Part shown: piece by piece, positions 1-64,000 of the stretch
Layout: every line of letters begins with the position of its first letter
Position numbering within the stretch: position 1 is the stretch's first letter
Position numbers and translations under genes: made by a program
Notes under the pieces: model-generated
What the model was told of the DNA's origin: nothing
What the model saw: the letters and a program-made list of their open reading frames with translations, nothing else
Databases searched by the model: none
Origin: Planctomycetota bacterium
GTDB lineage: Bacteria; Planctomycetota; Phycisphaerae; Sedimentisphaerales; Anaerobacaceae
Assembly (NCBI GenBank): GCA_019456145.1
Contig: VRUL01000006.1
Location: 128,423 to 192,422, forward strand
Direction: 5' to 3'
Length of the DNA: 64,000 nucleotides

Positions 1-1555
1 GCGCAGTCCGGTATTGATGCGTTAATCAGAGATTTTGCAGGACACCCTGAGCTGGCCGGGATGCTCTGGGAACTTGGTGATGGCAACTGGAAACTCGGAA
101 AATACGACTGGTTCCGGCAGATTTATCAGCATACCTTCGAGACAGACCCGCAAGGCCCCCTGGCTATGCAGGCAAAGGCCCGGGTGGCAGAGTCGGATAT
201 GCGCATGGGCAATTACGCAACGGCACAGGCAGGGATTGACAGCTTAATCGCCGATTTTAATTACCATCCAGATTTGCCTGATGTGCTTTACCAGGTGCCA
301 GGTGGCAAGCCAATATCAAGGCCGTCAAAAATACGAACAGGCCATCGAGCTTTATCAATACATTGCAGATACTTGGCCTGAAAGCGACAGGGCACTACCG
401 GCCCAGATGTACGTTACGATTTCAAATATTGCTCTCGGAGATGATGAGGCCGTTCAGGCTATTATTGACAGCTTAATCGCCGATTTTAATGACCATCCGG
501 ATTTGCCGGGGACGCTATTCAGCTTAGGGGAGGAATATTATAAGAAAGCTTATCGGTTGGAAAACGAAGGACATTATGAGCAAGCGAAAGAATATTTTCA
601 AAAAGCCATAGTTGCACTTGAACGAATAATACGAGAATTTCCAGGTTCTACCCATGCTGGATATTCCCGCCCCTTAATAACTGATTGCCTTAATCGGTTT
701 GGTGACAAATATTGTGGCGCTTATGTTGTTTGGCATACTTTGCACCATTATGGATTAACCAAGCCAATAGATGTTATTGCCAAAGAAATGCGAATCGAGA
801 AACAAGGTTCTGTTAGTATTTATGAGATAGCCCAGACGCTTAAAACTAATGGAATTTCTGCACATGCTGTGAAATTGGATTTTGATAAGATGAGCGCAAT
901 CAATAAGCCTTTTATTCAATACATAGCTTCAGCAAAAGACGGACAGCCTGGTCATTTTCGTTTATGTATTCCAACCGGCTCGGGTAAAGCAGTTATATTG
1001 GATGGAGTTGAAGAACCAGAGGTTTTTGATTTGACTTTTTCCGAAAAGTATGATTACCAAGGGACAATATGGAACGGAACTTCTATTTTGATAGATGGAA
1101 TTAGAAAAGATACTTCTAATGAGTCGGTATCGCAACTTTTATACTTCAATGATATGTTATTAGTGGCTGCAAGCTGGTTAGGTCCTCATTTGAGCAATAG
1201 CGATTTATTAACACTGGACAAACAGCTATCTTTACGAGGCGGTTGTCCTACTGATTGTAAAACATATGGTAAAATTTGTTATAATCGTAGAGCTTGTACA
1301 GACCACGATGTATGTGCAACCTATGTTGGTCAGAGAGTTTGTCTTGAACAAGATGAAGACGAGGGATGTAACACTCCAGGTTCAGCACCCAATTGTGTTG
1401 TAGACTCTTCAGTGTATTGTACTCCTATGGAAAGTACTTTACCCCACTGTGACTTTACTATAAACTACTGCAAAGTATCAATTTCTTTTCCTTCAGTACA
1501 ATGTGATTTAGATACTAGCCTACCTCGATTGTATTTAGGTCAGTGTCACGATTAA
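1..1555 (+). CDS. TPR protein with C39-like cysteine peptidase domain (5' partial, frameshifted)
   Basis: The frame is open at base 1, so the gene starts outside the window. The first part is TPR-like helical repeats with a recurring unit (IDSLIADFN-HPDLP seen twice, a diverged first copy at the edge). The second part resembles the C39 papain-like fold: Cys in DKYCGAYVVW (codon near 713) and His in PGHFRLCIP (near 953). About 90 C-terminal residues are cysteine-rich, as in disulphide-bonded exported modules. The reading frame shifts at a tandem 7-bp duplication (ccaggtg twice, 291-304); removing one copy joins both frames and restores the TPR. C39 domains classically cut double-glycine leaders, but no ABC transporter is fused here, so the substrate is unknown. 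The protein may be a secreted peptidase or a degenerate homologue. The downstream secreted gene lies 72 bp away and may be co-transcribed. Confidence 0.7.
291..304 (+). repeat. 7-bp tandem duplication causing a frameshift
   Basis: The heptamer ccaggtg occurs twice back to back. With both copies the TPR frame runs into a stop at 381. With one copy the text reads on as DVLYQVASQYQGRQKYEQ, a good TPR continuation. It is either a slippage mutation, a phase-variation site or an assembly error. Confidence 0.85.
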
Positions 1556-1627
1556 TTTTGTATTGTTGGAGATGAAGAATAAATAAAGATAATGCAGAAA
1601 TTATCAAATTAAGCAGGAGATAAAAAA

Positions 1628-2944
1628 ATGAATACTTTTTCACTATTGCGATATTTAGTTATTAGTTTTTTAGTTGCTGCTATTCCTATGGTTGCATCTG
1701 GCAGTACAACTCTTACATTTGAACAACTTGTATTATTAATGGATGCTTCAGCAGAACGATATAAAACTATGGATATAGAAATGGTAGCGGAAGGCTGGCA
1801 ATATGATATTGATAATAAGACTAAGTTGAAACTTAAGATAAAGGAAGAAGTTTTATGGCGTTGGGCGAAGAGTAAAAGTTTTTGTAGGGTCATACGAACT
1901 GATTACGTAAATTCGATAGATCAACCAGAATTCGTTACTATAGAGACTAATGTGGTTTCGCCTAAATTATGTAAACGTTTGAAAGGAGCATTAGATGGTC
2001 GAATACCGCGTGGATATATTTATCCTGGAAAGTATTCTGATGCGCTTTCTGAAAGACGCAGCATGTATAGGCTTATGTGGAATACTTGGGACAGTAGAGA
2101 TAGTACAGGTGAGACCGCAGTTAATTATGATGAAAAAAATAATTATTATATCGCAATAGCCAAATTTTCCAGCAGAGAAAAGAGTGGAAAGGTGAAATTG
2201 TATATCGACCCATCAAAAGATTTTATTCCAGTTAAGAAAGAGTATATCTTGCATGATGGTAGAGTTCTGATGAGATACGAATTGGATGATTTTCATCAAA
2301 CAAAAAGTGGCCTTTGGATTCCTTATCGAATTTTTGATATTCTTCCACTACGACATTATCGAGGGATTATTAAGGTTTTGAATGTAAAAGTAAATGAACC
2401 TATTGCCGATGATTTATTCGATTTTGAATTTCCTGTTGGGACTATTGTGTATGATGAAATATTGAATTTGCGATATAAAATCGAGGATGTAAATCGGCCT
2501 CAAAGTCCTGTAGTTGACCCATGTTCAGAAGTTACAGGTACTGCTGTAGGAACATTGCCAGTTAAAGAGGAAGCTCTCGCGGCAGCAGCGTCAAAAGCAA
2601 GAGAGCTTATTGCCGCTCATGCATCTACAGATACTATATCATCAGGAATTGAAGTATCACCTTTAACAGTAATGGTAACTCCAAATAAATATGAGTATAA
2701 ACTATCGGTTAAAGGATATGGTGATACAAAACCTGTATTGCTTAATTATAAGATTGAAAGCGCCGAGCTAAAGCTTTCCGCATTCAAGAATCTGATAGAT
2801 AATGACGACCGATTGGTTGTTAATGTTAATAGACTACAATCCCATACCGGCTTTGCAAGCGGCAGATTATTTTTATATTTTGCAGGTGAAAGCAACCCTG
2901 TTGAAATAACCTTTGTCTCCGCTCCATTGGCAAACGCTCCGTAG
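1628..2944 (+). CDS. secreted protein of unknown function, LolA-fold-like
   Basis: A 438-residue protein preceded by a good ribosome site (AGGAGA about 8 nt before the ATG). It opens with a signal peptide (MNTFSLLRYLVISFLVAAIP, then MVASG), so it is exported. Residues about 30-270 read like the beta-sheet domain of outer-membrane-lipoprotein-sorting or LolA-like proteins (ERYKTMDIEMVAEG, then KVKLYIDPSKDFIPVKKEY, DDFHQTKSGLWIPYRI), a pattern common in planctomycete secreted proteins. This assignment is by eye and weak. The last 120 residues look like a separate beta domain. It follows the TPR/C39 gene on the same strand and may be its partner. No catalytic motif is evident. Confidence 0.65.
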   Translation: MNTFSLLRYLVISFLVAAIPMVASGSTTLTFEQLVLLMDASAERYKTMDIEMVAEGWQYDIDNKTKLKLKIKEEVLWRWAKSKSFCRVIRTDYVNSIDQPEFVTIETNVVSPKLCKRLKGALDGRIPRGYIYPGKYSDALSERRSMYRLMWNTWDSRDSTGETAVNYDEKNNYYIAIAKFSSREKSGKVKLYIDPSKDFIPVKKEYILHDGRVLMRYELDDFHQTKSGLWIPYRIFDILPLRHYRGIIKVLNVKVNEPIADDLFDFEFPVGTIVYDEILNLRYKIEDVNRPQSPVVDPCSEVTGTAVGTLPVKEEALAAAASKARELIAAHASTDTISSGIEVSPLTVMVTPNKYEYKLSVKGYGDTKPVLLNYKIESAELKLSAFKNLIDNDDRLVVNVNRLQSHTGFASGRLFLYFAGESNPVEITFVSAPLANAP

Positions 2945-3059
2945 CAAGCTGGAAGAAGGGTTCTGAATTACCGTGGTTCTGTTCTTGCTAACAAAGAAAA
3001 AGGCAAGCATCTGTAGCAAATAGTCTTATTTAACGAATCCCCAGTGCTTTTCCATTCTC

Positions 3060-3077
3060 CGTAGTAGGCCTACTACG
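3060..3077. repeat. 18-bp perfect palindrome
   Basis: CGTAGTAGG followed directly by CCTACTACG, with perfect dyad symmetry and no spacer. It lies 115 bp after the stop of the secreted-protein gene. It could be a protein-binding site or part of the mobile hairpin material in this gap. Confidence 0.7.
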
Positions 3078-3115
3078 AAGGATGAATCCGTGTTGCTTGC
3101 CCCGTTAGAAAGAAA

Positions 3116-3138
3116 GCCCTGCCTTTCGGGCGGGGTTT
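3116..3138 (+). terminator. possible intrinsic terminator
   Basis: Stem CCCTGCC / GGGCGGG with a TTTC loop (one G-U pair), followed by only TTT. The T tract is short, so efficiency is doubtful. A run of nine T occurs further on near 3170. It would serve the gene ending at 2944. Confidence 0.35.
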
Positions 3139-3221
3139 ACAACAAAAATCCCCGGCCAAAAAAAGCACTTTTTTTTTATTTTTTTCTTGTCTTATGTTTG
3201 GAATTCTGTTAATATATTTGT

Positions 3222-3355
3222 ATGTTTGCCAGCAGGCAAACGTAAACCGCCAGTAGGCGAAGATGACATTTCAGTTTGCACGTCGTAAGCCACAGCGTGG
3301 CAAGGTCTTAGGGCCAGAAGGCCCGAATCCCTGCATGCCCTAAGCAGGGAGCCAT
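3222..3355. repeat. cluster of five short hairpins
   Basis: Five small inverted repeats follow one another: GTTTGCC-agca-GGCAAAC, CGCC-agta-GGCG, GCCAC-agc-GTGGC, GGGCC-agaa-GGCCC and CCCTGC-N9-GCAGGG. Loops are mostly 3-4 nt and the first, second and fourth start with AG. No coding frame covers them. The array could form a multi-stem RNA or be an accumulation of small palindromic elements. Confidence 0.65.
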
Positions 3356-3379
3356 TTTAAACAGTCAAATTTAATCGTT

Positions 3380-3760
3380 CGTAAATAGTGAATAGTCGAT
3401 GGGAAATTACCAATCATGAACAACGAACTACCTACTACAAGCTACGAAAGCCGCCTATCCAGCCTAATTTGCCAGCCAATTATGACCTACGAACTAAGAA
3501 CTACCAACTACCAGCTAAATACGAGCGACGAGCGAAGTATTTTTATGCAAAACAAAGCCAATTTCCGAAAAAGTCAAATGAACGTAAATAAAGTATTAAC
3601 AAAGGATTATGAAAAAAGAACACTTGGTGGACGCGGGAAAAACGAACCCAAAACGAACCCAATCAAAGCCAATACGAACCCAATCAAACCCAATTTCGAA
3701 GGCAAAAAAATCCCCGGCCAAACAGAGCCAGTCAAAAACATCAGAACTTGCTGCGGCACA
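3380..3760 (+). repeat. degenerate simple-repeat block (CTAC-rich, then AACCCAA-rich)
   Basis: The first half is built from variants of aactac / gaactac; the second half from acgaaccca and atcaaaccc units. Several frames are open across it because of composition, giving N/K/P-rich peptides such as NEPKTNPIKANTNPIKP. I recall very similar peptide strings annotated as hypothetical proteins in Phycisphaerae assemblies, and read them as a dispersed non-coding repeat family. There is no ribosome site or codon bias supporting translation. Confidence 0.6.
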
Positions 3761-4006
3761 AAGCGCGGTAACGGCTGCTTTAATTCGGCCTGTATTTTTG
3801 CGTTTTTCTCTGGACGCTTATTTTCATTTCAAATACACTATTGCTGTTCCGCAGTCTGTGTCATAAATGCGACAGACGAGAACTGAAGGCAGCAGATTTG
3901 AATTTACTGAATATGCCTGCCCAAGCGTAAAGCGATGCAGGTGTCCAACGCGGACAGCTAAGCTTTCAATTGTCGCAGTGATTAGATTAACAGAAAGGAG
4001 ATGGGA

Positions 4007-5461
4007 ATGAATCGTCGAGATTTTAATAAACAGATGCTAATTCTTGGAATAGGCGCTCATGCAGGCTCTGCAATGGCCAAACCCGTACAGCCTGGGAATT
4101 TCTACGAGGAGCCCGCGAAAAAATTGCCTATCAGGAAATTCGATGTTGTCGTCGCGGGCGGTGGGACGGCGGGAGTGGTTGCAGCAATGGCAGCGGCGCG
4201 TCAGGGAGCAAAGACGGCCTTGATAGAGGTAAAAGGTTATCCCGGGGGGACCGTCACGGAAGGGGGCACAGCGCTTCACAGCTTTTATAACCTGTGGAAG
4301 GCCTTTCCTGGTGTGAAAAAGTGCCAGGTTGTGCGAGGGATTCCTCAGCAGATTATCGACCGGCTTTTAAAAGTTGGTGGGACATCGGGACACGCTGAGA
4401 TGTCCAAAGGGTACAATTACGATTCGGTTTGCACCTGCATCGATACGGAGATGTATAAACTGGTTACTTTCGAGATGCTTGTCGAGGCGGGCGTTTTCGT
4501 CTGCGTTAATACCCTTGTTGCAGGAGCGATTATGGATGGCCCACGGATTAAGGGGGTGATAGTAGAGAGCCGCTCCGGAAGGGAGGCGTTCTACGCAAAA
4601 TCATTTGTTGACTGTACCGCATACGGCGACCTGGCCGCGTACGCCGGTGCGCAATACAGCGAGCCAAACGATTACGCAGTCGTAAACAGCATTGGCGTCG
4701 CTAATGTGAGCATGGAAAAACTTCATGACTTTCTCGAAAAACACGATGCCATTACCCAACAGGCCGAGGGTATTCGCAGCGGTAAAGATGGGCAAATCGT
4801 GCGAATCCAGGGCAGGTCTGCGAAGCTCCCCGGCGGCTTCGGTAAGAAAGCGGGGAAGATCGGTATGTCAATGGTGACGACGACGGTCCACGATAACTAT
4901 TTTATGTTCATCAAGCTGAATTTCAAAATGCGGGTCAGTCCAACGAACCGGGATGAAGTGGCGAAAGCTGAATTGGAGTTGAGAAGGCGGCAGTTCAAGG
5001 CCATTGAGCTGTTCAGGGAATATATCCCCGGTTGTGAGAAGGCGTTTATCGCCCGAACGAGCCCCAAACTTTGCATCCGGCGCGGCAGACTGATTAGCTG
5101 CGATTATGATATCTCACATGAAGATGTTATTGAAGGCAGACACTTTGATGACGATGTCCTGACTTACGGTTTTCATGACAGCGCGCCCCGTTACCAAATC
5201 AAGGACGGCGGAACATACGGAATTCCATACAGGGCTTTGCGCGTGGCAGGGGTCGAGAACCTTTTGGCTTCGGGTATGTTGATAACCTCCGACCATAGGG
5301 CCCATATGTCAACGAGAAACACCGTATGCTGTATGGGGCAGGGGCAGGCTTCGGGTACGGCGGCGGCCCTTTGTGCGGCTAAAAACTGCGGTACGCGTGA
5401 GCTTCGATACGGTACTTTAAGAAAGGCCTTGGTAAAAAGCGGCGTATATTTCGAAAGTTAA
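4007..5461 (+). CDS. Tat-exported FAD-dependent oxidoreductase
   Basis: A 484-residue protein. AAAGGAG abuts an ATG at 4001, so the ATG at 4007 (6-nt spacing) is the better start. The N-terminus carries a twin-arginine motif (NRRDFNKQ) and a hydrophobic stretch, so it is exported folded with its cofactor. The Rossmann dinucleotide motif follows (DVVVAGGGTAGVVAAMAAA, then a basic LIEVKGYPGGT segment), typical of the FAD_oxidored family (PF12831) that is expanded in planctomycetes. The C-terminal GQGQASGTAAALC segment is the usual second FAD contact. Substrate unknown; relatives lie near sugar and polysaccharide catabolism genes. It sits alone between a gene-free block and fur. Confidence 0.85.
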   Translation: MNRRDFNKQMLILGIGAHAGSAMAKPVQPGNFYEEPAKKLPIRKFDVVVAGGGTAGVVAAMAAARQGAKTALIEVKGYPGGTVTEGGTALHSFYNLWKAFPGVKKCQVVRGIPQQIIDRLLKVGGTSGHAEMSKGYNYDSVCTCIDTEMYKLVTFEMLVEAGVFVCVNTLVAGAIMDGPRIKGVIVESRSGREAFYAKSFVDCTAYGDLAAYAGAQYSEPNDYAVVNSIGVANVSMEKLHDFLEKHDAITQQAEGIRSGKDGQIVRIQGRSAKLPGGFGKKAGKIGMSMVTTTVHDNYFMFIKLNFKMRVSPTNRDEVAKAELELRRRQFKAIELFREYIPGCEKAFIARTSPKLCIRRGRLISCDYDISHEDVIEGRHFDDDVLTYGFHDSAPRYQIKDGGTYGIPYRALRVAGVENLLASGMLITSDHRAHMSTRNTVCCMGQGQASGTAAALCAAKNCGTRELRYGTLRKALVKSGVYFES

Positions 5462-5614
5462 AGTCTAATCGGGCACGATCGCAGAGTATTTTTCGGATAT
5501 TGATATCAGCAATATTGCGGCATTAAGCCGATGAAACAGCGGCAGGGGGGAAATATAGGAGATGCCGCGGAAAGAGTTCATAAAGCTCCCATTAAAATAT
5601 TTTAAAAAAAATGT

Positions 5615-5643
5615 TTGACATGGAGAGTGGCAGAGTTTAAGAT
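5615..5643 (+). promoter_or_regulatory. fur promoter
   Basis: A consensus -35 TTGACA (5615-5620), a 17-bp spacer and -10 TAAGAT (5638-5643). The Fur box begins 4 bp after the -10, over the expected start site, which fits autorepression. Confidence 0.6.
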
Positions 5644-5646
5644 GTA

Positions 5647-5665
5647 GATATTGATAATCGTTATC
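5647..5665. promoter_or_regulatory. Fur box upstream of fur
   Basis: GATATTGATAATCGTTATC matches the classical 19-bp Fur consensus (GATAATGATAATCATTATC) at 17 of 19 positions. It sits in a longer dyad with two 10-bp arms (ATATTGATAA / TTATCAATAT) around 3 bp, 5648-5670, and 67 bp upstream of the fur start. Confidence 0.8.
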
Positions 5666-5731
5666 AATATGATTGTGAGTCTTACAGTAGAATAACCGCT
5701 TATATATACAGTACATATATGATCGTCAGGT

Positions 5732-6196
5732 TTGAGCACAAAGGACCGTGATTTGGAAGCAATAGCGAAATTTAACCAGTTCCTACGGCAAAAAGGGCTG
5801 CGGAGAACCAAGCAGAGGGACGAACTTGTAGAGGTGTTTCTGCGGACGGAAAAGCATCTGAGTACGCAGGACTTGTTTGATATTGTCCGGAAAAAGGACA
5901 AGGACGTGGGCTATGCGACGGTCGCAAGGACTTTAAAGCTATTGGCAGAATCCGGTCTTTGCAGAGTGGTTGATTTTGGTGATGGTGTTCAGCGTTTCGA
6001 GCATAAATACGGTCATGAACACCACGATCATTTGATTTGTCTGAAGTGCGGCAGATTTGTAGAGATATATAGTAAAAAACTGGAAAAGCTACAGGACGAG
6101 ATCGTAAAAAAACATGGCTATATTCAGGAATATCACAAACTTCACATATTCGGCCTATGTCCGCGATGTGGTAAACCTGGCAAGAGAGGTAAATAA
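5732..6196 (+). CDS. fur: Fur-family ferric uptake regulator
   Basis: A 154-residue metal-dependent repressor. It has an N-terminal winged helix (LRRTKQRDELVEVFLRTEKH, then YATVARTLKLLAESGL), the His-rich metal site HEHHDHLICLKCG and a second CPRCG, giving two CxxC pairs for the structural zinc as in Fur/PerR/Zur proteins. The start is TTG at 5732; an in-frame stop lies four codons upstream and no in-frame ATG is near. A Fur box over the promoter points to autoregulation by iron, and a second box precedes the next gene. PerR remains possible, but the classical Fur operators favour Fur. Confidence 0.88.
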   Translation: MSTKDRDLEAIAKFNQFLRQKGLRRTKQRDELVEVFLRTEKHLSTQDLFDIVRKKDKDVGYATVARTLKLLAESGLCRVVDFGDGVQRFEHKYGHEHHDHLICLKCGRFVEIYSKKLEKLQDEIVKKHGYIQEYHKLHIFGLCPRCGKPGKRGK

Positions 6197-6239
6197 TATA
6201 TCTGTTAACAACTAAAATAATTTTTTTTGGAGGTATAAT

Positions 6240-6258
6240 GATAAAGATAATCAATATC
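6240..6258. promoter_or_regulatory. second Fur box, upstream of the outer-membrane protein gene
   Basis: GATAAAGATAATCAATATC matches the 19-bp Fur consensus at 17 of 19 positions. A TATAAT hexamer (6234-6239) touches its left edge, so binding would block a -10 element. It lies 86 bp before the start at 6345. Confidence 0.75.
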
Positions 6259-6344
6259 GTATGATATGCCCGCATGAAGGGTCGTAGAATGTTGTGATTG
6301 TTTGGGTTTTGATAATACCTGTAATTTTGAAAGGAGAATGTCGT

Positions 6345-7079
6345 ATGTTGTCAGCTATAAAGAAGGAAACGATTTGTAGTGTAATGTTGGTTATGGTTAT
6401 ACTGGGTGTTAATTCGGCGAAAGGTGATCGCAGAAGTTACGTATGGACATATGAATATCAGACGATGCCAAAAGGTGAATCTGAAGTGGAATATTACCTT
6501 ACGACCAAGGTGCCTGACCTGCACAATTATGGTAACAAGAACACATGGGAATCTCAACTGGAATACGAGTACGGGATTACCGACAGGTGGGACGTATCTG
6601 TTTACCAGAGATGGAAGCAGACAAATAGCAAGAGTGATGATAAATTCGAATATACGGGTACGAAGTTGAGAACACGTTACCGTTTAGGAGAGAAGGGGAT
6701 GTATCCTCTTGATACGCTGTTGTATCTTGAGTACATACGGCCTGACAGCTCAAATGAAGCGGAAATCATGGAGGGTAAGGTTATTATAGCAAAGGATTTT
6801 GGCAAGTTTAATATTGCTTATAACCAGATACTGAAAGTCGGAATTAATAATAATGGGGGCAATGAGAACGAGTACGCTTTGGGTATGGGCTATGAATTTA
6901 ATCCGAGATGGAAAGTAGGTTTGGAATCGGCAGGAAATTACACTGAAGATAAGTATTACATTGGCCCGACGGTTTCCTGGGCAAGCAAGAAATTTTGGAT
7001 TGGAGCCGGACTTCTGAGGGGCCTGAATGACCGGAGTGATGATTTGCGGGTAAGGCTGATAATGGGCATACCGTTTTAG
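6345..7079 (+). CDS. outer-membrane beta-barrel protein, probably iron regulated
   Basis: A 244-residue protein. AAGGAG lies 8 nt before ATG 6345; a longer frame from 6294 lacks a ribosome site. The signal peptide (MLSAIKKETICSVMLVMVIL, cut near NSAKG) is followed by alternating hydrophobic/aromatic beta strands rich in Y, W and G (WESQLEYEYGITDRWDVSVY, GMGYEFNPRWKVGLE) and a terminal phenylalanine, hallmarks of outer-membrane barrels. No TonB plug is present, so it is a small porin-like or sensor barrel. The Fur box upstream suggests expression under iron limitation. The haem-c lipoprotein gene follows after a terminator-like hairpin. Confidence 0.75.
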   Translation: MLSAIKKETICSVMLVMVILGVNSAKGDRRSYVWTYEYQTMPKGESEVEYYLTTKVPDLHNYGNKNTWESQLEYEYGITDRWDVSVYQRWKQTNSKSDDKFEYTGTKLRTRYRLGEKGMYPLDTLLYLEYIRPDSSNEAEIMEGKVIIAKDFGKFNIAYNQILKVGINNNGGNENEYALGMGYEFNPRWKVGLESAGNYTEDKYYIGPTVSWASKKFWIGAGLLRGLNDRSDDLRVRLIMGIPF

Positions 7080-7093
7080 CAGGTTAATTTAAG

Positions 7094-7128
7094 CCGGGGC
7101 CGGGCAAAAGCCTGGCCCGGGTGTTTTT
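7094..7128 (+). terminator. intrinsic terminator after the outer-membrane protein gene
   Basis: GC-rich stem CCGGGGCCGGGC / GCCTGGCCCGGG (10 of 12 Watson-Crick plus one G-U), AAAA loop, then TGTTTTT. It starts 15 bp after the stop codon at 7079. Confidence 0.7.
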
Positions 7129-7162
7129 AGTGTTGAGGTTTAAATTGAAGAAAACAACAATT

Positions 7163-7417
7163 ATGGAGAGGAACTTATTACTTTGGTTGCCTGGAGCACT
7201 CGGATTTTTGGCGTTCATATATGGGTGCCAAACTATAGCCAGGGAAATGAGCCCCGGTGAGATGCTGTACCGGGCGAAATGTTCATCCTGTCACAATATA
7301 ATTGAGGCAAGTCGATACGAAAAGGAAGAATGGTGCTTATATATTGATGAACACGGTGAGAAAATGACAGACGAGGAAAAACGGATGGTCTTAGGGTACC
7401 TGGCAGAGACGGACTAA
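7163..7417 (+). CDS. small c-type cytochrome lipoprotein
   Basis: An 84-residue protein. The hydrophobic N-terminus ends in AFIYGC, a plausible lipobox with Cys 22, so it is probably a membrane-anchored lipoprotein. A single haem-binding motif CSSCH follows within 30 residues, then an acidic, helical C-terminus (KMTDEEKRMVLGYLAETD) typical of small class I cytochrome domains, where a Met serves as distal ligand. No strong ribosome site is seen; in-frame TTG 7145 and a GTG inside the upstream hairpin are less likely starts. Being next to the Fur-controlled barrel, it may carry electrons for iron reduction or oxidation at the cell surface. Confidence 0.65.
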   Translation: MERNLLLWLPGALGFLAFIYGCQTIAREMSPGEMLYRAKCSSCHNIIEASRYEKEEWCLYIDEHGEKMTDEEKRMVLGYLAETD

Positions 7418-7484
7418 TTTGTTTGTGTTAATCTTTATGAGCCGAGGGCTTTGGAAGTATAAATGATTTATCAGGTGCGTGTAT

Positions 7485-7527
7485 AAAAAAGAAAACATCG
7501 TGCAGCACTACACTACGCGATGTTTTC
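7485..7527 (-). terminator. intrinsic terminator for nrdJ
   Basis: Arms GAAAACATCG (7491-7500) and CGATGTTTTC (7518-7527), 10 bp perfect, 17-nt loop. Read on the minus strand the hairpin is followed by a T run. It lies about 200 bp past the nrdJ stop. Confidence 0.6.
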
Positions 7528-7723
7528 CGGAGGGGAGAAAATTGTATTTTTCTATTTTAGTTATCGGCAAGATTAGTGGGGCTACTTTAGCCGAAAATTA
7601 GCAGATTCTTCCGTGAGGGATAATAAGCTTGTTCCAATAAATGTTGGGCTATTGGGGCGCAAATGTCCTTTCTCAAAACTCCAAGTGTGAAACTGAAAAA
7701 CCGTACAATTCAGGCTTTTTGTG

Positions 7724-9574
7724 TTAGTCGAGGCTCATTGGCTCCTGGGTTCGGCTGTGTCGGCGATAAATTGTAATTCCCTTACAGCCCAGCTTGTATG
7801 CCAATTTGTAGGTTTTATCGACGGCTGCGGGGGTGGCATTTTCCGGGAAGTTTATGGTTTTGCTGACCGCTGCATCGCAGTGCTGCTGGAAGGCGGCCTG
7901 CATTTTAACGTGCCATTCGGGCTTGATATCGTAAGCACATTTGAAGACTTTCCTTATTTTAGGGGGGATTTGGTTGATTTTTTGAATACTGCCTGTTTTT
8001 AGAATCTGATTTTCGAGTTTTTTGGTATAAAAGCCGGCTTTTTTCGCGACTTGTTCGAAGATGTGATTTTTTTGTCGCAATTTTGTGCCTGCCAATATCC
8101 GGCGGACAAAGACGAGCGAAAAGGTGGGCTCGATGCCGCAAGAGCAATCCGCGATGATGCTTATTGTGCCAGTGGGGGCAACGCATGTAAGAGCGGCATT
8201 ACGGACCTTTTTATTTCGTTTGGTTCGCCAGATGCTTTCATTCCAGTTTGGAAAAGGTCCACGCTGATTGGCCAGGGCGGTGCTGGCCCGGCGAGCTTTC
8301 TCGTTGATGAAGTTCATAACCGTAGATGCGAAATCGACGCCCGGTTTGGAATCGTAAGGAATTCCCATTAAAAATAAGCAGTCTGCGAACCCCATAACTC
8401 CGAGCCCGATTTTGCGGTTGGCGTGGACGAGGCGGACGCTGTCTCTGACGGGATAATTGGATACGTCAATAATATTGTCCAGAAAGCGCACGGCTAATTT
8501 GACAGTGGCGTCCAGAGCCTGCCAATCCATGACGGCTTTGCCATCGTTGCTCCTTACAAATTTTGTAAGGTTGATACTGCCTAAAGTGCAGGCCTCAAAA
8601 GGCAGTAGAGGCTGTTCGCCGCATGGATTGGTTGTTTCAATCGGGCCCAGCGAAGGTGTGGGATTGTCACGGTTGATTCTGTCGATGAAGATAACGCCAG
8701 GCTCTCCTGTTTTGTGGGCACAGTTGACGATAATTTTCCAGATGTCGCCGACAGAGTAGAATTGACGTGCTTTGGCGGAAGGGGGCACTTTTTTGCCGGT
8801 CAACTTATGCAAATCGTTTATTGTGTAGCTTGCAATATCAAGCGACCGAGGCAATAGGAACCTGTTTTGCGTGCGAGGATTTTTTACGATGTGCAAAGAT
8901 CCAGGGGATTTGAGGACCCGCTTCATCCAACCATCGGTGATTTTGACGGAAATATTGAAGTTGGTGAAGGCCTTTAGGTTCTGTTTGGCGCGCAGGAATT
9001 TCAGTATGTCGGGATGCTCGACAGTCATGGTGCCCATATTTGCACCGCGGCGAAAAGCACCCTGCTGAATTGCATCGGTGGCCTCTGAAAAGACCCGCCA
9101 AAAACTTATCGGGCCTGATGTTGTGCCTCCGCTGGATGCGATTCGGTCTCCGGTGGGTCTTAATTTATCGAGAGAAAACCCGGTTCCGCCGCCAGCCTTT
9201 TGGATCAGTGCGGTCTGCTTAATGGCCTCGAATATGGCTTCTATACTGTCTTCGATCGGCAGTACGAAGCAAGCGCTTAGCATGTTGTTGGGGCGGCCGG
9301 CGTTCATTAGGGCTGGGGAATTGGGCAGGAATTTGAGGGAGGCCAGGAGGTCGTAAAATCTTCGGTGCCAGCCCTTGATTTGGTCTCTCTGTGCTCCATA
9401 TTTTTTTTCAGCGCCAGCTATCACGGATGCTACTCTGCTGAACATCTGTGCCGGTGTCTCGATGCATTTGCCCTTGCTGTCTCTGAGCAGGTATCTTCTT
9501 TGCAAGACAGTGAAAGCATTTTGTGTAAGGACAGGTGGCTGTCCGGGGGGGGGCGGTATATCGGAGTCAGTCAT
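7724..9574 (-). CDS. nrdJ: vitamin B12-dependent class II ribonucleotide reductase
   Basis: A 616-residue enzyme that reduces ribonucleotides to deoxyribonucleotides using adenosylcobalamin, so it needs no oxygen. Visible landmarks are PNSPALMNAG, the first redox cysteine in MLSACFVLPIEDS, the GGGTGFSLDKLRPTG loop, the radical site NPCGEQPLLPFEACTLGSINL, and VAPTGTISIIADCSCGIEPTF. The C-terminus reaches LGCKGITIYRRHSR and stops about ten residues later. Many homologues read YRDGSR here and continue into a Cys-rich tail that accepts thioredoxin electrons; no CxxC tail is seen in the next bases of any minus-strand frame. No N-terminal ATP-cone is present. Two small minus-strand genes lie upstream. 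Confidence 0.92.
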   Translation of the reverse strand: MTDSDIPPPPGQPPVLTQNAFTVLQRRYLLRDSKGKCIETPAQMFSRVASVIAGAEKKYGAQRDQIKGWHRRFYDLLASLKFLPNSPALMNAGRPNNMLSACFVLPIEDSIEAIFEAIKQTALIQKAGGGTGFSLDKLRPTGDRIASSGGTTSGPISFWRVFSEATDAIQQGAFRRGANMGTMTVEHPDILKFLRAKQNLKAFTNFNISVKITDGWMKRVLKSPGSLHIVKNPRTQNRFLLPRSLDIASYTINDLHKLTGKKVPPSAKARQFYSVGDIWKIIVNCAHKTGEPGVIFIDRINRDNPTPSLGPIETTNPCGEQPLLPFEACTLGSINLTKFVRSNDGKAVMDWQALDATVKLAVRFLDNIIDVSNYPVRDSVRLVHANRKIGLGVMGFADCLFLMGIPYDSKPGVDFASTVMNFINEKARRASTALANQRGPFPNWNESIWRTKRNKKVRNAALTCVAPTGTISIIADCSCGIEPTFSLVFVRRILAGTKLRQKNHIFEQVAKKAGFYTKKLENQILKTGSIQKINQIPPKIRKVFKCAYDIKPEWHVKMQAAFQQHCDAAVSKTINFPENATPAAVDKTYKLAYKLGCKGITIYRRHSRTQEPMSLD

Positions 9575-9606
9575 TTTTTTTATCTCTTATGACACTAATC
9601 CGTGTT

Positions 9607-9807
9607 TTATCTTTTTCTAAGCCATCTGAGGCGAAAGACATCACGAATTTTTTCAGTAAACCGGATTCCCAAACGCTGGGTGCTGGTCTTGAACTCGGCC
9701 CGCTGCAAGTCAGCGGTAGTCGGCCCGGGGGGCGATTTGCCGAATATCGACAGAAGCAGGCTCGCAAACAAAGCCAACAATGAATTTATTTTTGCGCGAA
9801 AAGACAT
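9607..9807 (-). CDS. small hypothetical membrane-anchored protein
   Basis: A 66-residue frame with a hydrophobic N-terminus (INSLLALFASLLLSIFG), a proline-rich turn (KSPPGPTTADLQRAE) and a basic tail (TEKIRDVFRLRWLRKR). That layout suggests one membrane anchor with a positively charged domain. It ends 32 bp before nrdJ on the same strand, compatible with co-transcription. No ribosome site precedes the ATG, and the degenerate direct repeats (ctaacgactaaa) just upstream are non-coding, so translation is uncertain. Function unknown. Confidence 0.4.
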   Translation of the reverse strand: MSFRAKINSLLALFASLLLSIFGKSPPGPTTADLQRAEFKTSTQRLGIRFTEKIRDVFRLRWLRKR

Positions 9808-9890
9808 TTTTAGTCGTTAGTATTTAGTCGTCAGTGTTTAGTGCATCATTGCCGTGAAAGGAGGATTGCATTGGCTAACGACCATCCATA

Positions 9891-10472
9891 TTACCTTTGC
9901 ACAGCTAATTTTACTGAAGCTAACAGCTCTGGGCCTGTGCGGCTTACTGACTCGGATTTTCCGAACAATTGATGTCTTTCAAGAATCCGGGGCTGTTGGT
10001 CATAATATCTTTGCACCGCATCAATACCCCCTTCGGCCGCACCTGTGGTTTTATACCTGCCATCTAAAAGCCATGAGCTTATCTCGTCATCATACTCGGA
10101 GGGATAAATAATAGCCACTGCAAATTTATCGCCGTTGTATTTTGCAAGATGCAGCTTGGCCCGGCAGGGCGGGGCGGCTTTGACTGCTAAATTAACAAGT
10201 GCGTTGAAATCCCGGGTGGCAGTTTCGAGATCGTTGCAGTAGAAGAACATACCGGCCTCAAGATGGAAGATTTCAGAACGGACGCCTTTTAGCTCAAGTT
10301 TTCCATCTGGATGGGCTTTGTGTATTTTGTAAACCTTGCAGTCCTTATACTTTTCGCTTTCCAGAAGCTCAGCCACCTCCCGGGCGGTAAAGCCGGTGCC
10401 CACATGGTCTCCGAAGTCGAAGATATACAGGCCGACGTATTTCTCAGGTTTTTCAAGTTTTGGCATTTTCAT
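9891..10472 (-). CDS. conserved-looking hypothetical protein
   Basis: A 193-residue soluble protein with no signal peptide and no recognised domain. Composition and codon use look genuine (EKYVGLYIFDFGDHVGTGFTAREVAELL at the start, mixed alpha/beta, acidic and basic residues balanced). Two in-frame ATGs (10472 and 10466) are equally possible; neither has a strong ribosome site. It lies upstream of the small protein and nrdJ on the same strand. The phrase FFYCNDLETATRDFNALVNLA suggests an alpha/beta fold, but I do not recognise the family. The intergenic side carries a repeat-derived inverted repeat. Confidence 0.6.
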   Translation of the reverse strand: MKMPKLEKPEKYVGLYIFDFGDHVGTGFTAREVAELLESEKYKDCKVYKIHKAHPDGKLELKGVRSEIFHLEAGMFFYCNDLETATRDFNALVNLAVKAAPPCRAKLHLAKYNGDKFAVAIIYPSEYDDEISSWLLDGRYKTTGAAEGGIDAVQRYYDQQPRILERHQLFGKSESVSRTGPELLASVKLAVQR

Positions 10473-10502
10473 AATTACCCTATTATAACCACAGATTTCA
10501 CA

Positions 10503-10569
10503 CCGTTAGAAATATTTTTGTATTTTCCCGAATATTTTTATCGGGTCTGGAATTTCTAACGGGGCAAGC
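10503..10569. repeat. dispersed inverted-repeat element (TTTCTAACGGGGCAAGC family)
   Basis: CCGTTAGAAAT (10503-10513) and ATTTCTAACGG (10552-10562) form an 11-bp perfect inverted repeat around a smaller CCCGA/TCGGG hairpin. The right arm runs on as ATTTCTAACGGGGCAAGC (18 bp), identical to 24572-24589; 17 of the 18 recur at 3095-3111 in reverse orientation. Partial copies lie at 14125-14134 and 21168-21227. It sits between divergent genes. Confidence 0.7.
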
Positions 10570-10598
10570 GGGTTTTTTGGACGGAGAGCAAATCAATC

Positions 10599-10626
10599 TT
10601 GACGTGCTCGATTAGGGATGTAAGAT
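10599..10626 (+). promoter_or_regulatory. possible promoter for the lipoprotein gene
   Basis: TTGACG, a 16-bp spacer and TAAGAT, 79 bp before the start at 10705. Both boxes are near consensus, the spacing slightly short. Confidence 0.35.
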
Positions 10627-10704
10627 GTGAGAAAAATGGCAGAATGAATGGAATTTGTGATGTTCAGGGCGTTTTGAGGAATATTATGATTAGGAGTGAA
10701 ACAA

Positions 10705-11346
10705 ATGCGTAGATTTATCAGTAAGCCACATATTGTTCTTTATCTTGTATTTTTGTTGTTATTAACAACTTCCTGCAGTCCAAAACTGGATGAGCAAATT
10801 AAAGAATATCAAGAGGCCCATAACAGCGGTGATGTTGCAAAAGAGATGTCTTTTCTGGCAGAAGACATAAGCTATGAGGTTGTGGATCAATGGACAGTAA
10901 CAGGTAAAGAGAGCGTGCAGAAACTTGCTGAAACGGATGCTGTTATCGACAGCCAACTAATATTTACAGACGTGAAGGCAAGTAAAAACAAAGTAACGTG
11001 CAAGGTTGAAGAGCAAAACAAGTGGCTTAAACTTGCCGGGATCGAAACGCTATACTATGAATTCCGCGAGTTCACTTTTGAAAAGGGATTAATAACAAGT
11101 GTGAGGACAAAACCTACGCAGGAAGGCGCTGTTGCACTGGATGTGTTTCGTAAGTCTTTCGGAGAATGGGTTGCTGAAAATCGAAAAGAAGAGTTCGAAC
11201 AATTGAGGCGTGCGAGTGTTATTACAAAAGACAATATCGGTAAGTGGTTAGTGCTGATGCAAGCGTGGCGAGAAGAAATGGAAAAAGAGGAGCAACAAAA
11301 AGAAGATGAGAAAGAGAAGCAACAAGAAGAAAGTGAGAAAGAATAG
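10705..11346 (+). CDS. lipoprotein with NTF2/SnoaL-like domain
   Basis: A 213-residue protein. TTAGGAG precedes ATG 10705 by 9 nt; a GTG at 10696 touches the ribosome site and is less likely. The signal peptide ends in a lipobox (LLLTTSC), so the protein is lipid-anchored. Residues about 30-140 have the cone-shaped alpha+beta pattern of NTF2-like domains (YQEAHNSGDVAKEMSFLAED, then beta strands ending in FTFEKGLITSVRTKP), usually ligand-binding or structural. The last 30 residues are almost all E, K and Q, a solvent-exposed tail. It converges with tyrS. Function unknown. Confidence 0.7.
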   Translation: MRRFISKPHIVLYLVFLLLLTTSCSPKLDEQIKEYQEAHNSGDVAKEMSFLAEDISYEVVDQWTVTGKESVQKLAETDAVIDSQLIFTDVKASKNKVTCKVEEQNKWLKLAGIETLYYEFREFTFEKGLITSVRTKPTQEGAVALDVFRKSFGEWVAENRKEEFEQLRRASVITKDNIGKWLVLMQAWREEMEKEEQQKEDEKEKQQEESEKE

Positions 11347-11420
11347 CAACAGGGTTTGTTCGGTCAAGTTATCTTAATTACGAGTCGTTCCTGACGGTCC
11401 GGCTCACCGTGGTTTGGGTT

Positions 11421-12632
11421 TTAATTCTTTTTTATTTTTATTTTAGCAAACTTTCTTTTGCCAACCTGAATGACCATTCCTTCGGCGGGGGTGATTTGAG
11501 CGTTGGGATCGGTCAGCTTCTGTCCGTCAATGGTTGCGCCATCCTGCTTGATTATGCGCTTTGCCTGGCCACCTGATGCTACGAGTTTACATGCCAACAG
11601 GAGTTTGCCGGCCATAATGGGGCCAGGTGTTATTTCAATTTCCGGTATGTCGTCGGGCAGTTGTCGCTTTGCGAATATCCTGTCAAATTCGGCGGCGGCT
11701 GTGTCAGCGGCGGTGTTGTCGTAAAAGTCTGTGACAATCGCTTTTCCTAATATAACTTTTGCCTGCTTTGGGTGGGTTGCACCGGGATTAACAAGCTCAG
11801 TTATTTCGCCGGCATTGAGGTTTGTTAAAAGCGTAAAGTAATTTTCCATCATATCGTCTGAGATGCTCATAACCTTGCCGAACATATCATTGGGCCCGTC
11901 TGTAACGCCGATGTAATTACCTTTTGATTTGCTCATTTTTTCTTTTCCGTCGAGGCCGACGAGTATGGGCAGGGTAATTACAATCTGGGGTGGTTGTCCG
12001 TATGCTCGCTGTATGTCTCTTCCAACGAGGTTGTTGAAAGTCTGGTCTGTGCCGCCCAATTCGACGTCGCTTCTTACGACAACGGAATCGTAACCCTGCA
12101 TAAGCGGGTAGAGAAATTCGTGCATAAAAATATCTTCGTCGTTGCGGAGGCGTATTTTGAAGCTGTCCCGTTGAAGCAATTGAGCAACAGTTTTTTTTGC
12201 CGCGAGTTGAATTATTTCGATTGCGGTGAGCTTTTCAAGCCATTCGCTGTTATATCTTATTTCGAGTTTACTTTCTGAAGTGTCGAGTATTTTACCTGCC
12301 TGGTCGAAGTAAGTTTTTGCGTTTTCTTCGATTTGCTCGGTTGAGAGCTGTGGGCGTGTCGTATTCTGGCCTGAAGGATCACCGATTCTGGCGGTGTAGT
12401 CACCTATAATGAGTACTGCCTTGTGGCCGAGGTCCTGGAATTGTCTCATCTTTCGCAATACGACGGTATGGCCGAGGTGTATATCGGCGCTGGTGGGATC
12501 CAGGCCGAGCTTGATGCGGAGTTGCCTGCCTTTTTTGGCCGCTTCGGTGAGTTTGCCCGCCAGTTCAGCTTCAGTAAAAATTTCCACTGTGCCGCGTTTT
12601 AGTAATTGAATTTGTTTTGCTGAATCCATCAT
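11421..12632 (-). CDS. tyrS: tyrosyl-tRNA synthetase
   Basis: A 403-residue class I aminoacyl-tRNA synthetase that charges tRNA-Tyr. The ATP-binding HIGH motif is HLGH in LGLDPTSADIHLGHTVVL; the second signature is KMSKS in DGKEKMSKSKGNY; the tyrosine pocket is around YPLMQGYDSVVVRSDVELGGTDQ. The last 65 residues form an S4 RNA-binding domain (GGQAKRIIKQDGATIDGQ). The LGLDPT wording and length match the TyrZ-like branch rather than the E. coli-type enzyme. Only 7 bp separate it from the upstream glycosidase gene on the same strand, so they may be co-transcribed even though their functions are unrelated. Confidence 0.95.
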   Translation of the reverse strand: MMDSAKQIQLLKRGTVEIFTEAELAGKLTEAAKKGRQLRIKLGLDPTSADIHLGHTVVLRKMRQFQDLGHKAVLIIGDYTARIGDPSGQNTTRPQLSTEQIEENAKTYFDQAGKILDTSESKLEIRYNSEWLEKLTAIEIIQLAAKKTVAQLLQRDSFKIRLRNDEDIFMHEFLYPLMQGYDSVVVRSDVELGGTDQTFNNLVGRDIQRAYGQPPQIVITLPILVGLDGKEKMSKSKGNYIGVTDGPNDMFGKVMSISDDMMENYFTLLTNLNAGEITELVNPGATHPKQAKVILGKAIVTDFYDNTAADTAAAEFDRIFAKRQLPDDIPEIEITPGPIMAGKLLLACKLVASGGQAKRIIKQDGATIDGQKLTDPNAQITPAEGMVIQVGKRKFAKIKIKKN

Positions 12633-12639
12633 ATTTTTA

Positions 12640-14046
12640 TTACCATCCGGGGTTGGGCCTTACTGATGCCTTGAGGCCTTTTGATCCTACAATATAGAGA
12701 GGACTTGTTCCGAGGGGAACGGAAAGTGATTTAGTTCGTATTTTATGGACCGGTACGAATCTTCGCGTCCCGTAAATGTCATAGATATTCAGTCCTTTTT
12801 CGTTGTTGACGCGTATGTAAGCGTAGGGCTTAGTACTCCAGGCCACAATTATATCCAGATCGCTTTTATCGTCCGTGAAGACCACAGCATATACCTGTGG
12901 CCCGAAGACATCGTTGTGCACCCATTTCTTGCCTTCGAGCATTCGTGTCATAAAAGAGAATGCATAATAGGAATATTTCGGTGTAAGGTCGTTTCGGAGA
13001 AGGCCAACCATATCGGCCTGGTCGAATTGCCGAGTTCCCGTGTCTCTGAGGGTCCACCAAAAGACCTTTTTGATTTTTTGAGAGGCGATGGCGAGGACGT
13101 GGAACCGGACTACGAGGTCAGCCTGGCGTGTTTCCAGTGTTCCATAGGGATGGATGTGGCTGTTCCAGCATATTTCGGTAATCCAGATTGGTTTTGGGTT
13201 GCCGAATTTGGCCATTACTTTTATAAGCTCGTCGGTTTGCTCGAGGAAACTCATTCGTACAAGCGGATAGTCGGGCTTTAAGTCGTGACGGTGCCAGCTC
13301 TTGACATATTGGTCGAGCTCCCACCAGTCGAAATGTTCTTCCGGGGCTGATGGGGGCCGATAGGGATGAAAACAGGCAATATCAAAGCAATCGTAAGGGA
13401 CGAGACTCAGTATCTTTTCGGCCCAGAGGACATCACAAAAAGCCATATTAAGGCCAAGGACTTTTGCATCGGGATTTGCCTGGTGAATTGATTTGCCTGC
13501 GGCGGCGAGGAGACGGGCATACTCTGCGGGTGTTCCCTTCCAGAATCCTCCATTCGGCTCATTCCAGATTTGCCAGAATTTTACTTTGCCTGCGAAATGT
13601 TTCACAGTTTCCCTTACAAAATTACAGTATGCCTGAACTCCCTCCGGTGTTCGGGGGTCGTGGAAATTCGGGGCATAAGCCAGGTTGCCAAAGAGCAGAA
13701 GTCCGTACTTATGACAGGTATCAACAAGCCGGTCATAATCCTGGAATTGGTATTGCCCTTTCTTTTTCTCGATTCGGCGCCAAGTGAAATCCTGACGTCC
13801 CCACTTGATGCCGGCTTCCTTCATTTTTTTCAGGATGGGTTCAAGTTTAGGAGTATCGGGTTGAAAGGCGGTGTTGATTCCAAAGGGAGAGGAAGGCAGA
13901 AGGTCGTCGGCAAAGGCGTGCGGGGGCAGTGTCACGTGAAAACTACTCTCTGCCGTTGGAGGTTCAGCCATGCAAAGGGAATTCAAGAAGATAAACTGCA
14001 TAAATAACACAGCAGAAAGATTCCGTAAAGAAACAGACATTGCCAT
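12640..14046 (-). CDS. secreted glycoside hydrolase, clan A (GH39/GH5-like)
   Basis: A 468-residue (beta/alpha)8 enzyme. I choose ATG 14046 because it starts the signal peptide (MAMSVSLRNLSAVLFMQFIF, ending near CMA) and GGAAG precedes it; an in-frame ATG at 14118 lacks a ribosome site. The acid/base glutamate is in FWQIWNEPNGGFW and the likely nucleophile in KPIWITEICWNS, the paired Glu of clan-A retaining glycosidases. The barrel begins SPFGINTAF, and GRQDFTWRRIEKKKGQY is typical of GH39-like proteins. A C-terminal beta domain follows. Likely substrate is a plant or algal polysaccharide, not determinable here. Seven bp upstream of tyrS. Confidence 0.8.
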   Translation of the reverse strand: MAMSVSLRNLSAVLFMQFIFLNSLCMAEPPTAESSFHVTLPPHAFADDLLPSSPFGINTAFQPDTPKLEPILKKMKEAGIKWGRQDFTWRRIEKKKGQYQFQDYDRLVDTCHKYGLLLFGNLAYAPNFHDPRTPEGVQAYCNFVRETVKHFAGKVKFWQIWNEPNGGFWKGTPAEYARLLAAAGKSIHQANPDAKVLGLNMAFCDVLWAEKILSLVPYDCFDIACFHPYRPPSAPEEHFDWWELDQYVKSWHRHDLKPDYPLVRMSFLEQTDELIKVMAKFGNPKPIWITEICWNSHIHPYGTLETRQADLVVRFHVLAIASQKIKKVFWWTLRDTGTRQFDQADMVGLLRNDLTPKYSYYAFSFMTRMLEGKKWVHNDVFGPQVYAVVFTDDKSDLDIIVAWSTKPYAYIRVNNEKGLNIYDIYGTRRFVPVHKIRTKSLSVPLGTSPLYIVGSKGLKASVRPNPGW

Positions 14047-14247
14047 ATAACTTCCAGGCGACCATCCGGGCGTGAGGCATTTCAGTAACCGGGTCTGTTT
14101 TGCGATTTTATCAGCCATAGACTTTCGTTAGAAATTCAGGATATCCAGAAAGTAAAATTGTAAACCATAATGGCCGAATAGGCAAGAATCCAGTAGAGCT
14201 TTTACCGGAATACGCCAATGTTTGCGGCTATTTAGTCAACAAGGTCT

Positions 14248-14799
14248 TTATCCTGAGACGCCGCCTGAGACAATAAAAGACATTGCCTCTGAACTATCAA
14301 CATTCAGAGACTGAATAGAGTCCTTTTTAAAAATCAATACGTTGCCCGCGAAATTGTATGACTGAGGCAGGTACACGGCGGCATAATCGTCCAGACCAAA
14401 CTTCTCAAGAGACTCGGTTGTAATGAAACCCGCGATTTTCGGACCGTCAGCGCCGGTGAGCGATACGATAACCGGCTTGTCGAATTTTTTCTTCTCTCCG
14501 GCAAAAGCTTCCACAATATCCTTGATGGAACCATAGAGCAACTTGACCAGCGGGACCTTTGTGAAAACCTTTTCCACAATCCCAAACAATTTTTTGCCGA
14601 CAAAATTCGAAGTGAGAAAGCCGATAAGGAATATCACCGAAATTGTTACTAATATACTCAGTCCCGGGATGTCTATTCTCAGTATGCCACGAAAGATTTT
14701 ATCCAGAGATGTGAATGCCCAGACAATTATGAAAATGGTTACCGTTGTTGGCACAAAAACCAAAAGCCCCTTTAGGAAATACTTTACTATCTTCTTCAT
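14248..14799 (-). CDS. DUF502 membrane protein
   Basis: A 183-residue protein. AAAGGACC precedes the ATG. Two N-terminal membrane segments (LKGLLVFVPTTVTIFIIVWA and SILVTISVIFLIGFLTSNFV) are followed by IPLVKLLYGSIKDIV-type helices and a small beta domain (VIVSLTGADGPKIAGFITTE, AVYLPQSYNFAGNVLIF). This is the DUF502 pattern found across bacteria and plant LCV proteins; no biochemical role is established. It lies 24 bp downstream of the DUF457/DUF4184-like gene on the same strand and probably shares its transcript. Confidence 0.85.
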   Translation of the reverse strand: MKKIVKYFLKGLLVFVPTTVTIFIIVWAFTSLDKIFRGILRIDIPGLSILVTISVIFLIGFLTSNFVGKKLFGIVEKVFTKVPLVKLLYGSIKDIVEAFAGEKKKFDKPVIVSLTGADGPKIAGFITTESLEKFGLDDYAAVYLPQSYNFAGNVLIFKKDSIQSLNVDSSEAMSFIVSGGVSG

Positions 14800-14823
14800 T
14801 CTTTGGTCCTTTCACTGAAACTT

Positions 14824-15351
14824 TTAATCCTTTTCATTACTTGCAGTATCTTTTAATTTCTTTAACCTGGAATATGACAGCACCTCGAGCGCCCATAAGA
14901 CAATAGCTGCAACAAAGAAGACAAGACATAAGGCCTCTATTTGCTGCCTTGTTATAATCCTCCATAAAGGTATTGCCTTATGTGGCCAAAACAGGTGTAC
15001 GTCCGGGTGGTAGATGCTGTCGATCACAACATGGAGCCATACGCCAAGAATACCGGAGAGGAGCATCTTCAAGAAGCTGGTCTGGTAGTGTATGCGGAGT
15101 ATTTGCATTATCTTTTTGAAAAAATTTCGCAGTGGATAGGCTGCCATCGCCCAGATAATGCCTGCTGCTGCCCCTATTAAGAGCGTGTGAGTGAATCTGT
15201 GGATCGGGTAGGTAAGTCCGAGCTGTGTGATGATAAGCACCTCTATATCAACTATTACGTTGGCGAGCACAAAGACAGGGAGGTCAATCCACTTTCTAAA
15301 AGCGAGGGCGATGAAGCCGCTCGGTCCAAAATGATATGGCGTAAAGGGCAT
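14824..15351 (-). CDS. YdjM/DUF457-like membrane metal-dependent hydrolase
   Basis: A 175-residue integral membrane protein. The N-terminus MPFTPYHFGPSGFIAL, then VLANVIVDIEVL and HRFTHTLL, followed by LHVVIDSIYHPDVHLFWP, place conserved His and Asp residues in the pattern of YdjM/DUF457 or DUF4184 proteins, which are thought to be membrane-embedded metal-dependent hydrolases. Four or five membrane segments are visible. It is first of a two-gene unit with the DUF502 gene. Substrate unknown. Confidence 0.75.
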   Translation of the reverse strand: MPFTPYHFGPSGFIALAFRKWIDLPVFVLANVIVDIEVLIITQLGLTYPIHRFTHTLLIGAAAGIIWAMAAYPLRNFFKKIMQILRIHYQTSFLKMLLSGILGVWLHVVIDSIYHPDVHLFWPHKAIPLWRIITRQQIEALCLVFFVAAIVLWALEVLSYSRLKKLKDTASNEKD

Positions 15352-15871
15352 TTGAAGCTTCCTTCAAGGAACAGCAAGGACTAAATCCGTTGATTAACCG
15401 GTTAGTTTTTGTGAGCATAACTTGCGGTTTTGAGTGTGTCAAATGTTTAGCGGGATTTGGTGGGATAAAAAAACCGCCCGATTTGAGCGGTTTTAGAAGC
15501 GGAAAGAGGCAAGCGGGTTTTTAGCATAAAGCAATATAGCTCATGATTGCCAGAAACAGTATCCGCCTTTTATTAGTTGTAAACGGAAGCCAGGTTTTGT
15601 AATAAAAATTCATCATCGCCCTTCTTGAAGCCAGAACTTTTAAAATATTATTCTCAGGTCATAGAGTTATTATAATCGAAAAGGGGGTGGAAAATCAAGT
15701 AAAATTATTGTTCTGTAAACGTTAGTGCTTACTATTAAAGGCGTTATGATATGTGATTTGTAGATTTTTTTTCGCCCGCACAGCCGCCGAAAATCAGCAT
15801 ACTCAGCACAAAACGATAGAATAGTAACCGGAAAGGTTTTCGATTTACTGTGATCCAGTAATTTTCAATCA
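15352..15871. other. 520-bp gap without genes
   Basis: It holds a bidirectional hairpin (15470-15494) and a short copy of the repeat text GGCAAGCGGGTTTTT (15508-15522) shared with 10563-10577. I see no coding frame with a ribosome site. Confidence 0.5.
15470..15494. terminator. bidirectional intrinsic terminator
   Basis: AAAACCGC / GCGGTTTT with a 9-nt loop; an A run on the left and a T run on the right let it work on either strand. The likely user is the minus-strand DUF4832 gene ending at 15872. Confidence 0.55.
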
Positions 15872-17284
15872 TTATTTTACAATCTTTACTTTTCCAAGAT
15901 TGTACCAGCCATCGGTCTGCCTTGAAGAAATAGCGAGTTTAACCTTAGGCTTATTAGACCGTGGATCAAGAATGCCGATTTGCAGGTCATATTTTCCGGG
16001 AGGCATATCGGATGGGACCAAAACGGAATCATCATAAAGGTTGTCGCCCGGCAGCCAGGTTCTGATGTCGGCGTTGGTGGGTAAGATTTCGGTTTTTTCA
16101 TCGCTTTTGATACGAAGAGCGAGAGTAAAATTCTTATAACAGGGCGCAACACCCTTGTTGTCCCACCATGAAGTGAAAGCCAGTTTTCCGTTTATATTCA
16201 CTGTTGCCGGGTAGGTAAACTTGCGAAGGACAAATCTGTATCCCATTTTTCCGAGCCACCTGTTGACCGCAGGCCACCACTCTTTGGGCACTGGTGAGGA
16301 CTTTGCGTTGAAAGAAGAAATGTGCCACTTGAGAGACTCATCGATTATGTGGTCGACGTCCCAGCCCATATCCTTCCAGTGCTGCATGACCCAGCATACC
16401 TCGAGTGTTACGGGAGCTTTTTTCCAGGCGTCCCTGACACCAAAATTTATGATTGCCTGCGGATAATAATCGTTCATGTGTGACCAATTGGCGCTAAATC
16501 CTCCCATATCCCCGAGACAATCGATTCTCCAGCCGACGTCGGCCCTGGAAAGGGCGTAGCTGTTTGTTTTCTTGTCGGTGAGGAGCATAACAAGATGTGT
16601 TTTTTTAAAGGATTCTATATAGGCGTCGACCAGTGCCTGTCTTGTGTTGTCCGTCAATTGAGCGGAGCCCGCACCTTCACCCCATGCACCGACAATCGAA
16701 ACGTCGACGCTTTCGAGGTCCGGGTGACCGTCGTAGCGTTTGCCCATTGTTCTTGTCATTTTTGTGAAATGCCTGACGTAGCGCGGGTCTTCCGGGTCGA
16801 CCTGCCACTTCTTCACCGGCAAATCTTTTCTCTTGCCAACCATTGCGCGATACCAATCAGGGACATCATTCTCGGTTCCTGTGCCGTAGGGTGCGATGCG
16901 CAACATCAGAGTCTGCTGTCTCTGGTGAGCTGTTTTGAGCGCTGTATCTATCAAGTCCCAGCGATATTTGCCCATATTCGGTTCGATGAACTTCCAATAG
17001 ATTCGGAAATAGGCTATCGAGGTCGTCGGATAGTCTTTGTTCCGCAGGTTGCCATCAAATTCCTGATAAACAATGGGCTTGCCCTCGGTCCAGCGTTTAG
17101 CTTGATTTAGGGTATCACCGTTGAATCTTTGAAAAGTCATAAATCCGATTCCTGGATTGGTCAGTATATCGTCGATTTCCTTTGGCCGAACCGTGATAGT
17201 TTCCTGCGCTAAAACCGAAACCAAAGATGCTTCAGTTAAAATGATTGCAATTGATAATACTGCGATTAATCGTGAGATACGCAC
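15872..17284 (-). CDS. secreted DUF4832 glycoside-hydrolase-like protein
   Basis: A 470-residue protein with a signal peptide (LIAVLSIAIILTEASLVSVLA). The body looks like a (beta/alpha)8 barrel: NPGIGFMTFQRFNG, YFRIYWKFIEPNMGKYRWDLID (as in GH5/GH42 strand 2), LMLRIAPYG, then VDVSIVGAWGEGAGS, which is where catalytic acids usually sit. The C-terminal 130 residues form the beta domain DUF4832 (AFTSWWDNKGVAPCYKNFTLAL, LPSDMPPGKYDLQIGILD-like). Related proteins degrade polysaccharides, but the activity is unproven. It diverges from the nitrilase gene. Confidence 0.78.
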   Translation of the reverse strand: MRISRLIAVLSIAIILTEASLVSVLAQETITVRPKEIDDILTNPGIGFMTFQRFNGDTLNQAKRWTEGKPIVYQEFDGNLRNKDYPTTSIAYFRIYWKFIEPNMGKYRWDLIDTALKTAHQRQQTLMLRIAPYGTGTENDVPDWYRAMVGKRKDLPVKKWQVDPEDPRYVRHFTKMTRTMGKRYDGHPDLESVDVSIVGAWGEGAGSAQLTDNTRQALVDAYIESFKKTHLVMLLTDKKTNSYALSRADVGWRIDCLGDMGGFSANWSHMNDYYPQAIINFGVRDAWKKAPVTLEVCWVMQHWKDMGWDVDHIIDESLKWHISSFNAKSSPVPKEWWPAVNRWLGKMGYRFVLRKFTYPATVNINGKLAFTSWWDNKGVAPCYKNFTLALRIKSDEKTEILPTNADIRTWLPGDNLYDDSVLVPSDMPPGKYDLQIGILDPRSNKPKVKLAISSRQTDGWYNLGKVKIVK

Positions 17285-17408
17285 GACAACTTTTCCCTTC
17301 GGTATTAGCGCAAAAAAACTTACGAGGTTTACTTGACCCTAAAGTTCAAGGGGATTATAGTTTCTGTCTGAGATTTTGTCAATATTGGATTTCGAAGGTT
17401 CAGGACAA

Positions 17409-18170
17409 ATGCCGAATATAAGAATTGCTATGGCCCAGATATTTTCACTTGACGGTGACCGCAGCGGCAACTTTGTACGAATTGAGAACGCGATTCGGGA
17501 GGCAAAAGATGGCGGGGCTGATATTATTTGTTTTCCTGAGATGGTGATATTGGGCTGGGTAAATCCTGATGCATACGAGAGAGCATGTCCGATTCCAGGT
17601 GAGGATTCGGTGCGTTTTTGCGAATTAGCTAAAAAATATGAAATTTTTCTCTGCGCCGGTTTAGCGGAAAAGTACGGAACGAATCTGTATGATTCGGCAG
17701 TGTTAATTGATGATAAAGGGCGGATTGTCCTTAAACACCGTAAGATCAATATATTGACGGAACTGATGACTCGGCCCTACAGACCGGGCAAAGAGATCAA
17801 TGCGGTGGAAACTAAATATGGTAAAATCGGGCTGCTAATCTGTGCGGATACACATAAAGATGACATTTTAGAGCGTATGGCCGAGTTGAAACCGGACTTG
17901 CTGCTGGTTCCATATGGATATGCAGAGCAAGAGGAGAACTGGCCTGAACATGGTAAAGAGCTTGAGAAAGTGGTCAAAGAAGCGGGGCGGAAAACCGGAG
18001 CTGCGGTGGTTGGGACCAATCTTGTCGGTGAAATAACAAAAGGACCGTGGAAAGGCCGAATATTCGGTGGACAGAGCGTTGCGGCCGATAAAAACGGCAA
18101 AACACTTATAATTTGCGCAGACCGGGACCGGGATATCAAGATTGTTTCGGTCAGGACAGGGCGAAAATAA
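17409..18170 (+). CDS. carbon-nitrogen hydrolase (nitrilase superfamily)
   Basis: A 253-residue amidase-type enzyme hydrolysing non-peptide C-N bonds. The catalytic triad is readable: Glu in IICFPEMVILG, Lys in VLKHRKINIL and Cys in GLLICADTHKDD. The N-terminus IRIAMAQIFSLDGDRSGNF is typical. ATG 17409 is preferred, with AGGA just upstream; the frame is open to a TTG at 17376. It diverges from the DUF4832 gene and precedes tatA by 140 bp; a strong promoter in that gap separates the two units. Substrate unknown. Confidence 0.85.
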   Translation: MPNIRIAMAQIFSLDGDRSGNFVRIENAIREAKDGGADIICFPEMVILGWVNPDAYERACPIPGEDSVRFCELAKKYEIFLCAGLAEKYGTNLYDSAVLIDDKGRIVLKHRKINILTELMTRPYRPGKEINAVETKYGKIGLLICADTHKDDILERMAELKPDLLLVPYGYAEQEENWPEHGKELEKVVKEAGRKTGAAVVGTNLVGEITKGPWKGRIFGGQSVAADKNGKTLIICADRDRDIKIVSVRTGRK

Positions 18171-18253
18171 GTCAAGATTTGATTGAAGGCAGATTATTGT
18201 AGAGGTGCTGCGGGTGGAGAAAATACTACAAAAAAAGAAGATTTCTAATGGGG

Positions 18254-18283
18254 TTGACAAAGCAGCCCGGATGCTGTTATAAT
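18254..18283 (+). promoter_or_regulatory. consensus sigma-70-type promoter for tatA
   Basis: TTGACA (18254-18259), an 18-bp spacer, TATAAT (18278-18283), both boxes perfect. The start of transcription would be near 18290, just before the AAAGGAG ribosome site. Confidence 0.75.
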
Positions 18284-18310
18284 ACTTTGAATGAATAAAA
18301 GGAGACTTAT

Positions 18311-18586
18311 ATGACTGGATATATCCACTATCTTGGATTTTGGACGCCGGGTCCGATTGAGCTTGCGGTTATTGCTGTTGTCGCTCTTTTGATATTCGGC
18401 AGAAGGCTCCCGGAAATCGCCCGCAATATCGGTAAGAGCATGACCGAATTCAAAAAGGGCATTAACGAAGCCAAAGAAACCAAAGACGATATCGTACAAG
18501 ACGTCAAAAAGGTCGGTGACGACATAATAGATGAAGCCAAGGACGCCGCCGGGCTAAACGAAGATGATACGATGGGTGCTGATTGA
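18311..18586 (+). CDS. tatA: twin-arginine translocase subunit TatA
   Basis: A 91-residue pore-forming Tat subunit. It has a short periplasmic end, one membrane helix ([15 protein letters not shown]), the [16 protein letters not shown] hinge and amphipathic helix, and an acidic/lysine-rich cytoplasmic tail. An AAAGGAG ribosome site and a perfect promoter precede it. tatC follows after about 50 bp. The system would export at least two cofactor proteins encoded here, the FAD oxidoreductase at 4007 and the Gfo/Idh protein at 23176, both with RRDF motifs. A TatB role cannot be excluded, since many non-proteobacteria use one bifunctional TatA. Confidence 0.92.
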
Positions 18587-18644
18587 TTATTGGTAATTGA
18601 TAATCCAGATAACCATTTATCAATAATCAGTGATCAATTTTAAT
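18587..18644. repeat. hairpin between tatA and tatC
   Basis: TGATTATTG-gtaat-TGATAA on the left pairs imperfectly with TTATCAATAATCA on the right across the tatA-tatC gap. It may tune the ratio of the two subunits or be an AT-rich dispersed repeat. Confidence 0.4.
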
Positions 18645-19700
18645 ATGGGCGAGAGCAATAATAAAGAAGGCCTTTTTGACTCCACAATGAGCCTTGGTGA
18701 CCACCTCGAAGAATTGCGAATGCGGATGATTCGCGCGCTTCTTGGGCTGGGGATTGGTTGTGTAATCTGCTTATTTTTCGGCCGCGGCATAATAAGATTT
18801 ATGCAAGGACCATATGATGATTCAACTGCCAAGCTTCTGTTCAACATTGACCTGGATTTCCAGTCAGATTTAGACCAAGGCACTATGACGGAAGGCCTGC
18901 GGCAGGAATTAAGGAATAAAGGGGTGGTACTGTCTGCCGAGGTCAAAGTGAAACGGCAGGGGTATCTGTTCAGCAGCAGTAGATGGCTGATCGACGACGG
19001 TGTAGACAGCCGATATTGCGCCAAGAGAGAGATAGTGAAGGTCAAGAAAGAAGGGGACGAGGTCAAGGAAGAGGAGGATGAGGTCAAGGAAGAGGAGGTC
19101 CGACTAAACATTTATAAACTAAAGCCGCTCCAGGTAATTGCGGTAGCGGCCGGGCTTATCAGCTTTATAAAGATCTCTTTAATTGCGGGGCTGTTACTCT
19201 CATCTCCATGGGTTTTTTATCAATTGTGGATGTTTGTTGCCGCGGGGCTATATCCGCACGAAAAACGGTACGTTAATATCGCAGCGCCTTTTTCAGCAGT
19301 ATTATTCGTAGGCGGGGCACTGTTTTTTCTAATCGTTGTTGCGCCTTTGACTCTGAAATTTCTGGTATCGTTCAATCAGAGAATACTAGATGTAAATTCG
19401 CAATTTACCTTTCAGAACTACATTTCTTTTGTTAGTCACCTTATGTTGGTTTTCGGATTGGCTTTTCAAACGCCGACGGCCATTTTCTTTTTGAACAGGA
19501 CGGGCCTGGTTTCAGTTGCTGCGCTGAATAAATCGAGAAAATTTGTCATTCTGGCGATTTTTGTAGTAGCGGCTATGGCCACACCCCCTGACGTAATCTC
19601 CCAGGTGACTCTGGCTGTGCCGCTGTACCTGCTGTTTGAATTAGGGATACTGCTAAGTTACATCGCCACTCTACGAAAGAAATCACGAGACAGCCGGTGA
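18645..19700 (+). CDS. tatC: twin-arginine translocase subunit TatC with large loop insertion
   Basis: A 351-residue Tat signal receptor. The N-terminus MSLGDHLEELRMRMIRALLG is the classical TatC signature; later helices carry LLSSPWVFYQLWMFVAAGLYPHEKRY and TPPDVISQVTLAVPLYLLFELGI. Between helix 1 and helix 2 about 110 extra residues form a charged periplasmic segment; within it DEVKEEE occurs twice in tandem, from a 21-bp duplication near 19060. TatC is usually about 250 residues, so this insert explains the size. No clear ribosome site: ATG 18645 and GTG 18630 are alternatives. Tat dependence is visible in nearby substrates. Confidence 0.9.
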   Translation: MGESNNKEGLFDSTMSLGDHLEELRMRMIRALLGLGIGCVICLFFGRGIIRFMQGPYDDSTAKLLFNIDLDFQSDLDQGTMTEGLRQELRNKGVVLSAEVKVKRQGYLFSSSRWLIDDGVDSRYCAKREIVKVKKEGDEVKEEEDEVKEEEVRLNIYKLKPLQVIAVAAGLISFIKISLIAGLLLSSPWVFYQLWMFVAAGLYPHEKRYVNIAAPFSAVLFVGGALFFLIVVAPLTLKFLVSFNQRILDVNSQFTFQNYISFVSHLMLVFGLAFQTPTAIFFLNRTGLVSVAALNKSRKFVILAIFVVAAMATPPDVISQVTLAVPLYLLFELGILLSYIATLRKKSRDSR

Positions 19701-19752
19701 TAAGCCCGGCATCCTGAAGTTACTCAGTCCCGATTATGTAATGCTACTGTGA

Positions 19753-21159
19753 CTAATCGAGGACGACCTTGTCCTGATATTCGGGAACGGAGGCTTTCCA
19801 GCCGGTTTGCTCTCTAATGTAGTTACCAAAACTGCGTGCGCTTTCTGTCTCGCCGTGTACGACGAAGACGCCCCTTGGAGGCGCCTCCAATTCTTTTAGC
19901 CAATCGAGCAGCTCGTCTCTGTCGGCGTGTGCAGAAAAGCCATGTATTCGTACTATTTTCGCTTTTATACTGCGTTTTTCACCAAGTATCCGGACCTTTT
20001 TGATCCCATCCACAATGGATCTTCCGAGTGTGCCAACCGCCTGATAGCCCACAAACATTATCGTGTTATTTGGTTGCGAGATGTTATTAACCAGGTGAAA
20101 CTTTACTCTTCCGCCGGTGCACATTCCTGAGCCTGCTATGACCATAACGGTCCCATTTACATCGTTGATTGCCTTTGATTCGTTAGCAGTACCTGCCATT
20201 TGCAGCCCCGAGAGTTCGAAAGGGGATTTATGTCGTTTGATAAATTCGGTCATCTCTTTATCAAACAATTCCGGGTGATGCTTAAAAACCTTTGTAATCC
20301 TTGATGCCATGGGGCTGTCTAAAAAGACCTTAAACTCCGGAATAATATTTTTCAGCCGCAGCTCGTTTATGTAATATAACATCTCCTGAGAGCGTTCGAG
20401 GGCGAAGCTGGGCACGATAATGTTACCGCCGGCTTTTATAGCGGAGTTTATAACCTCACCTATGGCATTTTTTACATCTTTTGTTTCCTCATGTACTCGG
20501 TCGCCGTATGTTGACTCAATGAGAATGTAATCAGCATAATCGAAAACTGTTGGGTCACATACAATTGGCCTGTCCGGCCTGCCGATGTCACCTGAGAACA
20601 AGATGATTCTTTCCTGCCCGTCCTGAAGTACTTTGACCCTTATTATCGAAGAGCCAAGGACATGACCGGCGTCATAAAAAGTTGTTTCCACGCCGTCGCC
20701 AAGATTTACAGATTCTCTGTATTCGACATTCGAAAAAAGCGAACAGCAAGCTTCGGCATCTTCTACAGTATAAAGTGGAACCACCGGATAAGGGCCCTTG
20801 CGACCCTGCCGTTCGTGTCTTTTGCGTTTGTGCTCGGCGTCTTCTTCCTGAATCTTTGCAGAATCCAGCAATATAATCTTGGCAATTTCAGCGGTGGCGG
20901 CAGTACAAAGTATCTTCCCTTTGAATCCTTCCCGAACGAGCTTCGGCAACAGACCACAATGGTCGAGATGGGCGTGAGTTAACAGGACGGCGTCTATGTT
21001 TTTGGGTGGTACAGGGAATGGGTCCCAGTTTCTTTTGCGGAACTGGCGTTCCTGATAGAGACCACAGTCTACGAGAACTTGCGTTCCATTTGCCTCCAGA
21101 AGGTGCCGAGAACCTGTCACATTCTGAACTGCACCGAGAAACTGTAATTTTATTTGCAT
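19753..21159 (-). CDS. beta-CASP metallo-beta-lactamase-fold ribonuclease
   Basis: A 468-residue CPSF73/YSH1-like protein. The metal site is HAHLDHCGLLPKLV, with further ligands in YDAGHVLGSS, FSGDIGRP and the C-terminal IHGFSAHADRDEL and VVHGETESA motifs. The beta-CASP domain lies between. GAGGAAAG precedes the ATG. Bacterial members process RNA 3' ends or act as exo/endonucleases. Located alone between tatC (convergent) and an HTH gene. Immediately upstream of its start a partial copy of the TTTCTAACG repeat pair occupies the promoter region. Confidence 0.9.
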   Translation of the reverse strand: MQIKLQFLGAVQNVTGSRHLLEANGTQVLVDCGLYQERQFRKRNWDPFPVPPKNIDAVLLTHAHLDHCGLLPKLVREGFKGKILCTAATAEIAKIILLDSAKIQEEDAEHKRKRHERQGRKGPYPVVPLYTVEDAEACCSLFSNVEYRESVNLGDGVETTFYDAGHVLGSSIIRVKVLQDGQERIILFSGDIGRPDRPIVCDPTVFDYADYILIESTYGDRVHEETKDVKNAIGEVINSAIKAGGNIIVPSFALERSQEMLYYINELRLKNIIPEFKVFLDSPMASRITKVFKHHPELFDKEMTEFIKRHKSPFELSGLQMAGTANESKAINDVNGTVMVIAGSGMCTGGRVKFHLVNNISQPNNTIMFVGYQAVGTLGRSIVDGIKKVRILGEKRSIKAKIVRIHGFSAHADRDELLDWLKELEAPPRGVFVVHGETESARSFGNYIREQTGWKASVPEYQDKVVLD

Positions 21160-21490
21160 ACTTTCCTCGTTAGAAAACTTCCTAATTAACCTATGTTCTT
21201 ATTTTCCCCGCCGGCATTTCTAACGGGATCTGACCTTACACAATAAAGTGTAATTTCTGCGTACAGATTCTATACATAACAGCACTATTCATCAAGAGAA
21301 TTCCGCAGGCGGATTGAAAGGACAGGAGCAGGATTCTATATTCGGTGTCCGAAGTTCAGAATGCTCCCAGCCAAGCGATATTGTTTTCCGCCAGCACAAA
21401 TGGTGGAGGTTGAACCGGCTAAAAGCGAAAATATGCAATTGATTTGTGAAAAAGGGAGGCTATATAGACACATGCCCGGATGAGATAGTC
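21160..21490. repeat. 331-bp gap with partial dispersed repeat
   Basis: CGTTAGAAA at 21168 and TTTCTAACGGG ending at 21227 form a 9-bp inverted pair matching the 10503-10569 element. The rest shows no ribosome site or coding frame; a promoter for the beta-CASP gene must lie here. Confidence 0.5.
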
Positions 21491-21898
21491 TCATTCCTGG
21501 TCGGGGGAAAATTGCTCCCTTTCCAGGTCAAGCATGCCATATTTTGTGGGTTCAACTATCTTATAGTAATAGGCCAGTTGAGACAAATCATCGGTCCGCA
21601 GAGCTGTGATTAAAGCAATATGCTTTGTGATTTGAAGCTCTTTTAGTGTAGAGCGTATTAGTTCAGGTGTCATTCCCAATCTCTCGCTTAAGACGGGTAC
21701 TTTGAAGCCGGCCACATCGTCTCTATGATAAAATAAATAGGCGTATGTTAGCTTGCTTTCAGACGAAAGGTCAGAGGTGTTTATCAGCTTAAAAGTCAGG
21801 AGTAAATCCCCAATTTGGCCGTGTTTTGGAACCATATGAGCCTCCTTGCGGATAAAGTCTACAAAATCCCTGCATAAGGATAATGTCTTAAACTTCAT
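21491..21898 (-). CDS. winged-helix-like DNA-binding protein
   Basis: A 135-residue protein. AGGGGA lies 8 nt before ATG 21898, favouring it over ATG 21925. The middle reads as a helix-turn-helix of the replication-initiator or MarR type: SESKLTYAYLFYHRDD, then FKVPVLSERLGMTPELIRST, followed by LKELQITKHIALITAL as the wing. It has no membrane segment. Standing alone, it could regulate its own promoter, where a small AGGCAA/TTGCCT inverted repeat (21986-22003) lies. Target genes unknown. Confidence 0.6.
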   Translation of the reverse strand: MKFKTLSLCRDFVDFIRKEAHMVPKHGQIGDLLLTFKLINTSDLSSESKLTYAYLFYHRDDVAGFKVPVLSERLGMTPELIRSTLKELQITKHIALITALRTDDLSQLAYYYKIVEPTKYGMLDLEREQFSPDQE

Positions 21899-21985
21899 AA
21901 TAAATCCCCTGAAATCATTATCCAATTATTGATACAACACAATCCCATTAGTTACATCTAAAGTATAAGATTTGTTTTCTATTTA

Positions 21986-22003
21986 AGGCAAATTTAGTTG
22001 CCT
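21986..22003. promoter_or_regulatory. short inverted repeat upstream of the HTH gene
   Basis: AGGCAA-atttag-TTGCCT, about 90 bp before the HTH gene start. It is the right size for a dimeric repressor operator. Confidence 0.35.
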
Positions 22004-22212
22004 CAAATTATGACAAAAAAAGTCATTTGTCTGTATGCCCGATAACAACCACTTGCCGTAGCTACGAGGCGAAGCTAACGTACTCTTTTTATTGAGTGAA
22101 ATTAGATCTTTTAATTACTGGTGGAAAAGAAGCCTGTAAAGTTTTTTACTAAGTAAGGGATTTGAACAATGAGTTGAGGCTGTTTTGAAGGAGATTTCTT
22201 ACGGTCAGCCTA

Positions 22213-22656
22213 TTAGAATGTTGTCAAATCATACTCCATCTCGAATCTCAGCTTGTGTTCATTCTCTTCATGAGCGAGCCACAGAAACATATCCTTCATT
22301 TCTTCGTTTTGTGCAATTTTGGCCAGTTCTGTATAGAGTTTTACAGAAACATCCTCCTTTTTCATTGCCAAAATAAGTATATCAGCATATTTCATATCCG
22401 GTCGGGCCTCGCCGCCATCAACGTCCTCAGTGATGCCAAGGCTCCCCACATCTTCATCCTGGAGCACAATCCCGACCGCCTTTGCATCTTCCAGCTTTAT
22501 CTTGTGTTCCTGCTCCTCCCTTGCAAAACCTTGAAGGAACTTATGCATCTCGGGTTTGTTCACCTTATGTGACAGGTCGATGTATAGCTGAATTGCCTCA
22601 ATCTCTCTTCCGATTGCAAAATCCAGAATTTCATCATCAGACTTGAAATTATACAT
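22213..22656 (-). CDS. rubrerythrin-like diiron protein
   Basis: A 147-residue ferritin-like four-helix bundle. Metal-ligand motifs appear in pairs: the first Glu in FAIGREIEAIQLYIDL, then AREEQEHKIKLED, the third Glu in ILAMKKEDVSVKLYTEL and the last in LAHEENEHKLRFE. No C-terminal rubredoxin domain, so it is an erythrin-type protein. Such proteins remove hydrogen peroxide or store iron in anaerobes. ATG 22656 follows AAAGG by 7-9 nt; a TTG two codons earlier is less likely. A possible promoter lies about 125 bp upstream. Confidence 0.82.
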   Translation of the reverse strand: MYNFKSDDEILDFAIGREIEAIQLYIDLSHKVNKPEMHKFLQGFAREEQEHKIKLEDAKAVGIVLQDEDVGSLGITEDVDGGEARPDMKYADILILAMKKEDVSVKLYTELAKIAQNEEMKDMFLWLAHEENEHKLRFEMEYDLTTF

Positions 22657-23175
22657 TACCAAGCCTTTGCATTTTTCTATCTACAGTTCAAAAGTTTAAT
22701 ATCTCATCGGCAATTTTACATTGACAGCCGCCTTGGTCGAATTATCCGCTAAAAGTTGTACCGCCTTAGTTAATTTACAAATGTTAATCACGTAACCGAA
22801 GTTTGTCAAGGTTATTTCAAAAAAAGTGTGATTTTGTCCTCAAACAGAGACAGGAGTATAGTTTGTCAGGTTCGAAAGATTGTTACTGCATATAAGACTT
22901 AAGGCAGGTGATAGTTTAAGTGTGGAAAGATGACGAGAAGTCAGCATTTTTGAGCTGGGAAGTACCGTGTTCGTAGGCAGTTAGGGCAGCAGGATCAGTG
23001 TGAAATGGCCTAAAACGGTTGTGATTTTGAGAATATAGTGGTATTGTTTTTTGTATTGCAAGGCTCAATTTTGCAGCCAGACGTTTAATATGGGAAATGA
23101 CGGGTGAGAATATTTTCCTGGCTGTTGAGTGGGAACTCTTAAATGAATTCAGTAATCCTTTAAAGGAGTTGTCCT
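22657..23175. other. intergenic region between divergent genes
   Basis: Contains a probable minus-strand promoter at 22781-22809 and the AAAGGAG ribosome site at its right end. No gene, long repeat or hairpin stood out in the remaining 350 bp. Confidence 0.45.
22781..22809 (-). promoter_or_regulatory. probable promoter of the rubrerythrin-like gene
   Basis: On the minus strand TTGACA, a 17-bp spacer and TAACAT. The transcript would have a leader of about 120 nt. Confidence 0.45.
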
Positions 23176-24459
23176 ATGAAAAATCAAACCGAACTATCAC
23201 GACGTGATTTTGTACGAACCGCACTGAGCACAGGGGTGGCCTTAAGCGCCCCAACGATCCTTGGAGCAACCGCCAAGGGACAAGGCAAGACCTTCAAAGT
23301 GGGGCTCATCGGTTGTGGTGGCCGGGGCCGCGGTGCCGCTGCTGGTTCCCTCGAAGCAGGGAAGATTCTAGGCTTCGACGTTCGGGTTGTTGCCACTGCC
23401 GACTATTTCAAGGATCGGGCACTTCGGGCAGGCAAGCAACTCAAAGTTCCGCCTGAACGCTGCTTCGGCGGTCCGACCAGCTATCAGAAGCTGTTGGAAA
23501 CCGACGTCCAGATTGTCCTGATGGCTACGGCACCTCTGTTTCGGCCGCTGCACCTCGAAGCGGCGGTAAAGGCCGGCAAGCATGTCTTTATCGAAAAACC
23601 GGTTGCCGTCGATCCACCCGGCTGCCGGCGCGTGATTGCCGCAGGCGAAGAAGCCAAAAAGAAGGGACTCGTGATCACGGCCGGTACGGAGATGCGTCAT
23701 GACTGGAACTACATCAAGACCCATCAGGCCGTTGCCGTTGAGAAAGCACTCGGTAGGCTTTACGCGGGCCGCGTCTCGTTTTGTATGGGCCATATGTTCT
23801 GGAAACAACCCATTAATCCCAAGACTGGTGAAGACCTGGTTCGCTCGTGGCAGAACTGGATCACGCTGTCTGGTGACCATCTTGTCGAGCAGCACGTGCA
23901 TAACATCGACGTTGCGAATTGGTTCTGCGGCGGACCGCCGGTCAGCGCAGTTGGATTCGGCGGCCGTGCACGACGCAATGCCGGTGACATGTACGACTTC
24001 TTCAGCGTGGACTATGACTACGGTGACGGTGTGCATATCCACTCGATGTGCCGCCAGGTCAGCGGCTGCTGGAACTGGGTCGGGCATGACTTTGTATACG
24101 AAAAGGGCCGAACGAATGGAAATAACCATCCAAATCCGAAGAAATCACCGATTCCTTCCGACCTGACCAGGGCGCCGAGCAGTCACATTCAGGAGCAAAT
24201 CGATACGCTCTATTATGTCAATAAGGGCCAGCCGATTAACCAGGCGCAGGCTGTAGCGGAGTCTACGGCCACGGCTATCATGGGCCGCATCTCCGCCTAC
24301 ACGGGCCAACAGGTTTCCTGGAAAGAGATAATGTCTGACCCGAGCGTGAATCCCGACCTTTATAACCTGACGCTAAAGCCAATAGCTGAGGACTTCGAGA
24401 AAGGCACGGTCGAAATACCGAAGGAAAACTCTATACTGCTGCCAGGCCGGATGGCATGA
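23176..24459 (+). CDS. Tat-exported Gfo/Idh/MocA-family oxidoreductase
   Basis: A 427-residue NAD(P)-dependent sugar oxidoreductase. AAAGGAG precedes the ATG. The N-terminus has a twin-arginine signal (LSRRDFVRTALSTGVALSAP). The Rossmann motif is KVGLIGCGGRGRGAA; the family motif EKP is in GKHVFIEKPVAVDPPG; VEQHVHNIDVANWFCGG is the substrate-side His motif. Planctomycetes carry many exported members, thought to process sulphated or unusual sugars in the periplasm. GC and codon use look richer than in the neighbours. It depends on the Tat genes encoded 5 kb away. Confidence 0.9.
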   Translation: MKNQTELSRRDFVRTALSTGVALSAPTILGATAKGQGKTFKVGLIGCGGRGRGAAAGSLEAGKILGFDVRVVATADYFKDRALRAGKQLKVPPERCFGGPTSYQKLLETDVQIVLMATAPLFRPLHLEAAVKAGKHVFIEKPVAVDPPGCRRVIAAGEEAKKKGLVITAGTEMRHDWNYIKTHQAVAVEKALGRLYAGRVSFCMGHMFWKQPINPKTGEDLVRSWQNWITLSGDHLVEQHVHNIDVANWFCGGPPVSAVGFGGRARRNAGDMYDFFSVDYDYGDGVHIHSMCRQVSGCWNWVGHDFVYEKGRTNGNNHPNPKKSPIPSDLTRAPSSHIQEQIDTLYYVNKGQPINQAQAVAESTATAIMGRISAYTGQQVSWKEIMSDPSVNPDLYNLTLKPIAEDFEKGTVEIPKENSILLPGRMA

Positions 24460-24535
24460 CAGGCTTAGAAGCGTTTTTTTTCTCAACAGGACCGCGGGCA
24501 AGCCCCATAAGAAGTTCGTAGCCCCACTACTTCGA

Positions 24536-24612
24536 TTTGCGAAGCAAAACAGCGGCGGCCGAATCTGACTTATTTCTAACGGGGCAAGCCGAGCAGAAAG
24601 AGCGTAGCCGGT
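24536..24612 (-). repeat. dispersed element containing a PEP-CTERM remnant
   Basis: The right part reads on the minus strand as TPEPATLFLLGLPR then a stop, a truncated PEP-CTERM sorting signal whose Arg cluster is replaced by the repeat CCCCGTTAGAAAT. The left part holds TTTGCGAAGCAAAAC, shared with 29598-29612. No upstream exported domain is attached, so this is a scrap, not a gene. Confidence 0.6.
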
Positions 24613-24798
24613 TCGGGAGTAAGTACCATAGAGTCATTCCCTCTGGCGCGGAGGTGTATGAGCAGCAAATCCAAGCCGGTACAAGACCTACAGTTGACGC
24701 TTTATGCTTGCAAAGGTAATTTATGGCGACTATAATGATATTCCCTAAATGAACATTATCTCTCCATGGTTACGAACAATAGGAGGAGGATACAAGGT

Positions 24799-27333
24799 AT
24801 GAAAGTTTCCTTTGGACTGAAGACTGTAATTCAAGCTACTGTACTTGCGGCATCGATCTTTACTGCTCATAGCGCTTTTGCCCAAGGGGGGCGTTCCGAC
24901 TATGAGCGTGCGCACAATCTTCGAAAGACCACGGCCAATAAAGTGTTCAAGCAACGCATCAATCCCACCTGGCTTTCGGGTAATACTCAGTTTTGGTATC
25001 GCAATGACCTGGCTGATGAGGTACGTGAGTTTATCTTCGTGAATGCCGAAACCGGCACACGCCAACGGGCATTTGACCACGAGCGTTTTGCCGTGGTACT
25101 TTCCAAAGCGGCCGGGGAAGAAATACAGGCCGACAAACTCCCAATCGAGAAACTGAAGTTCAGTGAGTCCGGGGCAGAGCTTCAGTTCACCAGTGACGGC
25201 AAACGGTGGAAATGTGATTTGCGAAGCTATGAAGTTCGTGAGGTTCCGAAAGACGAACGGACAAGCTCATCTCTTCGGCCACACCCTGAGCTGCATCCGA
25301 GTATTCGAGCTCGCCAAGAGACTTCGATTACGTTTATCAACGGCACAGCAGGCGATGTGGAAGTATATTGGATTGACTATGAGGGAGAGCGACGTCACTA
25401 TGCTACAATCGGCGCCGGCAAGGAACATCAGCAGCACACTTTTGTGGGGCATGTGTGGCTGGTAACGAACAAGGACGGAAAGAGACTGGCTGTATTTGTC
25501 GCTACCGAAGAATTCGGAAGTGCTGCCATAGACGCTAACAGTATTCAGGAAACTGCCGCCAAAGGAAGGCCCAGGTCAGTGAGACAACGCGGCAAGTCGC
25601 CGGACGGCGAATGGTCTGCATTTATAAAAGATTACAACCTCTATGTACGGAACATCGAAAATGGCCGGGAGAATTCGCTCAGCAGTGACGGCACCGAAGA
25701 AGAGGCATATTCGAGACGTCTATACTGGTCACCGGACTCCGAAAAATTAGCCACGCTGCGAGTCACAAAAGGCGATGACAGAAAAATCCACCTCATCGAG
25801 TCGTCACCCAAAGACCAGTTGCAGCCGAAACTCCATACATTTTCTTATGCCAAACCCGGCGACCGCATTGCTATCAGCAGGCCCCAATTGTTCAACATCG
25901 CCAGCGAGTGTCATATTCCTGTTGCGGACGAGCTTTTTTCAAATCCCTGGAGAATTTCAGAGATTCGTTGGGCGCCGGATTCCAGTAAGTTTACTTTCCT
26001 CTATAACCAGCGCGGCCACCAGGTACTCCGTCTCATAAGCGTGGATGCCAACACCGGCCAAACGCGTCACATAGTTGATGAACAAAGCAGGACGTTTATC
26101 GACTATTCATTTAAGCAGTTTAGTCATTACCTCGACGATATGAACGAAATTATCTGGATGTCTGAACGTGACGGCTGGAACCACCTTTACCTTTATGATT
26201 CGGAAACAGGCTGCGTAAAGAACCAAATTACCAAAGGTGATTGGGTTGTGCGCCGTGTGGATCGCGTCGACGAGGAGAAACGCCAAATCTGGTTTCGGGC
26301 CGGCGGTATCCGAGAAGAGCAGGACCCTTACTATGTGCATTTCTGCCGTGTGAATTTGGATGGCTCAGGTCTCGTAGTGCTGACCGAAGGGGACGGGACG
26401 CATGAAATTGAGTTTTCACCGGATCGCCGATTCTTCCTTGACCGATGGTCCCGGGTCGATAAGCCGCCTGTCACCGAGCTGCGCGATGCCAACGAAGGTA
26501 AACTCATTTGCGAATTGGAACAAGCCGACTGGACCGAGCTGCTGGAAACCGGATGGCGTCCACCGGAGCGATTCGTTGCAAAGGGCCGAGATGGCCAAAC
26601 AGACATTTACGGGATAATCATCCGTCCGAGCAATTTCGACCCGAAACGCCAATACCCTGTGATTGAGCAGATTTATGCCGGTCCGCAAGGCGCGTTTGTA
26701 CCGAAATCGTTCGGGCTGCAAACTCGCCAGCACGCTATTGCCGAGCTTGGTTTTATTGTTGTGCAGATTGATGGCATGGGTACGTCGTATCGCTCAAAGG
26801 CATTTCATGATGTTTGCTGGAAAAACCTCGGAGACTCTGGTTTTGACGACCGTATTCTATGGATGAAGGCAGCGGCAGCGAAGTATCTCTCCATGGACCT
26901 TACACGAGTCGGTATTTATGGTGGTTCGGCGGGGGGGCAAAGCTCGCTTCGTGCTCTTTTGGCCCATGGCGATTTCTATAAGGTTGCAGTTTCCGACTGC
27001 GGCTGCCACGATAACCGAATGGATAAAATATGGTGGAATGAGTTGTGGATGGGCTGGCCTATTGGGCCGCATTACGAAGAACAATCGAATGTTACGCAAG
27101 CTCACAAACTACAGGGTAAACTGCTACTAACCGTGGGGGAACTCGACAAGAACGTGGATCCCGCCTCCACCATGCAGGTCGTCGATGCACTTATCAAAGC
27201 AGATAAGGATTTTGACCTGATAATAGTGCCGGGCCGTGGTCATGGCGTGGGTGGAGGCCGCTATGCCAGCCGGCGGCGTACGGATTTCTTCGTTCGGCAC
27301 TTGCTTGGTGTAGAGCCTCGCAGCCGGCCATGA
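24799..27333 (+). CDS. S9 prolyl-oligopeptidase-family peptidase with VHL-beta-like insert
   Basis: An 844-residue exported peptidase. AGGAGG lies 9 nt before ATG 24799, which also begins the signal peptide (ending HSAFAQ); ATG 24766 has none. Residues about 165-240 resemble the beta domain of the von Hippel-Lindau protein: TSITFINGTAGDVEVYWIDY, EGERRHYATIGAG and HTFVGHVWLVTNKDG match VIFCNRSP, VWLNFDGE, YPTLPPG and YRGHLWLF in human VHL. The DPP4-type beta-propeller follows, then the alpha/beta-hydrolase domain with Ser in YGGSAGGQSS, Asp in GELDKNVDP and His in PGRGHGVGG. It probably digests peptides in the periplasm. The VHL fold may bind a substrate or partner. Confidence 0.9.
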   Translation: MKVSFGLKTVIQATVLAASIFTAHSAFAQGGRSDYERAHNLRKTTANKVFKQRINPTWLSGNTQFWYRNDLADEVREFIFVNAETGTRQRAFDHERFAVVLSKAAGEEIQADKLPIEKLKFSESGAELQFTSDGKRWKCDLRSYEVREVPKDERTSSSLRPHPELHPSIRARQETSITFINGTAGDVEVYWIDYEGERRHYATIGAGKEHQQHTFVGHVWLVTNKDGKRLAVFVATEEFGSAAIDANSIQETAAKGRPRSVRQRGKSPDGEWSAFIKDYNLYVRNIENGRENSLSSDGTEEEAYSRRLYWSPDSEKLATLRVTKGDDRKIHLIESSPKDQLQPKLHTFSYAKPGDRIAISRPQLFNIASECHIPVADELFSNPWRISEIRWAPDSSKFTFLYNQRGHQVLRLISVDANTGQTRHIVDEQSRTFIDYSFKQFSHYLDDMNEIIWMSERDGWNHLYLYDSETGCVKNQITKGDWVVRRVDRVDEEKRQIWFRAGGIREEQDPYYVHFCRVNLDGSGLVVLTEGDGTHEIEFSPDRRFFLDRWSRVDKPPVTELRDANEGKLICELEQADWTELLETGWRPPERFVAKGRDGQTDIYGIIIRPSNFDPKRQYPVIEQIYAGPQGAFVPKSFGLQTRQHAIAELGFIVVQIDGMGTSYRSKAFHDVCWKNLGDSGFDDRILWMKAAAAKYLSMDLTRVGIYGGSAGGQSSLRALLAHGDFYKVAVSDCGCHDNRMDKIWWNELWMGWPIGPHYEEQSNVTQAHKLQGKLLLTVGELDKNVDPASTMQVVDALIKADKDFDLIIVPGRGHGVGGGRYASRRRTDFFVRHLLGVEPRSRP

Positions 27334-27623
27334 AGGGCCAATAGAAGCCGACACACCACTTGATGTATCAATAAAGTTTATGCCGAAAGGCGCATCATTA
27401 TACCGACCATCATCGTTCAGAATCCAAGCCACGAACGCACTATCGGCCTTAAACAGGTTATGGGGGAGGTGATAAAAGTTTGTCAGATGACGGTAAAAAA
27501 AAAGTTTCGAAGTTGATTTTTTATTGCAGGGGTGATATTCTATTGGGGATGAGGTTCAGTTGTGTAGCTGGGCAGAGATAAACGGGAAATATAAGATGAA
27601 ATCATTTTAAGGAGCAGAAAGAA

Positions 27624-28016
27624 ATGTTAATGAAACGAATCTTGATAGTTTTTGTGCTTGCGGGTGTCATGCTGGCTTTCGGTGGCTGCAGGCCTTCACT
27701 TATTGGCTCAGATTCGGCCGTTTATTCTATGGGGACACTGTACGCTGTGACGAACCAGGATCTAACCCTGGTCTACGGGGCGGCACAGAAAGCTCTGGCG
27801 GATTTGGAGATAGAGGTCACTGAAAAAGCGAAAGATGCCTTTTATGCCAAGGTTGTCGGCACAGGTGCAGACGACAAGATGATTACGATAGAGATAAAGC
27901 CAAGAAAAGACAAGCTTACTGATTTTCGCATAAGAGTAGGCCCACCGGGCAACCGGGAGCGATCACGTGTAATCTATGAGCGGATACAGCAAAATCTTAA
28001 GAGTGGCTCCAAGTAG
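27624..28016 (+). CDS. DUF3568 lipoprotein
   Basis: A 130-residue protein with AAGGAG 9 nt before the ATG. The lipobox is AFGGC (Cys 22), so it is a lipoprotein. The rest, AVYSMGTLYAVTNQDLTLVYGA, AAQKALADLEIEV and a mixed alpha/beta domain, matches the DUF3568 pattern of small bacterial lipoproteins of unknown function. It stands alone between the S9 gene and a convergent isomerase-like gene. Confidence 0.8.
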   Translation: MLMKRILIVFVLAGVMLAFGGCRPSLIGSDSAVYSMGTLYAVTNQDLTLVYGAAQKALADLEIEVTEKAKDAFYAKVVGTGADDKMITIEIKPRKDKLTDFRIRVGPPGNRERSRVIYERIQQNLKSGSK

Positions 28017-28188
28017 AACTCCAGCTCACATTGGGCCGTCCGGATAATAAAGTCATAGAACACATTACCTCTTCGCTTGCATTTGAGTATAGCCGGGTCA
28101 GCGTTTCGGTCTTAATATTACTGCGCCGAAGCCGAGGAGCGAGCAATTCTGCCGGCGCGAATCTGCTGTGGGATCCAATCCGGATTCT

Positions 28189-29043
28189 TTAAACTTTTCC
28201 CCAGCCGCGCATAGCTTCCAGACATTTCTCTATACTGACAAGCGGAGGATATGCGTCACTCTCGTACTCAACAATGTACCATTTGGTTTGGCCGATTGTC
28301 TCGCAGATTTGAAAGATTTCTTGCCACGGCAGCTCATCATCTCCGATTATGGCGTTGGGCTTGCTTTTTGAGAATGCCTTGAGGTGTACGGTAGTGGCCC
28401 GGCCGGGGTAACGCTTCAGGAACACAACCGGATCACCACCGCCTCCCATAGCGTTTCCTGTATCGAATTGCATGATTACTTCTTTTTTCGTATTACCGAA
28501 GAACGTGTCCCACGGCATCTCGCCATCCAAAGGCCTGAATTCGATGTTGTGATTGTGGTAACCGACCTGCATACCGTGTGGTTTTACCTTGTCAGAGAGT
28601 TCGTTGAACAGCTTTGCAGTTTCCTGCCAAGCCTTGCGGGAGCTTCGATACTTTCCCGGCAGGCCCGGAACGATGAGATATTTATTGCCGATAGTTCGAT
28701 TGAATTCGATTGTCTTTTGCAGATTGTCACCCAGCAGGGTATCGAGTTGAGTGTGTGTGCCGCAGCATACCAAACCTGTGTCATCCAGAAGCTTTCTTAG
28801 TGTTTTTGCGTCCCGGTCGTAATAACCTGCAAATTCCACCCCTTTGTACCCCATCTTTGCCACTGCCTGGATGGTGCCCGGCAGGTCTTTAGCGCATTCA
28901 TGGCGAACTGAGTAGAGCTGTACACCGACTGGGATTCGCTTTTTGCTTTTTACATTCTTGGATTTGCATCCCGTACAAGCTGTAAGGAAACCTGTAACAC
29001 CGAGTTTTAAGAATTCACGTTTTGTAATCATTTGCTTTTTCAT
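28189..29043 (-). CDS. exported xylose-isomerase-like TIM-barrel protein
   Basis: A 284-residue sugar phosphate isomerase/epimerase-family protein (PF01261). AAAGGAT precedes ATG 29043 by about 8 nt. The N-terminus MKKQMITKREFLKLGVTGFL with TACTGC looks like a Tat-type signal ending in a lipobox, with KR in place of RR. Barrel motifs are VGVQLYSVRHEC, YKGVEFAGYY, HNHNIEFRP (metal His), MQFDTGNAMGGGGDP and VHLKAFSK. Relatives convert sugars or inositols; being exported, it probably works with the Gfo/Idh enzymes. Substrate not known. Confidence 0.85.
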   Translation of the reverse strand: MKKQMITKREFLKLGVTGFLTACTGCKSKNVKSKKRIPVGVQLYSVRHECAKDLPGTIQAVAKMGYKGVEFAGYYDRDAKTLRKLLDDTGLVCCGTHTQLDTLLGDNLQKTIEFNRTIGNKYLIVPGLPGKYRSSRKAWQETAKLFNELSDKVKPHGMQVGYHNHNIEFRPLDGEMPWDTFFGNTKKEVIMQFDTGNAMGGGGDPVVFLKRYPGRATTVHLKAFSKSKPNAIIGDDELPWQEIFQICETIGQTKWYIVEYESDAYPPLVSIEKCLEAMRGWGKV

Positions 29044-29493
29044 AATGCTATCCTTTTTAGGCACTGACATCGATTTGTTAATCCTTGAAAAATAAAAACG
29101 GAATTTAGATACTGGTTGACGCATCCACGTATCTATGCGTCATTGCACGAAAGCCGAGTAGTAGAAAACACACAATAAACATTATGATTATATACTACTC
29201 CGCTGGCGGACAGTCCAGAAAAAACGGAGCTAAATATTGCCTTTTGAGGCGAAATTCGTAGAAACCACGATATGAAAGCGGCCGAAATTGAGCCGATTTG
29301 AGATAAAGACGATAATGGTGATTCCTGTAGCGTAAATCTTCTATTCTTTTGAACTTTCGTGTGGGATAGGTTCATCCAACAGATACATAGAGGAAATTCG
29401 GCTAAGGTATGGCATGGACAAGGTGAATCTGGTATTCTAATCAAAGTGGCAGGATTAGCAGCGAAGAAAAGTGAATACAAAAGGATGTGCCGG
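29044..29493. other. 450-bp gap between divergent genes
   Basis: The frame of the PQQ protein stays open from 29359, but only the part from 29494 has a signal peptide. The remaining sequence must hold two divergent promoters; none stands out. No repeat recognised. Confidence 0.4.
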
Positions 29494-30819
29494 ATGAAAA
29501 GGTCAGGACAGTTGGTGATTACAGGCAAACGAATATTAAAACAATTTGTAGTGGTGAGCGTTTTCTTGTTGGCGTCAGTGGCCCCCGCAGCTTCTCTTTT
29601 GCGAAGCAAAACGGCGGGGGGGCAGCAGTGGACGCGTTTCCGCGGGCCGAACGGACAGGGCATAAGTTATGCTGAAACGATACCCATCAAATGGACCCAA
29701 AAGGATTACAACTGGAAGGTCAAGTTGCCGGGAGGCGGTCATTCTTCGCCTGTTATCTGGGGTGACAAGGTCTTTTTGACCAGCGGGGACCAAAAGACCA
29801 GTCGCGGAATGCTTTTAGCTCTACGCGTTTCAGATGGTAAGGTCTTATGGCGAAAAGAATATGCCCTGACCAGGTATCTGATGAACAGCAGCAATAGTTA
29901 CGCTACTGCCACGCCAGCGGTGGATGGCGACCATGTATATACACTTTGGGCTACTGCTAACGAGACAATCCTGGTTGCACTGGACCACAACGGCGAGGAA
30001 GTCTGGCAGAGTACCTTTGGAGGCGTTAATTCTCAGCACGGGCCGGGCATTTCGCCCATTGTTGTCAACGATGTTGTGGTTTTTACCCATGAGCACGAAA
30101 GAATCGTCAATGATGCTCGAAGTGCCTGGATAGCAATTGACCGTAAGAGCGGCAAGAGGCGATGGAAACTTGAGCGGCAGACGAGGGGCAAAACGTCCTA
30201 CTCGACGCCATGCGTTTACTCACAGGGAACCGATGTGCCGCTGTTGGTTTTCACAAGCTTTGCCCACGGCATGACCGGTGTTGACCCGAGCAGTGGGGCG
30301 GTCGTATGGGAGGCCAAGTCGGTGTTCACCAGCCGCATAGTCAGTTCACCCGTTATTGCAGGTGAACTGTTAATCGGTACTTGCGGCGACGGTTCCAGCG
30401 GTAAGCGCCTGATTGCTGTCCAACCGGGCAGGGGGGGCAAGTCGGCCGAGCCAACAGAGGTATACAAGATTGAGAATAGATTGGTGCCGTATGTCACCAC
30501 TTCATTGGCTAAAGATGGATTGTTGTTTACGTTTCATGACAGGGGGGATATTTGTTGCCTGCGCAGCGCCACAGGTGAACAACTGTGGAGCGAAAAGCCC
30601 GCCGGTCCCTTTTATGGCTCGCCAGTGTGGGTAAACGGCAAACTGTACTGTATCACGAAAAAGGGGGAGGTTGTCGTAATCAAGGCCGATTCCACATACG
30701 AGCTGCTTGCGGTCAATCCGTTAGGTGAAGAGAGCTACGCAACTCCTGCCGTGGCTGGCGGGAAGATGTATCTGCGGACTTATTCACACCTTATTTCCAT
30801 CGGAGGCAGGAAAGAGTAG
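29494..30819 (+). CDS. PQQ-like beta-propeller secreted protein
   Basis: A 441-residue protein. I start at ATG 29494 (AAAGGAT upstream), which opens the signal peptide ILKQFVVVSVFLLASVAPA. Then WTRFRGPNGQGIS, a motif that begins many planctomycete PQQ-repeat proteins, and seven or eight blades follow (VIWGDKVFLTSGD, LLALRVSDGKVLWRKEY, LVALDHNGEEVWQ, WIAIDRKSGKRRWK, AGELLIGTCGDGS). Blades contain the A-x-D-x-x-TGK-x-x-W pattern. Likely a periplasmic binding scaffold rather than a dehydrogenase. A 15-bp motif shared with 24536 lies in the first mature codons. Its 3' end overlaps the convergent PEP-CTERM gene by 29 bp. Confidence 0.85.
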   Translation: MKRSGQLVITGKRILKQFVVVSVFLLASVAPAASLLRSKTAGGQQWTRFRGPNGQGISYAETIPIKWTQKDYNWKVKLPGGGHSSPVIWGDKVFLTSGDQKTSRGMLLALRVSDGKVLWRKEYALTRYLMNSSNSYATATPAVDGDHVYTLWATANETILVALDHNGEEVWQSTFGGVNSQHGPGISPIVVNDVVVFTHEHERIVNDARSAWIAIDRKSGKRRWKLERQTRGKTSYSTPCVYSQGTDVPLLVFTSFAHGMTGVDPSSGAVVWEAKSVFTSRIVSSPVIAGELLIGTCGDGSSGKRLIAVQPGRGGKSAEPTEVYKIENRLVPYVTTSLAKDGLLFTFHDRGDICCLRSATGEQLWSEKPAGPFYGSPVWVNGKLYCITKKGEVVVIKADSTYELLAVNPLGEESYATPAVAGGKMYLRTYSHLISIGGRKE

Positions 30820-31435
30820 GGGGGCAAAATCTTCGTCTCTTCAGCAGTAGCACACCAAGGCCAAGCAATAATATCGTTGCCGGTTCGGGTATTATCTCTA
30901 TAGATACTGACACAGGAACTCTTTCACCACTAATAAGGTCTAATTCTCCAATTACATCATATATGCCTGGATTTACAGGAAAATCATCATCTGTCGGCAG
31001 TGTCCCATTATCGTTCATCATATTCCAGATGGTCTGGCCTTCTTTAGATTCATACGGGCCTAAATGAAAGGCTGTAAAACCAAGCACAACGGACAGATAT
31101 GGGTAGGACCAAATTTGGATACCATCTTGCATAATCCTAAATTCGTAATAAGCAAGTGAGTCAGATACAACCGAACCCAGAGTTACATCCTCGTCCCCGA
31201 GATTAGTCACCCTATATAGCATCTCAACATTCTCACCTAAGTCGTAAACAGATTTATTCGTCTGCATATAATACTCAATGTTGTCGACGACTATAAACGA
31301 GTTTGAATCAACGAGAGTCGCTTTTGCACTTACTGTCATGAATAATATAGATATGCAGATACAAGCCAATTTCTTCAGAATTATTTTTATTCGGCCATTC
31401 GTTTTACTGCCCTCATTTCTGACCAATGCGGCCAT
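30791..31435 (-). CDS. PEP-CTERM sorting-domain protein with BsuPI-like domain
   Basis: A 214-residue exported protein. The signal segment is IKIILKKLACICISILFMTV ending at SAKA. The middle (YRVTNLGDEDVTLGSVVSDS) resembles the BsuPI beta-sandwich of intracellular protease inhibitors. The C-terminus IPEPATILLLGLGVLLLKRR is a complete PEP-CTERM signal: PEP motif, membrane helix, Arg cluster, recognised by exosortase for sorting linked to exopolysaccharide. Unusually 12 residues (CPPTLSCLRW within them) continue after the Arg cluster, exactly where the gene overlaps the convergent PQQ gene, so the normal stop was probably lost. No ribosome site precedes the ATG. Confidence 0.8.
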   Translation of the reverse strand: MAALVRNEGSKTNGRIKIILKKLACICISILFMTVSAKATLVDSNSFIVVDNIEYYMQTNKSVYDLGENVEMLYRVTNLGDEDVTLGSVVSDSLAYYEFRIMQDGIQIWSYPYLSVVLGFTAFHLGPYESKEGQTIWNMMNDNGTLPTDDDFPVNPGIYDVIGELDLISGERVPVSVSIEIIPEPATILLLGLGVLLLKRRRFCPPTLSCLRWK

Positions 31436-31667
31436 TAAATATTCGTAAGAGAAGCAAGGTGCCTTCGCGTGTTGAAAAAATCCCAGAAACTTGATGCTAA
31501 TCTTCTATAATTTTACTGCCTTCGAGCAGCTCTGTCAAATCATTTTTAGTGTAAAAGCGGCATTTTGCATGCAGCCAACGGGGCATCTTTATTTGCAGGT
31601 TTAATTAAAAAGACTGTTTATGAGCTAAAAATGGGTTTTGGGGAGCTATAGAAAACAATTTTTTTTC

Positions 31668-31696
31668 TTGCGTATATGTCTAAATAGACATATAAT
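31668..31696 (+). promoter_or_regulatory. SOS promoter with palindromic operator between -35 and -10
   Basis: -35 TTGCGT (31668-31673), a 17-bp spacer and -10 TATAAT (31691-31696). Arms TATATGTCTA (31673-31682) and TAGACATATA (31685-31694), perfect over 10 bp with 2 bp between, cover the spacer. That is a textbook repressor site. The core TGTCTA-N2-TAGACA does not match the enterobacterial (CTGT-N8-ACAG) or Bacillus (GAAC-N4-GTTC) SOS boxes. Confidence 0.7.
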
Positions 31697-31722
31697 ATAA
31701 TAAGGTAGTTTTTGAGGCGATT

Positions 31723-32337
31723 ATGGAAGCTCTAACGGAAAAACAGCAAAAGGTTCTCAGTTTTATTGAGAAAAGGTTGGGAGAGAATAATCCGCCGAGC
31801 CAGCGGGAAATCGCCCGGCACTTCGGCCTTGCGCGGAACGCCATTCGTCAGTTCGCAAGCTATCTTAAGAAGAAAGGCTATCTGATAGATTTGGGCGGCC
31901 ATCGGGGACTGAGGCTGTCTGAAGAGTACCTGTACAGAAAAAAGGAGACGGAGGGTATCCCTATTGTGGGTAGAGTGGCGGCGGGGGAGCCGATATTGGC
32001 GGAAGAAAATATCGAGGGGTATGTAGACCCGGGGGAATTGTTCGGCCAATCGAAAGACAGTTTTATTCTGAGAGTTAGCGGCGATAGTATGGTTGACGAA
32101 GGTATTATGGATGGTGATTTCGTAGTGGTTGAGCCGGCTTCGACGATTGAGAACGGGAAAATTGGGGTGGTGCTGCTGGATGATGAAGCGACCGTTAAGA
32201 GAATATATATCCAGCGTAACCGGATAGCCTTAAAATCGGCCAACCGCGCGGCGGGTTACAGGACCAGATATATTAAGGGAACCGACAGAAGTATTCGTAT
32301 AATCGGCAAGGTGACTGGATGTCTTAGAACTATATAA
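31723..32337 (+). CDS. lexA: LexA repressor
   Basis: A 204-residue SOS repressor that cleaves itself when RecA filaments form. N-terminal winged helix: LTEKQQKVLSFIEKRLG, SQREIARHFGLARNAIRQF as the recognition helix, GYLIDLGGHRGL. The cleavage site is Ala-Gly in GRVAAGEPILAEE; the catalytic Ser is in SGDSMVDEGI and Lys in EATVKRI. It has an unusual recognition helix compared with E. coli LexA, which fits the unusual palindrome upstream. It heads an operon with a small ORF, umuD and umuC, so it probably represses itself and the mutagenic polymerase together. Confidence 0.93.
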   Translation: MEALTEKQQKVLSFIEKRLGENNPPSQREIARHFGLARNAIRQFASYLKKKGYLIDLGGHRGLRLSEEYLYRKKETEGIPIVGRVAAGEPILAEENIEGYVDPGELFGQSKDSFILRVSGDSMVDEGIMDGDFVVVEPASTIENGKIGVVLLDDEATVKRIYIQRNRIALKSANRAAGYRTRYIKGTDRSIRIIGKVTGCLRTI

Positions 32338-32352
32338 GAGGGAAGAGGTACT

Positions 32353-32436
32353 TTGCCGGACCTGGACAGGAATAACGGGCTGGTCGTATTCGAATGCGGC
32401 AAAGATTACTTTGAGCCAATAATGAGTGCAGAATGA
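32353..32436 (+). CDS. putative 27-codon ORF between lexA and umuD
   Basis: TTG 32353 opens 27 codons (LPDLDRNNGLVVFECGKDYF, then EPIMSAE) ending in TGA at 32434-32436. GGAAGAGG precedes the TTG by about 4 nt. The stop overlaps the umuD start as ATGA, the same junction used between umuD and umuC, so translation would be coupled. The frame is also the continuation of lexA past its TAA. It may be a real small protein, a coupling leader or chance; umuD has no ribosome site of its own, which favours coupling. Confidence 0.35.
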   Translation: MPDLDRNNGLVVFECGKDYFEPIMSAE

Positions 32437-32864
32437 ATACTAAAGTCCAGACAGTTTATATGCCGGATCTATCTACAAAGTATCGGCAATCCCTGTTTGA
32501 TGCGAGGGTGCCGGCAGGGTTTCCTTCTCCTGCCGCCGATTACGAAGAGGACAAGCTCGACTTGAATGAGCACCTGATTAAGCATCCGGCAGCTACATTT
32601 TTTGTCAGAGCAATCGGCGATTCGATGATTGGAGCGGGCATTCACTGCGGAGACCTTTTAGTTGTTGACCGCAGCCTTGAAGCCAGAGACAAGAGCGTAG
32701 TAATAGCGGTTGTAGACGGCGAACTGACTGTCAAAAGAATCAGAATCAAGAAAAAAAAGATAACTTTAGAGCCTGAAAACAAAAGCTACTGTGCTCAGGA
32801 GATCAATGAGAATATGGAATTTGAGGTATGGGGGGTAGTGACCAGCGTTATACATAAACTATGA
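32433..32864 (+). CDS. umuD: UmuD-like SOS mutagenesis protein
   Basis: A 143-residue S24-type self-cleaving protein and accessory subunit of DNA polymerase V. The cleavage site is [15 protein letters not shown] (Ala-Gly, as in GFPSPAADY of E. coli UmuD); the Ser is in [11 protein letters not shown] and Lys in LTVKRIRIK. After RecA-stimulated cleavage the short form would join UmuC. Its start overlaps the preceding small ORF by ATGA and its stop overlaps umuC by four bases, so the three are translated together. Expected LexA control from the promoter at 31668. Confidence 0.93.
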
Positions 32865-34117
32865 AAGAGATATTTGCGCTTGTTGATTGTAATAACTTCT
32901 ATGCCTCCTGTGAGCGTGCATTTAATCCGAGATTGGAAGGCAGGCCGATAGTTGTGTTATCAAACAACGACGGCTGTGTTGTGGCCCGCTCCAATGAGGC
33001 AAAGGCACTGGGTATCGGTATGGGGGTTCCGGCTTTTGAGGCCGAAAAGGTCATGGAGGAAAATAACGTTGAGGTCTTTTCTTCAAACTACGCCCTTTAT
33101 GCGGACATGTCCAGCCGGGTGATGAAAACACTGTCGAGTTTTACTCCTGATATGGAAGTCTACTCGATTGATGAAGCCTTCTTAAACCTTGCCGGTTTTA
33201 ACTGCTCTTTGGCCGATTACGGAGGAAAGATTTGCCGAACCGTCAAGAAGTGGACGGGCATTCCTGTAACAGTTGGTATAGGGCAAACAAAAACGCTGTC
33301 AAAAATAGCCAACAGGATTGCCAAAAAATCGGGCAAAGCAGATGGAGTGCAGGACTTGACCGATGCTGCTTTTCTGAACGAGATTCTTGCCAAAACCGCG
33401 GTAGAAAAAATCTGGACGGTAGGAATCAAAACGACTATAAAGCTAAAAAGGGCGGGGATTGAAACTGCGCTGGACTTACAAAAAGCGGACATAAACTGGA
33501 TTAGACAAAAGTTTGGTGTTGTGGGGGTAAGAACGGTTTATGAGCTAAGGGGTATTAGCTGTTATCCTTTAGAGCAAAATCCGCCTGTTAAAAAATCGAT
33601 TGCCGTATCGCGGTCTTTTGGCAAGCCGGTCGAATCCATCGAAGGGCTAAAAGAGTCGGTTGCCAGCTATTGCTCAAGGGCCGGTGAGAAACTGAGGCAG
33701 CAGGGATTAGCAGCCGGCTTGATGACGGTATACGTTACAACCAGCCGATTTATAAAAAACAGGTATTTCAATTCTCACGCCATAGAGTTTCCCACTGCTA
33801 CCAGTGACACAATGGAGCTTATTCGGGGGGCACTATTCTGCATAGGCAAATTATATCGCAGTGGCTTTGCGTTCAAAAAAGCCGGGATTGTGTTAAATGG
33901 TCTTGTGTCTGAAAAACGGATTCAGGGGAATTTGTTTGATAGTGTTGACAGAGAAAAATCTCAGCGACTTATGCAGGCGGTAGATGCCGTCAATACCAGA
34001 TTAAACTGCCCGCTTCGATGGGCGGCAGAAGGATTAAACCAACCCTGGAAGGTAAAGTTCAACAAGCGCTCTTATCGATATACGACCCGATGGGATGAGC
34101 TGCCGCCAGTTGCATAG
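32861..34117 (+). CDS. umuC: Y-family DNA polymerase V catalytic subunit
   Basis: A 418-residue translesion polymerase. Palm motif: [19 protein letters not shown] with the first Asp; [14 protein letters not shown]; the two acidic residues in [11 protein letters not shown]. Then the helix-hairpin-helix part ([14 protein letters not shown]) and the little-finger domain with the UmuC-type C-terminus ([20 protein letters not shown], ending [12 protein letters not shown]). ATGA overlap with umuD. Full length, about the same as E. coli UmuC. It would copy past DNA lesions with reduced fidelity during the SOS response. Confidence 0.95.
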
Positions 34118-34219
34118 GGATAAAATGGGCAAATCTCTACAGCCTGACAAGACGTAGATCGTAGAGACGATATTGAAATAATAATAGGCGTAAAGACGCT
34201 TAGAGTCGTAATACTCACA

Positions 34220-37200
34220 TTACTTAACCGGGTAAGGTGGTAACGGCGGTATCTCTTTTTCCTGCGTCTTCAACTCTTCAAGAATAACTTCGATTGCCTT
34301 ATTTAATTGTTCATCAATTCCGGCATATTCTTTAGCCGGGTCGTTATCAACGTAAATATCCGGCTCGACTCCGTATCCTTCGATGATCCATTTTTTCCCT
34401 TCCACGTCGTAACGCGAAAATTCCGGTTTACGCAAATAACCGCCATCCAGCAAGGGCAGCGAGCCGCGAATTCCGACAACACCGCCCCATGTTCGTTTAC
34501 CGATCACTTTTCCGAGTTTATACTTCTTAAACTGATACGTAAACAAATCGCCGTCCGATGCGGAAAATTCATCCGCCAAACACACCATGGGCCCATAGAT
34601 CATACTAAATGGGTCCGGCTCTGGCGCAGTATTCCTTGCGAATTCGATCATCGCAATTTCACGCCGCAGCCGTTCAATCAACATTGGCGAGACGTTACCG
34701 CCGCCGTTTCCACGCACGTCGATGATCAATGCCTTTTTGCGAATTTGGGGATAGAAATGCTTCACAAACTCGCTTAAACCGTAACGCCCCATATCAGGCA
34801 CATGGATATACCCAACCTTTCCCTCGGTAGCTTCACTTACTTTCTCGATATTGGTCTGTACCCACTTGTAATAATACAACTTCTGTTCACTGCTTGTTGG
34901 TATAACTATTACGTCCCGGCTGCCTTTCTTTACAGGTTTTGAGTTGAGTGTTAAGGTGACCTGTTTCCCGGCTCTATTCAGTAGCAACTCATAAATATTA
35001 TCGACATCGGCGGTTGATTGGCCGTTAACAGCCATAATATAATCGCCTTGGTTCGCATCGACTCCGATTTCGGTTAACGGCGAACGGATACTTTTGTCCC
35101 AGTTTTGACCACGTAATATCTTTTCAATCCTGTAATACCCCGATTTTCCATCGCGTACGATTTCAGCTCCAAGGAGGCCCATTGGTATCCTCTTGGGTTT
35201 CGGATACTCTCCGCCGCCCACGTATGTATGCCCAACATTTAATTCGCCGATCATCTCGCCGATGATATATGTCAAATCGGCACGGTGATTCACATGATCA
35301 ACCAGAGGTTCATACAGGTCACGCATAGCCTCCCAGTTAACGCCGTGCATATTGGGAACATAGAAGAATTCACGCATCTGGCGCCAACATTCGTTGAATA
35401 TTTGTCTCCATTGCTCTTTCTTATCCAGGCGGACTTCCATATCGGACAAGTCCAATGTCTCTTTCATATCTATTTTTGATTTGGGCAGATCGATAATGGC
35501 ATATTTCCCGCCCGATACAACCAGCATCTTCTTGTTATCAGCCGATATCTCGTAACCGCGGATCTCGCCAAGCTCGGTTTCCTTTCGTTCCTTAAGGTCA
35601 TACATCCGAAGCTGGGTTTCCTTGTCTTTGCTCCCTCTTCGATTGTAATACACATAATCGCCAACCGAACTTAGATTGTAGTAACTCGAAACAGCTATAG
35701 GCAGCACGGCAATGCGGTCCTTGATGCCCTCAATGTCAACTTTGATTTTTGTTTTTTTCTTTTCATCCTTTTCCTTCTTGCCTTTCTTCTCTTTCTTCGA
35801 ATCTTCGTTCGGATCAGGCTTTTCAGCGTCCGTTTTTTTGGCTTTCTCTTTTTTCTTCACCTCTACTTCGTCACTTCGAGGTTTGAAAGGCGAATCGGTA
35901 CTCTTTGTCAGCGTGATTAAGTAAATTCGAGACATGTCCTGATAGGCGTGGTTCCATTCGATCCTGCTGTAAATCGGATTGAAATCCCGGTCGGAAGTAA
36001 AGAAGACATACTTGCCGTCCGAGCTGAACACGGGATTGGACGCCGAATACCATCCGTCGGTCAGCTCATGGGATTTCTTGTCCTTGAGAGAATAAAGATT
36101 AATTTTGTTCATCGCGCCCACTTCCGATTTGACATAAACTATCCACCTGCTGTCGGGAGACCAGGAATAGCGACTGAACTCCCATTTTTCGGATTGATCA
36201 ACTTCGGTGATCTTACTGCTCTTGATACTTACAAATCGAAGACGTAATCGTTTGTCTGCCCACATAATCTTCTTGCTGTCCGGTGACCACTCGATTCTGT
36301 ATTTGTAGGTTTCGGCGTTTCTTGTTATCTGCTTTGCCCGTCCGCTGCCGTCCTGAGGCATGATATAGATTTCATCTTCACCAGTGGCGTCGGATATGTA
36401 TGCAACCCACCTGCCGTTAGGCGACCATTTGGAATTTCGTTCGTGAATCCCCGGTGAATTAGTCAGATTTCGGATAGCACCGTGTTTGGCAGGAACCGTA
36501 AATACGTCACCTCTGGCGCCAAACAAGGCACGCTTGCCGTCCGGGCCGATTTCATAGTTGGTAACTTTCTCAGAAACACTGACAATACCGCTTCTGCCCC
36601 CGCTCAAATCTTCCTGAATATATATAACCACTTTCTCGTATTTTTCACTCTCGATATCAAAACGGTAAATATAGCCTCCGTTTTCAAATACAATTGCTCT
36701 TTTACCCAGCGATGGAAATTTAATATCGAAATCAGTGAAATTAGTTATTTGCCTGGTTTTCTTTTTATTAACATCATAAACGAAAAGGTTCATGCGTTTA
36801 TTTTCATCGCGGTCGGAGAGGAAAAAGATTTTTTCTTCTCTCCACATGGGAATAATATCCTGAGCGTCGTTATTGGTAATATTCTCAATTCTTTTCGTTT
36901 CGAAATCATAAATCCAGATATCATCGGCCATACCGCCGCGATAGCGTTTCCATGTGCGGAATTCACGAAATATCCGGTTATAGGCCAACTTCTTATCGTC
37001 AGGCGAGAACGAGCAAAAGCCGCCGCGAGGAAGGGGCAGCTCATCAGAAAGGCCGCCTGATTTGGAAACGGCATAGAGTTGTCCATTAAAGGAATTAAAT
37101 GAACGCTTTCGCGAGCGGAAAATGATATGTTTGCCGTCTTTCTTCCAGGCCATCACAATATTATTGGGCCCCATTCGATCGGACACATCATCACGTCCAA

Positions 37201-37522
37201 GCGTTGCTGTGTGGGTCAGGCGTTTAGGCACACTGCCCCCGGCACGCATCAGATAAACCTCAGTATTACCATCATATTGACCGGTAAAAGCGATATGCTC
37301 GCCGTCCGGAGAAAAACGTGCAAACATTTCAAAGCCTTCGTGATTCGTAAGCTTCCGGGCCACGCCTCCTATTGAGCGTACGCTATAGAGGTCTCCGGCA
37401 TAAGTAAAGACAATCTGGTCCTCATGAATTGCTGGAAAACGCAACAGCCTCGCTTCACTTCGGGCATATGCAGAATTTGCAATTAACACGGCACAAAAAC
37501 ACAAGACAAATAAGCGATTCAT
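34220..37522 (-). CDS. tricorn-like exported serine protease
   Basis: A 1100-residue protein. GAGGAG precedes ATG 37522, which opens a signal peptide (RLFVLCFCAVLIANSAYA); the frame extends further upstream without support. The N-terminal half contains two beta-propellers with WSPDGR-type repeats (FARFSPDGEHIAFTG, SKWSPNGRWVAYISD, YSWSPDSRWIVYV, FSSDGKYVFFTSDRD). A lysine/glutamate-rich linker (positions 35710-35880) separates them from the C1, PDZ and C2 parts, with YIIGEMIGELNVGH, GDYIMAVNGQS and the S41 catalytic region DEFSASDGDLFTYQF. Tricorn proteases cut peptides released by other proteases. In this export form it probably works in the periplasm. Two 26-bp direct repeats lie just upstream. 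Confidence 0.9.
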   Translation of the reverse strand: MNRLFVLCFCAVLIANSAYARSEARLLRFPAIHEDQIVFTYAGDLYSVRSIGGVARKLTNHEGFEMFARFSPDGEHIAFTGQYDGNTEVYLMRAGGSVPKRLTHTATLGRDDVSDRMGPNNIVMAWKKDGKHIIFRSRKRSFNSFNGQLYAVSKSGGLSDELPLPRGGFCSFSPDDKKLAYNRIFREFRTWKRYRGGMADDIWIYDFETKRIENITNNDAQDIIPMWREEKIFFLSDRDENKRMNLFVYDVNKKKTRQITNFTDFDIKFPSLGKRAIVFENGGYIYRFDIESEKYEKVVIYIQEDLSGGRSGIVSVSEKVTNYEIGPDGKRALFGARGDVFTVPAKHGAIRNLTNSPGIHERNSKWSPNGRWVAYISDATGEDEIYIMPQDGSGRAKQITRNAETYKYRIEWSPDSKKIMWADKRLRLRFVSIKSSKITEVDQSEKWEFSRYSWSPDSRWIVYVKSEVGAMNKINLYSLKDKKSHELTDGWYSASNPVFSSDGKYVFFTSDRDFNPIYSRIEWNHAYQDMSRIYLITLTKSTDSPFKPRSDEVEVKKKEKAKKTDAEKPDPNEDSKKEKKGKKEKDEKKKTKIKVDIEGIKDRIAVLPIAVSSYYNLSSVGDYVYYNRRGSKDKETQLRMYDLKERKETELGEIRGYEISADNKKMLVVSGGKYAIIDLPKSKIDMKETLDLSDMEVRLDKKEQWRQIFNECWRQMREFFYVPNMHGVNWEAMRDLYEPLVDHVNHRADLTYIIGEMIGELNVGHTYVGGGEYPKPKRIPMGLLGAEIVRDGKSGYYRIEKILRGQNWDKSIRSPLTEIGVDANQGDYIMAVNGQSTADVDNIYELLLNRAGKQVTLTLNSKPVKKGSRDVIVIPTSSEQKLYYYKWVQTNIEKVSEATEGKVGYIHVPDMGRYGLSEFVKHFYPQIRKKALIIDVRGNGGGNVSPMLIERLRREIAMIEFARNTAPEPDPFSMIYGPMVCLADEFSASDGDLFTYQFKKYKLGKVIGKRTWGGVVGIRGSLPLLDGGYLRKPEFSRYDVEGKKWIIEGYGVEPDIYVDNDPAKEYAGIDEQLNKAIEVILEELKTQEKEIPPLPPYPVK

Positions 37523-37599
37523 TTCAACTCCTCTTTCAAGTAAAATAATTCTTACGGTCCGATACTTCTCACCTAAATTCACATAAAATGCATGGGAAC

Positions 37600-37671
37600 A
37601 CTTGAAGCCCTTCCCATTTATATTAGTCGTACCCTGCCTAAGGATACTTGAAGCCCTTTCCATTTATATTA
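37600..37671. repeat. 26-bp direct repeat pair upstream of the tricorn gene
   Basis: ACTTGAAGCCCTTCCCATTT and the next six bases TATATTA-like (37600-37625) recur at 37646-37671 with one C-to-T change; the repeat period is 46 bp. On the minus strand they precede the tricorn gene, so they may be a tandem activator or repressor site. Could equally be a small duplication. Confidence 0.7.
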
Positions 37672-37879
37672 ACTGGAATGTCCTATATAGAATATTCGAT
37701 AACCCTGTTAAGGCCTCCAATCGCATTATAATACCAAATCTGTCCCGTTTTTTCAACTGATTTTAGTGTGTGAACGATAAAAGTAATGGAAGGAAATATC
37801 TATCGGACGCAGAAAAATCACAGATTTCATGATATCAGCATATTTGGTAAGAACGGAATTATTATTTATATTTTATTTG

Positions 37880-37957
37880 ACGGTTTTAACGCGAAAACCG
37901 TTCGCTCCTTAATTTATGAGAGACATTAAAAACGGCAGTTTTTGAGTTATTGCCGTT
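37880..37957. repeat. two adjacent hairpins upstream of gspE
   Basis: ACGGTTTT-aacgcg-AAAACCGT (37880-37901) and AACGGCA-N13-TGCCGTT (37931-37957), followed by a further AAAACGGTTTT palindrome. They share the ACGG/CCGT theme, so together they may be a regulatory or terminator structure between the divergent genes. Confidence 0.5.
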
Positions 37958-38022
37958 GAAAACGGTTTTATCCGGACTTGCCCTGATAGTGTGAGTTTTA
38001 TTTTGGAGGTATTAACAAAATC

Positions 38023-39954
38023 ATGACACGTTTTTTTGGATTTGGACACAAAAAGGACCGCCATGCAGAGAATCGCGGTAGTCCGCCTGTAGTGGATTCA
38101 AACAACGATTTTGAAGAGGACATCAGTGGTCTCTCAAGCCTGTATAGCCCGCAAGAGGACACTCCCGTACATGTCCGGGACCTCGCTGATGTATTGTGCG
38201 AGATGGGGAAAATTACCTCGAAGCAACTCGCTGGGGTAAGAAAAATACAGGCGGAAAAACCAGGCTCAGAAATCGTTCAAATAATCCAGGATTTAAAATT
38301 AGCCGATGGACTGGAAATTTCAACGGCCAAGGCCGGTTTGTATGGACTCAAGTTTCGACACGTTGAATCCAAAGACGTTAACAGGGGTGCGTTTGATAAA
38401 CTTGACCTTGACTACGTAAAAAGCAATCATGTTATGTCCATAGCTATAAAGGGTAACAAACTCGTAGTGGCTACGAGCCGGCCCGCAGATCTCTTTGTCA
38501 TTGAGGATGTTAAAAGGCAGACTCAGATGAATGTTGAGGTCCTCGTATGTCCGGATGAAGATATAAACAAAGTCTGTGAGGCCTTCGAAAAGGAAAAAAT
38601 CGATTACGGACTTGACGATGTCATCAGTGATTTGGAAGACGTTGAGGTTGTAAAGGAGCAGGATGATGACCTTGAAGACCTCGAAAAAATGGCGGGTCAG
38701 TCGCCTGTTATTAAATTCGTAAATTACCTGATTGGTAATGCGATACGTGAAGGAGCCAGTGACATTCATATTGAGCCGAAAGAAAAGTTTACAAAGGTAA
38801 GGTTCCGCATAGACGGCATACTTGTTGAGACAACGCAGTCGTCGTTAAAGATGCATCCTGCAATTATTTCACGTATTAAGATTATGTCCAATCTCGATAT
38901 ATCTGAGAGACGGCTGCCTCAGGACGGCAAAGTCAAGGTTACCGTCGGCGGCAGGGGAGTTGACCTGCGTATTTCGACACTGCCGACAAATCATGGGGAA
39001 AAAGTGGTTATCCGTGTGCTGGACAGTAAAACGATTATGCGAAGTCTCGAGCAGTTAGGTATGGAGCCGAAGGTGTGCGAGGCCTTTCATCGGCAAATTA
39101 TACTGCCTCACGGGATTCTGCTTGTTACAGGCCCTACCGGTTCGGGCAAGAGCACTACCCTTTACTCGTCTCTGTGCCAGATGGACGGAGAGAAGTTAAA
39201 CATATCGACTGTTGAGGACCCGGTGGAGTTTGAGCTTGATTTCTGCAACCAGGTGCAGGTCAATGAGAGGATTGGTCTTGACTTCGGCTTGACGCTGAGG
39301 AGTTTACTGCGTCAGGACCCGGATGTGATGATGATTGGTGAGATTCGTGATAACGAGACAGCTCGTATCGCGGTTCAGGCTGCGTTGACCGGTCATTTGG
39401 TCCTCTCGACACTGCATACAAATGATGCGGCCGGCAGTATCACCAGATTAGTCGATATCGGCATTGATGAGTATTTGATAGCGGCATCGTTGAATGCGGT
39501 GCTTGCTCAACGGTTGGTCAGGAAAATTTGTCCCAAGTGCAAAATCAGGTACAAGGCGCCGGAAAATATACGCAAACACATAGCCGCCTCAGGTATCAAT
39601 GCCAAACAGCTTTTTACAGGCCGCGGTTGTGACGATTGCCGGGGCTCCGGCTACACAGGCAGAATAGGTATTTACGAACTGTTGGTTATTGATGACAAGT
39701 TCAGGGACATGATTAACAAAGACTCTTCGATCAGTAATATGCGAAGCGTTTTTCACCAGAGCGGTCAGCCGTGTTTGTTTGATGACGGCATAAAGAAGGC
39801 CGAGCGGGGCTTGACTACGATAGAAGAAGTCCTGCGTGTTACAGAGGTAGGCAGCGAAGTATCCGAAACCGTCCCAGAAAAAAACTCGAAGCCCGTTCGG
39901 TCTAAGAAGCAACAGGAACAAACAGGTGGAAAATCCTGCGTGAGTAAACAGTAA
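38023..39954 (+). CDS. type II secretion / type IV pilus assembly ATPase (GspE/PilB)
   Basis: A 643-residue hexameric motor ATPase. An N1-like domain (LADVLCEMGKITSKQLAGVR, HVESKDVNRGAFDKLDLDYV) precedes the ATPase core: SDIHIEPKEKFTKVRFRIDG, Walker A GPTGSGKSTTLYSSL, the Asp box STVEDPVEFELD, Walker B DPDVMMIGEIRD and the His box STLHTNDAAGS. A zinc motif of four cysteines follows (CPKC and CDDC). This architecture fits GspE or PilB; I cannot separate them without the neighbouring subunits. It begins a run of four genes, with only 16 bp to the next, that otherwise code for chaperone parts. A GspC/PilP-like protein is encoded at 46158. Confidence 0.92.
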   Translation: MTRFFGFGHKKDRHAENRGSPPVVDSNNDFEEDISGLSSLYSPQEDTPVHVRDLADVLCEMGKITSKQLAGVRKIQAEKPGSEIVQIIQDLKLADGLEISTAKAGLYGLKFRHVESKDVNRGAFDKLDLDYVKSNHVMSIAIKGNKLVVATSRPADLFVIEDVKRQTQMNVEVLVCPDEDINKVCEAFEKEKIDYGLDDVISDLEDVEVVKEQDDDLEDLEKMAGQSPVIKFVNYLIGNAIREGASDIHIEPKEKFTKVRFRIDGILVETTQSSLKMHPAIISRIKIMSNLDISERRLPQDGKVKVTVGGRGVDLRISTLPTNHGEKVVIRVLDSKTIMRSLEQLGMEPKVCEAFHRQIILPHGILLVTGPTGSGKSTTLYSSLCQMDGEKLNISTVEDPVEFELDFCNQVQVNERIGLDFGLTLRSLLRQDPDVMMIGEIRDNETARIAVQAALTGHLVLSTLHTNDAAGSITRLVDIGIDEYLIAASLNAVLAQRLVRKICPKCKIRYKAPENIRKHIAASGINAKQLFTGRGCDDCRGSGYTGRIGIYELLVIDDKFRDMINKDSSISNMRSVFHQSGQPCLFDDGIKKAERGLTTIEEVLRVTEVGSEVSETVPEKNSKPVRSKKQQEQTGGKSCVSKQ

Positions 39955-39970
39955 ACTTAGATTTGAGATT

Positions 39971-41557
39971 ATGTTTAAGAAATTTGCTATCCCTGGATTA
40001 GTACTATTAATTGCTGGTACCGCTATGCTTGGATGGGTTCTCACAGAGAAAAGCAAAGATCAGCAGAAAGCTGCTTACTACAAGTCCAAGTATGACTCAG
40101 AAGCGGATGAGTATCTAAAGCAATACAAAGAATGGTTGCAATCAGCTCCGGAGCAGCGAGCATACTTGCCCTGGGGGCTGAATGAGTACGGGAAACCCAA
40201 AACAGAAGCACGCATAAACAAAGAGCAGCAGGAAAGACTCATAGCTGACATGGACAAATTGGCCGCAGGCAAAACGGAGGCTTATCCATTTGCCGACATC
40301 CTTTACGGCAAAAACTGGCGAAACCAATTAAGCGAATACAAGAAGCGAAGGGAGTTCAGGGAGTCTGTTTTCACCGGCTCTTTATTGTGTACGTTTGCAG
40401 GGGGGGGGGTTTTTACCTGTTGCCTGTTATTATGGATAGTCCGGACCATGATTAATACCTCCTCGTATCTGAGTAAATCTGTCAACGTATTTTTCAGAAA
40501 CCAAAAGGTAAACAATAATAAAGAGATGGCTCGGGTCGATGCAAAAGCCAAAGCGAAAATAAAACCTCAAGATAAAGGAAAGGTCAACGCTAAACCAGAA
40601 GCTAAGACAAAGGCCGAAGCTGAAAGAAAACCTAAGGTGCCAGTCGAAAAATTGGCCGGAGCTAAGGCCAAAGCAGAGGCAAAGGCCATAGCTGAAAGAG
40701 AAGCTAAGGCTGAAGCTGAAAAATTGGCCAGAGTTCAAGCCAAGGCTAAAGCAGAAGCAAAAGAGAAAGTCCCGGTTCAAAGTGATGCAGTAGAAGATCG
40801 AATCAGCCTGGGGAACAAGGAGAAACGGCAGGACGCCGCAGGCCAGGGTAAGAAACACTCACAAGTACAAATAAATGCAGGCTGGCAGACATTTGGTGAT
40901 GAAAAACAGGATGCAGTATTAATTTCAGATGAAAAATCCGACGAAATTGTGGGGTCATCAGAAGACGCGGATGAGAATATGAACGTAACTCCCAAACTTG
41001 AAAATTCGCTCAAAGCACAAACGGAAAACCTGCAAAAACAGATGGCGGAATTCAGACAGATGGCTCAGGGTGTTCAGCAAACCACGCTTGAGAATTCAAA
41101 ACCAATCAACAACACCCTCAGCGAACTCACTCAACAGGTCTCGGCCATTCGTGAGTACGCAGCCTCCCAGCAAGGCAGACTGACAAAACTTCAGGACGGA
41201 TATGACTGGAACATAATGAGAACTTTTTGCCTAAGAATCATTCGCAGCATTGACAATCTTGAAAAACGTATTAGTCGGCTGGCAGAACAGAATCTCGAAG
41301 TCGTAGACCTCGAGGAAGTAAGGGATGAGATGCTCTTTGCCCTCGAGTCCAGTGGTGTCGAACAATTTGAGCCGGAAATTAACAGCGATTATCACGGGCA
41401 GGAAAAATATGCAGAGGCTGTTAAAGACAAGGAATGCTCAGATGGACCAAAAATGACAGGAAAAATTGCAAAGATAATAAGACCGGGTTATCAATACTTT
41501 ATTGACGAGGACAATTCAAAGGTAGTACGTCCGGCTCAGGTTAAGCTGTTTGGTTAG
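39971..41557 (+). CDS. membrane protein with C-terminal GrpE-like nucleotide-exchange domain
   Basis: A 528-residue protein. It has one N-terminal membrane segment (FKKFAIPGLVLLIAGTAMLG), a globular region, a second membrane segment (FTGSLLCTFAGGGVFTCCLL) and about 100 residues of Ala/Lys/Glu repeats (KAKAEAKAIAEREAKAEAEK) likely to form a long helix. The last 150 residues resemble GrpE: helix-pair RTFCLRIIRSIDNLEKRISR (cf. LLPVLDNLERA), VRDEMLFALESSGVEQFEPE (cf. LLDVLEKFGVEPIEPEG) and a final beta part ending KIIRPGYQYF and VVRPAQVKLFG (cf. RVLRPAKVVV). It precedes an Hsp70 gene by 70 bp, supporting the nucleotide-exchange role; here the factor is tethered to the membrane. The match is by eye. 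Confidence 0.75.
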   Translation: MFKKFAIPGLVLLIAGTAMLGWVLTEKSKDQQKAAYYKSKYDSEADEYLKQYKEWLQSAPEQRAYLPWGLNEYGKPKTEARINKEQQERLIADMDKLAAGKTEAYPFADILYGKNWRNQLSEYKKRREFRESVFTGSLLCTFAGGGVFTCCLLLWIVRTMINTSSYLSKSVNVFFRNQKVNNNKEMARVDAKAKAKIKPQDKGKVNAKPEAKTKAEAERKPKVPVEKLAGAKAKAEAKAIAEREAKAEAEKLARVQAKAKAEAKEKVPVQSDAVEDRISLGNKEKRQDAAGQGKKHSQVQINAGWQTFGDEKQDAVLISDEKSDEIVGSSEDADENMNVTPKLENSLKAQTENLQKQMAEFRQMAQGVQQTTLENSKPINNTLSELTQQVSAIREYAASQQGRLTKLQDGYDWNIMRTFCLRIIRSIDNLEKRISRLAEQNLEVVDLEEVRDEMLFALESSGVEQFEPEINSDYHGQEKYAEAVKDKECSDGPKMTGKIAKIIRPGYQYFIDEDNSKVVRPAQVKLFG

Positions 41558-41627
41558 GTTTATTAAAAAGACTCGTTTTGCAATATGTAGCAAAATGAGA
41601 CCAGAATGAGATACAAGGGGTTTAAAA

Positions 41628-43199
41628 ATGGATAACAAAGTGCCTAAAAAGACCAATATAGTAGGTATAGATCTTGGAACAACATTTTCAGCATTAGCGG
41701 TTCTCAATGCTATCGGAAAGTCGGAGATTGTCCCAAATGCTGATGGCGAGAGACTCACGCCGTCCGCGATTTTCTTCGACGAAGAGAACTCTGATGTAGT
41801 CCGGGTTGGTATTGAAGCTGTTAACTCAAGGCTTATAAACGCTCGACGCTCCATTCGGTGGATAAAAAGGCACATAGGAGATGCGAATTATCATAAGAAT
41901 ATTGATGGAAAGGACTGGACGCCTGTGGAGTTGTCAGGATTGATACTAAAGAAGCTCAAACAGGAGTGCGCCGCTGAGAATGGAGAAATCCGTGATGCTG
42001 TTATTTCGGTCCCTGCACACTTTGACGAAGTTCGCAGAAAAGCGACCATGGATGCAGGTATTGCAGCGGGCCTGAACGTGATTGGAATTGTCAATGAGCC
42101 CGTGGCCGCCGCGCTATATTATGCTACAACACGCGATGTCTCCGGTAAAGTTCTGGTATATGACCTCGGTGGAGGAACCTTTGATGTAACCATAATGGAC
42201 GTAAAGGGACATCAAATGGAGATTGTCTGTTCACAGGGTGATCATGCGCTCGGAGGTACAGACTTCGACCAGAAGATATTGGAGATTTTGGAGCAAACCT
42301 ATAGGGATAAATTCGGTGCAGAGTTGATTATCTCTGATGAGGACAGGGCAAAGTATGAAGATGAATCCGAGGATATTAAAAAAACTTTGTCACGGCGTCG
42401 TGTTGCAAAGAAAATGCTCTACGGACCGGCAGGAAACATGAGGGTCGAAATCAAACGAGAGATGTTTGAACAAGCCATTTCTTCCTTGATTGCTCGTACG
42501 GATATCCTGGTGGAAGTGGTTCTTGAAGAGGCAAATCTTAAATCCTCCGAAATTGATAAGATACTGTTAGTCGGTGGCAGCACTCGAATCCCATTAGTCC
42601 GCAAACACCTGGAAGAAAAGTTTGGATTTGAGCCTGAAACTGCAGTAAATGTCGACGAATGTGTTGCGCTGGGCACTGCTTTACACGCCGGATTGACAAT
42701 GCTTAGAGAAAAACCAGACGCTGTGCCGGCAGGAATCTCCAGCGGGCTAAAAGATATTAACCTCACGGATGTCTGTAATCACAGTTATGGGACTATTTGT
42801 GCTCCGGTTGACAATGAAACCGGCCGGCGGATAATTCAGAATCGTATCATTCTGAAGAAAAACACACCATTGCCTTGCGAGGCATCACAAATGTTCTATA
42901 CCCTCTCTGAAGGGCAAACAGAACTCGAGGTCACTATAAGCCAGGGGGAAGATACGGCCCCTGAGTATGTAACTAAGATCGCAACACACAAATTCGAGTT
43001 GCCTCCGAACAGGCCCGCCGAACGACCGGTTAAAGTCACTTACAGCTATGATGTAAACCAGAGAATGCACTGTAAATTCGAAGACATCGAATCGGGTAAG
43101 ACACTTGAACTCGATTTTCGATTAGACGAAAATGGTAAAATATCAGAGAGCAATACAGGAGAAAACAACAAACAACTGGACAGTGTCAAAGTCAAATAG
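41628..43199 (+). CDS. Hsp70-family chaperone lacking the C-terminal lid
   Basis: A 523-residue ATP-dependent chaperone. The nucleotide-binding domain is complete: NIVGIDLGTTFSALAVLNA, YDLGGGTFDVTIMDVKG, LVGGSTRIPLVRKHLEE. The substrate-binding beta domain follows (RIILKKNTPLPCEASQMFYT, EGQTELEVTISQGEDTAPEY). DnaK has about 638 residues with a helical lid; this protein ends about 20 residues after the beta domain (YDVNQRMHCKFEDIESGKTL then a polar tail), so the lid is absent. It is not the housekeeping dnaK by context (no dnaJ, no grpE canonical). It is placed between a membrane GrpE-like protein and a membrane TerB protein. Ribosome site AAGGGG. Confidence 0.93.
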   Translation: MDNKVPKKTNIVGIDLGTTFSALAVLNAIGKSEIVPNADGERLTPSAIFFDEENSDVVRVGIEAVNSRLINARRSIRWIKRHIGDANYHKNIDGKDWTPVELSGLILKKLKQECAAENGEIRDAVISVPAHFDEVRRKATMDAGIAAGLNVIGIVNEPVAAALYYATTRDVSGKVLVYDLGGGTFDVTIMDVKGHQMEIVCSQGDHALGGTDFDQKILEILEQTYRDKFGAELIISDEDRAKYEDESEDIKKTLSRRRVAKKMLYGPAGNMRVEIKREMFEQAISSLIARTDILVEVVLEEANLKSSEIDKILLVGGSTRIPLVRKHLEEKFGFEPETAVNVDECVALGTALHAGLTMLREKPDAVPAGISSGLKDINLTDVCNHSYGTICAPVDNETGRRIIQNRIILKKNTPLPCEASQMFYTLSEGQTELEVTISQGEDTAPEYVTKIATHKFELPPNRPAERPVKVTYSYDVNQRMHCKFEDIESGKTLELDFRLDENGKISESNTGENNKQLDSVKVK

Positions 43200-43213
43200 C
43201 TATATCTACGGGT

Positions 43214-44479
43214 ATGTCAATGGAAGAACTTTTGATTCCAATTCTGATAGTAATACTTACTGCTATAGCAGTGATTATTCTTGGTTTGACCGCTCGAATC
43301 AGGTTTCCATGGGTGATTAGTCGCTCCGGGCATCAGGATTTGGCCGGTCAGGAAAATTTTCCGGTTTCACTTGAAGCAGGCTCCGACCAAATCTCCGGGC
43401 TTTCTGCAATTACCGACTCGCAGGAACTTAATTGTATGGTCCAACTAACAAAGATGGAGCAGGGGGATTGTGTTGTTGATGCTTTTACCGTGCAAATCGG
43501 AGGAACAATTCACGCTCCTTCTGATATGCATTATACTACGTTGCAAATTCTACTCACAGATGTAACGGACGAAGTAGGCGGTGCTAAACCAGTACATAGC
43601 CGCCTGAAACAATGGAAATCAAAGGATTCACAAACATTTTGCTACAGTGCAGACCTCGGCAGAGTCCCTAAGCAAGTCACCACTCTTTCGGATTGGACTT
43701 CCGTTGCCCGGTTACACATTGACTGGCTGATGTTCCCGCGAAAAGGAAAAAGAAACGTGCAGTGCACGACCTCAATATTATCTCGACAGAATGGCCGGGA
43801 GATTACTTCTGCCACATGCAATTTTAATTATGACAATCCCGAATATGGCTATATCGATTTACAGCAAAACGTCCAGCGGACGAAAAACCTGGCTGTGGCG
43901 CTGGCTTTTGCCGTTAGCGCTGCTGATAGAAAACTGTATGACTGCGAAATTGAAATTATAAAAAACTGGGCAAGAAACAATCTTGATTATTCTCAGGCCT
44001 CTGATAAAGACAGGCGAAAGCTTGAAAAGGCCTTGAATAAAACTGTTGCTTTTTTCTCCAATGGTAACCAGCTCGACGCTTATAAAATTTGCAGGGAAAT
44101 CGTTGAAATTGTGCCCCTCGCCCAACGCTACGACATTTTAGACCTTTGCTTGCATGTTGTGCAGGCAAATGGCGTGGCTGCCGCTGAAGAAATGGCTCTT
44201 ATTAAAAATTTCGCTCAATGGCTCGAAGTTGACACGAACAGGTTTCGGGGTATGGTGGAAAAGATTCTGCCCGTCGGCATGCATGAAGCTACGGACCAGG
44301 AAGTTATACTTGGCGTCAGTGCCGATATGAGCAAAGAAAAAACTCGCCGGCAGCTAAATAAAGAGTACAACAAATGGAATTCGAGAGTGACAAATCCTGA
44401 CCCCAAAATTCAACACCAGGCCGACCAGATGCTCAAGCTCATTGTAGAGGCCAGAGTAAGAAGTGAATGTGTAAGTTAA
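43214..44479 (+). CDS. membrane-anchored TerB-domain protein with J-like tail lacking HPD
   Basis: A 421-residue protein. One N-terminal anchor (ELLIPILIVILTAIAVIILG) leaves the rest in the cytoplasm or periplasm; a beta-rich middle follows. Residues about 230-360 form a helical domain of the TerB/DjlA type (ALAFAVSAADRKLYDCEIEI, LDLCLHVVQANGVAAAEEM, LIKNFAQWLEVD). The final 60 residues, EVILGVSADMSKEKTRRQLN and KEYNKWNSRVTNPDP, look like a J-domain (cf. LGVSRDASDEEIKKAYRKL), but the HPD tripeptide is replaced by NSR. It lies 14 bp after the Hsp70 gene. DjlA combines TerB-like and J domains, so this is probably a divergent co-chaperone for the neighbouring Hsp70. Confidence 0.7.
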   Translation: MSMEELLIPILIVILTAIAVIILGLTARIRFPWVISRSGHQDLAGQENFPVSLEAGSDQISGLSAITDSQELNCMVQLTKMEQGDCVVDAFTVQIGGTIHAPSDMHYTTLQILLTDVTDEVGGAKPVHSRLKQWKSKDSQTFCYSADLGRVPKQVTTLSDWTSVARLHIDWLMFPRKGKRNVQCTTSILSRQNGREITSATCNFNYDNPEYGYIDLQQNVQRTKNLAVALAFAVSAADRKLYDCEIEIIKNWARNNLDYSQASDKDRRKLEKALNKTVAFFSNGNQLDAYKICREIVEIVPLAQRYDILDLCLHVVQANGVAAAEEMALIKNFAQWLEVDTNRFRGMVEKILPVGMHEATDQEVILGVSADMSKEKTRRQLNKEYNKWNSRVTNPDPKIQHQADQMLKLIVEARVRSECVS

Positions 44480-44567
44480 GATACTACGGATGCTGACTCC
44501 TGTCTCGGTCATCATCTTCAAATATAATTGTTGCCAATTATTTTATCTCTTTCGGAAGCGTCCTATC

Positions 44568-46040
44568 TCATCTCAGACGTTTGGCCAGCTCAGCTAAGGA
44601 TTTAAGTTTTTCAACATCGAATGGCGGGATTGACTTTTCAGATTCTTCTGCATCGTCAGCGCTTGTTTCCGGTATCTCTTGACCACGGTTGCGTTCGGCG
44701 GTTTCATAGTGGATTTCTTCAATGGCATCTGTTAGCGCGCCAAGCTGCTTCATAATCTCTTTCCTGGCCTGTTTGCTTTCGCTGATTTGATGCTTGAGTT
44801 GTTCGTTGGCTTCTGTTAGCTCGGCAGCCTGCTGCTTGAGATGTTCCTCGACTTGCTCACGTTCTGTTATTTGATGTTGGAGTTGTTCGTTGGCTTCTGT
44901 TAGCCCGGTTGCCTGATGTTTGAGACGTTCGTCGACCTGCTCACGTTCTGTCATTTGATGCTTGAGTTGTTCGACGGCATCTGTTAACTCATCATCATGC
45001 TGCTTGAGACTCTCCTCGGCCAGCTCGTGTTCGATGACTTTGTCTTTGAGTTGCTCGTTGGCTGCTGTCAGCTCTTCGGCCTGTTTCCTGAGGGGTCCCT
45101 CGCTCTGCTCACGTTCTGTAATTTGACGTTTGAGTTGCTCGTTGGCGGCCTTCAGCTCTTCAGCCTGTTTCCTGAGGGATCCTTCGCCCTGCTCACGTTC
45201 TGTGATTTGACGTTTGAGTTGCTCGTTGTCGGCTGTCAGCTCTTCGGCCTGTTTCCTGAGGGGTTCTTCGCTCTGCTTATGTTCTATGATTTGACGTTTG
45301 AGTTGCTCGTTGGCCGCTGTCAGCTCTTCGGCCTGTTTCCTGAGGGGGCCCTCGCTCTGCTTACGTTCTATGATTTGACGTTTGAGTTGCTCGTTGGCGG
45401 CTGTCAGCTCTTTGGCCTGTTTCCTGAGGGGTTCCTCGCTCTGCTGACGTTCCGTGATTTGACATTGGAGTTGCTTGTTGGCATCTGTTAGCTCGACAGC
45501 CTGCTGCTTGAGATTTTCATCAGCTTGCTTGTGTTCGCTGATTTGATGTTGGAGTTGCGCGACTTGCTCCTTTAGTTTTTTTTCTTGTTTAGTGGTCCCC
45601 GTTGCCGCTTCTTCCAGTTGCTTGCTCTCTGTGATATCCGTAATGATAACTATAAGCCCACTGGCCTTGCCTTTCTTATCTTTCGACATCACCATCTTCA
45701 TCCGGCTCGGGAATGTCGTCTTGTCTTTCCGCACGTGTTCTATCACGCAGGTAGAACTGCCTTTACGTTTGGTTTCCTCGATCAAAGGAATCAAGGAGGC
45801 TTTCACCTGCTCTTGGCTGTGGAACGTGCTGATCTGTTTGCCAAGCAGTTCATTGCTCGACTTATATCCATGCATCTTTGTCCACGCCATATTGATAAAG
45901 CAAATGGTTCCATTCAGATCAACCATGGCTATTCCCTGGTCCACCTGCTGAGTGATCATTCCAAGATGACGCAGCAGTTGATTGATCTGCTCATTGTTAT
46001 CAGTAGTAATCTTGCCTTTACTTGAGCTTCCAAAGATCAT
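44568..46040 (-). CDS. PAS-domain protein with long coiled-coil repeats, no kinase domain
   Basis: A 490-residue protein. A PAS domain lies at residues about 30-145 (QGIAMVDLNGTICFINMAWT, ending GLIVIITDITESKQLEEA). It is followed by nine tandem 28-residue repeats, consensus RKQAEELTAANEQLKRQITE then REQSEGPL, which form a long heptad-based coiled coil. There is no histidine kinase, GGDEF or other output domain, only a short acidic C-terminus (PPFDVEKLKSLAELAKRLR). It may be a scaffold or a sensor whose output is a partner. Signal is unknown. The convergent gene is the TerB protein; the GspC-like gene lies upstream on the same strand. Confidence 0.8.
   Translation of the reverse strand: MIFGSSSKGKITTDNNEQINQLLRHLGMITQQVDQGIAMVDLNGTICFINMAWTKMHGYKSSNELLGKQISTFHSQEQVKASLIPLIEETKRKGSSTCVIEHVRKDKTTFPSRMKMVMSKDKKGKASGLIVIITDITESKQLEEAATGTTKQEKKLKEQVAQLQHQISEHKQADENLKQQAVELTDANKQLQCQITERQQSEEPLRKQAKELTAANEQLKRQIIERKQSEGPLRKQAEELTAANEQLKRQIIEHKQSEEPLRKQAEELTADNEQLKRQITEREQGEGSLRKQAEELKAANEQLKRQITEREQSEGPLRKQAEELTAANEQLKDKVIEHELAEESLKQHDDELTDAVEQLKHQMTEREQVDERLKHQATGLTEANEQLQHQITEREQVEEHLKQQAAELTEANEQLKHQISESKQARKEIMKQLGALTDAIEEIHYETAERNRGQEIPETSADDAEESEKSIPPFDVEKLKSLAELAKRLR
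44754..45509 (-). repeat. nine tandem 84-bp repeats inside the PAS gene
   Basis: 84-bp units encoding 28 residues, most alike in the middle (copies 2-6), more diverged at the ends, with a degenerate tenth unit at the left end. Period confirmed by the motif gagttgctcgttgg recurring every 84 bp (near 45048, 45132, 45216, 45300 and 45384). Confidence 0.85.
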
Positions 46041-46157
46041 GAATACCCCGTGATTGAATTTGAGGTTTTAGCCTCAAGCCGTATTCACCAGTGTGATGCC
46101 GAAGATATATTTGGTCATCTGATACCGAACATTTTCCTGGCAACTGGGCTTCGGCTG

Positions 46158-46589
46158 TCAGCGCACATGTTTCGTGAAACGTTTTCCGTCTTTTTCAAAT
46201 TCAACTTTGTCTCTGTAGATTTTGACGACCTTGCAATCGTCTATTATATCTCCTTCGTGAACGACTTTGTCGGATACTATGGCCGAAGCATTTTCCTCGC
46301 CGTACACTATCGCAGTTACGACGACTTTTCCCGTGGGCAAAATATCCAAAGCAGGTGATATTAGATCCGCTCTCCAAAGATAGTAAGCGACCGGACCTAA
46401 GATTACGATCACCATCAGAAAAAGCCAGAATTTCATGTTTCTTTTGGGTGAAGGTCTTTCTTTTAGCTGGATACCCTGCTTCCGCCAATCCGACACAACT
46501 TTCTTCTTGGGCTGCTGAACTTTCGTTTCTGAATGACCTAACTCGCCCTTTGCCAAACCATCATCCGAGATCATATATTTCAAGACCAT
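46158..46589 (-). CDS. GspC/PilP-like membrane protein
   Basis: A 143-residue protein with a cytoplasmic basic N-terminus, one membrane segment (MKFWLFLMVIVILGPVAYYL) and a small beta domain: VVVTAIVYGEENASAIVSDK, VVHEGDIIDDCKVVKIYRDK, VEFEKDGKRFTKHV. That is the homology-region fold of GspC/PilP-type proteins, which link the outer-membrane secretin to the inner-membrane platform. With the GspE/PilB ATPase 6 kb away it suggests a secretion or pilus machine nearby. GGTGCGGAG precedes the ATG. Confidence 0.65.
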   Translation of the reverse strand: MVLKYMISDDGLAKGELGHSETKVQQPKKKVVSDWRKQGIQLKERPSPKRNMKFWLFLMVIVILGPVAYYLWRADLISPALDILPTGKVVVTAIVYGEENASAIVSDKVVHEGDIIDDCKVVKIYRDKVEFEKDGKRFTKHVR

Positions 46590-46992
46590 CTAATTACTCC
46601 GCACCTATAACCGTATATGTCATAGATATATGTCGACAAATTCAGAATGACACTTTATCTCATCCTTTTCACAATTTTAATAACAAACCGAGGGTTCATA
46701 ATATGATTGCAGATACCCTATAAAGCCCGAAGTGACATTATTTCCGGACGCTAAATGACAAAAAACCATAAAGGAAATAAGGATTGAGGGATTTGATATT
46801 TCTGGGACTATGACGATGTATTTTGCACTTTACATACCTGTGCAAGTGCAGCTAAATCATTCTGAAGGAATTGCCTTTGGCTTTTCCACACCCTGAGTAT
46901 CATTATATCAGGGCAAAACACTGAGTACATCATAAATGGGACCGTCATGATAAATGACAGGTAAATAACAACAAATAGATATTGCTGCCTGC
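46590..46992. other. 403-bp gap without genes
   Basis: AT-rich with no ribosome site leading into a frame, no hairpin and no repeat that I recognise. It should hold the promoter for the GspC-like gene. Confidence 0.4.
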
Positions 46993-47382
46993 CTATATCT
47001 CTAAACCGGACGTGTCCTCGCCTTTTTTTCGCAGCTCTTGGATGTAGACGTCATAGCGTTTCTTAAGTGTGGATATAGACCTGTTTAATTCCTCAAGTCT
47101 TTTTCCGTCCTCTTCTAATATTTCCTCGAAAGGAACTGTCTGGAGCTTGGTAGTGAGTTTCTCAAGTTCGAGTTTTTTGGCTGTTATCTGTTCTTTGTAT
47201 TTCATCACCTCTGTCCGCAGTTCTTCAGGTTCTTTCTGCTCAGCTTCGGTCTTCACCTTAGCATAAAATGATGGTTTAGCTGCAGGTTTTTCCTCCTCCT
47301 CTTCTTTCTTGCTGCACCCTGAATCAGCAAGCGATATCAATATCAACAAAGACCAAAGAGTAGCATTTTTCACGATCTTCAT
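46993..47382 (-). CDS. coiled-coil lipoprotein of unknown function
   Basis: A 129-residue protein. AAAGGAC lies 8 nt before ATG 47382. The signal peptide LWSLLILISLADSGC ends at Cys 23 with an imperfect lipobox (D at -3). After KKEEEEEKP comes a helical segment rich in E, K and L (QITAKKLELEKLTTKLQT, GKRLEELNRSISTLKKRYD) likely to form a coiled coil. Such lipoproteins often bridge envelope layers. Nothing more can be said from sequence. Confidence 0.65.
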   Translation of the reverse strand: MKIVKNATLWSLLILISLADSGCSKKEEEEEKPAAKPSFYAKVKTEAEQKEPEELRTEVMKYKEQITAKKLELEKLTTKLQTVPFEEILEEDGKRLEELNRSISTLKKRYDVYIQELRKKGEDTSGLEI

Positions 47383-47767
47383 TTGTTCTGTCCTTTCAAA
47401 CAAACTCAACTTTTCGATGCTCCAATCCGTGCTCAGCAGCATTGCTGTAACCTTCTCAAATCCACAATAGGAACATAACTATTGTTTTCTCGTTGCACGG
47501 GGCCAATCCAAGCCGATATTATTCTACTACTTCCTTGACACAAGTCGAGAGATTTCAGGATAAAATACTTATTCAGTTTTGCGTTGATATATATCTCAAT
47601 CCTGCTGCAAGATTTATTTTGTTATAAATCTGCCTTTTTCGCATAATAAGCACAGATGGTGCTGAAACTGCAATTTTATTTGTCACACGCCTCCTTTACT
47701 TGGTAAAATTTCGCAACGGAAACAAATTAAGAATTGAGCTTATTATTTAATGCAATGAGGTGCTGAT
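47383..47767. other. divergent intergenic region, 385 bp
   Basis: Lies between the lipoprotein and the plus-strand membrane protein. No clear promoter hexamers, repeats or small ORF stand out. Confidence 0.4.
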
Positions 47768-49627
47768 ATGATTCTTCCACGATTTATCAAAAAATTCCTT
47801 GCGATACTCCGTGGCGGCGTTTCCCCTGTATTTATTTTCCTGTCTGTGATGCTTGGATTTTCGTTTGGACTCATGCCGGGCTTCTCAGGCTTTCACACAG
47901 TGATAATAATACTTGTGCTGGTGTTGAATGTTCACGCCGGCCTGTTTCTATTGTCAGCCGGGATAGGAAAGACTCTCTGCTTCGCGGCTGCACCGGTCCT
48001 CTATCATACCGGCGCCTGGATACAAACTTATCTGTCTTTTCTGTTGCGCTTATTGGCGTCGGTGCCAGTGATAGCAATGACCAATTTCAGCAGATACTCA
48101 GTGGCCGGCGCTGTCATCCTCGGTCCGGTTCTCGGCGCCATCGCCGGACTGCTTATGGCACGCTCTGTCATAAGCTTTCGCCGGATGCTGTTAAAATTCG
48201 AAGACGGGTCTGATAAGTTCAAAAAATGGTATTCCAATCGTTGGGTGCGCATCTTGGATAGACTGCTGATTGGTAAACGCACAAAGGACGCAAAGTCCCT
48301 CTTCACCGCAAAAACCAGGTACGTCCGAAAGGCCGGAGTCGCCTTGGCCGTTCTGTTACTCGCAGCCTCGGCAATCGCAACAACATTAATCAAAGACAGC
48401 ACAATTAAAGATTATGCCTCCGCCGCAATGACACGGGCCAACGGTGCCGAAGTAAGTCTTGACGACCTCGGCCTCTCTGTACTGACAGGTGCCGTCTCTG
48501 TCTCCGGAATAGATGTTACAGACCCTGAAAATCCCAACAACAATCAGTTAACCATCGACAAAGTTGCTGCCGATGCCAGTGTCTATAACTTGCTCTTAGG
48601 CAGGGTGGTTATGGAGAAGGTGGAAGTCTCCAATGTCAAGTTCAATCAGAAACGCTCGGCGCCGGGCAAGGTTGATGAAACCACTACCAAACAGGAGCCG
48701 GCCGTTTTCGACCCCTGTAATTTCAAAGTCGATCCCGCCGACCTTACCAAACTGCAAACCTATCTAAAAGACGCAAAGGCCCTTAAAGAAAAGCTCCGGA
48801 AACTACGTCAGTGGCTCCCCAAAAAAGACGCTGAAAAAACCGCCACCCAGCCGAAACAAGTACCGCAAAAATACCTTGATTACCTTAAAGCCCAGGCCGT
48901 CATGCCCGCTACGCCGCGAATATTGGCCAAAAAAGTCATTCTCAATAACGTTCAAATACCTTCACCGACCTTCGGCAACAGCAAAGTTCTTCTGACAAAT
49001 CTAAGCGATGCACCCCGGGCGGCAAAGCTGCCTGTAACTTTCGATATAAAGTCACTGGATACATCTGCATTTATAACGGTTACAATCGACTACGGTTCTA
49101 AAGACCGGGTCCCAAAACTCTCCGGGAGCTTTGGTGGCTTCGATATGGCAAAAATACAATCGTCTCTGAGCGAAAACGCAGGCCTGATATTTGCCTCCGG
49201 TACCGCGTCAGGTCAATTCAACGGCATAGCCACGAATGAACTCGTCGATATCACCGCTGATATTGCCATCAGTAACCTTCAGGCAAAAGGTCAGGGAAAG
49301 GGAGTCCTGGGTCTGGGCTCCAAAACTACCTCCGAGGCGTTTGGTGTTCTAACAGACCTAAAGACAACGATACGGATTGTTGGCCCCCCCAGCGAGCCAC
49401 GCCTGTTATTCGATGTAAAACAGCTTACCGATGAATTGAAAAAGGCCCTGGTCAAAGCCGGAAAAGACAGACTTATCAAGGAAATTGATGACCAGCTCGG
49501 AAAACAACTGGATGGTAAGGTTGGCGATAAAGTCCCCGATGAAATTAAGGATATTTTGAAGCCTAAGAAAATAATAGAGGGACTCAAAGGCCTCCTCGGA
49601 GGCAAAAAAGATGAGGGGGACAAATAA
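47768..49627 (+). CDS. fused TIGR03546-like membrane and TIGR03545/AsmA-like protein
   Basis: A 619-residue protein. Residues 1-150 contain four or five membrane segments (FIFLSVMLGFSFGLMPGFSG, TVIIILVLVLNVHAGLFLLS), matching my recollection of the TIGR03546 family. After another segment (VALAVLLLAASAIATTLI) comes an AsmA-like periplasmic domain: ANGAEVSLDDLGLSVLTGAV, SGIDVTDPENPNNNQLTIDK, LLGRVVMEKVEVSNVKFN, as in TIGR03545 proteins. In gammaproteobacteria these two are separate adjacent genes, as I recall; here they form one chain. The C-terminus is lysine rich (KKIIEGLKGLLGGKKDEGDK). AsmA-like proteins work in phospholipid transport between membranes, so that is the best guess. Confidence 0.7.
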   Translation: MILPRFIKKFLAILRGGVSPVFIFLSVMLGFSFGLMPGFSGFHTVIIILVLVLNVHAGLFLLSAGIGKTLCFAAAPVLYHTGAWIQTYLSFLLRLLASVPVIAMTNFSRYSVAGAVILGPVLGAIAGLLMARSVISFRRMLLKFEDGSDKFKKWYSNRWVRILDRLLIGKRTKDAKSLFTAKTRYVRKAGVALAVLLLAASAIATTLIKDSTIKDYASAAMTRANGAEVSLDDLGLSVLTGAVSVSGIDVTDPENPNNNQLTIDKVAADASVYNLLLGRVVMEKVEVSNVKFNQKRSAPGKVDETTTKQEPAVFDPCNFKVDPADLTKLQTYLKDAKALKEKLRKLRQWLPKKDAEKTATQPKQVPQKYLDYLKAQAVMPATPRILAKKVILNNVQIPSPTFGNSKVLLTNLSDAPRAAKLPVTFDIKSLDTSAFITVTIDYGSKDRVPKLSGSFGGFDMAKIQSSLSENAGLIFASGTASGQFNGIATNELVDITADIAISNLQAKGQGKGVLGLGSKTTSEAFGVLTDLKTTIRIVGPPSEPRLLFDVKQLTDELKKALVKAGKDRLIKEIDDQLGKQLDGKVGDKVPDEIKDILKPKKIIEGLKGLLGGKKDEGDK

Positions 49628-49683
49628 GAAAACAGATGTGTGCCATCACTCTCCCGTGAGGGCATAACGGCTTCACGATTCCA

Positions 49684-50727
49684 CTACGACTCTTCTATAA
49701 CCTCTTTCAGTGCCTTCAAAGTTACGTCTATATCCTCGGCCTCAATGCCGTAATGAGTCACCACCCGACAACGGCGTGGTCCGCCAATATGTAACAGCCT
49801 GATTCCTTTCTTCTCGAGTTGCTTAACGAACGATTCAATATCTATCCGGTCACTGATCAGGTCGAAATAAATGATATTGGTTTTCGATGCCGCTACATCA
49901 ATTGACAATCCCTCGATTTGGTCTATCCCCTCAGCCAGGCGCCTGGCATTGGCATGGTCTTCTTTTAGTCTCTCCACCATTTGTTCCATAGCCACGATAC
50001 CGGCTGCCGCGATGATACCTGCTTGACGCATACCGCCCCCTAATACCTTACGGTTTCGCCGTGCCTCGGCTATAAAATCGCTACTGCCGCAGACCGCCGA
50101 GCCCACAGGCGCCGAAAGCCCTTTTGAAAGACAGAAGCTAACCGAATCGACACTGCCCGTTAATTCCTTGACGTCCACTCCAAGGGCGACGGCAGCGTTG
50201 AATATACGCGCGCCGTCCAAGTGTAACCAAAGACCATGACGTTTGGCCACCGCCGCCACCGAATCGATATATTCCACTGATAGAACGGAGCCGTTACAAC
50301 TGTTGTGGGTATTCTCCAAGCAAATTAACCGCGTGCGGGGATAGTGTAAGTTACTGCCGCGGATAGCACCCTCGATGTCCGCCAGCCGCATTGTGCCATC
50401 CGGCTGATTAGCAACGGTATGTGGATGAATCCCCCCCAATGCCGACATACCACCGGCTTCATTAAGAAACATATGCGACTTATCACCTAAGATTACTTCT
50501 TCCCCGCGTGCGCAATGGGTAAGGCTGCATACTAAGTTACCCATCGTCCCGCTGGCCACGAAAAGTGCCGCCTCCTTACCCACCCGTTCCGCCGCCATCT
50601 GCTCAAACCGGTTTATTGTTGGGTCCTCACCAAAAACGTCATCACCAACCTCTGCCTCACACATGGCCTCACGCATCAGCGTAGTTGGCAAAGTAACAGT
50701 ATCACTCCGCAAGTCGATGCTCTTCAT
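49684..50727 (-). CDS. ltaE: L-threonine aldolase
   Basis: A 347-residue PLP enzyme cleaving L-threonine or L-allo-threonine to glycine and acetaldehyde. Landmarks: IDLRSDTVTLPTTLMREAM, ALFVASGTMGNLVCSLTHC, HLDGARIFNAAVALG (the PLP-binding Asp) and FCLSKGLSAPVGSAVCG with the Schiff-base Lys. The C-terminal domain ends VVTHYGIEAEDIDVTLKAL. Length and motifs are normal for the low-specificity type. It is followed on the same strand by nothing close; its upstream leader shares a 29-bp motif with the next minus-strand gene. Confidence 0.93.
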   Translation of the reverse strand: MKSIDLRSDTVTLPTTLMREAMCEAEVGDDVFGEDPTINRFEQMAAERVGKEAALFVASGTMGNLVCSLTHCARGEEVILGDKSHMFLNEAGGMSALGGIHPHTVANQPDGTMRLADIEGAIRGSNLHYPRTRLICLENTHNSCNGSVLSVEYIDSVAAVAKRHGLWLHLDGARIFNAAVALGVDVKELTGSVDSVSFCLSKGLSAPVGSAVCGSSDFIAEARRNRKVLGGGMRQAGIIAAAGIVAMEQMVERLKEDHANARRLAEGIDQIEGLSIDVAASKTNIIYFDLISDRIDIESFVKQLEKKGIRLLHIGGPRRCRVVTHYGIEAEDIDVTLKALKEVIEES

Positions 50728-50761
50728 AACTTTTCTCTCTCATGTAAAGACTCGGTTTCAC

Positions 50762-50790
50762 TTCTCACAATCACCACACCCAAGCCAGGC
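50762..50790 (-). repeat. 29-bp leader repeat, copy 1
   Basis: Matches 51761-51789 at 24 of 29 positions, 35 bp before the ltaE start. The second copy lies 36 bp before the start at 51725. A diverged third piece (GCACC-tg-AGCCCCGGC) lies at 52216-52231. Confidence 0.55.
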
Positions 50791-50870
50791 TGCAACTAAA
50801 TTTTCTTTTTCCTGCAGATAAGACCAGCATTGGGCGGCAATATACTCGTTCATTTCTTGACCTCGGATCC

Positions 50871-51725
50871 CTACAGCTCTTTGATGTAAATGTCTTTAAA
50901 GCGGATTTTTAGTTCGTCGTTTGTATGGATTTGCAATGCTATGTGGCCGTTTAGGCCAACGTTTCGACCTTTGTGTATATCGTCATTGAGAACACCCTGG
51001 CCGTCGTATTCCATCACTTTTACACCATTAAGGCTGGCGCTTAACCTGGTGCCGACCGCTCTAATTTCGAGGTCGTTCCAGCCGGGCCAATCACCGCTAT
51101 AGTAGAAGACAAGCTCCGGATTTGCCATCGATTTATCAACCCATTTACCTTTGGGCACTTTTGGATAGAGCCAGTGTTTGACACCTCGTGTTTCGTCCCA
51201 GATCATCCCTGTTCGCCAGGGTCCCGGCGGATTGATATCAATCTGTGGGCCGTCGAGCCAGCCAGCCTCATCGTCATATCGGCTTCTGATTTGGACACCG
51301 CTGTTACCCGGGCTCTTCCGATAAGCCTGAAAGCGTAAGCGGAGGATAAAGTCACTATACTCCTGCCTTGTAACCAGCCAAACGTAATCATGTTTCTTTC
51401 TGCCTATTGAATCAGCGAGAATGGTTTTGCCTTCGACACGCCAGAACTTTTTGTCCTTATCGCCCGACTTGCATTTTATAATCCAGCCGCTTAGGTTTTT
51501 TCCATTGAAAAGTGACTTCCAACCTTTGCTGTTGGCGGAGAACTTCTGTGAAGCGCAGCCGGTAACGCTGACTAATGCAGCAATAAAACAGGCCGAAAGA
51601 ATCCAATTATAGCGAACCTTCGAAGGCGGCGTAACTGCCTCAAATTGTGTGGCCTTGCCAGGTTTTGTTAGCACGATGACCTCAGTCTTCGACCATAAAG
51701 CATCGACAAGTTTCTTATTTGCCAT
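50871..51725 (-). CDS. DUF1080 (3-keto-disaccharide hydrolase-like) membrane-anchored protein
   Basis: A 284-residue protein. AAAGGAG precedes ATG 51725 by 8 nt. An unusual 38-residue polar N-terminus (KPGKATQFEAVTPPSKVRYN) precedes the membrane segment ILSACFIAALVSVTGC, which ends in a lipobox-like Cys, so the polar part would be cytoplasmic unless the start is misjudged. The DUF1080 beta-jelly-roll follows: WKSLFNGKNLSGWIIK, NSGVQIRSRYDDEAGW, GPQIDINPPGPWRTGMI, WNDLEIRAVGTRLSASLNG. Planctomycetes encode many such proteins, some cleaving 3-keto-disaccharides. It shares a leader repeat with ltaE. Confidence 0.82.
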   Translation of the reverse strand: MANKKLVDALWSKTEVIVLTKPGKATQFEAVTPPSKVRYNWILSACFIAALVSVTGCASQKFSANSKGWKSLFNGKNLSGWIIKCKSGDKDKKFWRVEGKTILADSIGRKKHDYVWLVTRQEYSDFILRLRFQAYRKSPGNSGVQIRSRYDDEAGWLDGPQIDINPPGPWRTGMIWDETRGVKHWLYPKVPKGKWVDKSMANPELVFYYSGDWPGWNDLEIRAVGTRLSASLNGVKVMEYDGQGVLNDDIHKGRNVGLNGHIALQIHTNDELKIRFKDIYIKEL

Positions 51726-51760
51726 TACACGACTCCTTTCAAAAACTTTTTTATATTTTT

Positions 51761-51789
51761 TTCTCACGATCACCGCACCCAGCCCCGGC
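51761..51789 (-). repeat. 29-bp leader repeat, copy 2
   Basis: On the plus strand ttctcacgatcaccgcaccc then agccccggc. Its position relative to the gene start mirrors copy 1, which suggests a shared promoter or operator, or a small dispersed element. Confidence 0.55.
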
Positions 51790-51823
51790 GGCAAGAGCGC
51801 TAGGTTGTGCCCTGTGGCCGTAT

Positions 51824-52156
51824 CTATCCTACGACAACTGCCGTACCATTGGCCGAAGCCATTATGAGCGACTTGTTTTTCGCACCGATGTTATCGTAGT
51901 CCAGGGCGAAACCAACGATCGCGTTTGCGCCAAGTTTCATGGCTTCTTCTTTGGCTTCGGCAATAACATCGTCCTGCATAGCCTTCATAACTTCCTGATA
52001 TGAGCCCGACCGGCCGCCGACTATGTCGCGAAATGACGTAAAAAAGTCACGGATAATATTTACCGCTCGAACGTTACGAACGATTACGATACCCTTATAT
52101 TCCTTGATTTTGATACCGTCAAGAATCGGCGTTGTGAAAATTTGTACATCATCCAT
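51824..52156 (-). CDS. YbjQ/UPF0145 family protein
   Basis: A 110-residue protein. ATG 52156 follows AAAGGATG. The fold signature is VQIFTTPILDGIKIKEYKGI, then NVRAVNIIRDFFTSFRDIVG, YQEVMKAMQDDVIAEAKEEA and GANAIVGFALDYDNIG, all typical of YbjQ proteins, which form pentamers and are annotated as possible heavy-metal binders. No metal-ligand cluster of Cys or His is visible in this copy. It lies 98 bp upstream of the DUF1080 gene on the same strand. Confidence 0.85.
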   Translation of the reverse strand: MDDVQIFTTPILDGIKIKEYKGIVIVRNVRAVNIIRDFFTSFRDIVGGRSGSYQEVMKAMQDDVIAEAKEEAMKLGANAIVGFALDYDNIGAKNKSLIMASANGTAVVVG

Positions 52157-52307
52157 TTCAGATATCCATCCTTTCACTTTTAACAGGTTTTTACCGTTTC
52201 AATTCATTCAGCCACGCACCTGAGCCCCGGCAAGAGAGCGGCTCGTTCGAGGATGGATATTAGAACAGCCCTTCAAAGAAATGTCAATCTTGATATTCCC
52301 CTCCCGG

Positions 52308-52373
52308 TCATTGCGAGCACAACGAAGCGATGCGGGGCAAGCTTAGCAGCAAGGGCGTGGCTGATTCGGGAAC
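52308..52373 (-). pseudogene. PEP-CTERM remnant, second copy
   Basis: The minus strand reads VPESATPLLLSLPRIASLCS then Q and a stop. VPESATPLLLSLPR aligns with TPEPATLFLLGLPR at 24572-24612, and the DNA between them is alike over about 40 bases. The stop side runs into an attgcgagcacaacgaagc type repeat. No exported domain precedes it. Confidence 0.5.
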
Positions 52374-52390
52374 AAACACAAAATTATCAC

Positions 52391-52420
52391 TTTACAAATT
52401 TTTGAAAAGTGCAGTATATT
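52391..52420 (+). promoter_or_regulatory. probable promoter of the esterase gene
   Basis: TTTACA, an 18-bp spacer and TATATT, each 5 of 6 to consensus, 110 bp before the start at 52530. Confidence 0.45.
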
Positions 52421-52529
52421 TAACAATGCTGGTTGGGCAGGTACACTTCATGTACGGCGTGTCTTAGCAGCCGCTTGCACCAGACAAAGCTCTGTTGAAA
52501 TTGTGGGAAATTGATAAAGGATTATTAAT

Positions 52530-53783
52530 ATGGTTTTACAAAATCTGCGACTGAGGTGCTTCTTCTATGTTTTGGCGTTCTTGCTGGCTAATCCTGGCTG
52601 CTCTGTACTCCCACAGGAAAGTAACATTATTCGTCCGGCCAAATCCCTGCCGCCTACAACTCCATGGGACTTGATTGCTTTGAGCAAAGTGCCCCATTAC
52701 CAATGGTCTCAGCGAGAGGGACAAATATGGTCGCTTTTCTATCAGGGGCCAAATTATAAGGGTAAATCAACGCGAGTGTTTGCTTATTATGCCAGCCCGG
52801 ACACGTTGGAAAAAAAGAATATGAACACTCAACGCTTCCCGGCAGTTGTATTGGTTCACGGTGGGGGAGGAACAGCTTTCAAGGAATGGGTCCAGCTATG
52901 GGCCGAGCGTGGTTACGCTGCAATTGCTATGGATCTGGCTGGTTGCGGCCCTGACCGTAAACGGCTTCAGGATGGAGGCCCGGGCCAGGACCATGCAGAC
53001 AAATTCGGTACTATCGATGAACCTGCGCAAGACCAGTGGACCTACCACGCCGTTGCCAATGTCATTTTGGCCCATTCGCTTATCCGAAGCTTTGATGAAG
53101 TCGATGCTGAACGTACTGCTGTTACAGGAATCAGTTGGGGTGGATATCTGACGTGTATCGTTGCGGGTTTGGATAATCGTTTTAAAGCGGCGGTCCCTGT
53201 GTATGGCTGTGGCTTCCTGCACGACAACAGCACCTGGCTGAATGAATTTGCCAAAATGACACCTCAACAAAAAGCAAAATGGGTCCGCCTCTGGGAGCCG
53301 TCGATGTATATCGGTTCGGCCTCAATGCCCGTGTTCTTTGTGAACGGCACTAATGATTTTGCATATTCCCTCGACAGTTATGCAAAAACGTATGGCTTGG
53401 TTAAGAGCGACCGCAACTTTCGGATAACGGTCGATATGCCCCACGGCCATCCACAGGGCTGGGCTCCAATCGAAATAGGCCTCTTTATCGATGAGCATTT
53501 GAACAACGGATTGCCCCTTCCAGAGATTCTGCGACCACAGTCCGGCAATAACCAGATTCGTGCAAAGGTCAGAACAGAAACGAAATTAGTCTCTGCTTCC
53601 CTTCATTACACAACCGGTACAGGTCCCATCAACAAGCGTAAATGGCAGACTCTTTCAGGTCACCTCGAAGGGGCTTCTATTGTAACTACACCGCCGCCCG
53701 AAGAGGCTACTGTTTGGTTCCTAACGATAAAAGATGAGCGGGGAGTGATTGTATCCAGTGAGATTATGTTAGCCCAAAAATGA
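52530..53783 (+). CDS. secreted alpha/beta-hydrolase (acetyl-xylan-esterase-like)
   Basis: A 417-residue protein. AAAGGATT precedes the ATG. The N-terminal signal ends in a lipobox (LLANPGC), so it is a lipoprotein or exported. Alpha/beta-hydrolase motifs are the oxyanion HGGGGTAFKEW, the nucleophile Ser in VTGISWGGYL, Asp in FVNGTNDFAYS and His in DMPHGHPQGW. The AEEGYAAIAMDL-type strand (ERGYAAIAMDLAGCGPDR) resembles acetyl xylan esterases and dienelactone hydrolases. A C-terminal beta domain follows (TKLVSASLHYTTG). It likely deacetylates polysaccharide. The racemase gene follows by 48 bp on the same strand. Confidence 0.82.
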   Translation: MVLQNLRLRCFFYVLAFLLANPGCSVLPQESNIIRPAKSLPPTTPWDLIALSKVPHYQWSQREGQIWSLFYQGPNYKGKSTRVFAYYASPDTLEKKNMNTQRFPAVVLVHGGGGTAFKEWVQLWAERGYAAIAMDLAGCGPDRKRLQDGGPGQDHADKFGTIDEPAQDQWTYHAVANVILAHSLIRSFDEVDAERTAVTGISWGGYLTCIVAGLDNRFKAAVPVYGCGFLHDNSTWLNEFAKMTPQQKAKWVRLWEPSMYIGSASMPVFFVNGTNDFAYSLDSYAKTYGLVKSDRNFRITVDMPHGHPQGWAPIEIGLFIDEHLNNGLPLPEILRPQSGNNQIRAKVRTETKLVSASLHYTTGTGPINKRKWQTLSGHLEGASIVTTPPPEEATVWFLTIKDERGVIVSSEIMLAQK

Positions 53784-53831
53784 TGTGATCGCCGGTAATC
53801 CGGGGAATTTCTTTGCAGGTAAGGAACAACC

Positions 53832-55379
53832 ATGAAAAAGAAAATACTCATACTGTTTGTATTGTTGTTTAGTTTGATATTGCTGACGACATGTACCCGG
53901 CAGGGCGGTCTAACGGTCGAGCAAAGCGCGCCTTCAATAGTGGAACTGGTCAAACAGGGTGAATCGGAACTCTTTACGGTCCCCTTTGACCGTTATGAGG
54001 CTGAGACGAAACCGCTTCCAATCGGAATATTCGACTCCGGCATTGGAGGTCTCACCGTGCTCACAGCTATCCTGGAGATCGATGCCTTTAACAACATTAC
54101 TCACAAGCCAGTCCCGGACGGCCGACTCGATTTCGAGAACGAGCGTTTTGTGTACCTGGGCGACCAGGCAAACATGCCCTACGGAAACTACCCGTCTGAG
54201 CAAAAGGTTGATTTTCTGCGCGAGCTTATCATAAAGGATGTGGTCTTTCTCCTCGGCCGGCGCTACTGGCTTTGTGCTGATGCGAAAATGCCGCGCAGCG
54301 ATAAACCGCAGGTCAAAGCAATCGTCATCGCGTGCAACACAGCTACCGCTTACGGCCTGGAGCCGGTACGTGATGCGATAAAGCACTGGGACCTGCCTGT
54401 CCATCTCGTTGGTGTTGTCCAGGCCGGTGCCGACGGTGCCATTCAGACGATAAACCAGCCGGGCAAAAGAGGCGCTGTCGCTGTTATGGCCACCGTGGGC
54501 ACATGCACCAGCCGGGGCTACGTGCGCGCAATCAAAAGTGCCGCAGAACAAGCCGGCATCGAGTCCCCGGCAGTGATTCAGCAAGGCTGCCTTGGTCTTG
54601 CCGGCGCCATCGAGGGCGACCCATCGTATATTACCTCGTCCGAACCTCCTGTAACCGTGGAATATCACGGGCCGGCTGTGGGCAACCAGGCAGCGCACAT
54701 TGTTCCTGCGCTGTCTGCACAATATAGCTTTGAGACCAAAGGGCTTTTAGGAGACGTCCACTCACCTGTCACCTGGAAGCTTAATTCTGTAGAGAACTAT
54801 ATCCGCTATCATACCGCGTCCCTGCTGGAACGGTACCGCCGCAGCCCCAATTCAGAGCCAATCAGCACTGTAATCCTGGGCTGCACACATTTTCCTTACC
54901 AGATGGACAGCATCGCGGCATCCTTTGAGCGTCTGCGCAGCTTCCGCAAGGCCGATGGTGACGAGCCCTACAAAAACCTGATTTCCGAAAAGCTTTCTTT
55001 CATCGACCCTGCCCAGCTTACCGCCGCCCATCTTTATAAAGCTCTCGCCGCAGAAAAACTGCTCATCGGAAAGGCTGATGAGTCTATCCTTACCACGGAC
55101 GAGTTCTACATTTCTGTGCCTAACACGTCTCTGGACGATGCCAGGCTGGCAGTCAACGGTGGATTCACCTACGAATACAAGTACGGCCGTGCCCCCGGCA
55201 ACTTCGTCGCCGAGTACGTCAAACGTGTGCCTATGAGCAGTGACAATCTCTCCGCTACTGTTCGCAGGAGCATCAAAACGAACATGCCCGCTGTATGGAA
55301 TCGGCTCGTCACGTTCAGCCAAAAAAGTCCGCGAACTAAAGGCCTGCCGCCATCAGCACGGATTAGGTCCGACAACTGA
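53832..55379 (+). CDS. lipoprotein homologue of glutamate/aspartate racemase
   Basis: A 515-residue protein. The first 21 residues form a lipoprotein signal (ILILFVLLFSLILLTTC), so unlike normal MurI it should be exported. The racemase motifs are intact: LPIGIFDSGIGGLTVLTAIL, VIACNTATAYG with the first catalytic Cys and LGCTHFPYQ with the second. MurI is about 270 residues; here extra segments lie between motifs and about 100 residues follow. Possible roles are cell-wall or D-amino-acid metabolism in the periplasm. Base composition is higher in GC than neighbours. It follows the esterase closely. Confidence 0.85.
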   Translation: MKKKILILFVLLFSLILLTTCTRQGGLTVEQSAPSIVELVKQGESELFTVPFDRYEAETKPLPIGIFDSGIGGLTVLTAILEIDAFNNITHKPVPDGRLDFENERFVYLGDQANMPYGNYPSEQKVDFLRELIIKDVVFLLGRRYWLCADAKMPRSDKPQVKAIVIACNTATAYGLEPVRDAIKHWDLPVHLVGVVQAGADGAIQTINQPGKRGAVAVMATVGTCTSRGYVRAIKSAAEQAGIESPAVIQQGCLGLAGAIEGDPSYITSSEPPVTVEYHGPAVGNQAAHIVPALSAQYSFETKGLLGDVHSPVTWKLNSVENYIRYHTASLLERYRRSPNSEPISTVILGCTHFPYQMDSIAASFERLRSFRKADGDEPYKNLISEKLSFIDPAQLTAAHLYKALAAEKLLIGKADESILTTDEFYISVPNTSLDDARLAVNGGFTYEYKYGRAPGNFVAEYVKRVPMSSDNLSATVRRSIKTNMPAVWNRLVTFSQKSPRTKGLPPSARIRSDN

Positions 55380-55638
55380 TGCGTTTAAGTTAATCACCTT
55401 CGCTTGAACTGTAACAAGCCGCCTAACAACTCATAGTTGCACCGGTCGAATAAGCCGCATCCGGCTGACCAATCGTCTCGCTGAACACATACGGCTCGCC
55501 ACTGCATTGCCAGCCACTGCCATTTATGGTTCATTTTGGCACTACGTAGAAAAGAAAGGGCCACGAGGGTGTAGCTCGCAGCCCTTTCTTGGATGTCTAA
55601 CCAAGATTATTGAGAATCCTGACTATCATTGGGGCGAT

Positions 55639-58600
55639 TTAGAAGATATGAATCTTGATGTTGCCTCCACCGAGGATCCCCTTTGCCTTGTGTTTGGGAG
55701 TCGGAGGGGCATTTTCCGTATCAGCCACCACGCCCATCCAGATTTCTATCTGGAACGTATCATTAGTGCCGGGTTGGCCATTGTCCTCGGCAGTGACCTT
55801 AAAAGTGTAGGGTCCTTGGCCGTTGACTGTCGCTTCGCCTTTGAAGCGGACCTTAGTAGCGGACTGGACCACCATCCATTCCATACTCGTGCTGTCCAAG
55901 TCGATGCCGCCTGCTTTATACTTGAAGCCCAGGTTGCCGCCCGGGTTACTCACGCCTAACTTATACTTGACAACAAAGCCGAAGTGGGCTTTTGATCTTG
56001 TGTCAGTAACCGCTTGACCGTCGATAAAGCTATCCGCGTCGGGTATGAACCAGCCGCCGCCGGTGGTGAAGCCTGCAATGGGATCATATACGACAACGAT
56101 TATACTATCCGTTGCTGAGTTGCCGCACTGGTCGATAATTGTAACCGTGACCACATAGATACCGGGCACAGTGTATACATGGGTTGCTGTTGTTGACACA
56201 GATGTGGTTGTCGGACTCTGCACTTCAGTGAAGCTGTCACCGAATATCCAGGTTGCATCAACCGATTCTCCACATATCTCGGAGAACACAGCATCAAATG
56301 TCACGCCCGAATTGACAGCCGCCAGCAATGGGTTACCATTGATAGATACGATCCCCGGCGGGGTCGTGTCTACTACTGTGATGGTCTGTGTGCAGCTTGA
56401 ACTGTTACCATATTCGTCTATCGCCGTCCATATACGTGTGAGCGTTCCTGTATTGCCACAGGCTGGCGCCCAGGCATCACTGTGTATGGTCGTTACACCA
56501 CCGCAGGTATCGCTGGCGGTTGCTTGCCCTGTTGCACTTGGACTCGTGTCTGCCGGACATTCAAGCGTCACACTCGGTGGACAGGTGATAACCGGCGGGG
56601 TCGTGTCAACCACTGTTACCGTAGCAGTACACTGGTCTGACGCTCCTTGGTCATCCGTTACCATCAGAGTCACTAAGGTATCTCCGAGTGGATACGGGCC
56701 TGGCGGATCTTGTGTGATGGTAATCGGATCGCCATCGGGATCATAGGAGCCATTGTCAATAGAGACGTCGGCCGTGCAGCCCAGCCCAGCCGAAACGGTT
56801 ACATCCTGGCATACCGCTACCGGCGGCTGGTTAGAGGGCGCGACGTTTACAGTGAACGTAGCAATGGCCGAACAGCTATCGCCGACGCCAACGATAAACA
56901 GTGGATACCGTCCGGGCGGCGTATTTGACGTGGTGCTTATTATCAAGGTTGTCGTAAACGGCAAAGGCACTTGCGAAGACTGGCCAAGGACGGCCGTCAT
57001 TCCTTCCGGCAGACCGCCTGGGAGAAGGGACTTAACACTCAAATCAAATGCCCGTGTGATATCTGCGTCGTCAACACCGGTTACCGTCAATTGCCCGGAT
57101 TCCCCCTGAAGCAAATCAATTCCTGTGGCATCAAGGTCAAGTCGGCACAGTGCCACACCAACCGTGATGGCGCGGGTTGCCGCGTCATTGAGCTCGAACT
57201 GCACAACAGTTGGGCTCACCTTCACCTGTATGACGCGCGTTCCCGCAGCCTGGGGTGTCCATGGCATGCATAAGCTTGCGATTCCACCGCCGGCGGGGAA
57301 GTCGACGTAAGTGTCACCAATGGGAAGTATTTCCAACATATCTCCAATGGGGACAATCTCGCTAACAGTAACAAGCTGATCGGTCAGAGCATCGTTGCCG
57401 AAGTAGTGGATCGTTGCCCCGACACCTATTTCGACACCAGGGAAAGGATTATGGAACAGACCGGTCTGGCATAGTCCATCGCCCAAAAACGAAATATCCT
57501 CGGAGAACAAATACAGGTCGACGAAATCTGGTATTGGTGGTGGGGCGATGGGATCGGGAGCTTGGGGCGGTAGACAGACATAGGAAGTCTCTCCAATGCC
57601 TATCAAAGTGCAGTCATCTACCAATACTTTGACGATGTATGTGCCCGGAGGTTGCGACACTGAAGAGATTCTGATCCGATAGGAGCCGTTTCTGTCGGTG
57701 TGGGCGCCGGTGGCACTCGCCAATGGAGTAGTTGGATCGTCCGCGTTAAACAGCGTAGCCGTGACGGCCCCACATCCGACGGGAACACCAGTTGCCATCG
57801 TGTCCGAGGTCCCGGCGTACACTGCACGACCGGAGACGTCTATTAGGCCTCCGCAACCGCCGCCGATTTCAGTCGTTATGAGAATCTCGGTGCTCGGCTG
57901 GGCCGTGCCCACTTGTATGCCTCTGGTCGCCACATCGTTATCACGATACTGGCTGATTGTCGGCTCTATTGCCACCTCAATGACGTGCTCACCATTTTGG
58001 CCGGGTGTCCACAGAGTAGTAAACTCGACGGTGCCGCCACCGACAAAGTTCACCAACGTCTGACCGATTGTCTCAGATGTGAACCCATCACCTTCCTGAA
58101 TGTGGGCGGTGATGATTACCGGCTGATTTGAAATCGGATCAGCCCCATAATTGTGGATCGTAGTGCGAATACAGACTGTATCCTCCGTAGTGGGCTCACC
58201 TGTAAGTGGAGTCTGGCAATCACTCGCCAGGAACTCGATATCGCACGAACAGACAAACAGGTCGATATTTAATCCTGGAGGCAAGACAGGCGGTGGAGTT
58301 CCCACGCCGGGCGTACCGCCGATGATGCAGTCGGCCTCAGCAAAAATCTCCAGCGGTACTTCCACCACACCGGTCAGACTAAAATCAGTCACCTCAACCA
58401 GAACGCTGTAAGTTCCCGGCCCGGGTGCGCTGATCGGCTGTACAAATGTGCCGGTAGTCAGCGTGTGGACCGTTGAGGCACTGTTTATGAAATTCAAGTT
58501 CTCATCGAAAATTGTCACCGTAACCAGACCGCCCTGTACCGGAAAGTCGAGCACACTGCCCGTGTCGGAAACAAAAAAGTAGTCTGCGCGTCCCGAAACG

Positions 58601-59574
58601 TAGATGACGTCTCCCGTGCAACCCTCGTTGACCGAAGCAGAAACGACAATCACCGCACCTGTGACCGGCAGCGAACCGACTCCAATATAGGTTGCGGTCG
58701 AATTATTAGCGGTCGTCATCTCTTCCCCGCCCTCGAGCAAAACAACTTCGACGCGGATCACGTGGAAGCCTACAACCAATGTACCGCCCGGCAATTCGCT
58801 GGATGCAACGTTGGTCGAAGCTCCAACGGCCAGTCCTCCAGGAACTTCCACAGAGTCCAACAGTGTCGTGCCATCGAAAAAGTTCACAATGAAGGGACCT
58901 GCCGCCGCAGCACCCACGTTCGAGACGGTAGCGGAAATCGTAAACGCCTCGGCCTCATCAAGTGGAGGCGACCCGTTCGTTCCGGTTACTACGATACTTC
59001 CGCCGGTCGTAACAGGTGTCAGGTCCGGCAAAAGGTCGCCGGTAACCTGAATATTCAAGTGACCTGAGACCTCACTGGCCTGGCCTTCACCTATCAATGT
59101 CACTATACCGGTCTCTACAACTTCCAATTCGCCGCTGGTGATTCCCACGGTCAAATCGGCTATTTGCCCGGGATCCACTGTCACCGGCAGCGGAGTAAGA
59201 ACTTGAACATCTACAACAGTAAAGCCGCTAATCTCAACATCCATAATCTTTAGCGAACACAGACTTGTATTCTCAATCTGTATGACATGCCCAACGGTAG
59301 ATAAGGGCTCGAGAATCACCGACGTTGAATCCTCCACAAAGCTGATGTCCTGTCCGGGATTGGCAGCAGTTGGATAATCCTCACATAAATCTCCTAAACC
59401 ATCTCCATCTTCATCTGCTTGATCCGGATTATAAATAAATGGACAGTTATCACATGCATCTCCACCGTCACCCAAATAGCCATAACCTGCTAAACTGCCT
59501 TGATGATATTGTTGAACTTCTTCTGCAGTTAAGGCCCTGTCGTAGATTACAACTTCGTCAAGCAGACCATCCCA
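55639..59574 (-). CDS. C-terminal part of a giant secreted adhesin-like protein (after in-frame TGA)
   Basis: This is the continuation, in the same frame, of the gene starting at 60294. The first codons finish the LamG domain (WDGLLDEVVIYDRALTAEEV), and the next start-like codon is only a TTG. Then a thrombospondin type-3 calcium repeat (GDACDNCPFIYNPDQADEDG), several CARDB-type beta domains (PLDEAEAFTISATVSNVGAA; two copies of a VDLYLF / IDLFVC module), a HYR segment (DTTPPVITCPPSVTLECPAD), a PKD domain (WIFGDSFTEV, HVYTVPGIYVVTVTIIDQCG) and a terminal beta domain (GGGWFIPDADSFIDGQ, KAHFGFVVKYKLG, NGQGPYTFKVTAEDNGQPGT). Such proteins are surface or matrix adhesins. The full gene would encode about 1551 residues. 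Confidence 0.82.
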   Translation of the reverse strand, partial: WDGLLDEVVIYDRALTAEEVQQYHQGSLAGYGYLGDGGDACDNCPFIYNPDQADEDGDGLGDLCEDYPTAANPGQDISFVEDSTSVILEPLSTVGHVIQIENTSLCSLKIMDVEISGFTVVDVQVLTPLPVTVDPGQIADLTVGITSGELEVVETGIVTLIGEGQASEVSGHLNIQVTGDLLPDLTPVTTGGSIVVTGTNGSPPLDEAEAFTISATVSNVGAAAAGPFIVNFFDGTTLLDSVEVPGGLAVGASTNVASSELPGGTLVVGFHVIRVEVVLLEGGEEMTTANNSTATYIGVGSLPVTGAVIVVSASVNEGCTGDVIYVSGRADYFFVSDTGSVLDFPVQGGLVTVTIFDENLNFINSASTVHTLTTGTFVQPISAPGPGTYSVLVEVTDFSLTGVVEVPLEIFAEADCIIGGTPGVGTPPPVLPPGLNIDLFVCSCDIEFLASDCQTPLTGEPTTEDTVCIRTTIHNYGADPISNQPVIITAHIQEGDGFTSETIGQTLVNFVGGGTVEFTTLWTPGQNGEHVIEVAIEPTISQYRDNDVATRGIQVGTAQPSTEILITTEIGGGCGGLIDVSGRAVYAGTSDTMATGVPVGCGAVTATLFNADDPTTPLASATGAHTDRNGSYRIRISSVSQPPGTYIVKVLVDDCTLIGIGETSYVCLPPQAPDPIAPPPIPDFVDLYLFSEDISFLGDGLCQTGLFHNPFPGVEIGVGATIHYFGNDALTDQLVTVSEIVPIGDMLEILPIGDTYVDFPAGGGIASLCMPWTPQAAGTRVIQVKVSPTVVQFELNDAATRAITVGVALCRLDLDATGIDLLQGESGQLTVTGVDDADITRAFDLSVKSLLPGGLPEGMTAVLGQSSQVPLPFTTTLIISTTSNTPPGRYPLFIVGVGDSCSAIATFTVNVAPSNQPPVAVCQDVTVSAGLGCTADVSIDNGSYDPDGDPITITQDPPGPYPLGDTLVTLMVTDDQGASDQCTATVTVVDTTPPVITCPPSVTLECPADTSPSATGQATASDTCGGVTTIHSDAWAPACGNTGTLTRIWTAIDEYGNSSSCTQTITVVDTTPPGIVSINGNPLLAAVNSGVTFDAVFSEICGESVDATWIFGDSFTEVQSPTTTSVSTTATHVYTVPGIYVVTVTIIDQCGNSATDSIIVVVYDPIAGFTTGGGWFIPDADSFIDGQAVTDTRSKAHFGFVVKYKLGVSNPGGNLGFKYKAGGIDLDSTSMEWMVVQSATKVRFKGEATVNGQGPYTFKVTAEDNGQPGTNDTFQIEIWMGVVADTENAPPTPKHKAKGILGGGNIKIHIF

Positions 59575-59577
59575 TCA
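59575..59577 (-). other. in-frame TGA interrupting the gene
   Basis: The codons read GGC AGC ACG TGA TGG GAT GGT. The reading frame before and after is the same, and the LamG domain continues straight across. Other genes in the window use TGA as a normal stop. Confidence 0.85.
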
Positions 59578-60294
59578 CGTGCTGCCGGTATCTTTGCCGC
59601 CCGCGCCAACAATCAACTTCGTGTAGCCCGTCAAGGTGCCGGCTCGGGGAGGCTGATTTGTATACGAATTATCTAACTGCCCGTTGATGTATATTTTGAC
59701 GAGTTCGCCACTCTGCCAGGTCATCACAATGTGTTGCCAGCAGGTAGTCTGAACACTGTCGGAACTCTCCACTTCGTGTATACCGTCGGTCGATGTGATC
59801 CCACACTTGATAACATTATAGCGGCCGCTCATTGCGCCATCTTTGTCATAGCGCATGTCTCTGTTGTCAGTGCGATCGGGGTCGGTACAGATGAGAGCAC
59901 CGCTATCTGTTCCAATCACGTTAGACTTGCACCAGAGGGAGAACGTCACGGCGTTCAAACCATTTAAGGAGGCTCCGATACCCTCATTGACCACGTACTG
60001 ACCGGTACCGTCGAAGCTCAATGCTCCGCCGACTTGACCGGTAGTCCATTGTGCTCCATAAACAGCACCGTGATTTTGGCCGACCGAATCGTATGCTGTT
60101 GATCCACTTACTTCATCAAACTTCCAATAAGAGATTATGCCCTCAGGCATATCGCTGTCCTCCTGTTCCGGATTCGGCGTAAGGGGGCAGTTGTCGTCCA
60201 AGTCTGGTATGCCATCGTTGTCCGTGTCCGTTGCGCTTACCCATGCAGGTGTGGCAAGTATAAGCACTGCCAAAACTAAGATAATCTTTTTCAT
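59578..60294 (-). CDS. N-terminal part of the giant secreted protein (TSP3 and LamG)
   Basis: 239 codons before the TGA. AGGTAGG precedes ATG 60294, which opens the signal peptide (KKIILVLAVLILATPAWVSA). A thrombospondin type-3 repeat follows (DTDNDGIPDLDDNCPLTPNP), then a LamG domain starting ISYWKFDEVSGSTAYDSVGQ and reaching GYTKLIVGAGGKDTGST, where the TGA falls about 25 residues short of the LamG end. LamG domains bind carbohydrates. It lies 308 bp downstream of the subtilase on the same strand, with a terminator in between. Confidence 0.82.
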
Positions 60295-60533
60295 GATTCT
60301 ACCTACCTTTCTTAATGTGTTTCCGTAGTTTCCTCTTATGCTGCGAATCTCTCGCAGCCAACAGAATGTAATTTTTGAATCCATTCAAGTAAATGCAATC
60401 CGTCTGATTAGCTACAACATTGTTCCATAAGCATTACCTCTACTTCTTACACATAATATTCCTCCCTTCAGAGTTAAACGGTTACGGCATTGTGTAAATA
60501 AGCGTCTAAAGGCACACAATTCCAAAACATAAA

Positions 60534-60571
60534 ACAAAATCCCCCGAAACCGGAGCATCGAGGGATTTTGT
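60534..60571 (-). terminator. intrinsic terminator for the subtilase gene
   Basis: ACAAAATCCC / GGGATTTTGT, 10 bp perfect, with an inner CG-pairing loop; on the minus strand a T run follows. It starts 31 bp past the subtilase stop. Confidence 0.7.
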
Positions 60572-60602
60572 AAGGCGGTATTTTGTAGTGCCCTTTACGG
60601 AG

Positions 60603-62729
60603 CTAATCTATCCATTCACCCTGTAACCGAATATTGAAATCCCAGGGATGTGTGTTCCAGTCCGACCATTGATCAATACGGTCACTATCATTCCCACCTC
60701 CATAACCTACGCTATTGGGAATTAAATCCAAACAACCAGCCCATCCACGAACACCTGTAGAAAGCATATTTGTAGAGCCATCTTTGAGATAGCAGGTGAA
60801 TATATACGTTGTCCCAGCTTGGAATGTCAGATTAATATCAAAAAGAACCCAGCCACCGGAAAAGGTCGCCGGAACGTTCGTTTCTCTCTCGGCTATTATA
60901 TTTCCATCTTCAGACCTGATATGCAAAATCAGATCAACAGCGTGGCCTGTCCCGTCTGGATTCTCGTGATAGTCAAACTCTCTTCCAAAGCGGAATCCAA
61001 ACGTCCGAAGTGATGCATCTTCATTGAATAGGAAAGACTGTCCGACGCCGACATTTCGTCCGGGAGGAGCATATCTGTCATCTCCCCCGAACCACATGCT
61101 CGCATTCGTTCGGTCATAGGCGATATCAAAAGTGCTCGATGGTTCAACAATTGAAAAAACCGCATCACTTTCATCTGTGTTGATTCCATCGTCTATCCGA
61201 ATGCGGTAATCTGAACCAAGCAGTAGTAAGTCCATCGGTATATCCCAAAGGAAGACTCCCACATTCGTAATGATGTCATCGGCAAGCTGGCTGTGAAGAA
61301 TTCCCCCCTTGAGAAGGTAAATATCAACGGTTCCAGAACCGCCTTTCGAAATCCACTCTATAGCATAGCTACCTCCGAGATGCCATGATTCTTCACCGTT
61401 AGGATTTAGAACCGTTAGGCCGGGAGCTGCTGCTATCGGCTGCCCAAATCCAGTTGCCGGGTCATCTCCATCAGGCGAGAAGTCCACTGCTGTACTCTGC
61501 AAGTAACTCCTTGTAGCTTCTGCGCTACCCTGCCACAAGATCGCTGCCAACCCGGATACATGCGGTGCCGCCATACTCGTCCCGTCCATAAGCACATAAC
61601 AGCCATCTATGTACGTGGATTCTATGTCAAGACCAGGAGCTCCAAATTCAACTTCTTTCTCTTCTATTACATAGTCACCATCATTAATTCCTCTTGAAGA
61701 CCAATCTGGCACGGAGCAGAAGCCAGTTGCTCCTACGGCTATTACCTCTGCATGAGTCGCTGGGTAATCTATACTCCCTAAAGCTGGCCCATCATTTCCT
61801 GCCGATGCGACCAGTAAGACTCCGTTAGAAACCGCATAGCCTATTGCCGCCTCAACTAGTAAGTCAGGTGAATCACCACCCAGGCTCATCGAGATTATAT
61901 TTGCTCCATTATCTGCTGCATAGTAGATTGCTTCCGCTATATCATCACCCCAACACCCTCTATTTCCACAGACTTTTATTGCCATTAATGTTGCTTCGGG
62001 TGCCACTCCAAGAATTCCCTGCCCATCGTCTCCCCCATTGGCCAATATCGTTCCAGATACATGAGTTCCGTGACCAACACTATCCGTACAGCCATCTCTG
62101 ATTCCTCTTTTGGTGGCATCTTTACAATATCCTACATTGGCTTTCAAATCCAGATGGTTTTTATAAACTCCTGTATCCAAAACCGCTACTGTCACACCCG
62201 TCCCTCCTGAGCCGCCATTGACTTCTCGAACATTCCGAGGCCATCGCATCCTCGGGTAGCAAGATCTTTCAGCAGGCGGTTCAGGCGGTGCGGTTTCTTC
62301 GACACATTTGCAGTTTTCGCACACATATCCTTCCGGGCAGTTCGGCAATCCCGGTTCCCCACACTGTTCACTCTTCTGAGCTATCCCATCACCGCAAACT
62401 GGCTTGGCTGATATCTGATATAGCTGAACTGGCACTGTATCTATTCCCAACCCATCCAGATATTCTACTTGTTCTGGTGTCAAGTCTGTCGAAAACAGTC
62501 CTGGGAACTCGTGGAACTCGTGCCGAACTCCTAAAAGCGCTTTTAAGTCTGGTACATCAGACAGTACGTAGTGTGGCAAACGCGTCAGCTCCCAATCGTC
62601 ATCTATTACGGGCGAGTTTTCGGGAGCTTGTGCATTTTCTTTGGCTTTATCGTTCGCTGGGATTTCTGCTGCCACAAGTGAAGTCACAAGAAAGCTCAGT
62701 AAGATACTCATCAACATTTTAGTTTTCAT
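60603..62729 (-). CDS. secreted subtilisin-family (S8) serine protease
   Basis: A 708-residue protease. ATG 62729 follows AAAGGA and opens the signal peptide (LMSILLSFLVTSLVAA). A propeptide-like region is followed by a cysteine cluster resembling the myxo-disulphide repeat (CGDGIAQKSEQCGEPGLPNC). The catalytic Asp is in TVAVLDTGVYKN, His in VGHGTHVSGTI and Ser in GTSMAAPHVSGLAA, so the triad is complete. A Kre9/KNH-type domain follows (NPNGEESWHLGGSYAIEWIS) and a C-terminal beta domain that binds ligands in related hydrolases. It is probably an extracellular digestive protease or a processor of nearby surface proteins. Confidence 0.92.
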   Translation of the reverse strand: MKTKMLMSILLSFLVTSLVAAEIPANDKAKENAQAPENSPVIDDDWELTRLPHYVLSDVPDLKALLGVRHEFHEFPGLFSTDLTPEQVEYLDGLGIDTVPVQLYQISAKPVCGDGIAQKSEQCGEPGLPNCPEGYVCENCKCVEETAPPEPPAERSCYPRMRWPRNVREVNGGSGGTGVTVAVLDTGVYKNHLDLKANVGYCKDATKRGIRDGCTDSVGHGTHVSGTILANGGDDGQGILGVAPEATLMAIKVCGNRGCWGDDIAEAIYYAADNGANIISMSLGGDSPDLLVEAAIGYAVSNGVLLVASAGNDGPALGSIDYPATHAEVIAVGATGFCSVPDWSSRGINDGDYVIEEKEVEFGAPGLDIESTYIDGCYVLMDGTSMAAPHVSGLAAILWQGSAEATRSYLQSTAVDFSPDGDDPATGFGQPIAAAPGLTVLNPNGEESWHLGGSYAIEWISKGGSGTVDIYLLKGGILHSQLADDIITNVGVFLWDIPMDLLLLGSDYRIRIDDGINTDESDAVFSIVEPSSTFDIAYDRTNASMWFGGDDRYAPPGRNVGVGQSFLFNEDASLRTFGFRFGREFDYHENPDGTGHAVDLILHIRSEDGNIIAERETNVPATFSGGWVLFDINLTFQAGTTYIFTCYLKDGSTNMLSTGVRGWAGCLDLIPNSVGYGGGNDSDRIDQWSDWNTHPWDFNIRLQGEWID

Positions 62730-62931
62730 AGCATTTTTCCTTTCCATTTCGAGATTTTCAATTCACTTTACCCTGACTATAAATCAAACAATGTGCAATG
62801 ATTTTACGATCAAATTTTCGGCTGTTTCGATAGGCCTCCTTTCTTAAATCCAGATAAACAGTCGCTTAAAAACAAACATAACAAATTAAAAAATTGTTTC
62901 GCTTGTGGCATATTCCTAACCTCCATTAACC

Positions 62932-62960
62932 TTGACCCAGTTATTAGTTTTTGTTATAAT
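62932..62960 (+). promoter_or_regulatory. sigma-70-type promoter for the small RNA
   Basis: TTGACC, a 17-bp spacer and TATAAT (62955-62960), 11 of 12 to consensus. No protein frame begins downstream, which points to an RNA product. Confidence 0.7.
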
Positions 62961-62966
62961 TAAATA

Positions 62967-63060
62967 AATCTTGGCCCTGGCGCGCAAACAAAGCCGCCCG
63001 GGTCAGGTCCGGCTGGTGAGTTCTTGCTTGGTGGCACGTTACTCACCGGCCCTCTTTTTC
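62967..63060 (+). ncRNA. candidate small RNA with SRP-like 5' half
   Basis: A transcript of about 95 nt is bounded by the near-consensus promoter and an intrinsic terminator: GGCTGGTGAGT (63011-63021) pairs with ACTCACCGGCC (63041-63051), one G-U, 19-nt loop, followed by CTCTTTTT. The 5' half contains GGTCAGGTCCGG (63001-63012), the conserved left strand of the SRP RNA symmetric loop in bacteria, preceded by GGCCCTGGCGCGCAAAC-like sequence. The right strand (GGAAGCAGCC) and GGAA tetraloop are absent, so it is not a normal SRP RNA. It could be an RNA of unknown class or a rearranged SRP gene. Confidence 0.5.
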
Positions 63061-63196
63061 AGTTTTCAATTCTCAGCGTTGTAAAAGATACGCAGAATTC
63101 TACAATGCTGGACTTTCAGTATCACTTCAAACGTTTACGTCTTTGAACTATTCTCTGGCAAAGATAAATTATGCTTTTAGTTATTGACATTCAAAA

Positions 63197-64000
63197 TCAT
63201 TCCGGCCTTTCGTTCGGGCCGGGACCGCGCCCGGCATAGAGTTCTTTGACCTCAGCCTCACCCAAGGCATAGCTGTAAATCCGCACATCATCAATCAGGC
63301 GGTTCGCTCCTCTTCCTGGCAATTGCGGATTTGCACCTATCAATACGTTTTCCCTATTAACGTCAATTTTGTCGCTATAAGACATGGGACTTCCTGTGTC
63401 CTCCACGCCATCTACATATAAACGGATATTCGCTCCGTCATACGTTCCAACGACGTGATGCCATTCGTTCGCGGCTACTTCGGTTTCTCCATGGGCTTCT
63501 ATAGGGTCCAACCGCACACCACTTGCAGAAGTAACGGCAAAGTGGAATCTTCTTTGGTCTTTCTCGGTGGAAAGCCGCCAGGCGGAGTCGCCTTTAGTGA
63601 CGATGCCTGTCCACTTATATGGGACGGTCGTGATATTTACCCAGGCCGCGAGTGTAATTTCGTCGGTGATGTCGAAGATCAGATTGTTTCCACAGTCTAC
63701 ATAGTCACCGTCACCATCCAGGCTCAAGACATTGCCTCTAACCGGATCTGAAATGATACGTGCACCACCGCCCACGAGTTTCCCGTCAAGGCCGTTGCCG
63801 GATGAATCAATAACGGTTTCGCCGTCGGTTTCATCAAATTTCCACCACGCTATCATCTGTTTTGCAAAAAGTGGCTGCCTATGGTACGACTGACCTGCTT
63901 GATATAGTCCCATCTTTGCTTTAAACGCAAGCTGGTATCTGGAGCGTTGTCCCACCCCTAACAAATCTATCGCTTTTTGCTGCCACTTGATGGCCTTATC
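63197..64000 (-). CDS. LamG-domain protein, 3' part
   Basis: The minus-strand frame is open to the window edge, so the start lies beyond 64000. The first visible residues DKAIKWQQKAIDLLGVGQRS and YQLAFKAKMGLYQAGQSYHR look like the last TPR helices found at the end of planctomycete Ser/Thr kinases and sulfatase-like proteins; this is recollection, not proof. Then a LamG domain (IAWWKFDETDGETVIDSSGN, ending LIDDVRIYSYALGEAEVKEL) and a short polar tail (GRGPGPNERPE). The domain might bind sugars or proteins. The missing N-terminal part decides the function. Confidence 0.75.
   Translation of the reverse strand, partial: DKAIKWQQKAIDLLGVGQRSRYQLAFKAKMGLYQAGQSYHRQPLFAKQMIAWWKFDETDGETVIDSSGNGLDGKLVGGGARIISDPVRGNVLSLDGDGDYVDCGNNLIFDITDEITLAAWVNITTVPYKWTGIVTKGDSAWRLSTEKDQRRFHFAVTSASGVRLDPIEAHGETEVAANEWHHVVGTYDGANIRLYVDGVEDTGSPMSYSDKIDVNRENVLIGANPQLPGRGANRLIDDVRIYSYALGEAEVKELYAGRGPGPNERPE

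Follow-up and report, generated by a model that had tools for sequence, protein, structure and literature searches.

The window, the whole 64,000-nucleotide stretch of planctomycete DNA analysed here, contains a gene for an exported serine peptidase of the S9B (DPP IV-like) type that carries a complete VHL beta domain (residues ~166–251) as a discrete insertion between blades 2 and 3 of its propeller. VHL is the hydroxyproline reader of animal oxygen sensing, and the residues equivalent to its hydroxyproline pocket are among the most conserved of the bacterial domain. The likeliest role of the domain is that of a substrate-capture module with which the exported peptidase would hold a (hydroxy)proline-bearing foreign extracellular protein, a reading whose chances we judge to be evenly balanced. 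The gene is laid out as follows.

24799..27333 (+): gene (844 aa plus stop) for an exported S9B (DPP IV-like) serine peptidase into which a VHL beta domain is inserted
24799..24882 (+): Sec-type signal peptide, residues 1–28, likely cleaved between AFA and Q (sequence reading; model helix 4–26)
24937..25245 (+): propeller blades 1 and 2, residues ~47–149 (DSSP of the AF2 model; alignment with VHL-less homologues)
25294..25551 (+): VHL beta domain (insertion), residues ~166–251 (Pfam, phmmer, model, homologue alignment)
25300–25470 (+): Pfam-matched VHL core, residues 168–224 (PF01847 profile)
25369..25458 (+): stretch equivalent to the hydroxyproline pocket, W191, Y201, H213, T214, H218 and W220 (pocket definition from PMC9528729)
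25588..26538 (+): propeller blades 3–8, residues ~264–580 (model; Pfam DPPIV_N, matching residues 246–557, E 7.6e-53)
26722..27303 (+): Peptidase_S9 alpha/beta-hydrolase domain, residues 642–835 (Pfam, E 7e-46)
26926..26928 (+): catalytic Ser710 in GGSAGG (invariant in 38 homologues; aligns with PmDAP IV Ser613)
27145..27147 (+): catalytic Asp783 (invariant in 38 homologues; aligns with PmDAP IV Asp689)
27241..27243 (+): catalytic His815 (invariant in 38 homologues; aligns with PmDAP IV His721)

An alternative in-frame ATG at 24766, 11 codons upstream, is the less likely start because the signal peptide begins at 24799. The full-length AF2 model has a pLDDT of 87.7 and a pTM of 0.81; an NCBIfam profile search of the 844-aa protein gave no model close to its cut-off. 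Elsewhere in the window, a LexA-like repressor, a UmuD-like S24 protein and a UmuC-like polymerase with DUF4113 lie consecutively at 31723–34117 (+) and form an SOS mutagenesis cassette, and 30794–31435 (−) encodes a small exported protein that bears a PEP-CTERM sorting motif.

The first-pass annotation had proposed a VHL-beta-like domain within a bacterial S9 peptidase, and Pfam, phmmer and a template-free model bear this out. PF01847 matches residues 168–224 with E 7e-8 and 32.8 bits (curated cut-off 21), and the FxNGT, WxxYEGE, YxTIGAG and GHVWL positions that had been singled out are all found in the protein. The match is independent of the profile, since the 82-aa region alone, run with phmmer against the PDB, retrieves human pVHL in first place (E 1e-6); all hits below E 0.1 are pVHL sequences, 24 in number and between E 1e-6 and 1e-5. 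A model of the domain built by AF2 without templates (pLDDT 89) superimposes on residues 63–156 of pVHL [6gmn_C; 1.5 Å over 84 residues, Z 13.1]; a structure search made with this model lists 50 entries, every one of them VHL. The superposition indicates that the predicted domain comprises the entire beta sandwich, beyond the part matched by Pfam.

In the full AF2 model, the strands of blade 1 (64–90) and blade 2 (118–149) are followed by those of the VHL domain (174–244), with blade 3 starting at 272; low-confidence linkers (152–156 and 253–263) border the domain on either side. That it is an insertion is confirmed by planctomycete S9 homologues without it (G064, G216, G024, G137, G194, G186 and G220; the closest 60–66% identical), in which, at identities of up to 66% over propeller and peptidase, only a short Arg/Ser/Pro-rich linker takes its place. 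Most of them share a CGCHDNRMDK motif with the window protein. The domain had been described as lying ahead of the peptidase; the two do belong to one protein, but the domain sits within the propeller, between blades 2 and 3. A position in place of the blade 1–2 substrate-contact loop of PmDAP IV (Arg106 loop; PMC5807507) is excluded by the strand map and the alignment.

Propeller and hydrolase together match bacterial DAP IV best [2ecf, Z 30.3, 9.1 Å over 635 residues, 24% identity], and the Ser710-Asp783-His815 triad is intact. In DPP IV a double-Glu helix anchors the N-terminus of the peptide (PMC5807507). In our alignments this motif is absent, and its segment shortened, throughout the subfamily of the window peptidase, VHL-less homologues included, whereas a paralogue in the same genome (G000:C9) has it as DWVYEEE. 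W642, Y645, D646 and Y649 of PmDAP IV correspond to N739, D742, K743 and W746 in a HMMER alignment that may be shifted here, so that the usual Trp/Tyr/Tyr of the S1 proline pocket is replaced by N739, D742 and W746. The missing helix and the altered S1 residues argue for an enzyme that has the DPP IV fold and is probably not a dipeptidyl aminopeptidase. The label 'proline-directed', for which the family name was the sole basis, is therefore not established.

The hydroxyproline site of pVHL consists of Trp88, Tyr98, His110, Ser111, His115 and Trp117, of which Ser111 and His115 bond the hydroxyl (PMC9528729). The equivalents in the window protein are W191, Y201, H213, T214, H218 and W220, respectively. 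Across 42 S9-linked domains (41 surveyed plus the window copy), Asn78, Tyr98 and Trp117 (pVHL numbering) occur without exception, and 41 copies have Trp88, 41 have Thr at 111 and 41 have His115. Of the 64 columns that can be compared with human, these six rank highest in conservation, in a domain with a mean column identity of 35%. For all five pocket residues to fall among the top six columns the chance is ~8e-7 if columns are taken as exchangeable, which they are not fully, aromatic core residues being conserved for folding; Trp117 is one of the aromatic residues clustered in the pVHL core (PMC3688787). The first-pass annotation had named two refuting outcomes, a profile search showing no relation and pocket residues that are not conserved, and neither came about; its interpretation is partly supported. 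Taken with the significant profile match, the pocket conservation strengthens the earlier idea of peptide or hydroxyproline binding, and it suggests that bacteria may use the pocket to catch protein substrates.

Other planctomycete proteins also carry VHL domains: sulfatases, SASA acetylesterases, LRR proteins, a GH127 protein, a kinase with MORN repeats, a protein with F5/8-type C and NPCBM domains and weakly metallopeptidase-like (ATLF/M90) proteins, most of whose ATLF/M90 matches lie below the Pfam cut-offs. With some carriers classed by similarity to scanned representatives, His115 is retained in 41 of 42 S9-linked and 10 of 10 ATLF/M90-like-linked copies, against 3 of 20 on sulfatases, esterases, LRR, GH127 and similar proteins (SASA 0/4, sulfatase 2/10, an unassigned set including LRR and GH127 1/6). 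Fisher's test gives 1e-12 for this contrast, a guide value only because kin sequences are counted as independent. Position 115 is Ala in all four SASA and eight of the ten sulfatase copies, while in the same 20 domains Trp88 is always, and Tyr98, Thr111 and Trp117 are mostly, retained. As His115 is lost while the aromatics persist, it is dispensable for the fold, and its retention tracks the peptidase context. His115 is also present in five more copies that belong to none of these classes (kinase, PPC, F5/8, short protein); the contrast therefore lies between domain lineages and is no absolute rule.

Several of these carriers are of interest in themselves. The VHL domain stands at the extreme C-terminus of SASA esterases, a GH127 arabinofuranosidase-like protein and LRR proteins [L068:3518-4432 (−), L077, L086, L092, L073]. 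GH127 enzymes are known in the breakdown of hydroxyproline-linked arabinosides. These SASA, GH127 and LRR carriers come from one planctomycete lineage (family f71) and from G064, often in tandem gene clusters, and have lost His115; their VHL domain looks less like a reader than like a shared C-terminal module for sorting or anchoring. In sulfatases with a C-terminal copy (L098, L103, L089, L091, L106) the pocket histidine is mostly Ala, within a TRPGAVW motif. The ATLF/M90-like family [~400–600 aa; L047:2773-4017, L055, L066, L069, L076] keeps His115 in every VHL copy and is a second, independent peptidase-like partner of the domain. In a Ser/Thr kinase [L097:3433-5079 (−)] that combines MORN repeats with a VHL domain at the C-terminus, all pocket residues are kept, with Ser at 111 as in human.

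A VHL domain occurs in 62 of 392 sampled planctomycete genomes (E 0.01), and S9 proteins account for 41 of the 76 extracted domains, nearly all with the domain at the identical position (in L082 it is C-terminal). In a tree of the peptidase core the VHL-bearing members are scattered over the S9 subfamily, requiring at least five gains or losses, only two of which are forced by well-supported branches. Distances for the VHL domain are correlated with those for the peptidase core (Mantel r 0.62, 0/5000 permutations), as expected if both descended together. One VHL-S9 homologue [L043:3626-7093 (+)] has an additional insertion of ~300 residues within the later propeller. This survey covers a sample of Planctomycetota. 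In a Chloroflexi MAG (L033), a 731-aa protein that lacks the S9 motif carries a VHL-like domain close to its C-terminus, and three plasmids give partial VHL-like matches. Three candidates from the genome scan (L034–L036) were rejected as pattern coincidences.

In the capture mechanism that we propose, Trp191, Tyr201, Thr214, His218 and Trp220 would grip a (hydroxy)proline or similar ring-shaped element of a foreign extracellular protein, for example a hydroxyproline-rich glycoprotein, and the captured chain would be presented to the Ser710-Asp783-His815 active site. VHL capture would substitute for the N-terminus anchoring of DPP IV that the subfamily has lost. In DPP IV, substrate is thought to come in through the side opening that separates propeller from hydrolase, and the hydrolase has its fewest contacts with blades 1–3 (PMC5807507); by analogy, a domain inserted between blades 2 and 3 may lie near that opening. 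The mechanism draws support from VHL homology and fold, the conserved pocket, the retention of His115 alongside peptidases, the intact triad, the signal peptide, the loss of the double-Glu helix relative to the paralogue and the co-divergence of VHL domain and peptidase. It is weakened by the loss of two HIF backbone contacts (Asn67 and Arg69), the Ser111 to Thr exchange, the changed S1 residues, the absence of PF13640 and PF05544 from the window's genome and the existence of several close homologues without the domain. The low-confidence linkers on both flanks and the possibility that the pocket aromatics are partly structural (W117 cluster, PMC3688787) weigh in the same direction.

The aromatic box with its Thr and His could instead hold a sugar ring, which would make the domain a carbohydrate-binding module that brings the peptidase to glycosylated substrates. 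The glycan contexts of VHL in the same phylum (sulfatases, SASA acetylesterases, GH127, the protein with F5/8-type C and NPCBM domains) speak for this, but His115 is lost from most copies linked to glycan enzymes and kept in those linked to peptidases, and the established ligands of VHL are hydroxyproline peptides and their mimics (PMC9528729); we regard a sugar ligand as unlikely. A purely structural or protein-protein role (dimer contact, lid or partner docking), with no small ligand and a pocket kept for folding, seems improbable to a similar degree. It would account for the membership of Trp117 in the aromatic core (PMC3688787) and for the persistence of W88, Y98, T111 and W117 in domains without His115, and insertions in the DPP IV propeller do act as dimer contacts (PMC5807507). 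It fits poorly with a His115 that the fold does not need, to judge from the Ala of SASA and sulfatase copies, yet that nearly every S9 copy has, and with the low conservation of the domain in general.

If hydroxyproline is bound, it could also be read on self targets; in this case a prolyl hydroxylase of the bacterium itself would modify its secreted proteins. PF13640, the prolyl hydroxylase-like family, is commoner in VHL-S9 genomes (14/42 against 49/350, Fisher p 0.003, uncorrected for lineage and genome size), but two thirds of these genomes are without it, and at E 0.01 the window's genome (94.7% complete) gave no hit, PF13640 being the sole 2-oxoglutarate oxygenase family searched. A ligand made by its own prolyl hydroxylase was rejected for this genome on that ground; endogenous hydroxylated targets are therefore unlikely there, and we give self-reading very little weight. 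The proline racemase family PF05544 is likewise missing from the window's genome; its enrichment in VHL-S9 genomes (20/42 against 56/350, p 9e-6, lineage uncontrolled) was set aside as support from hydroxyproline catabolism, since VHL-less members of the S9 subfamily have PF05544 too. Hydroxyproline, if it is the ligand at all, is more likely foreign (plant, algal or animal matrix protein) than self.

A more specific proposal, which we put forward tentatively and consider somewhat less probable than not, is that Planctomycetota read hydroxyproline of foreign extracellular proteins through the VHL pocket and feed these proteins to the peptidase. If true, VHL-fold hydroxyproline recognition would not be confined to HIF signalling, and in these bacteria it would be tied directly to proteolysis instead of ubiquitination. 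With a secreted peptidase attached and the pocket as the best-conserved part of its VHL domain, this bacterial family offers a ready test for hydroxyproline reading in bacteria; it may also yield a protease or an affinity reagent, specific for hydroxyproline, for use on collagen and on plant or algal cell-wall glycoproteins.

Work on the history of VHL places it among the components of eukaryotes, chiefly of animals (PMC9618697, PMC5800844). Bacterial VHL domains are already known, being in Pfam and with one described in PMC9002001, the Litorilituus sediminis protein EMK97_00595, annotated there with a VHL beta domain; for a VHL-peptidase fusion or its pocket we found no paper in the open-access literature. 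The paper on EMK97_00595 mentions no peptidase, we saw no comparable pocket analysis in it, and its tumour-suppressor claim is unsupported. With the bacterial S9B enzymes PmDAP IV (5yp1-4) and SmDAP IV (2ecf) the window protein has the eight-bladed propeller, the hydrolase and the Ser-Asp-His triad in common; it differs from them in having the VHL insertion and in lacking the double-Glu helix. With human and animal pVHL it shares the full seven-stranded beta sandwich (residues 63–156) and identical Asn78, Trp88, Tyr98, His110, His115 and Trp117, with Thr for Ser111 and Gln for Ile109, and Asn67 and Arg69 are not retained across the bacterial family. The elongin C-binding alpha domain, through which pVHL serves as an E3 ligase receptor, is absent, a linker and propeller blade 3 following in its place, and the bacterial VHL protein, unlike pVHL, is exported.
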